DNA from: a virus
DNA length: 22,561 bases
Virus record (IMG/VR): IMGVR_UViG_3300036852_000092
Coordinates: 1-22,561 of that record
Direction: 5' to 3' (one strand)
In this document: positions 1-22,561 of the stretch, in pieces
Numbering within the stretch: the stretch's first letter is position 1
Layout of the letters: every line of letters begins with the position of its first letter
Program-made: the position numbers and the translations under genes
The notes under the pieces: model-generated
Databases searched by the model: none
Seen by the model: only the letters and a program-made list of their open reading frames with translations
Told to the model about the DNA's origin: nothing

Positions 1-99
1 TCCGTTGACCGTCCGCAGCCGCTCGACCTTGGCCTGCCAGAACGAACAGGAGTCAGCGTGTCCGCCCGCTTCTGCTCCGCAGTCTCCGCACCAGCCCAT
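1..99 (-). CDS. Small Cys-rich protein, 3' end cut by window edge
   Basis: The minus-strand frame opens with ATG at 97-99 and stays open to base 1, so only the first 33 residues are present. They begin with two CxxC-type cysteines followed by G-G-H-A-D-S-C (W-C-G-D-C near residue 3, Cys at about residue 18), then a charged helix. The spacing suggests a small zinc-binding knuckle. The same pattern, CxxCGxxGxHADxC, recurs in the gene at 7549-7761. The start overlaps the stop of the upstream coiled-coil gene (TGATG), so translation is probably coupled. No function can be assigned. Confidence 0.6.
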   Translation of the reverse strand, partial: MGWCGDCGAEAGGHADSCSFWQAKVERLRTVNG

Positions 100-368
100 C
101 ACTCCCCACCCCCTTTGAGGGTTGAGCGGGCGAACTCCATCACCGTCATCCCGGACACCAAGTTGCCGTGATTCCATGAGCCACGCTCGATTTGTTTCAG
201 CGCTGCCCGCAGTCGCTCGACTTCTTGGTCAGCCGCGATGTACTGGGCCTGGAAACGGCGCATGTCCTCGTAATCCTTACGGCCCTCCTCTTGCAGCCTC
301 TCGCCCTCGGCCTCGGCGTGCTCAAGCTGATTCTGAAGCGATTCCAGCTCCCGCACGTTCTCTCTCAC
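99..368 (-). CDS. Small coiled-coil protein, function unknown
   Basis: An 89-residue, strongly charged protein. Residues 1-60 are rich in Glu, Gln, Arg and Leu with heptad-like spacing and almost no helix breakers, so a long coiled coil is expected. The C-terminal part (W-N-H-G-N, then a short hydrophobic stretch) looks folded but is not recognised. The ATG overlaps the stop of the RusA gene by four bases (ATGA). It sits at the distal end of the early operon beside recombination genes. Function unknown. Confidence 0.65.
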   Translation of the reverse strand: MRENVRELESLQNQLEHAEAEGERLQEEGRKDYEDMRRFQAQYIAADQEVERLRAALKQIERGSWNHGNLVSGMTVMEFARSTLKGGGE

Positions 369-769
369 GCGTCACCGTCCACGAACACGCGCACGCACGG
401 CGCCTCTTGCGTGTATCGCTTTCGCACGGTGAGCGTCGTCACCTGCGAGTCGTCGCGGAACACCCCGGCATCGGTCATGCCGTCGAGCACCGCACGCGCC
501 AGCTTGTCGACGTCAGGCTTCGTGATCGGCACCGATGCCTTCGGCCGCTTCGGCTGGCGCAGGAAGAACATCAGCGTGATGCGGACGGGACCGAGATCGG
601 GGGCGTCGCCGTTCAGCTCGGCGCGCGCAGCGTCGATGACTGCCGACCGCCACGATCGCAGCGTCGCCTTGTTGTCGTCGACGACGACCGCCCGGTTCTT
701 CACGACGAACGCACGCTTCGATCCCTGGGGGACCGGGTCGCCGAAGACCTGGAACGCCAGCGACCTCAT
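365..769 (-). CDS. rusA: RusA-family Holliday junction resolvase
   Basis: A 134-residue protein from the ATG at 767-769, which overlaps the stop of the preceding gene. It starts with F-G-D-P-V-P-Q-G-S-K, the usual RusA opening, and carries the family acidic block K84-P-D-V-D-K followed by L-D-G-M at about residue 97 and F-R-D-D-S-Q at 105-109. D86, D88, D97 and D106/D107 are the likely metal ligands. RusA enzymes resolve four-way junctions made during phage recombination and replication. Length (about 120-140 residues) and motif order fit. The exonuclease and putative annealing protein lie upstream in the same operon, so it probably completes the phage recombination set. The gene symbol is by family, not by orthology. 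Confidence 0.9.
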   Translation of the reverse strand: MRSLAFQVFGDPVPQGSKRAFVVKNRAVVVDDNKATLRSWRSAVIDAARAELNGDAPDLGPVRITLMFFLRQPKRPKASVPITKPDVDKLARAVLDGMTDAGVFRDDSQVTTLTVRKRYTQEAPCVRVFVDGDA

Positions 770-939
770 GTCTCGACCGCCGCAACGGTGTTCGTGATGC
801 ACTCGCACTCCCCGCAGCAGTTAACCCCGGCAACGTGATTGCAGTACGTCTCGTCGAGAGAGGCCGCAGGATGCTCTTCGTCGTCGATCATGTGGACGTT
901 GTTGGTCACCAGCAGGTCCTCGTCGCTGCTCCACGTCAT
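766..939 (-). CDS. Small acidic Cys-cluster protein
   Basis: A 57-residue protein from the ATG at 937-939, overlapping the preceding stop by four bases (ATGA). The N-terminal half is acidic (S-S-D-E-D, then D-D-E-E-H). The C-terminal half holds five Cys in a short span, including C-C-G-E-C-E-C, with a nearby His, compatible with zinc or another metal. It matches no family I recognise. Its place between an HTH protein and RusA, with overlaps on both sides, supports it being a real gene. Confidence 0.6.
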   Translation of the reverse strand: MTWSSDEDLLVTNNVHMIDDEEHPAASLDETYCNHVAGVNCCGECECITNTVAAVET

Positions 940-1085
940 CGCTTCCTCACGATCTGATCGACACGCTGCGGGGTGAGGTCGAACCTCTCGGCGATCTCCC
1001 GTCGGTCCAAGCCCGTCGCCCACAGCTCCCGGATGTGGCCGTCGCGCTCCTCTCGTTCGGTCGGCTTGAGCCACGTCCAGGTCAC
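936..1085 (-). CDS. Small helix-turn-helix protein (sigma region 4-like)
   Basis: A 49-residue protein using the GTG at 1083-1085, whose last two bases begin the preceding TGA (GTGA overlap). After a short Trp-rich start there is a helical stretch, E-L-W-A-T-G-L-D-R-R-E-I-A, then R-F-D-L-T-P-Q-R-V-D-Q-I-V. This reads as a complete helix-turn-helix of the sigma-70 region 4 / RuvC-HTH type. Such tiny stand-alone HTH proteins are common in actinophage early operons and may bind DNA or modulate transcription. No target is visible. Confidence 0.7.
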   Translation of the reverse strand: MTWTWLKPTEREERDGHIRELWATGLDRREIAERFDLTPQRVDQIVRKR

Positions 1086-1615
1086 GCCTTCGCCGCCTTC
1101 GACCGTGGTCGACAGCCCTCGGAAACAGGCTCTCCGCAGCCCGGGCAGACCCACTTGCCGTCGACCTGCACAGCCTTCTGACCGACACCATCACAGACGC
1201 CGCGGAGCCTCACTGCGGCCATCGCCGCGGCCTTGCGCCGCTGCCACTCCGCGTCTTGCGCGGCTATATCAGCCTCGGCCTCTTTGCGCTTGCGGTCGGG
1301 ATCGACCATGGCGCGGACCTTGGCGCGGATGTCGTCGGGCATCGGGATGTTCTCCCGGAACTCGCTGGCGGCTAGTGCGGGGTGCTCGCGCTCGTCGATT
1401 TCCTTCCGGATCTCTCGCGCTATCTCATAAAGCTGCGCGACCGATGGCGGCTTGATGAGTTCCGAACGTGCCCGCTCGGCCACCGCCTCGGCGATGTCAT
1501 CCCCTATCCGATCCAGGGACTCAGCAAGGGCGAGCATGCTCATCTCGTTAATTGGCCATCCCGGGTAGCTCGCCAGCAGGCGCAATGCGAGGGCTCGGGC
1601 CATATGTGTGACCAT
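1082..1615 (-). CDS. Putative replicative helicase loader-like protein with C-terminal zinc knuckle
   Basis: A 177-residue protein. The ATG at 1613-1615 is preferred because GGAGGGAGG lies five bases upstream; a GTG two codons earlier is the alternative. The gene starts inside the 3' end of the replication protein gene (68-base overlap). Residues 1-65 read ALRLLASYPGWP, then a helix and K-P-P-S-V-A-Q-L, resembling the N-terminal helical domain of G39P/DnaI-type loaders (aromatic 'ayP', then 'PPtvaei'). The middle is a long charged helix. The end has C-D-G-V-G and C-P-G-C-G-E-P, a possible zinc site. The initiator-plus-loader gene order supports the call, but sequence resemblance is modest. 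Confidence 0.5.
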   Translation of the reverse strand: MVTHMARALALRLLASYPGWPINEMSMLALAESLDRIGDDIAEAVAERARSELIKPPSVAQLYEIAREIRKEIDEREHPALAASEFRENIPMPDDIRAKVRAMVDPDRKRKEAEADIAAQDAEWQRRKAAAMAAVRLRGVCDGVGQKAVQVDGKWVCPGCGEPVSEGCRPRSKAAKA

Positions 1616-2384
1616 CGCCACCTCCCTCCATGAGCTCGCGGGCCATCCGGTCCAGCGGCATCTCGGCGGCCTGGCGCCTCGACCTGGCCGGTCCGGACAG
1701 CAGCCGGTGGAAGTTGCTCATCACGCCTAGCGCTGTAAGCGTCGCGTCGCCCATGACCTCGGGCCATCGCTCAGCGGCTTGGCGAACCATCTCTGGCGTG
1801 GCGTCGCTCTCGCGGGCTAGCCCTCGTGCCTTATTGAGCCGTCCACGCTCGACGGTATTTAGACCGTCCCAGCCATGGCCTCCAACCTCGCAGAGCGCCT
1901 CGAAGACTTCATCGCGGGGTCGCGTTCGCGTAGCGAGCGCAAGGGTTTGATCTTGGGATTCTTCGTCTGGGGGATCTACGTCTAGGGGATCTACTACTGC
2001 AGCCGGGGTTCCCGACCGCAGGGCATCCCGACCGGCGGGTTCCCCGTCTACCGGAGACCCGATAGTTTCGGGGGTTGAACCTACGGATTCCCCGGCTTCG
2101 GCTCGGACGATGTAATGCGACGAGAGATGCCCCTCAAGGTCGCGTTCGCGCACGAGCTCGGCGTAGCCCACGTCACGCAGCTCTCGCATGATGGCTTGGG
2201 CCTGCTCTCTGCCGCAGGCATTCTCGCGCTGCAGGATCGCGATTGAGGAACGGACCCATCCTTCATCGTGCGAGAGCAACGTGACGAGGCCGCCTTTCGC
2301 CTTCGGGCTCAACCGCGCATCGCGCAGGATTGCGCGGGGGATGGCATCCCAGGCTGCACCGCCGAGGTCGATCCGGTCGCTCAC
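1548..2384 (-). CDS. Phage replication initiator-like protein (winged helix plus C-terminal domain)
   Basis: A 278-residue protein from the GTG at 2382-2384 (GTGA overlap with the preceding gene). Residues 10-90 form a winged-helix domain: L-S-P-K-A-K-G-G-L-V-T-L-L, then W-V-R-S-S-I-A-I-L and a recognition helix before E-L-R-D-V-G-Y-A-E-L. This is the pattern of phage replisome organisers and DnaD-like initiators. Residues 95-155 are an acidic, Pro-rich linker. Residues 160-235 are helical (R-G-R-L-N-K-A, then A-A-E-R-W-P-E-V), like the second domain of such proteins. The next gene is loader-like. The linker DNA carries short tandem repeats (1955-1999) that could mark an origin inside the gene, as in lambda O. 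Confidence 0.65.
   Translation of the reverse strand: MSDRIDLGGAAWDAIPRAILRDARLSPKAKGGLVTLLSHDEGWVRSSIAILQRENACGREQAQAIMRELRDVGYAELVRERDLEGHLSSHYIVRAEAGESVGSTPETIGSPVDGEPAGRDALRSGTPAAVVDPLDVDPPDEESQDQTLALATRTRPRDEVFEALCEVGGHGWDGLNTVERGRLNKARGLARESDATPEMVRQAAERWPEVMGDATLTALGVMSNFHRLLSGPARSRRQAAEMPLDRMARELMEGGGDGHTYGPSPRIAPAGELPGMAN
1955..1999. repeat. Three imperfect 15-16 bp tandem repeats inside the initiator gene (possible iterons)
   Basis: Three consecutive units begin with GGGAT at 1955, 1971 and 1986: GGGATTCTTCGTCTG, GGGATCTACGTCTAG and GGGATCTACTACTGC. They lie in the disordered linker of the replication protein, which reads V-V-D-P-L-D-V-D-P-P-D-E-E. The pattern resembles iterons within a phage initiator gene, but repeats forced by a low-complexity Asp-Pro linker are an alternative. 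Confidence 0.35.
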
Positions 2385-2596
2385 AGCGGCATCGCCGCCT
2401 GATCTCCGGTCACACCGTCGATCCGTGCGACGTCACGCCGTGCGCAGTCTCGACAAACCCGCCGGCGCTGTCTGACGAGGAACCTGGCCTGTGTCACCAG
2501 GTCTCTCCACTCGGTGCGCTCCTCGAGGAGGGACCGGCGTTCGACGAGACGTGAGCCCTCGTGGGCCGGGTGGCTACAAATTGCGGCGACGGTCAC
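2381..2596 (-). CDS. Small basic Cys/His protein
   Basis: A 71-residue protein from the GTG at 2594-2596 (GTGA overlap with the preceding stop). It has C-S-H-P near residue 7, an Arg/Glu-rich helix in the middle and C-R-D-C at about residues 48-51. Together these could form one zinc site. Its stop overlaps the start of the replication initiator gene. Function is unknown; an accessory role in replication or nucleic-acid binding is only a guess from position. Confidence 0.6.
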   Translation of the reverse strand: MTVAAICSHPAHEGSRLVERRSLLEERTEWRDLVTQARFLVRQRRRVCRDCARRDVARIDGVTGDQAAMPL

Positions 2597-2691
2597 GTCG
2601 CCATCTCCACATGTTCGAGGGCTTCATTACCCCAGGTGAAGTGCCCGCCGAAGGCGCGGCGGCACCGCGGGCAGCGGATGGGCTCGGTCAT
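2593..2691 (-). CDS. 32-residue zinc-ribbon microprotein with a tail shared with the MT-A70 gene
   Basis: The ATG at 2689-2691 and the TGA at 2593-2595 both overlap the neighbouring genes. The peptide has a single C-P-R-C knuckle at residues 7-10, followed by a tail reading W-G-N-E-A-L-E-H-V-E-M-A-T. Nearly the same 13-residue tail (Y-G-N-E-A-L-E-H-I-E-M-E-T) ends the adenine methyltransferase at 3033-3653. The DNA differs mostly at third codon positions, so the tail seems conserved at the protein level. Too short to assign a role. Confidence 0.5.
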   Translation of the reverse strand: MTEPIRCPRCRRAFGGHFTWGNEALEHVEMAT

Positions 2692-2894
2692 CCCGCGATC
2701 TTCCCCTCGCAATCGGGACAGACCACCGAAGCGAGGAACCCACAAGAGAGACACTCGCTTGCGATGACCCAGGCGTCCTCGGTATGGATCGGACAGGTCA
2801 GGAAGTAGATGTCCCCGCCGCAATGTCCACAGCGAACACCCACCTCAAGTGTGTTGTTGTTATCGTCGCCAGCGGGAATCTCAGCCACGTTCAC
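2688..2894 (-). CDS. Small zinc-ribbon protein
   Basis: A 68-residue protein from the GTG at 2892-2894 (or 66 residues from the GTG at 2886-2888). Both starts overlap the end of the upstream gene. After an acidic start come C-G-H-C, T-C-P-I-H, C-L-S-C and C-P-D-C, giving enough ligands for one or two zinc ribbons. The spacing resembles rubredoxin-like or ribbon proteins seen in phage early regions. No enzymatic domain is present. It could mediate protein or nucleic-acid binding. Confidence 0.6.
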   Translation of the reverse strand: MNVAEIPAGDDNNNTLEVGVRCGHCGGDIYFLTCPIHTEDAWVIASECLSCGFLASVVCPDCEGKIAG

Positions 2895-3036
2895 CGTCCC
2901 GCCACGCTGCCGCGACCTTCGTGAGCTGCTCGGTGGTGAACTCAGCCTTACGCCGCGGCACATTGCCAGCAGAGCCACGACCGCCAGCGGCGTGTTCACC
3001 GGAGCTGCCGCCCCGCCAGCAGACCGGGGCGATCAT
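2881..3036 (-). CDS. 51-residue chimeric small protein
   Basis: The ATG at 3034-3036 overlaps the methyltransferase stop (ATGA), and the TGA is at 2881-2883. The protein looks stitched from two others. Its N-terminal part (C-W-R-G-G-S-S-G-E-H-A) resembles the start of the zinc protein at 7549-7761 (C-W-R-C-G-R-S-G-E-H-A). Its last 28 residues, starting G-N-V-P-R-R-K-A-E-F, are identical to the C-terminus of the putative annealing protein at 3934-4941. The second Cys of the knuckle is lost (Gly), so metal binding is doubtful. It may be a decaying hybrid or a real small gene kept for its tail. Confidence 0.5.
   Translation of the reverse strand: MIAPVCWRGGSSGEHAAGGRGSAGNVPRRKAEFTTEQLTKVAAAWRDGERG
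2888..2967. repeat. 80-bp direct repeat, copy 1
   Basis: This segment matches 3941-4020 at 79 of 80 positions by direct reading; the single difference is at 2962 versus 4015. It encodes the last residues of the 51-residue protein. Near-identity including silent positions points to a recent duplication. Confidence 0.9.
2988..3022. repeat. 35-bp repeat shared with 7722-7756
   Basis: 32 of 35 bases match 7722-7756, in the same orientation. Both copies encode the C-W-R-x-G-x-S-G-E-H-A segment of a small gene. Confidence 0.75.
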
Positions 3037-3653
3037 GTCTCCATCTCGATGTGTTCGAGGGCCTCGTTGCCGTACGTGTCCCATCCGAGACGGTTACGGC
3101 GGGCAAAGAGTTCTAGACGCGGAGAGGGGGAGACGCGCTCAACCATGTCGAGGAAGGCTTCGGGCTTTGCCGAGTGCGCGATGTGTCCGCCTTCGTACGG
3201 ACGTGACCAGTTCCACCACGTTGAGTCCTCACGGGCCAACGCCTTGAGCGAACCGCGGCGGGCGAATAGAACAAACTCGGTCGTGTTCACGAACGCACCA
3301 CCGAACCCAATCCCCATTGGGGGCTTACACCACGTTAGGAGTTGGGCGGGCCGGAACCCCCATGCCCGCACGACGCCGTAGGCGTCCTCAAGGAAACGGC
3401 TCGTCGTCCAGAGATACAGATGAGCATCGGGCTCCGCAAGCTCGGCCACCGGGAGCGCCCCAATCTCAGTAAGCGTCATCGTGGGATAGCCCAGGCCCAC
3501 CGTCCCTCCGCGGTGACGTCCCCACCATGTTCCGTCCACCACACGACCCGACTTCGCCGTGTAGCGACCCTTCGCGTCAGTTTCACCACGGGTCGTCACG
3601 CCAGTCTCAGGCATCGGCCACGGCGGGTCGGCGACGATGGTGCGGTACTTCAC
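3033..3653 (-). CDS. MT-A70 family adenine N6-methyltransferase
   Basis: A 206-residue protein from the ATG at 3651-3653, overlapping the preceding stop. Residues 1-12 (M-K-Y-R-T-I-V-A-D-P-P-W) contain the DPPW catalytic motif of MT-A70 enzymes, which transfer a methyl group from S-adenosylmethionine to adenine N6. Further family features are the hydrophobic strand ending L-Y-L-W-T-T, the Trp-rich middle W-G-F-R-P-A-Q-L-L-T-W-C-K and a late S-P-S-P-R-L-E-L-F-A-R-R strand. There is no nuclease partner, so it is probably an orphan methylase that shields phage DNA or marks it. The last 13 residues (Y-G-N-E-A-L-E-H-I-E-M-E-T) are an extension also found on the 32-residue gene downstream. Confidence 0.9.
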   Translation of the reverse strand: MKYRTIVADPPWPMPETGVTTRGETDAKGRYTAKSGRVVDGTWWGRHRGGTVGLGYPTMTLTEIGALPVAELAEPDAHLYLWTTSRFLEDAYGVVRAWGFRPAQLLTWCKPPMGIGFGGAFVNTTEFVLFARRGSLKALAREDSTWWNWSRPYEGGHIAHSAKPEAFLDMVERVSPSPRLELFARRNRLGWDTYGNEALEHIEMET

Positions 3654-3937
3654 GGTTTGTTCCCCATGGCCTTGAGGGCAGCGCGGAGCAAACGCCTTGC
3701 CTTAGCATCTTCGTACGGGTGTCCTACGGCGTATTCCGCCGCCGCGATGAGTTCCTGGATGGCGGGTTCGCGGTCATACCGACCGCCGCACCACGGCCCT
3801 CGGTCAAGGCAGTGTGTGTGGTCCCCACCTACGCAGGCTATGGTGCAATGACTCCCCGAATGACAGCCGCAGCCGCAAGGGTAGTAGGACTGCTTGCATT
3901 GACAGGCGTATCGAGCTAGCACAGCCTCGTACTTCAT
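3650..3937 (-). CDS. Cys/His-rich small protein
   Basis: A 95-residue protein from the ATG at 3935-3937. The first half is crowded with Cys and His: C-Q-C, C-G-C-G-C-H, H-C-T-I-A-C, H-T-H-C and W-C-G-G, with at least nine Cys in about 45 residues, enough for more than one metal site. The second half is a plain helical hairpin (A-I-Q-E-L-I-A-A-A-E, then A-R-R-L-L-R-A-A-L-K). Overlaps on both sides put it in the operon between the annealing protein and the methylase. No known family is recognised. Confidence 0.6.
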   Translation of the reverse strand: MKYEAVLARYACQCKQSYYPCGCGCHSGSHCTIACVGGDHTHCLDRGPWCGGRYDREPAIQELIAAAEYAVGHPYEDAKARRLLRAALKAMGNKP

Positions 3938-4941
3938 CCGCGTTCACCGTCCCGCCACGCTGCCGCGACCTTCGTGAGCTGCTCGGTGGTGAACTCAGCC
4001 TTACGCCGCGGCACGTTGCCGGTGATCCGGTTCTCCTGCCGCAGCTTGCCCGCGAGCTTCACCGCGCCTGATAGCGTCATGTCCTTCGGCGCGCGCGCCC
4101 ATGCCTCGGGCGATGCTGGTGAGGAGTCCCCCGAGTCGCTCGCGGTCGTGACGCCTTCCCCAAACGCCGTCGCGCTCGCGTCACCGAGGGACTCCTCGGT
4201 CCCGACGCCGGAAAGAGAGGTTGAACTGGCGTCGGAAGAATCCGGGCGGGGGCCGCGTTCGCCCGTTCCCATGGAGGTTGGCGGCGTGCCCGCTCCCCCG
4301 CCCTGAAGTTCGTCGCGCATCGCCGTCCAGCGGTCAATCAGCGTGGAGGCATCCTCGCGATTGAGGTGCTTGTATGACTCGACCTTGGCCATCGCATGGC
4401 CTTCGTCGTGGCTCATGCCGATCTCGCGTTCGAGCTGATGCAATAGACCGACTTGCTCGCGCGTGGCCGGTCCTTCCGGGTCGGCGAAATCAAATCCGCT
4501 CAAGACCAGTGCGGCACCGAGGCAGGATCGCAGAGCGTTCCGCATGGCCCTCGTCTGTGCCATAGCTCGGAGTGTGTGATCGTCAGCCTGGCGACGGTTC
4601 CGCTCGCCGCGCGTGCACATCGCCTCGGCCGCGGCCACCTCGTCGCCGTCGCGCGTGCGGACGACAGCCCTTGCCTCCCAACCATCTTCGAGCTTGCGCG
4701 TCCACTCGACGAACGGCACGAGACCGTAGGTCAAGGCCAGCAAACTCCAAGCGGGGAAGCCGAAGAACTCGTGTTGCGAGCCGCCATACCGTTGAACGAA
4801 GCCTCGGTCACGAGCCACGGCGATGACGTCGCGGACGTTCCGTTCGACCTGCTCAAGCATGGCGCGGGTGTCCCCGGTGCCGACGATCTTGTCGAGGGCG
4901 TCGGGCGTGCGGCGCGCGAGGTCAGCGGCGGGCTCAGTCAT
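3934..4941 (-). CDS. Putative single-strand annealing protein / recombination accessory protein
   Basis: A 335-residue protein from the ATG at 4939-4941 (TGATG overlap). Residues 45-160 contain F-F-G-F-P-A-W-S-L-L-A, Y-G-L-V-P-F-V-E-W, L-E-D-G-W-E-A-R and later A-M-A-Q-T-R-A-M-R-N-A-L-R followed by A-L-V-L-S-G-F. The 'Q-T-R-A-x-x-x-A-L-R' core recalls ERF/Rad52-like annealing proteins. Residues 220-290 are a Ser/Gly/Thr-rich disordered linker, and the last 50 are a short helical tail (L-S-G-A-V-K-L-A-G-K-L-R). An annealing protein with a disordered linker near an exonuclease gene is the classic phage recombination pair, so context carries much of the call. The last 28 residues are duplicated at 2881-2967. 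Confidence 0.55.
   Translation of the reverse strand: MTEPAADLARRTPDALDKIVGTGDTRAMLEQVERNVRDVIAVARDRGFVQRYGGSQHEFFGFPAWSLLALTYGLVPFVEWTRKLEDGWEARAVVRTRDGDEVAAAEAMCTRGERNRRQADDHTLRAMAQTRAMRNALRSCLGAALVLSGFDFADPEGPATREQVGLLHQLEREIGMSHDEGHAMAKVESYKHLNREDASTLIDRWTAMRDELQGGGAGTPPTSMGTGERGPRPDSSDASSTSLSGVGTEESLGDASATAFGEGVTTASDSGDSSPASPEAWARAPKDMTLSGAVKLAGKLRQENRITGNVPRRKAEFTTEQLTKVAAAWRDGERG
3941..4020. repeat. 80-bp direct repeat, copy 2
   Basis: This is the partner of 2888-2967 (79 of 80 identical, same orientation). Here it encodes the C-terminus of the putative annealing protein and is probably the parental copy, because the tail continues a longer helical domain. Confidence 0.9.
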
Positions 4942-5210
4942 CAGCAGCTCAGCATGTGATGTAGGCGTGCCGGGTTCTCGGCGCACGGCACGGGTGCAAA
5001 GTCCTGACCGTCGGGGCCTTCGGTCGTCAAGTGCCAGGCACTCGACGTGCCCGGTGGGTTCTCGGCGTTCGCGACTTCCTCAATCCGCTCGGGTGGCGTC
5101 TCGCCGTACGCGCAGACCTGCATGTAGACCAGCGACCAAAGCCCCCACTCGCTCACCGGCGTCATGAAGGGCTTGGTCACGACGACATCGCTTGTCACTG
5201 GCTCAGGCAT
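4941..5210 (-). CDS. Conserved-looking phage protein of unknown function
   Basis: An 89-residue protein from the ATG at 5208-5210, overlapping the end of the exonuclease gene by eight bases. It shows W-G-L-W-S-L-V-Y-M-Q-V-C near the middle, then N-P-P-G-T-S-S-A-W and an end reading N-P-A-R-L-H-H-M-L-S-C. This last pattern, polar residues then H-x-M-L-x-C, recalls small proteins found next to recombination genes in mycobacteriophages, but I cannot name the family. Its position between exonuclease and annealing protein suggests a recombination accessory role (inference). Confidence 0.6.
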   Translation of the reverse strand: MPEPVTSDVVVTKPFMTPVSEWGLWSLVYMQVCAYGETPPERIEEVANAENPPGTSSAWHLTTEGPDGQDFAPVPCAENPARLHHMLSC

Positions 5211-6279
5211 CGGCGTCCCCGGCGGGGGCGACGACACGGGAGCCCACAGGTGAAGCCGGACTCCGAGCCGCGTCGCCGTCCCCCTCGGTCTCCTGAGCCT
5301 CACCGTTGTCGGTAGCAGCTCCTGGCGCCGTAGCGACGGCCGGGGAATCCTCGGCGGGTGATGTGAGCGTCCCCGGTGCAGCGTCGGTACCCTTGCCGGG
5401 GAGACCTACCGACTCGGTGCTGGCCCCATCACCCGCCGACGGTCCCCCGTCGAGGTCGAGCACCGGCTGTACCGGCGACCTACCGAGCAGGTCGACGCCG
5501 AACGGCCGGGAGATGTCCTTGCGCTTGCGCCACTCGCGTACGTCGACCGCGAGCGTCACCGCTTCCCACCCGATCTCGAGGTCGACCCAATACAGGTCGC
5601 ACCGAGCCTGGCCGACGGGCATGTGCATCACGAGGCCTTGAGTCCGGTCGACCGGCGGCATCGCGTCCCAGGTCTCAAACTCTGCGTCCCATAGGTACTC
5701 GGCGTTGGCGTAGAGAGCTTCTTGAATCGCGATTTCCAGCCATGAGTAATCGAGCCCGGCAGCCGTCTTCACGTCGGCGATGTATTGGCCGGGGTGCCAA
5801 GTGATGATCCGGTCGAACGTCCCGGCAACGCCGAGGTCGGGGATACACACGATTCGCTCGACGACATCGGCATGGGTTCGTACGCCGTAGAGCTTGAGTT
5901 CCGCGTGGTACGCCTCAAGGTCGCGGTCCCACGGGGACGGAACCTCGGGAGCCTCGCCCCGGTCGGACTGCGCCGTCCACTCATGGAGCGCCGTTCCCAT
6001 GTTCCGCCCCGACGAGCCGCCGGCGTACTCGATGGCATCCTGCGCGACCTCGTTGAGTTGCTTCTTCCCGGTGTCGAGCGGCAGCGCAGCGGCGAGCGCG
6101 CGGAGGTCGTCGCGCGTGGCGATGCCCTTCGCTGTCATTCGGAGCTTCCAGTCGACCAGACCCCACGGGTCCGACAGCGTGTTCGCCAGCGTCGTCGCAC
6201 GAGTCCACGCGCGCTCCTCGCCGGTGATGGGATCGGGCAAAAGATATCTGCCCCAGCGATCGCGGCGTGGCTCGGTCAT
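5203..6279 (-). CDS. PD-(D/E)XK superfamily exonuclease (Cas4/RecB-like)
   Basis: A 358-residue protein from the ATG at 6277-6279; an in-frame upstream extension to 6387 looks non-coding. Catalytic motifs are in the right order: H99 in G-T-A-L-H-E-W, D156 in G-T-F-D, the D169-V-K171 pair in Y-I-A-D-V-K-T, and Q186 before L-Y-A-N-A. This is the RecB/Cas4-type nuclease core. Residues 275-358 are a low-complexity Gly/Ala/Ser/Pro/Asp tail, likely disordered. It probably resects DNA ends to give single strands for the annealing protein encoded two genes downstream. The classic Cas4 iron-sulfur cysteines are not apparent. Confidence 0.8.
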   Translation of the reverse strand: MTEPRRDRWGRYLLPDPITGEERAWTRATTLANTLSDPWGLVDWKLRMTAKGIATRDDLRALAAALPLDTGKKQLNEVAQDAIEYAGGSSGRNMGTALHEWTAQSDRGEAPEVPSPWDRDLEAYHAELKLYGVRTHADVVERIVCIPDLGVAGTFDRIITWHPGQYIADVKTAAGLDYSWLEIAIQEALYANAEYLWDAEFETWDAMPPVDRTQGLVMHMPVGQARCDLYWVDLEIGWEAVTLAVDVREWRKRKDISRPFGVDLLGRSPVQPVLDLDGGPSAGDGASTESVGLPGKGTDAAPGTLTSPAEDSPAVATAPGAATDNGEAQETEGDGDAARSPASPVGSRVVAPAGDADA

Positions 6280-6443
6280 GCCGCACCCACGTTTTGACCC
6301 GGGGACGGAGGCCAGCGGAGTTGACCGACCTCCGCCACCCGGGGTGAAAAAAGGCATCTTGCGGCCCTGTCGCACCAGCACAGCCACACGCCCGGGGTGT
6401 GCGACCCCCCCATACCGCCGTTCACGACAGCGGCAGGCTTCAC
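6276..6443 (-). CDS. Possible 55-residue protein, doubtful
   Basis: A GTG at 6441-6443 overlaps the preceding TGA, and a TGA at 6276-6278 overlaps the exonuclease ATG, so the frame fills the gap exactly with the coupling style of its neighbours. The peptide has W-L-C-W-C-D and a further Cys, then a Pro/Gly-rich end. Composition is not convincing, and the stretch could equally be a leader before the exonuclease gene. No family is recognised. Confidence 0.35.
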   Translation of the reverse strand: MKPAAVVNGGMGGSHTPGVWLCWCDRAARCLFSPRVAEVGQLRWPPSPGQNVGAA

Positions 6444-6601
6444 GTCAGCTCCTCGCGGATCGCGGCCATGAACTCGTCAGCGTCGCGCGGTCCCATGATC
6501 CTGTCGGCGAGCTTCACGAATGCCCTGCGCAGCAGCGCGTTGCACGTTGCACACACGTCATGCATTCGGGTTGGATCGTGTCCAGCGGCGTGCTCGATCA
6601 C
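6440..6601 (-). CDS. Small protein with one C-x-x-C
   Basis: A 53-residue protein from the GTG at 6599-6601 (GTGA overlap). It contains H-D-V-C-A-T-C-N-A-L-L, then a charged helix ending A-A-I-R-E-E-L-T. A His plus C-x-x-C could make a partial zinc site; the rest is an ordinary amphipathic helix. Coupled overlaps at both ends support translation. Function unknown. Confidence 0.55.
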   Translation of the reverse strand: MIEHAAGHDPTRMHDVCATCNALLRRAFVKLADRIMGPRDADEFMAAIREELT

Positions 6602-6903
6602 GTTGTTTCCTCGATTGTTTCCATGACGGGGGCCACGCCGAATAGATGTAGGAACAGACCCAACAGCGCGCCCTGCATCGCATCGTTATCACCTGCAGCC
6701 CAGGCGAGACATACATCCCTTGCCTTTTGATCAGTGATAGGTGCAGCGGCGATGAGACCGGCATCGGCCTCGCGATTCACAGCGCTCAACACATCCCCCC
6801 GGAGATCGGGATTGATAACGGCGTTGCCGTCCTTCCCACGCAAATCTCCGTGCTGATCCCATCTCCACGGTCCCGGTGTGGGCCTTTCCATCCGACTGCT
6901 CAC
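6598..6903 (-). CDS. Small 'T-P-G-P-W' phage protein
   Basis: A 101-residue protein from the GTG at 6901-6903 (coupled), or 97 residues from the ATG at 6889-6891. Near the start, R-P-T-P-G-P-W-R-W-D is followed by a G-x-x-G turn and N-R-E-A-D-A-G-L-I-A-A-A-P. This signature is frequent in phage early-region proteins of unknown function, where 'TPGPW' precedes an 'AD-x-x-LIAAAP' block. The C-terminal third is helical and hydrophobic (L-L-G-L-F-L-H-L-F-G-V). Role unknown. Confidence 0.7.
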   Translation of the reverse strand: MSSRMERPTPGPWRWDQHGDLRGKDGNAVINPDLRGDVLSAVNREADAGLIAAAPITDQKARDVCLAWAAGDNDAMQGALLGLFLHLFGVAPVMETIEETT

Positions 6904-7061
6904 GGTCGCCGCTCCTGGTCGCGGTGCCACCGCTCCATCCACTCCTGCGACATACGGTCGGCGTGGTCGTTCACCCGCGAGGCCCCCATGAAGAACGCGA
7001 CGGCGAGCACGACGGCGAGAATCCAGCCTCCGAACAGGAGCCAAGACGCGAGCGGAGTCAC
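6900..7061 (-). CDS. Small single-pass membrane protein
   Basis: A 53-residue protein from the GTG at 7059-7061 (GTGA overlap). Residues 4-26 are one continuous hydrophobic segment (L-A-S-W-L-L-F-G-G-W-I-L-A-V-V-L-A-V) followed by a basic, polar tail with R-M-S-Q-E-W-M-E-R-W. It is probably an inner-membrane protein with a cytoplasmic tail. It forms a run of small membrane genes with 7246-7395 and 7392-7526. Confidence 0.6.
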   Translation of the reverse strand: MTPLASWLLFGGWILAVVLAVAFFMGASRVNDHADRMSQEWMERWHRDQERRP

Positions 7062-7249
7062 AGCGCCGCCTTCGCCTTGGCGATTGAGGCACGGACAGTC
7101 TCGATGCACTTACGATCTAGTGGCCGGGCGCGGAATGCTGTGACGTGTTCATCGATCCGTTCTAGCGCCATCAGTAGGTCGGCGATGACGTCTTCGAGCT
7201 TTCGGGAGCGACGCAGATAAAGCTCTGCGTCCTTCGCCGCGGCACTCAT
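7058..7249 (-). CDS. Small helical protein, function unknown
   Basis: A 63-residue protein from the ATG at 7247-7249 (ATGA overlap). It is almost entirely helical and charged: E-L-Y-L-R-R-S-R-K-L-E-D-V-I-A-D-L-L, then C-I-E-T-V-R-A-S-I-A-K-A-K. No motif is recognised. It sits inside the run of small membrane genes. Confidence 0.6.
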   Translation of the reverse strand: MSAAAKDAELYLRRSRKLEDVIADLLMALERIDEHVTAFRARPLDRKCIETVRASIAKAKAAL

Positions 7250-7395
7250 GGCACGATCCCGGACTCGACAGCACGCCGACCCAACTCGGTCGCCACCGAA
7301 TCCTGGGTCAACGCGACAGCGACGAGAGCCACGACGGCCAGCGCCAGAAACAGCGCCCAGGTCGGGATGAGCAGCTCGTACGTGAGCCACTTCAT
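7246..7395 (-). CDS. Small single-pass membrane protein
   Basis: A 49-residue protein from the ATG at 7393-7395 (ATGA overlap). Residues 8-32 form a hydrophobic helix (L-L-I-P-T-W-A-L-F-L-A-L-A-V-V-A-L). The C-terminal part is short and polar (E-L-G-R-R-A-V-E-S). No signal cleavage site is evident. Role unknown. Confidence 0.55.
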   Translation of the reverse strand: MKWLTYELLIPTWALFLALAVVALVAVALTQDSVATELGRRAVESGIVP

Positions 7396-7526
7396 GGCCG
7401 TGCCGCCTGCATCGTTCGCACGGTCGTTTCGAGGTACCGGGCACGGCTGCGGTAATAGACCACCGCCACGATCAACCACGTCGCCGGGAACGACAGCAGC
7501 AGCAAGCTGAGATACCAACCGATCAT
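7392..7526 (-). CDS. Small single-pass membrane protein
   Basis: A 44-residue protein from the ATG at 7524-7526, preceded by a strong GGGAGGAAT ribosome site. Residues 2-25 are hydrophobic (W-Y-L-S-L-L-L-L-S-F-P-A-T-W-L-I-V-A-V-V-Y-Y), followed by a basic tail. Unlike its neighbours it has a 22-base gap upstream and its own ribosome site, so it starts a translational subunit of the operon. Confidence 0.6.
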   Translation of the reverse strand: MIGWYLSLLLLSFPATWLIVAVVYYRSRARYLETTVRTMQAARP

Positions 7527-7548
7527 GATTCCTCCCTTGGTAGGCACT

Positions 7549-7761
7549 TCACGAGAGCAACTCCGTGTCGCACTCGCAGCAGATGCCCTCGACGATGAAG
7601 TCGTCTTCACAGGCGGGGCGAGGTGGCTCGGCGCGAACGAAGTCGGCCCCACGACACCACCAGCGGCACGGGTTCCCGCCGCAGTGGGTGCAATCGTTCG
7701 GCGTGCCATCGGAGCAGAAGTCGGCGTGTTCACCGGAGCGGCCGCAGCGCCAGCAGGTCAT
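7549..7761 (-). CDS. Small double zinc-knuckle protein
   Basis: A 70-residue protein from the ATG at 7759-7761 (ATGA overlap). It has C-W-R-C-G-R-S-G-E-H-A-D-F-C, then C-T-H-C, C-R-W-W-C, and near the end C-C-E-C. This gives about ten Cys and two His, enough for two zinc sites. The first motif resembles that of the partial gene at 1-99 (CxxCGxxGxHADxC) and of the 51-residue chimera at 2881-3036. No enzymatic fold is visible. Confidence 0.65.
   Translation of the reverse strand: MTCWRCGRSGEHADFCSDGTPNDCTHCGGNPCRWWCRGADFVRAEPPRPACEDDFIVEGICCECDTELLS
7722..7756. repeat. 35-bp repeat shared with 2988-3022
   Basis: 32 of 35 bases match 2988-3022, in the same orientation. This copy lies at the start of the 70-residue zinc-knuckle gene and keeps both Cys of the knuckle, so it is the likelier source. 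Confidence 0.75.
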
Positions 7762-7925
7762 GCCGATGCCTTCTTGACCTGCATGACGGCCCCGCCGTTC
7801 AAGTAGGCCACGCGAGCCGCCGCTACCTGCGGCCACTCATGGTCGGATTCCGGGTGCCACTTGCCGTCCGGGTCGTAGAAGCCGACCGTCCAGAGCCGCC
7901 GCTCGCTGCGGATGTAGACGTACAT
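7758..7925 (-). CDS. Small early protein, function unknown
   Basis: A 55-residue protein from the ATG at 7923-7925, overlapping the Cro-like stop (TGATG). The sequence begins M-Y-V-Y-I-R-S-E, then L-W-T-V-G-F-Y-D-P-D-G-K-W-H-P-E-S-D. This looks like a small beta-meander with a 'Y-D-P-x-G-x-W' turn, followed by a helix (Q-V-A-A-A-R-V-A-Y-L-N-G-G). This pattern occurs in short phage early proteins with no assigned role. Overlaps at both ends support it. Confidence 0.65.
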   Translation of the reverse strand: MYVYIRSERRLWTVGFYDPDGKWHPESDHEWPQVAAARVAYLNGGAVMQVKKASA

Positions 7926-8149
7926 CAAGCGCTCACCTCGTCGGGTTCCTCGGTGAGCAGCGCCGCCAGCTCGTCGAAGTCCATCTCGAGGGCGGCGGCG
8001 AGCTTGCCGATCGTGGTCGCCGTCGGGGTGTTGTAGCCGCGCTCAAGCCGGGTGACGGTCTCGTCGGCCAACCCAGCCTTACGAGCGAGCGCCTGAGCAG
8101 TCAGACCACGCATGGCCCGGAGCTTCGCAAGGGCGGGATAAGTTCTCAC
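7925..8149 (-). CDS. Cro-like XRE-family DNA-binding protein heading the early operon
   Basis: A 74-residue protein from the GTG at 8147-8149. Residues 5-62 are a typical XRE helix-turn-helix: L-R-A-M-R-G-L-T-A-Q-A-L-A, A-G-L-A-D-E-T-V-T-R-L-E-R-G, then I-G-K-L-A-A-A-L-E-M-D. The acidic tail has no dimerisation or protease domain. It is the first gene after a perfect -35 promoter (8150-8186) and diverges from the repressor-integrase pair. That is the usual place of Cro, which would repress the lysogenic promoter. Which of the two XRE proteins is the maintenance repressor cannot be proven from sequence. Confidence 0.8.
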   Translation of the reverse strand: MRTYPALAKLRAMRGLTAQALARKAGLADETVTRLERGYNTPTATTIGKLAAALEMDFDELAALLTEEPDEVSA

Positions 8150-8186
8150 GGATGCGAACCCTACGCTTCCATGCGTGGGATGTCAA
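8150..8186 (-). promoter_or_regulatory. Early leftward promoter, leaderless
   Basis: On the minus strand a consensus TTGACA (8181-8186) is followed by a 17-base spacer and TAGGGT (8158-8163). Only eight bases separate this -10 from the GTG of the Cro-like gene, so transcription should begin at or next to the start codon. No ribosome site fits in that space, which implies a leaderless mRNA. Confidence 0.75.
8159..8179. promoter_or_regulatory. Candidate operator over the early promoter
   Basis: The arms CCCTACGC (8159-8166) and GCGTGGG (8173-8179) pair as an inverted repeat with one bulged base. The dyad covers most of the spacer and the -10 of the early promoter, so a bound XRE protein would block it. 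Confidence 0.45.
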
Positions 8187-8204
8187 CGCACTGGCGCGAA
8201 TGAT

Positions 8205-8233
8205 TTGCGTTCTGCCCAGAAATACGCCAAACT
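8205..8233 (+). promoter_or_regulatory. Candidate rightward repressor promoter with a dyad in its spacer
   Basis: On the plus strand TTGCGT (8205-8210), a 17-base spacer and CAAACT (8228-8233) form a weak promoter ahead of the repressor-integrase genes. The spacer holds a perfect dyad, TTCTG-CC-CAGAA (8210-8221), a possible Cro or repressor site. Confidence 0.35.
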
Positions 8234-8265
8234 CCGTACCCCATTCCCCAGGGAGGGTGAGGACG

Positions 8266-8553
8266 ATGGAGCGACAGGAGTACCGGGCCAGGCTCGCCGC
8301 TCGTCTCCGAGGCGCACGGGCCGAAAGCGGCCTATCTCAGAAGGACGTCGAGCTGGCCACCGGCCTAGACACTTCGCGCTTGTCCAGGATCGAGAAGGGC
8401 GACCGGGCGATTGAGCTGGAAGACCTACTCCTGCTCGCTGGGCTGTACGATGTGCCGTTCGAGCGGTTCCTCGAGGTGGGAGCACCCCTTGGAAATCCGC
8501 CTTCGGCCACGCGGGCGTCGTCCAACAGACAACCCCAAGACCAGGCGGCGTAG
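8266..8553 (+). CDS. Short XRE-family repressor-like protein
   Basis: A 95-residue protein from the ATG at 8266, chosen because GGGAGGG lies eight bases upstream and the in-frame upstream part is intergenic in character. Residues 6-68 are an XRE domain: L-R-G-A-R-A-E-S-G-L-S-Q-K-D-V, then T-G-L-D-T-S-R-L-S-R-I-E-K-G-D-R, then D-L-L-L-L-A-G-L-Y. Residues 72-95 are a disordered tail ending D-Q-A-A. It sits upstream of the integrase on the same strand, where immunity repressors lie. There is no LexA-type peptidase, so induction would not be by self-cleavage. The terminal A-A resembles the end of an ssrA-type degradation tag. Confidence 0.7.
   Translation: MERQEYRARLAARLRGARAESGLSQKDVELATGLDTSRLSRIEKGDRAIELEDLLLLAGLYDVPFERFLEVGAPLGNPPSATRASSNRQPQDQAA
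8493..8510. other. Candidate attP core inside the repressor gene
   Basis: AAATCCGCCTTCGGCCAC reads like the 3' end of a tRNA: the end of a T-loop (AAAT), a T-stem 3' strand (CCGCC), an acceptor 3' strand (TTCGGCC) and discriminator A. The preceding T-stem 5' strand is absent, as expected if only the 3' part is shared with a host tRNA gene. It covers repressor codons 76-82. This is inference; the host sequence is needed. Confidence 0.25.
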
Positions 8554-8577
8554 CCCGCCGAATCGCCCGGTCATCCG

Positions 8578-9510
8578 ATGCGCCTCGTAGTCCCTGCGGC
8601 CGATGCCCCTCTCATGCAGGACCGCACCTTCCCCGCGGTGCTTCATCGCTTCGACCGTCACCTGGATGTCCTCGGACGTGCCGATTCCACCCGCCGGAAG
8701 TACCGCTACGAGCTGCTCTGTTGGTGGGTCGACTATCTGTTCCCCAGCGGGCTCGACGTAGCCGACGTACGCTCCGGTCACGTCGAGGAGTACGTCGGCG
8801 CCCTACCCCGCCACGGGTCCAAGCGGAGCGACGCGCTGCGGGCGCTCCGCGCGTTCATGGCCTGGGCCGTCGTCGAGGGTGAGCTCGACCGCAACCCCGT
8901 CGCCCACATCCCGGTCCCCCGGCCGAAGATCGCACCGGCACCGGACCTGTCCGATGAAGAGATGCGCCGACTGCTCCGTGCGGCCTTCCGCCGGGAGCGT
9001 CGCCGAGGGTGGGCGATCCTGCTCTGCTACGTCACGGGAGCGCGGGTCGGTTCCCTCGTGGCAGCTCGGCCGGCCGACGTCCATCTCGGCGCTGATGCCC
9101 GGCTCGACCTGCTCGAGGCCAAGGGCGGGAAGCCGTACAGCGTGCCGCTCGAGCGCGCCGGGGTGATCGCGGCAGCCCGGCTATTAGATATCTGTTCTAC
9201 ATCTCGTCTCATCGGGGTTGGCGCCGAGCGGTTCCGCCAGTGGGTCCACGCCGCCGAGCAGGAGGCCGGCCTCGGTCGGGTATGGCCGCACCTGCTGCGC
9301 CACGCCTTCCTCACCCGAGTCGCCCATGCCAAGGGCGTCAGCCCCGAGGAGGTGCGGAAGCTGGCAAACTGGTCGGACCTGTCGCAGTGGCCTCGGTACA
9401 TCGCTGCCTCCGACCCCGTTGCACGGCAGGCCATCGGAGCGGTCCTCGGTGGACATGCGAAGGCGCCCGTCCCGACCGAAGGGAGGAAAAACGGTCGAGA
9501 CGGGCGCTAG
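8578..9510 (+). CDS. int: Tyrosine recombinase (phage integrase)
   Basis: A 310-residue protein from the ATG at 8578; a later ATG at 8614 is possible, since neither has a good ribosome site. Residues 18-105 form a SAM-like core-binding domain (S-T-R-R-K-Y-R-Y-E-L-L, then R-A-L-R-A-F-M-A-W-A). The catalytic domain shows R156 in T-G-A-R-V-G-S-L, K182 (or K185) in the beta hairpin, H238-L-L-R241, W265 at the usual second-His position and nucleophile Y274 in W-P-R-Y-I. All five positions are plausible, so it should be active. There is no long arm-binding N-terminal domain, so it is a short, simple type. Codons 202-213 are clearly more AT-rich than the rest. A hairpin covers its last codons. Confidence 0.92.
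   Translation: MRLVVPAADAPLMQDRTFPAVLHRFDRHLDVLGRADSTRRKYRYELLCWWVDYLFPSGLDVADVRSGHVEEYVGALPRHGSKRSDALRALRAFMAWAVVEGELDRNPVAHIPVPRPKIAPAPDLSDEEMRRLLRAAFRRERRRGWAILLCYVTGARVGSLVAARPADVHLGADARLDLLEAKGGKPYSVPLERAGVIAAARLLDICSTSRLIGVGAERFRQWVHAAEQEAGLGRVWPHLLRHAFLTRVAHAKGVSPEEVRKLANWSDLSQWPRYIAASDPVARQAIGAVLGGHAKAPVPTEGRKNGRDGR
9463..9507. terminator. Large inverted repeat at the integrase 3' end, likely bidirectional terminator
   Basis: A 15-base arm GCGCCCGTCCCGACC (9463-9477) pairs with GGTCGAGACGGGCGC (9493-9507), with one mismatch and a 15-base loop. It ends immediately before the integrase TAG. It stands between the rightward lysogeny genes and the leftward lysis genes. No U-tract follows on either strand, so termination is inferred from position and stability. 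Confidence 0.5.
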
Positions 9511-9525
9511 GGCCGACGCGGAGCG

Positions 9526-9717
9526 TCAGCGTTCTTTGAACCAGGTCACCACCGCTGGCAGGGCACCGACGAGCACGACCATCGATGAGACCACGGCCGG
9601 GGGCGGCTCGAGCGAGAACGCCCACAGGGCGACGGTGACCACGGCAGCACCGACCAGGCCGGAGGTCTCGGCAGGACGGCGCTTAACGGTCTCGCGGGTC
9701 TTGGTGACGGGCTTCAT
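9526..9717 (-). CDS. Two-helix membrane protein, holin candidate
   Basis: A 63-residue protein from the ATG at 9715-9717, with GGAGGAGAT directly upstream. A basic start (K-P-V-T-K-T-R-E-T-V-K-R-R) is followed by two hydrophobic segments, G-A-A-V-V-T-V-A-L-W-A-F and V-V-S-S-M-V-V-L-V-G-A-L-P-A-V, separated by a short turn, and a charged end F-K-E-R. Size and topology fit small actinophage holins, and the endolysin is four genes upstream. The other membrane proteins of the cassette are competing candidates. Confidence 0.5.
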   Translation of the reverse strand: MKPVTKTRETVKRRPAETSGLVGAAVVTVALWAFSLEPPPAVVSSMVVLVGALPAVVTWFKER

Positions 9718-9728
9718 ATCTCCTCCGT

Positions 9729-10316
9729 TCAGCATGGCGCCGGCGGGTTGGCCGGCGGCGGTGAGCACGGCGGGAAGGGCACGGTGACGGTGACGACGGT
9801 GGTCTCGGTGGTGATCGGCGGTGGAGTCGTCGGTGTCGGCTCGACCTCCTCGACGATCTCCATCACGGTCATGAGCGACGATCCGAAGGCGCTGGCCATC
9901 TCCGGTTCCTGGCTGCGAAAGGTCTGCTCACATCCCAAGGCGATGTCGCCCGGATCGACGAAGCACTGATCGATGCCCGGCCCCCCGACGACGCGATCCC
10001 CGCCGCGATCATCCACGGCGAACAGCCGATCCCGGCCCTTGCCTCCGGCCACGACATCTCGTCCACCGCCCCCGACCGCGACATCCCGGCCTGCCCCAGC
10101 GCGAAGGATGTCGTTGCCTCCAGCGCCGTGGATGAAGTCGTTGCCCGGTAGGGCACACAGGACGTTCGGACCCTTCGTCCCGGTCTTCACATCACGCTCG
10201 GGAGTCCCGACCCAGGTGCAGCGCCCCGGCGCCCCAGGCGACGGCTCACCACCGGCAGTGACGACGCCGACGAGCGCCACCGTCAGCAGGACGAGAGGGA
10301 TCAGGGCTCGAGACAT
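9729..10316 (-). CDS. Secreted RTX-like calcium-binding repeat protein
   Basis: A 195-residue protein from the ATG at 10314-10316, overlapping the upstream gene by 16 bases. Residues 1-22 are a signal peptide (A-L-I-P-L-V-L-L-T-V-A-L-V-G-V-V-T-A). Residues 57-125 contain about six glycine-Asp nonapeptide units of the type G-N-D-x-I-x-G-x-G-G-N-D, G-x-G-x-D and G-G-D-x-V-x-G-G-P-G-x-D, the RTX beta-roll that binds calcium. The C-terminus is Thr- and Pro-rich and ends with two Cys. Such repeat proteins are secreted proteins in Actinobacteria. In a phage lysis region it could be a lysogenic-conversion factor or part of the lysis machinery. Function is not established. Confidence 0.7.
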   Translation of the reverse strand: MSRALIPLVLLTVALVGVVTAGGEPSPGAPGRCTWVGTPERDVKTGTKGPNVLCALPGNDFIHGAGGNDILRAGAGRDVAVGGGGRDVVAGGKGRDRLFAVDDRGGDRVVGGPGIDQCFVDPGDIALGCEQTFRSQEPEMASAFGSSLMTVMEIVEEVEPTPTTPPPITTETTVVTVTVPFPPCSPPPANPPAPC

Positions 10317-10534
10317 TCGGCGGGCACCTCTGAGACTTTGAACTGCGTGGGCACGCCGAGCTGATCGGCGATCTCGCGGAGCGCGGTGAGCTGCTCGATG
10401 TTCGCCCGCGCCGATGTGCAGATGACCGCGGTGTTCCGGGCTCTTTCACGGGCGTCGATGTATGCCGTGCCGACCAGGAAGCCGACGACGATGAGGAACA
10501 ACGCGACGGCCTGCCATATATCCCGTGCGGTCAT
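10301..10534 (-). CDS. Single-pass membrane protein in the lysis region
   Basis: A 77-residue protein from the ATG at 10532-10534 (ATGA overlap). Residues 6-24 are hydrophobic (W-Q-A-V-A-L-F-L-I-V-V-G-F-L-V-G-T-A-Y), followed by a helical periplasm-like part (A-N-I-E-Q-L-T-A-L-R-E-I-A) with two Cys (about residues 39 and 74). The topology, an N-terminal anchor with an extracytoplasmic helix, resembles Rz-like proteins. In a Gram-positive-type host its role would differ, so no spanin name is given. Confidence 0.5.
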   Translation of the reverse strand: MTARDIWQAVALFLIVVGFLVGTAYIDARERARNTAVICTSARANIEQLTALREIADQLGVPTQFKVSEVPAECLEP

Positions 10535-10797
10535 AGGCCAACGTCGATCAGGGTCCGCCCGATGAAGCCCGCGACCACCGCCCCCAAGATCGCGTAGAAC
10601 TTCAGGTCGAGCGAGCGGATGCGCGACGTGTTTTGTTCGACCTGCCGCACGATGGGCGGTGTGGGGGCCACGTCGGTCTGCATCTGCTCCACCACCTTGA
10701 ACCTCGCGTAGAAGCTGGCCCAGGAGACCTCATCGACGGGGAGCTCGCGGTAGGCCTCGGTCTTCCGGCGTTCGGGACCGTTGTGCGCCTCGCTCAT
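10531..10797 (-). CDS. XhlA-like or holin-like membrane protein
   Basis: An 88-residue protein from the ATG at 10795-10797. A charged start (N-G-P-E-R-R-K) leads to a helical, coiled-coil-like section (V-V-E-Q-M-Q-T-D, then R-Q-V-E-Q-N-T-S-R-I-R-S-L-D), then one C-terminal membrane helix (F-Y-A-I-L-G-A-V-V-A-G-F-I-G). Coiled coil plus tail anchor is the layout of XhlA-type lysis accessory proteins. It follows the endolysin by seven bases. Confidence 0.55.
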   Translation of the reverse strand: MSEAHNGPERRKTEAYRELPVDEVSWASFYARFKVVEQMQTDVAPTPPIVRQVEQNTSRIRSLDLKFYAILGAVVAGFIGRTLIDVGL

Positions 10798-10804
10798 CGG
10801 ATCA

Positions 10805-11287
10805 CTACACAGTCACCCCGTAACTCCAATGCCAGGCCTCATCGTCCGGGCGTGTCCGGTTCCACCCCTCGGCCGCGAGGCACTGATCGATGATCTTGAG
10901 ATTCGGCTGCGCGTTCGAACGGTCGATCGCCAGGCCGCGTGTGTGGCCGGTGATGTTCGGGTTGGCATAGCGGTTGGGGTCCTTCGCGTAGAGCGCGCGC
11001 TGCGTTGCGCAGGAACGGTTCGTGCCAGCGAGGATGATGATGGGTCGACCGTTGGGGTTCCGTTTGAGCCGGGCCGCCGTCCATCCCGTGCGCTTGGCGT
11101 AGCGAACCTGCGCCGCTTTGAAGGCCCGCATCGCCGGTCCCTGCAGCGTCAGGATGACGTTGCCGTCGTTCTCGGGGAACTGGTCGAGCCTGCGGAAGTT
11201 GCGGTAGTCATCCCGACAGGCCCCGCCGTAGTAGATGTAGCCGTAGGGGGTTTTGATCCTCCGCTCGGTGCGCGTCCAGTCGCTCAT
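10805..11287 (-). CDS. Endolysin: M15 (VanY-like) peptidase
   Basis: A 160-residue protein from the ATG at 11285-11287; an in-frame extension upstream overlaps the plus-strand gene and looks spurious. Zinc ligands fit the M15 family: H115 and D122 in G-H-T-R-G-L-A-I-D, with E150 and H153 in E-A-W-H-W-S-Y. R91-S-C-A-T-Q-R-A-L-Y matches the 'R-S-x-x-x-Q-x-x-L-Y' segment of VanY-like phage lysins. These enzymes cut peptide bonds in peptidoglycan (D-Ala-D-Ala or L-Ala-D-Glu type). There is no cell-wall-binding domain, so this is a minimal catalytic lysin. It is the first gene of the lysis block, after a 60-base spacer shared with the plus-strand orphan gene. Confidence 0.85.
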   Translation of the reverse strand: MSDWTRTERRIKTPYGYIYYGGACRDDYRNFRRLDQFPENDGNVILTLQGPAMRAFKAAQVRYAKRTGWTAARLKRNPNGRPIIILAGTNRSCATQRALYAKDPNRYANPNITGHTRGLAIDRSNAQPNLKIIDQCLAAEGWNRTRPDDEAWHWSYGVTV

Positions 11288-11324
11288 GGATATCTTTCGG
11301 TCGGGGGGAAGGCGTATGATGCAG

Positions 11325-11330
11325 GGTCCA
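11325..11330 (+). promoter_or_regulatory. -10 box for the plus-strand orphan gene
   Basis: TATGAT stands 17 bases before the ATG of 11348-11575, in a G-rich stretch without a -35 match. This fits -10-dependent promoters of high-GC Gram-positives. The leader would be about ten bases and includes a GGGGGGG run near the start codon. Confidence 0.5.
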
Positions 11331-11347
11331 AGAACAGGGGGGGTCAG

Positions 11348-11575
11348 ATGGGATTCTTGAAGTGGCTCGGCCGGGTGATGCTCTGGTTCGTCTTCCTGCC
11401 GCTCGGGCTCTGGCGCTCGATCAAGCACGGCAAGGACAAGCGTCAGGCCGAGGTTCTCAGGGCTGTCCAGGGTGGAGCTGCGTTGAACCCGATGAATGCC
11501 TCGGTTCAGGAGCTGGAGGCGGCCAAACTAGATGCGGCCAGGATGCAGGGCATAGTCAACCCACCTTCGGCCTGA
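11348..11575 (+). CDS. Plus-strand orphan membrane protein (moron candidate)
   Basis: A 75-residue protein from the ATG at 11348, four bases after a G-run that can act as ribosome site. Residues 5-23 form a membrane helix (W-L-G-R-V-M-L-W-F-V-F-L-P-L-G-L-W), then a basic stretch (K-H-G-K-D-K-R) and an amphipathic Ala/Glu/Leu helix. The layout is membrane anchor plus cytoplasmic tail. It is the only plus-strand gene within the leftward late operon, with its own -10 box and terminator hairpin, as in morons expressed from a prophage. A role in superinfection exclusion would fit but is not shown. Confidence 0.65.
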   Translation: MGFLKWLGRVMLWFVFLPLGLWRSIKHGKDKRQAEVLRAVQGGAALNPMNASVQELEAAKLDAARMQGIVNPPSA

Positions 11576-11588
11576 TCGAGCATCAGGC
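11570..11588. terminator. Bidirectional terminator hairpin between convergent genes
   Basis: GCCTGAT (11570-11576), a five-base loop CGAGC and ATCAGGC (11582-11588) form a perfect seven-base-pair stem. The plus-strand stop TGA lies in the left arm and the minus-strand stop of 11583-12110 in the right arm. No U-tract follows, so efficiency is uncertain. Confidence 0.5.
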
Positions 11589-12110
11589 GAGCTTGACGCC
11601 CCACAGGGTCGAGTTGGCTTTGATCGTTGAAGTACCGCTCGCCGAGGTCTGAGCCCATCGGAAAGTCACGGCCCCGGCGGTCCCGGCATTGATGAAGAGA
11701 ACCTCCATGACATATAGACGTGCTGAGGCGATGTTGGCGAGATAGTTCAGCGTGGGAGTGTCAGAGGCGGTCTGCCGCGCTTGTTGCAGGAGGGCCGACA
11801 CACCTTCCCCCGTCATGAGCATCTGTAGCTCGCTGCTCGTCGGGATCGACCACGTGCTCTTCATGCCACCCGCACCGGTGATAACACTGTGTACGAGGGT
11901 CAGCCGCCATATCTCGTTCGCGGCGATCGAGGGAGTGAACAGCGTGTCGTCGTTCACCAGCGTCGTCGATGCAGTGACGTTCTGGTCAGAGGCCTTGCGG
12001 GCGATGAGGTGTGGCCCAAAGCTAAGCTGGTTATCGCGGATGTGCGTATTGAAGTTCGCCGCCGTCAGAGTCTCGCCGACACTCCATGTCTTTGGAACGG
12101 TGAAGGCCAT
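11583..12110 (-). CDS. Minor tail / tail-tip or fibre-like protein
   Basis: A 175-residue protein from the ATG at 12108-12110, with AGGAGAATCG upstream. The start V-P-K-T-W-S-V-G-E-T-L-T-A-A-N-F-N-T-H is the common opening of phage tail-tip and fibre proteins ('W-x-x-G-E-x-L-T-A-A-x-L-N'). The rest is Ser/Thr-rich and beta-like, probably a surface jelly-roll domain (L-T-L-V-H-S-V-I-T-G-A-G, then V-M-E-V-L-F-I-N-A-G). As the last tail gene it is the best candidate for a receptor-binding or tip-decorating protein. Confidence 0.7.
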   Translation of the reverse strand: MAFTVPKTWSVGETLTAANFNTHIRDNQLSFGPHLIARKASDQNVTASTTLVNDDTLFTPSIAANEIWRLTLVHSVITGAGGMKSTWSIPTSSELQMLMTGEGVSALLQQARQTASDTPTLNYLANIASARLYVMEVLFINAGTAGAVTFRWAQTSASGTSTIKANSTLWGVKLA

Positions 12111-12119
12111 CGATTCTCC

Positions 12120-13295
12120 TTATCCGAGGATCGCGGTCGAGTCGAGCAAGCCATAGGTCGCGTCATCGAGGATGCCGGCTTGAACGAGGGTGCTCGGCGC
12201 GACGTTCAGCGTCACGGTCCAGGACCCATCTCGGGCGATCGTGTGAGCGATACCTTCGACCGAGGAGACCTGGGAGGTATCCGTTCGAGATTCGATCACC
12301 TTGACGATGTCGTTGATATCTCTCGGGAGAACGCGGTCCCAGAGGTCGTGCTGCATCGCGTTGTCGACCAAGGACTCCAGCCGGAGGACCGGGTTCGCAT
12401 ACCGCGTCACCTGGAGCTCGGCACGGGTCAGCACGGCCCCATCGCTCGCTAGCTGGATGTCGGTCTCGGCGCTCGAGCGGATGCCGAACTCGGCCTGAGA
12501 ATCCAGGTCGATCGCGATCTGCTCCGTCCCGCCGGTTCGAGTCATGTGGACGTCGTTCAAGATCAGGTCATCGCCGCGGATCAGAGAGACATCTCGGTAG
12601 GTCATCCCGGAGCCGTCGTCGGCCCAGGTCCGAGTCGAGAGGTCTGGGTTGACCTCCACGGCCTCCCGGAAGACTGCCTTGCCGTCCTTGCCGATGAAGA
12701 ACCGTCCCCCCTCGGCGTGGGCGATCTGCTGGATGTGCTCCAGTGCCGAGACGTTTGCCAGTGTGATCGCCGGGATGGTCGCCGTTCCTACGTCAAGGTC
12801 CCTGTCGGCATCCGGCCACATCACCGCGTCGAGGATGGCCTCGATCCTTGCACCGGAACCCTGTTGGACGAAGCTTCCGGAGACGAATGCCAGGGAGAGG
12901 ATCTTCATCCCATCGACGAGAGTGATCTGGACTTCCATATCGACGTCGCCGGGGAAGTGGATCGGCACGGCTTCGATGAAGCCGTAGAACACCGGGTAGT
13001 CGACCGCCGACCACGTCCCGACGAATCGGACCCGGCGCATCGGTTGGAGGTTCGTGAAGAAGCCATCTCGGTTGTCACCGACGATCTTGCCCGTCCCGGC
13101 CTCCACTCGTTCGAGCTCGCGCTGAGCACCGCGATCCGTCGAAGCCTCCCGGACGCGGTCGGTGATGTCCTCGGAGAACGTCGGGGCGAGGGGACCGAGC
13201 TGGGCGGTGTCCAAGACCGTTGCGGGATCATCTAGCGTGTAGCCGCTGATGAATCCCTCGGTGTCGAGTTCGACGGTCAGCGTCGGGACACTCAC
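12120..13295 (-). CDS. Tail hub / minor tail protein
   Basis: A 391-residue protein from the GTG at 13293-13295 (GTGA overlap with the tape measure stop). Residues 30-135 include F-S-E-D-I-T-D-R-V, A-G-T-G-K-I-V-G-D-N-R-D-G-F-F and M-R-R-V-R-F-V-G-T-W, then Y-P-V-F-Y-G-F-I-E-A-V. This is the 'gp27/hub-like' pattern in which a tail protein declares segments or areas. A second part (A-L-E-H-I-Q-Q-I-A-H-A-E-G-G-R-F-F-I) matches the later beta domain of such hubs. Directly after the tape measure it should be the distal tail or hub protein. It may combine roles that other phages split over two genes. Confidence 0.7.
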   Translation of the reverse strand: MSVPTLTVELDTEGFISGYTLDDPATVLDTAQLGPLAPTFSEDITDRVREASTDRGAQRELERVEAGTGKIVGDNRDGFFTNLQPMRRVRFVGTWSAVDYPVFYGFIEAVPIHFPGDVDMEVQITLVDGMKILSLAFVSGSFVQQGSGARIEAILDAVMWPDADRDLDVGTATIPAITLANVSALEHIQQIAHAEGGRFFIGKDGKAVFREAVEVNPDLSTRTWADDGSGMTYRDVSLIRGDDLILNDVHMTRTGGTEQIAIDLDSQAEFGIRSSAETDIQLASDGAVLTRAELQVTRYANPVLRLESLVDNAMQHDLWDRVLPRDINDIVKVIESRTDTSQVSSVEGIAHTIARDGSWTVTLNVAPSTLVQAGILDDATYGLLDSTAILG

Positions 13296-14773
13296 AGGCC
13301 GGTGCCCGCATTCCGATTGCCCAGCTTGCGGAGCTGATCTCGCGTGATCCTGGCGAAGGTCTGGCCGTCGACTTGCAGCACGATGTCGCCGTTGATCCCG
13401 CCGAAGCCCATCTCGTTGTTGACGCCGGAGAACGCCTCGCCCTTGTGGACCATCGCCAGCCCCGAGCGGGTGACGATGCCCCCATGTTGAGCACCGGGGA
13501 GCCGGATGCCGCTGAAGACTCCTTCAGCCGCCCCCCGTTCGGCGAGAGCATCCGAGACACCTTGACCGAGCTGGCCAAGCCAGTTGATGGCTTCCTTGAT
13601 CCAGCCGATGAGATCCTTTATGGCCCCGACGATCGCATCCAGCACGGCAAGCACGGGTTCCTTGACGGCCTGCCATGCTGCGATGAACCGGTCCTTTATC
13701 CAGCCGGCGATTTTCCCGATGAAATCGCCGATCCGGGCGAGGAAGTTTCCGATCGGTTCGACGACCTTATCCCGGATGAATCCGACGAGGTCTAGGAACT
13801 TGTCGATGACGAAGCCGATTGCGGTCACCACAAGGGCGAACTGCGCGAGGATGATGGTCGCCATCACAGCGATGGCGGCGCCGATCACGATGAATAGCGG
13901 TTTCAGCCGCTCGAGCACCGGGAGTATGCGGTTCTGGATCGTGTGCCACATCGTCTGGAACAGCGGGATCAGAACACTTCCGATGGCCTCAGCGAAGGGC
14001 CTAATGGCATCCCAGGCGTTCATGATGCCTTCCTTGAAGGCATCGAATGCTGGTCCGACGTTCTCTTGTAGGAACCCGACAACATCGGTGAATAGATCCG
14101 CGAGGAATGTCATCGCTGGAGCCAGAGACTTCCCGATGGTCTCGGCTAGGTTCTCCAACGCCACGCGCATAGTTCCGGTGGCAGTGGCCTGAGCCTGTGC
14201 ACTTCCGGCGAATTGGCTGGTTACCTCTTGCAAGATGATGCCCTGAGCCTTGTGGAGTTTGCCAGATTCAGTCAGCCTGGTGATCTGCTTTTCCTGCTGA
14301 TCGGAGAATTGCACACCAACTCGGGTCAGCGCGGACATCCCGGCGATGGGATCGTTCAGGGCCTTGCCGAGCTGGATCGTTCCCGATTTCATGTTGATAG
14401 AGGAACCTGAGGCGGCGGCAAACCCGGCCGACAGATCTAGGGCCGCGGTCACGGCCTGGTCGAACCGTTGGCCCTGGATGTTCTTGAATGTCAGGAGCAT
14501 GTTCGCCCCGGACTGGATGACCTCATCATCGACAGCGGAGACTTTCGATAGATCGCCAGCGAGATTCTGGACGTGCTTGGCCGTGACACCAGCTGCGCCG
14601 CCGGTGGATTTCAAGACCGCGGCGGTCTGCTGCTGAACGTTCTCGGCCTCCTCGAACTTGCCGAAGGCAAAGGCCGCACCGCCGGCGAGCGCGGCAAGGC
14701 CACCGATGGCGATCTTCAGACCCTTGGAGAACTTCGACGTGTTCGAGACGACGTCGACTGTCAGCGTGCTTAT
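13292..14773 (-). CDS. Tail tape measure protein, apparent AUA start
   Basis: The coding frame runs from just after a TGA upstream of 14773 to the TGA at 13292. Homologous-looking sequence already begins at S-T-L-T-V-D-V-V-S-N-T-S-K-F-S-K-G-L, yet no ATG, GTG or TTG occurs before a TTG at 14612-14614, 53 codons inside. The best start is the ATA at 14771-14773, overlapping the TAA of the upstream chaperone frame; this gives 493 residues. The protein is helical, with a hydrophobic stretch (F-I-V-I-G-A-A-I-A-V-M-A-T-I-I-L-A) and repeated W-I-K and G-x-I-K-D-L-I-G-W segments. Tape measures set tail length and help DNA entry. Taking about 1.5 angstroms per residue, the tail would be near 75 nm. 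Confidence 0.85.
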   Translation of the reverse strand: MSTLTVDVVSNTSKFSKGLKIAIGGLAALAGGAAFAFGKFEEAENVQQQTAAVLKSTGGAAGVTAKHVQNLAGDLSKVSAVDDEVIQSGANMLLTFKNIQGQRFDQAVTAALDLSAGFAAASGSSINMKSGTIQLGKALNDPIAGMSALTRVGVQFSDQQEKQITRLTESGKLHKAQGIILQEVTSQFAGSAQAQATATGTMRVALENLAETIGKSLAPAMTFLADLFTDVVGFLQENVGPAFDAFKEGIMNAWDAIRPFAEAIGSVLIPLFQTMWHTIQNRILPVLERLKPLFIVIGAAIAVMATIILAQFALVVTAIGFVIDKFLDLVGFIRDKVVEPIGNFLARIGDFIGKIAGWIKDRFIAAWQAVKEPVLAVLDAIVGAIKDLIGWIKEAINWLGQLGQGVSDALAERGAAEGVFSGIRLPGAQHGGIVTRSGLAMVHKGEAFSGVNNEMGFGGINGDIVLQVDGQTFARITRDQLRKLGNRNAGTGL

Positions 14774-15102
14774 CGTCGGGATAGCTGCCTCTCATTCTCC
14801 TCACCCAGCCTCAGCAGACGCTCGAATCCCTCCGTGAAATCACCGGAGAGCTTGGTGTCGTACCAGGGGGGGAGGAACTCCGTGAACTTACGGCGCTTGC
14901 GCGACCAAGCGTTCGCCATCAGCCAGCCCAGCATGGCGAAGCCGAAGTCGACCCGTTCGTGGATCAGCAAAGGACCGTGGACCTGCTCGAACGCCATCCA
15001 ATCGGTCAGCTCGGAACTGCTGAGGTCTCCGAGTTCATCTCGCGTACGGCCGAGGGCGAGGGCGAGTCGGTAGGCCCGGACTTTATCCGGGCTTGCCTGA
15101 AA
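14770..15102 (-). CDS. Tail assembly chaperone frameshift extension (GT-like)
   Basis: This frame is open from a TGA at 15157-15159 to the TAA at 14770-14772 but has no usual start until an ATG at 14995-14997. Conserved-looking coding begins earlier, with D-K-V-R-A-Y-R-L-A-L-A-L-G, then L-S-S-S-E-L-T-D-W-M-A-F-E-Q, the typical second part of siphovirus tail chaperones (lambda gpT-like, DUF4035-type). It must therefore be made by a -1 frameshift from the gene at 15006-15425. A T-TTC slip at 15100-15103 followed by the hairpin at 15074-15092 is the best site. The drawn start is my estimate of that slip. The fusion would bind the tape measure, encoded next. Confidence 0.7.
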   Translation of the reverse strand, partial: FQASPDKVRAYRLALALGRTRDELGDLSSSELTDWMAFEQVHGPLLIHERVDFGFAMLGWLMANAWSRKRRKFTEFLPPWYDTKLSGDFTEGFERLLRLGEENERQLSRR

Positions 15103-15425
15103 GACTCCATCGCCTCTTCGAGCTCCTTGTTCGTCAGACCGTTGAGCTTCGCGGCCTCACCGAACACTTCCAGGACAGCAATGAAAGGCATCTTCCGGAT
15201 CGCCTCATCATCCTCAGCCAGAAAGATAGGCGTGCCCTCCTCATCTTCGAGCGAGGCGATGAGGACCGCCGATACCATCTCGGCCTGCGACTTCCCCTGT
15301 GAGAGCTCGGCCTGGTCGTCGACCGAGAGCATCCGGATGAAGACCGTCTCTTCCCACTCGTCGACGTAGAAGGGCACGCGCTTGGCTTTGCTCTTTGCAA
15401 GGATGCGTTCCCTTGGGGTGCTCAC
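15006..15425 (-). CDS. Tail assembly chaperone (gpG-like)
   Basis: A 139-residue protein from the GTG at 15423-15425 (overlapping the tail tube stop). The fold cues are P-F-Y-V-D-E-W-E-E-T-V-F-I-R, S-V-D-D-Q-A-E-L, and an all-helical middle (F-I-A-V-L-E-V-F-G-E-A-A-K-L-N-G-L). These match small siphovirus chaperones placed between the major tail protein and the tape measure. From about residue 115 the zero-frame tail turns Ser/Pro-rich, while the -1 frame carries the conserved continuation, so the two products share an N-terminus. Confidence 0.8.
   Translation of the reverse strand: MSTPRERILAKSKAKRVPFYVDEWEETVFIRMLSVDDQAELSQGKSQAEMVSAVLIASLEDEEGTPIFLAEDDEAIRKMPFIAVLEVFGEAAKLNGLTNKELEEAMESFRQARIKSGPTDSPSPSAVREMNSETSAVPS
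15074..15092 (-). promoter_or_regulatory. Frameshift-stimulating hairpin
   Basis: On the minus-strand RNA, GCCCGGA, loop UAAAG and UCCGGGC form a perfect seven-base-pair stem. It lies seven bases after the proposed U-UUC slip and within the overlap of the two chaperone frames. Position and stability fit a -1 frameshift stimulator, although no textbook heptamer precedes it. Confidence 0.5.
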
Positions 15426-15847
15426 GACGGCACCGGGGTCGTCAGACCCGGGGACACCACCTTGAACGTGACGTGAGCTTCATAGGCGCCATCGTCGGTC
15501 GCTTCCTCCTCGTACGCGATGACGATCGCTGGGAACTGCACAGCCCTTGTGGTGTAGTTCGGATGCTGGAGCTGGTAATTCCGCGCCGTCTGCGATGAGG
15601 AGTCGTAGTCGGTCTTGATCGCCACGTGCTGCGCATCGGCGGGATCTAGGGCGATGTTGAGCTCGACCTCGGTGCCCTCCTGTCGGCCGGGGAGGAAGTC
15701 CGCCCACACGTCACCATGAGCCGAGACGTCGATCAGAGCACGCTCGGAGCCCACGGGTCCGATGGACATGATCTGCCCGACCGTGGCATAGGTCGATCCC
15801 GTCGTGTTCCGCTTCAGGAACCCGAGGTATCCGGCTTGCTTGGTCAT
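15422..15847 (-). CDS. Major tail (tube) protein
   Basis: A 141-residue protein from the ATG at 15845-15847, with GGGGGAGGTGAC upstream. The beta-rich sequence has V-G-Q-I-M-S-I-G-P-V-G-S-E-R-A-L-I-D-V-S-A-H and A-V-Q-F-P-A-I-V-I-A-Y, then A-H-V-T-F-K-V-V-S-P-G, the repeating strand pattern of siphovirus tube proteins. The short size fits a tube without an extra surface domain. It stands directly before the chaperone pair, its standard place. Confidence 0.8.
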   Translation of the reverse strand: MTKQAGYLGFLKRNTTGSTYATVGQIMSIGPVGSERALIDVSAHGDVWADFLPGRQEGTEVELNIALDPADAQHVAIKTDYDSSSQTARNYQLQHPNYTTRAVQFPAIVIAYEEEATDDGAYEAHVTFKVVSPGLTTPVPS

Positions 15848-15859
15848 GTCACCTCCCCC

Positions 15860-16186
15860 TTACGGAAGTCGGATAACGGCGCAGGTGACCGAGGTGAGAA
15901 ACGAGTTCGTCACCGTCACCTGACCGTTCGAGTTGTTGAACCGCGTCATCTCGAATGGCCCAAAGACCTTTTCGGTGCCGTTGGTCACCGAGCCTCCACC
16001 GTCGTGATCGAAGCCCTGATTGCAGGCCACGGTGGAGTCGATCCCTACCGTGTCGGGGGAGCCCCCGCCATTCTTGATGTAGATCACCGTCCTACCGTCG
16101 TTCTGGAACACGTCGGACGCCGAGACCGCCGAATACGTCGGTGCCAGGCCCGTGATCAGGCTGTTCTGCACGGTCAGTGTTGCCAT
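15860..16186 (-). CDS. Small beta-rich structural protein
   Basis: A 108-residue protein from the ATG at 16184-16186, with GGAGGCAAG upstream. The sequence shows alternating hydrophobic strands: V-F-Q-N-D-G-R-T-V-I-Y-I-K-N-G-G-G, F-G-P-F-E-M-T-R-F-N-N-S-N-G-Q-V, then V-T-S-V-T-C-A-V. The 'N-D-G-x-T-x-x-x-x-K-N-G-G' and 'G-P-F' pieces recur in small virion proteins of actinophages. By position between neck and tail tube it could be a decoration or tail-joining protein; which is unresolved. Confidence 0.65.
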   Translation of the reverse strand: MATLTVQNSLITGLAPTYSAVSASDVFQNDGRTVIYIKNGGGSPDTVGIDSTVACNQGFDHDGGGSVTNGTEKVFGPFEMTRFNNSNGQVTVTNSFLTSVTCAVIRLP

Positions 16187-16195
16187 CTTGCCTCC

Positions 16196-16561
16196 TTATG
16201 CTTCGACCGCTGCCTTGAAGATCGCGGCCATCGAAGCCACGACCCCCGGTGCCGCCGCTACGGCCGCTTCCTCGCCGTAGGGCTGCGCCGCCATGTGTCT
16301 GGTACCTCTTTGCACGAACCGGTCGTAGGGCGCATCCGAGCCGGCACGCGCCATGGCTCCGCTGCCGCTGGAGTCTTCCTCCACACCGAGGAGCGAGACG
16401 AGGTGCCCCGTGTCCCTGGGGGCTCGAGAGGCCATCTCACGTTGCACGACCTGTCCGCCTGACTCAGCCGCTGGGCCAGCCGCCGCCTCGGCTTGGAGCT
16501 GCACGCGCTTGAGCGCAGCCCTGGTCTCAGAGATCCCCAGGATGCGGAGGCCGCTAGCCAA
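16196..16561 (-). CDS. HK97 gp10-like neck / tail-joining protein
   Basis: A 121-residue protein from the TTG at 16559-16561, which overlaps the connector stop by eight bases; no better start is near. It reads A-P-R-D-T-G-H-L-V-S, then A-P-Y-D-R-F-V-Q-R-G-T-R-H-M-A-A-Q-P, the 'R-x-T-G-x-L ... Y-x-x-F-V-E-x-G-T-x-x-M-x-A-x-P' signature of the HK97 gp10 family. These proteins sit at the neck or tail completion ring. Confidence 0.8.
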   Translation of the reverse strand: MASGLRILGISETRAALKRVQLQAEAAAGPAAESGGQVVQREMASRAPRDTGHLVSLLGVEEDSSGSGAMARAGSDAPYDRFVQRGTRHMAAQPYGEEAAVAAAPGVVASMAAIFKAAVEA

Positions 16562-17096
16562 CGAGCACCGAGCCGAAATCGGACAGGAGCATCTTCTCTC
16601 CCATCGTCAGGAACACTTCCGGCGCATACCCTGCGGACTCCATCAGCGTCGAGCCCATCGCCTCCGACGCACTTCGCTCGTTCAGCGTGTACGCCCTGGA
16701 GGCTGCCTCGAGGCAGACGCCCTTGACCGCTTGGTACTCGTTGGAGACCTCTGGGTAGCCGTGGTTGTAGGTCACGGTCGCACCCAGGGTCCATTCCAGC
16801 CCTGACAACTCATGGATCACCCCGGCCCTGGTGAAGCGGTAATTCGTATAGCCGGAGACACCGACCAGCACCGAAGTAATCGCCGTCACCGGACGCTCGG
16901 GAAGGATCAGCCGATCCCAATCCGTCGGCGGAAATGTCACCACGTCGGCTGCGACCTCCGAAAGCGTCTGCGCCGTGAAACGGCGAATCTCCGAGGAGGC
17001 GAGACCCAGGAACAGTTGCATCCTCGACAGGTCGTCCGGCTCGGGGTTGCCGATGAACTGACTGAGCTCGGCCGCGGTGGCGAAGGGATCGCTCAC
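16554..17096 (-). CDS. Head-tail connector (adaptor) protein
   Basis: A 180-residue protein from the GTG at 17094-17096 (GTGA overlap). The start is an all-helical gp6/gp15-like adaptor: F-A-T-A-A-E-L-S-Q-F-I, then L-F-L-G-L-A-S-S-E-I-R-R-F-T. The middle has L-P-E-R-P-V-T-A-I-T-S-V, the common beta hairpin, and N-H-G-Y-P-E, followed by helices. Such proteins form the ring below the portal. The order portal, capsid, adaptor, gp10-like is standard. Confidence 0.8.
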   Translation of the reverse strand: MSDPFATAAELSQFIGNPEPDDLSRMQLFLGLASSEIRRFTAQTLSEVAADVVTFPPTDWDRLILPERPVTAITSVLVGVSGYTNYRFTRAGVIHELSGLEWTLGATVTYNHGYPEVSNEYQAVKGVCLEAASRAYTLNERSASEAMGSTLMESAGYAPEVFLTMGEKMLLSDFGSVLVG

Positions 17097-17458
17097 AGGT
17101 AGGCGTCCGCCGTCAGGGTGACATTGGTGTTAGCGGACAGCACCAGCTTGATGTACTGCCACGGGACCAGCTCCTGGAGCAGGTAACTGGTCGTGACCGC
17201 AGTAGTGATCGTGATGGCCGTCAGGACGAACGTCCGCGGCGTGGCGACCAGGGCATAGGGGACGTTGAAGTAGTTGATCCCGTCCACCGACCCACGGATG
17301 TTCACCGTCACCGTTGGGGTGGCACCCACCGCCGAGGTGATCACCACCGCGCCACCGGCCTCGCGCATCCCGCGGAAGACGATGTCCGAGTCGACGTTTC
17401 CGGTCAGGGCCGTGCACAGGTTCGCCTTCTGGTCTGAGCCGATCCCGTTGATAGCCAT
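17093..17458 (-). CDS. Small head protein, possible decoration protein
   Basis: A 121-residue protein from the ATG at 17456-17458 (TGATG overlap). It is beta-rich with few charges: F-R-G-M-R-E-A-G-G-A-V-V-I-T-S-A-V-G-A-T-P, I-R-G-S-V-D-G-I-N-Y-F, then W-Q-Y-I-K-L-V-L. The 'S-V-D-G-I-N-Y-F' and 'Y-I-K-L' pieces resemble phage proteins with a discoidin-like or jelly-roll fold that coat capsids or necks. The gene lies downstream of the capsid gene. A specific role is not established. Confidence 0.6.
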   Translation of the reverse strand: MAINGIGSDQKANLCTALTGNVDSDIVFRGMREAGGAVVITSAVGATPTVTVNIRGSVDGINYFNVPYALVATPRTFVLTAITITTAVTTSYLLQELVPWQYIKLVLSANTNVTLTADAYL

Positions 17459-17628
17459 CAGTCAGCCTTCTTCGGCGGAGCTTTGGCTTTGACGGCCTCG
17501 GCATAGCCCGAAGTGATGAGCCAGTCGGCTTGGTCGGATTCCACGCTGGCTTCATCTGCCCCTTCGGTGTCCACGCCAAGCGCGGCGAATGCCGACGGGT
17601 ACAGGACGCGCACCTTCACCTTCGCCAT
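17458..17628 (-). CDS. Small head-region protein
   Basis: A 56-residue protein from the ATG at 17626-17628, with the near-perfect ribosome site AAGGAGG four bases upstream. It begins V-K-V-R-V-L-Y-P-S-A-F-A-A-L-G, followed by an acidic stretch, then A-D-W-L-I-T-S-G-Y-A-E-A-V-K and a basic Lys/Pro end. The 'A-D-W-L-I-x-x-G-x-A' ending occurs in small phage head proteins of unknown role. The strong ribosome site directly follows the stable hairpin after the capsid gene, so it starts a new translational unit. Confidence 0.65.
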   Translation of the reverse strand: MAKVKVRVLYPSAFAALGVDTEGADEASVESDQADWLITSGYAEAVKAKAPPKKAD

Positions 17629-17646
17629 GTGACCTCCTTGAGGAGT

Positions 17647-17674
17647 AGGGGAGAGGCCCGAAGGCCCCTCCCCT
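17647..17674 (-). terminator. UUCG-capped hairpin after the capsid gene (attenuator or mRNA stabiliser)
   Basis: On the minus-strand RNA, AGGGGAGGGGCC and GGCCUCUCCCCU pair along 12 positions, with one G-U pair, closed by the extra-stable C(UUCG)G loop. No U-tract follows. It sits 9 bases after the capsid stop and about 19 bases before the next start codon. It probably stabilises capsid mRNA or reduces read-through to downstream genes. Confidence 0.7.
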
Positions 17675-17682
17675 GTCCCGGC

Positions 17683-18984
17683 CTACGATGCGCCGTTGCG
17701 GTAGAACTTCACGGCACCGGAGGCACCGTTGATCAGCTGCTTCGAGTCCGTCCGCAGGCTCGAGCGGAACGAGACGAGCCCCGTGGAGAACGCGAAGTCG
17801 TCCGAGCGGTCGAACTGCACCGTGGAGACATCACGGAACGCGAAGTAGCTGGAGAAGTCACCGAACGCGATCGAGTAAGCGTTGATCGCCATCACCGCGA
17901 CGTTCGGATCGGTGACGACCGGCCTACCGAAGATCGTATCCGGTGCTCCTGCCTGCAGACCCGGCTGCCAGACGAAGTTACCCAGGCCCGAGCCACCCGT
18001 GTCATCGCGAAGCTTCCGGATGAACGCGGCGGTCAGGTCGTTCATGACCCAGAAGCCGCGCGCCCGGTAGCCCGAGACGATCGAGTGATACAGGCTGATC
18101 AGGTCGTTCGCCAGCACCGTCAGGCCCGAACCGGCGCCGCCGGTCACGCCGGCGGTCGGTGAGTTCGCGATGCCCTCCGGCTGCGCCGTGCCGGTCCCGG
18201 TGACATTGTATGCACCGGTTGACACACCGATGGCCGTTCCGGCCGCCCTACCGAGGTACTCGAGCAGGTTGACCGCCGAGTCCTGGATGAGCTCGGTCGA
18301 GACCTGGATCATCTGACCAAACTTGTAGGCAGCCAGCGTGACCTGAGCGAACTGTGGGTCGTTCTCCAGGAACGCACCACCCTCAGCCACCAGCGTTGCC
18401 GTGCCATGCCCCGTCGTCTTAGGAACGAGCATGTTCTCACCGCTTGCCGTGGTGAAGACCTGCGCGTTGGTCCGACGGATGCCGTTGTTCTCGACCAGGT
18501 GCTCCTGCAAGGTGCGGACGAACCCGGTCGGGATCAACTCGGCCCCGTCCGTTGCCGTGCCCTTGGTGAGGTCGTGGTACTCGATGTACCCGTCCCTGCG
18601 GGGATTCGCAGCCAAGGACATGACTGGGACCGTGATGGACTTCGGAGCCCATGTCTCGCTATCGGGCAGACCGGCCTTGAGCCAGTTCCGCATCCGCTCG
18701 ACGAATGAGCTCTCCGAGCGCTCGATCACCTTGGGGTCACGGACGACCTTCTCGAACCGTGCCCGCTGCTCATCGAGGGCCTTGTCGTTCTCCTGCATGG
18801 TGAGCAGGTTGTCGATCCGGCTGCCGAGGTCGGCGAACTCCTTGTCCATCGCCTCCCACTTGGCCTTGTCCTCGCCCACCTCCCCATCGAGGTTGGCCTC
18901 GATCTGGGACATGAGCTCGGACTGCTGTGCCCGGATGTTCACCCGCTTGTCATGCAGGCTCTGGATCAGTTCCCTAACTTCCAT
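17683..18984 (-). CDS. Major capsid protein, HK97 fold, with N-terminal delta domain
   Basis: A 433-residue protein from the ATG at 18982-18984 (AAGGAG five bases upstream; a GTG one codon earlier is possible). Residues 1-100 form a charged coiled coil (E-L-I-Q-S-L-H-D-K-R, then L-G-S-R-I-D-N-L-L-T-M-Q), the scaffold-like delta domain removed by the protease. The HK97 fold begins near G-T-A-T-D-G-A-E-L-I-P-T-G-F and includes F-G-Q-M-I-Q-V-S-T-E-L-I-Q-D-S, G-F-W-V-M-N-D and I-F-G-R-P-V-V. The end is F-S-T-G-L-V-S-F-R-S. There is no separate scaffold gene, as expected for this type. Confidence 0.92.
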   Translation of the reverse strand: MEVRELIQSLHDKRVNIRAQQSELMSQIEANLDGEVGEDKAKWEAMDKEFADLGSRIDNLLTMQENDKALDEQRARFEKVVRDPKVIERSESSFVERMRNWLKAGLPDSETWAPKSITVPVMSLAANPRRDGYIEYHDLTKGTATDGAELIPTGFVRTLQEHLVENNGIRRTNAQVFTTASGENMLVPKTTGHGTATLVAEGGAFLENDPQFAQVTLAAYKFGQMIQVSTELIQDSAVNLLEYLGRAAGTAIGVSTGAYNVTGTGTAQPEGIANSPTAGVTGGAGSGLTVLANDLISLYHSIVSGYRARGFWVMNDLTAAFIRKLRDDTGGSGLGNFVWQPGLQAGAPDTIFGRPVVTDPNVAVMAINAYSIAFGDFSSYFAFRDVSTVQFDRSDDFAFSTGLVSFRSSLRTDSKQLINGASGAVKFYRNGAS

Positions 18985-19901
18985 CACTTCTCCTTGAGCT
19001 TGGCGAAACGAGCCGCGGTTGCAGCGAGCACCTCGTCTTCCTGCTCGAGCGTTCGGCTCGCATTCCTCGCCCAGGTGAGTCGGGCCTCATCGAGGGTGCT
19101 CTCGCGAGCCTCGGAGGATGACTCGGACTGGTGCGCTTGAAGATGTGAACGGACAGATTCGACGGACTGCTTCAGGTCGGGTGCCCCACCCCTGGCACCG
19201 GACAGAGCCGCCAGCGCCGCACCCACCCCGACCGAGTCCGGTCCCGCTCCCGGTCGTGGGTGATGGGGAAGCGTCCAATGCGCGGCGGTGTCGGGGTCGG
19301 AGTCGTTGTTCCGCTCGAATGCGATCTGGCGGAACTCCGCGGCGGACGAGGCCGAGCGCATGGCCGCGGCGCCGTCCCAGTGGAGTTCCACAGCGAAGCC
19401 TGCGATCGAGTGTAGAGAGGCCGTAGCCGCCTGGTTGGCGGGGAAGGTAACCGGGCCGAACTCCCACAGCTTTATCTCCCGGAGGTTGCGGGTGGCCCCA
19501 TCGTCAGCGAGATCCTCGGCGATGGTCTCGAACTGGATCGACATCGCCCTGAGGGCTCCGGAGGCCAGAGCGGCTCGAATGTTCGCGTTGTCTGGTCCGT
19601 CGTGGAGTTGCACCTCAGCGTAGAGCCCTCGCTTGTCCTCCTCGAGGCGGGAGATAGTGCCGATCGGCAGCTCTCCGTAGCGGGGATCGTGGCCGTGGTT
19701 GAACAGCACCTGGACCTGCTCGCGGTTATTCTTCAGCGTCCGCGTGAACGCCCCCGGCTTGACGTAGGTCGTCTGGGGATACAGCGCGTTCCCTGAGTCG
19801 ATGGGGTGGTCGAAGACCGAGGCGTAGCCCTTGAGCATGTTCCCCTGGGACTGGACCTGCGCGAGCTCGCGTGGGATGTCCGCGACGAGTCGTTCTCTCA
19901 T
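18984..19901 (-). CDS. HK97-type prohead protease with long C-terminal extension
   Basis: A 305-residue protein from the ATG at 19899-19901 (ATGA overlap). The protease domain is residues 1-165: G-Y-A-S-V-F-D, then catalytic H69 in F-N-H-G-H-D, S121 in R-A-M-S-I-Q-F and W-E-F-G-P-V-T-F-P-A-N (146-156), the family end. A third catalytic residue is not certain. Residues 180-305 are low-complexity, then helical (S-V-E-S-V-R-S-H-L-Q-A-H-Q-S-E), perhaps an internal scaffolding helper. The family usually has about 200 residues, so the extension is notable. It trims the capsid delta domain during head maturation. Confidence 0.88.
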   Translation of the reverse strand: MRERLVADIPRELAQVQSQGNMLKGYASVFDHPIDSGNALYPQTTYVKPGAFTRTLKNNREQVQVLFNHGHDPRYGELPIGTISRLEEDKRGLYAEVQLHDGPDNANIRAALASGALRAMSIQFETIAEDLADDGATRNLREIKLWEFGPVTFPANQAATASLHSIAGFAVELHWDGAAAMRSASSAAEFRQIAFERNNDSDPDTAAHWTLPHHPRPGAGPDSVGVGAALAALSGARGGAPDLKQSVESVRSHLQAHQSESSSEARESTLDEARLTWARNASRTLEQEDEVLAATAARFAKLKEK

Positions 19902-21178
19902 GGAGTCACCTCCACGGGCACCTGCCCGTTGCCGTTCGGACCGGGAGCCGGCGTGGGCTCAGCCACTCCACCGGACGTCAGGATCTGGAAGTTGAGCGGC
20001 AGGATGTACCGGTCCCCACCGGGACGGGGTGGCTTGTCCAGGATCGCCCGCCAGTCGTTGAAGTTGATCACGCCGTTCTGGAGCTCCATCTGCAAGACCT
20101 TGGCGTTGGTCTCGGCGTCGGCCTCGAGCAAGGCCAATGGATTCAGACGGAGGAACTGGCCCCTGGGAAGGAGCGAGGACATCGCCGTCTCGAACCGGAC
20201 CAGATGCTCTTTAAGGGTGAACCGATACAGCCCGATCCCCTGTTGCTCGACGCCGGTCCCCCAGCTGGTCTGCTTTTCGGTCAGCCCGACGAGATGGGGG
20301 GGGATGCCGTAGAACCGAGACGCGATGTCCTCGACCTGGAACGCCCGAGTCTGGAGGAACTGCGAATCCTCCGGCGTGATGGTGATCCCTTGCCACGTCG
20401 CCCCGCCCGTAAGGATGCCGGGACGGTGAGACTTGTCAGAACCAGCGTGGGCCTCCTCCCAGGTCTCGCGCATCAACTCGATGTGCTCGCGGGACTTCGC
20501 CCCGCTCGTATCCGGCAGCTGGATCACACCGGACATCGTCTGGCCCTTGCCGAAGAACTTCGCTCCCTGCTTCTCCGTGACCAGGGAGAGCCCGATAGCC
20601 TGACGTGCCGCCTCGATGGGAGACAGCCCCCTCAGCCCACCGGCGGTCTTCAGCTTGATGTGCAGGATGTCCCCGAGGGGATCGCTCGGTCCGTACCTGG
20701 AGAACTCCTGGTCCCCGGCCCAGGTGAAATAGATCTTCCCTGTGGGCCTACGTCTGACGACGACCTGACGCGGGTTCAGGGTCCAGATCTCCGAAGGGAA
20801 GCCCTGGAAGTCCCTCGCCGAGATGAGCACGAAGGCGTTCCCGTCCATCAGGAGCGATTCGAAGATGCGCTCGACGAACTCGAACCAGTTCGCCTCCGGG
20901 TTCGGGATGCTCAGCCACGCCGGCGGACGATCGACCGGCCTGCGGATCTCGTCCTGCTTGCGCACCACGTCGGCAGGAAGGCCGGCCAGCGTCCCCGAGA
21001 TGAGGCTGATGCAGCGCCACACCACCGAGAGCCTGAGAGCGGACTCCTGGGAGACGAAGACACCCGCGTGGACAGGGTCGCCGATGTCCTGTCCGGTTCC
21101 CCACAGCTTCATCTTGTCGATGGCGTGAGACTCGGTCGGAGGGAACATCCAGCGGTCGAGCCGCTCGAGCAGTCCCAT
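19898..21178 (-). CDS. HK97-family portal protein
   Basis: A 426-residue protein from the ATG at 21176-21178 (TGATG overlap). It shows S-A-L-R-L-S-V-V-W-R-C-I-S-L-I-S-G-T-L-A-G, the usual portal start helix, then N-P-E-A-N-W-F-E-F, L-L-M-D-G-N-A-F-V, I-L-H-I-K, G-L-S-P-I-E-A-A-R, and F-Y-G-I-P-P-H-L-V-G in the clip-to-wing part. The end (P-L-N-F-Q, then Gly/Pro-rich) is disordered. The portal is the dodecameric ring through which DNA enters and leaves. Length fits the family. Confidence 0.92.
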   Translation of the reverse strand: MGLLERLDRWMFPPTESHAIDKMKLWGTGQDIGDPVHAGVFVSQESALRLSVVWRCISLISGTLAGLPADVVRKQDEIRRPVDRPPAWLSIPNPEANWFEFVERIFESLLMDGNAFVLISARDFQGFPSEIWTLNPRQVVVRRRPTGKIYFTWAGDQEFSRYGPSDPLGDILHIKLKTAGGLRGLSPIEAARQAIGLSLVTEKQGAKFFGKGQTMSGVIQLPDTSGAKSREHIELMRETWEEAHAGSDKSHRPGILTGGATWQGITITPEDSQFLQTRAFQVEDIASRFYGIPPHLVGLTEKQTSWGTGVEQQGIGLYRFTLKEHLVRFETAMSSLLPRGQFLRLNPLALLEADAETNAKVLQMELQNGVINFNDWRAILDKPPRPGGDRYILPLNFQILTSGGVAEPTPAPGPNGNGQVPVEVTP

Positions 21179-22561
21179 CAGAGCGCCACGAAGGCCGGCG
21201 GTTCAGCCTCGACCTCGGTCGCCATGTGACACGCCATCGCCAGCGCGATGAGCCCCGCCGTCTGAGGTGTCGGAACCAAGTACCAGCCCGTGGTGGTCTC
21301 CTTCGTCTGGCCCGCGAGCACCTGTGCCCGGAGCTCCGGATCGCCGTCGTGTTGCAGCAGGCCCGCCGAGATCAGCCGCCAGAGCGTCGCCGTGCCCTGA
21401 GCCAGCCTCTGGGGCCTCTGGGCAACCTCGACCATCGGCAGACCCGCCTCGAGGAGGAGATCCGCGGAGCGTCCGAAGTGGTCGTTGTCGTAGCCGATCT
21501 CGACGACGTCGTAGCGCTCACAGATGCGCCGTAGGGCAAACTCCGCGTCTCTGAGACCTACGCGGCCTCCGGGGGGAGGGGGGATCAGCTCGGCCCTGAC
21601 CGCAACTCTCTCGTCTGTGCGCGGGGCCACGATGCCGATCCCCACCCCCGCCGCGGCCCGGATGGCCACGTACACCCGGTCCCCCTCTGAGAGGTTCCCG
21701 AGCTGGGCCATCCTCTGATCCCAGGTCACCGGGTCGATCCAGGGGGTTTCGCCCTCCGTCCAGACGTTGCAAGCGAACCGTGCCCACTGCGCCGGCGTCA
21801 TCGAGGGATCGTCTCGCCTCCGCTTCAACCGCCCAGGGGTCAGCCACGATGCCGGGTTGGCCTGCTTGATCAGCTTCAGGTTCCGCAGATCGTCGGTGTC
21901 CTCGAGCGCATATTCGTGCCAGGCCAACGCCTCGGACCGTGCGTGGTTGTAGACACCGGTCCGGCGGAAGGTCTTCATCGAATGGGCCGCCAGCCGCATC
22001 TGACCCAAGGGCGAGTTCGCCGACGATCCAGCGGTGGAGATCGTCACCATCTGGCCGGCGCGCTTGTCGAGCCCGTCTCGGAAGATCCCGTAGAGCTCGG
22101 AGCGCGTATGCCGGTGGAGCTCATCGATCAGACCCAGGGTGAAGATGAGGCCATCGATCTTGTCGACGTCCGAGGCCAGGACGCGTATCCGGCCCCTCCC
22201 ATCCCGTCGGCGGATCTCCCTCTGGTGAGCCCAGACCTGCTCGCCCACCGGGGACCGGATCACCAGCCCTCGCGCCTGGTCGAGCAGGATAGAGGCCTGA
22301 TCACGCGAGGCGGCACAGATGATGACCTCGGCGTCGGTCGTGGTCATCAGGTGGAACAGAGCGAGTGCGGCGAGCAGGGTCGTCTTGCCGTTGCCCTTGG
22401 GGATGACGATGATCGTCTGGGGCACCCCGGCAAAGAAGTCAGCCAGGATCTTCGACTGGAATGGCTCCAGAACAAACCGATCACCGGTGTCCAGAACCAA
22501 TCTATGGCAGAACGAGCGGAAAGCGGCGAATCCGGCCCCGGCGCGCGCGGAGCGTACTGAC
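21178..22561 (-). CDS. terL: Terminase large subunit, 5' end beyond the window
   Basis: The minus-strand frame is open from the TGA at 21178 to the right edge, so the start lies outside. A TTG at 22498-22500 is not the true start, because coding upstream reads G-F-A-A-F-R-S-F-C-H-R-L, the usual terminase lead-in. Walker A is P-K-G-N-G-K-T-T; Walker B is G-L-I-F-T-L-G-L-I-D-E-L-H; a Ser/Thr coupling motif follows (T-I-S-T-A-G-S). The nuclease part contains G-Y-D-N-D-H-F-G and a late conserved Asp/Glu cluster. It packages DNA into proheads. The small subunit would be just upstream. Confidence 0.93.
   Translation of the reverse strand, partial: SVRSARAGAGFAAFRSFCHRLVLDTGDRFVLEPFQSKILADFFAGVPQTIIVIPKGNGKTTLLAALALFHLMTTTDAEVIICAASRDQASILLDQARGLVIRSPVGEQVWAHQREIRRRDGRGRIRVLASDVDKIDGLIFTLGLIDELHRHTRSELYGIFRDGLDKRAGQMVTISTAGSSANSPLGQMRLAAHSMKTFRRTGVYNHARSEALAWHEYALEDTDDLRNLKLIKQANPASWLTPGRLKRRRDDPSMTPAQWARFACNVWTEGETPWIDPVTWDQRMAQLGNLSEGDRVYVAIRAAAGVGIGIVAPRTDERVAVRAELIPPPPGGRVGLRDAEFALRRICERYDVVEIGYDNDHFGRSADLLLEAGLPMVEVAQRPQRLAQGTATLWRLISAGLLQHDGDPELRAQVLAGQTKETTTGWYLVPTPQTAGLIALAMACHMATEVEAEPPAFVAL

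Follow-up and report, generated by a model that had tools for sequence, protein, structure and literature searches.

The analysed window (22,561 bases, G000) is a fragment of an uncultured temperate soil phage which encodes terminase, portal, prohead protease, HK97-type capsid, RusA-like endonuclease, exonuclease and MT-A70 methyltransferase, with almost all genes on the minus strand. It carries an HTH repressor gene of 95 aa (8266–8553, plus strand; HTH_3 at residues 14–67, E = 8e-12) and, adjacent and in the same orientation, a tyrosine integrase gene of 310 aa (8578–9510, plus strand; Phage_integrase, E = 1e-11). A Cro-like HTH gene of 74 aa with a GTG start (7925–8149, minus strand; HTH_3, E = 1.3e-13) is divergent to both. 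The first-pass annotation had described this arrangement, which is that of the phages BPs and Brujita, and the domain searches confirmed it. The repressor frame is open from 8152, and the start at 8266 agrees with the relatives and with a promoter-like site upstream. Adjoining the integrase gene, on the minus strand at 9729–10316, lies a phage gene whose product carries calcium-binding nonapeptide repeats of the RTX type (PF00353). Elsewhere, the stretch at about 2881–3000 (2988–3022 region) is repeated at about 3934–4060 (3934–3970), and the protein tail NVPRRKAEFTTEQLTKVAAAWRDGERG is common to two ORFs.

The promoter-like site of the repressor and integrase genes, TTGCGT-17-CAAACT, lies at 8205–8233 on the plus strand and has the same spacing in four related loci (L003, L004, L005 and L007). 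That of the Cro-like gene, TTGACA-17-TAGGGT, lies at 8158–8186 on the minus strand and ends 8 nt before the GTG. The Cro-side pattern was detected in the window, L004, L005, L007, L088 and L089; because its -10-like box is only 7–8 nt ahead of the start codon, this suggests that the message of the Cro-like gene is leaderless in six of the seven phages. A stricter consensus scan listed neither of the two sites in the window, and the consensus at 8205–8233 is weak. Inverted repeats by the Cro-side promoter vary among the relatives, as would be expected if the repressors differed in specificity.

The same cassette was identified in four distinct close relatives (L003, L004/L008, L005 and L007), with repressors 67–86% identical and the Cro-like gene at the same position. 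It is also present in two distant relatives, L088 and L089, at which the HTH genes are strongly diverged and the integrases are about 52% identical to that of the window. Another locus, L002, is almost identical to the window, while L006 starts just before the integrase gene, so that the repressor region falls outside it. Two weak relatives of the repressor (L014 and L015) were rejected, as they belong to unrelated phages in which the cassette is absent.

The structural model of the integrase has a core-binding domain from residue 18 followed by a catalytic domain, with residues 1–13 disordered (mean pLDDT 69.6, which is modest). Structure and sequence searches, including Foldseek, returned XerD and XerA first, with the integrase of Brujita (5vfz) among the significant matches. 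The enzyme therefore looks arm-less, comprising the core-binding and catalytic domains without the N-terminal arm-binding domain. As an arm-less integrase needs little beyond the core site, a site located inside a gene would be easier to use. The integrases of the window and its relatives end in NGRDGR, DPAQGG, VPTP, VQSL or AADR, and none of these is an Ala-Ala end or resembles the C-terminal degradation tag of the known systems. A Pfam scan of the small ORFs in this record, which is a fragment, found no excisionase.

Matches to the exonuclease come almost exclusively from actinobacterial phages, which makes an actinobacterial host probable. Close relatives of the integrase or the portal were not found among 396 actinobacterial genomes, and a prophage search combining an integrase profile with the portal yielded nothing beyond isolated and distant integrases in the actinobacterial sample. 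The closest chromosomal relatives of the integrase are G028:C1:1170057-1170845 (L106, 211 bits) and G283:C142:1247-2053 (L107, 209 bits), both from one 27-genome class of Actinomycetota, which is a candidate for the host lineage. In the few kb fetched around L106 and L107, neither a tRNA nor any clear phage gene was found.

The repressor of the window ends in QDQAA, which bears out the Ala-Ala end noted in the first-pass annotation. The four distinct close relatives end in QAA and L088 in PAA, while L089 ends in GVA; the Ala-Ala end is thus found in the window and five of six relatives, with Val-Ala in the sixth. Of 155 other ORFs in the seven loci that encode at least 100 aa, just 2 have an Ala-Ala end. 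In integration-dependent immunity, the viral repressor carries an ssrA-like end, -LAA or similar (PMC9262239), and the QAA-type ends match this description as far as the sequence goes. We infer that the virion form of the repressor is degraded through its tail (8518–8550, plus strand), which is expected to be lost on integration.

The 3′ portion of the repressor gene contains a conserved block, CCGCCTTCGGCCACGCGGGCGTC (8497–8519, plus strand), which is the candidate attP core. A tRNA-like stretch had been proposed at 8493–8510, behind the HTH domain; that interval indeed lies at codons 76–82, beyond the HTH_3 residues, but the conserved stretch is shifted to 8497–8519. Positions 8497–8503 and 8507–8519 are invariant across five phages. 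In the repressor tail (codons 76–95), one identical codon is kept in these phages at 9 of 12 invariant residues, whereas the HTH part keeps one at only 9 of 38 (Fisher p = 0.002), indicating conservation at synonymous sites. In L088 and L089, 21 of 23 nt are common at the same place in the repressor genes, a level that none of 300 codon shuffles matched, and both blocks have the ACGCGGG centre of the window block at the corresponding place. The sequence common to the window group and the L088/L089 group is approximately TTYRVCYACGCGGGYG. As the core of the window and that of L089, taken alone, match no better than shuffles, the link between the two phage groups rests on position together with sequence.

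There is little room for attP beside the integrase gene. A poorly conserved spacer of 24 bp separates it from the repressor gene, and on its downstream side only 15 bp lie before the end of a convergent gene. Between the convergent genes, a hairpin at 9457–9530 (no strand assigned) is kept in six relatives; its outer arms, AGCGCCC/GGGCGCT, are invariant with varying spacing, its inner stem differs between phages but mostly still pairs, and its loop carries AGGGAGG. This hairpin is probably a two-way terminator that has no T run, rather than attP. Owing to the limited room and to this terminator reading, the block in the repressor is the best attP candidate. It is likely that attP lies inside the repressor gene. 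The position of a core within the repressor reading frame is nevertheless indirect, and attP may be elsewhere in the genome.

In that case the locus would be an ordinary repressor-integrase cassette, with the tail block kept by exchange between relatives or by another cause. No integration junction was seen, and these phages are mosaic, as in L003, which has 67% DNA identity to the window in the HTH part and a near-identical tail (97% at codons 78–88). However, L088 and L089 keep a block at the same place despite their strongly diverged HTH parts, the Ala-Ala end is present in all relatives but one, and the other conserved element near the integrase gene is the one that reads as a terminator. 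We consider an ordinary cassette unlikely, though by no means negligible. Since the close relatives share ancestry, recombination of the segment could account for part of the tail conservation.

Another alternative concerns the host site, as attB could lie on the opposite strand in a tRNA gene of class II (tRNA-Ser or tRNA-Tyr, for example) and correspond to its 5′ half with the acceptor and D arm. On its reverse strand, the core agrees with tRNA-Ser(TGA) of genome G028 at 22 of 27 positions in the window and at 23 of 27 in L083 and L086, and in the tRNA set compared this was the best match for each of the three sequences. Yet other matches were nearly as high, L082, L084, L088 and L089 each had a different best match, and the exact core patterns matched no tRNA in the 396 genomes among the matches read in context. 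This placement of attB is therefore improbable. When the core patterns of both phage families were searched in the 396 actinobacterial genomes and the 27-genome class, there was likewise no tRNA among the matches read in context, and the CCTTYGRCCACGCGGGC pattern was not found more often than its reversed-pattern control. An attB within a protein gene, with the frame F-x-H/Y-A-G running across the core, was tried and rejected, as there was no conserved stop in frame and no single gene recurred.

The block lies just ahead of the integrase gene and is surrounded by CCGCC and GGCGG arms able to pair, as might be expected of an RNA element (an attenuator or a coupling structure) controlling integrase expression. 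This is very improbable, as the consensus fold showed no covariation gain (term +2.72 kcal/mol, with many broken pairs) and no Rfam family came close to its threshold.

The first-pass annotation had also read 8493–8510 as the 3′ end of a tRNA and suggested searching for host tRNA genes ending in this 18-mer. In about 85,000 species genomes the 18-mer has 56 exact copies, none of which is within an ARAGORN-called tRNA. The proposed T-loop part is variable among the close relatives (AAAT, GGAT, TGAT, CGAG and GAAT), including the would-be invariant A58. In the seven phages, neither strand has a TTCRANNC T-arm up to 100 nt from the core; the Brujita control was positive, as its repressor gene carries the T-arm GGTTCGATTCC, and when the Brujita stretch was compared with an unrelated actinobacterial tRNA set, the best matches all fell at that arm. 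Thus, although BPs, Brujita and Bb423phi2 alike use a tRNA 3′ end, integration into a host tRNA gene whose 3′ end is restored by these bases is highly improbable here. The host site is most likely not a tRNA 3′ end; it would be a site of another type or lie in an atypical portion of a tRNA gene.

Brujita integrates without N-terminal integrase domains, arm-type sites or directionality factors, and it uses integration-dependent immunity (PMC7194413, PMC6109161). It resembles G000 in having a small HTH-type repressor gene (gp34) with an Ala-Ala end just before an arm-less tyrosine integrase gene (gp33, PDB 5vfz), the two integrases being similar in fold with low sequence similarity. In contrast to G000, its repressor gene contains a T-arm and its integrase ends in PLSAA. 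BPs (gp32, gp33 and gp34) has a repressor-integrase operon, a divergent Cro-like gene, attP in the repressor gene and a tagged viral repressor (PMC4557955, PMC9262239). G000 shares the gene order and the divergent Cro-like gene, and it has a candidate attP inside the repressor gene and an Ala-Ala end where BPs has its repressor tag. On the other hand, the loss in BPs amounts to 33 residues, its attB is a tRNA-Arg site with a core of 35 bp, and its integrase is tagged, whereas in G000 the tail would be about 10–17 residues, with neither a tRNA 3′ end nor an integrase tag. A similarly short tail is known from the Bifidobacterium prophages Bb423phi2 and 689b-1, whose viral repressor exceeds the prophage form by 18 residues and bears an ssrA-like tag (PMC6109161). 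They differ from G000 in that a tRNA-Met 3′ end serves as attB and the core contains a T-arm.

Taken together, we suggest, with a probability of roughly 0.6, that the cassette functions in the same way as the integration-dependent immunity switch known from BPs and Brujita. The parts observed are the divergent cro-like and repressor-integrase genes with their promoter-like sites, the Ala-Ala end, the integrase with core-binding and catalytic domains only, and the conserved block. In the proposed switch, the block at 8497–8519 would serve as the attP core, and the virion-form repressor would be degraded through its -QAA tail. Integration would separate the codons after about 80–85 from the HTH part, and the prophage would then make a stable, tail-less repressor that could shut off the Cro-side promoter. 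We favour this switch because of the synonymous-site conservation, the block that distant relatives with strongly diverged repressors carry at the corresponding position, the Ala-Ala ends, the arm-less integrase, the little room left for attP and the mechanism known from BPs and Brujita. Counted against it are the untagged integrase, the lack of a tRNA 3′ end in the core, and the fact that no attL, attR or attB was seen in the genomes searched. The main idea of the first-pass annotation, integration-dependent immunity with attP in the repressor gene, is thus likely right, given the conserved block, the Ala-Ala ends and the arm-less integrase, while its tRNA part is likely wrong and the integrase lacks the tag. 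We do not place the cassette in the BPs/Brujita family as now described, because it has neither the tRNA 3′-end site nor the tagged integrase and the position of attP is indirect.

The known integration-dependent switches have been described as always using a tRNA gene, with the integrase kept in check by proteolysis. More tentatively, the G000 cassette may represent an integration-dependent immunity switch whose integrase is arm-less and untagged and whose host site is something other than a tRNA 3′ end (an intergenic site, a protein gene or the 5′ half of a tRNA); the phages would belong to an uncultured bacterial lineage from soil that is probably actinobacterial. If true, a family which keeps the repressor trick while doing without a tRNA 3′ end and an integrase tag would reveal which parts of the switch are essential. 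The untagged integrase would also raise the question of what limits integration. Moreover, a core kept despite strongly diverged repressors would indicate how the end of a repressor gene, otherwise free to evolve, can be constrained by an att site.
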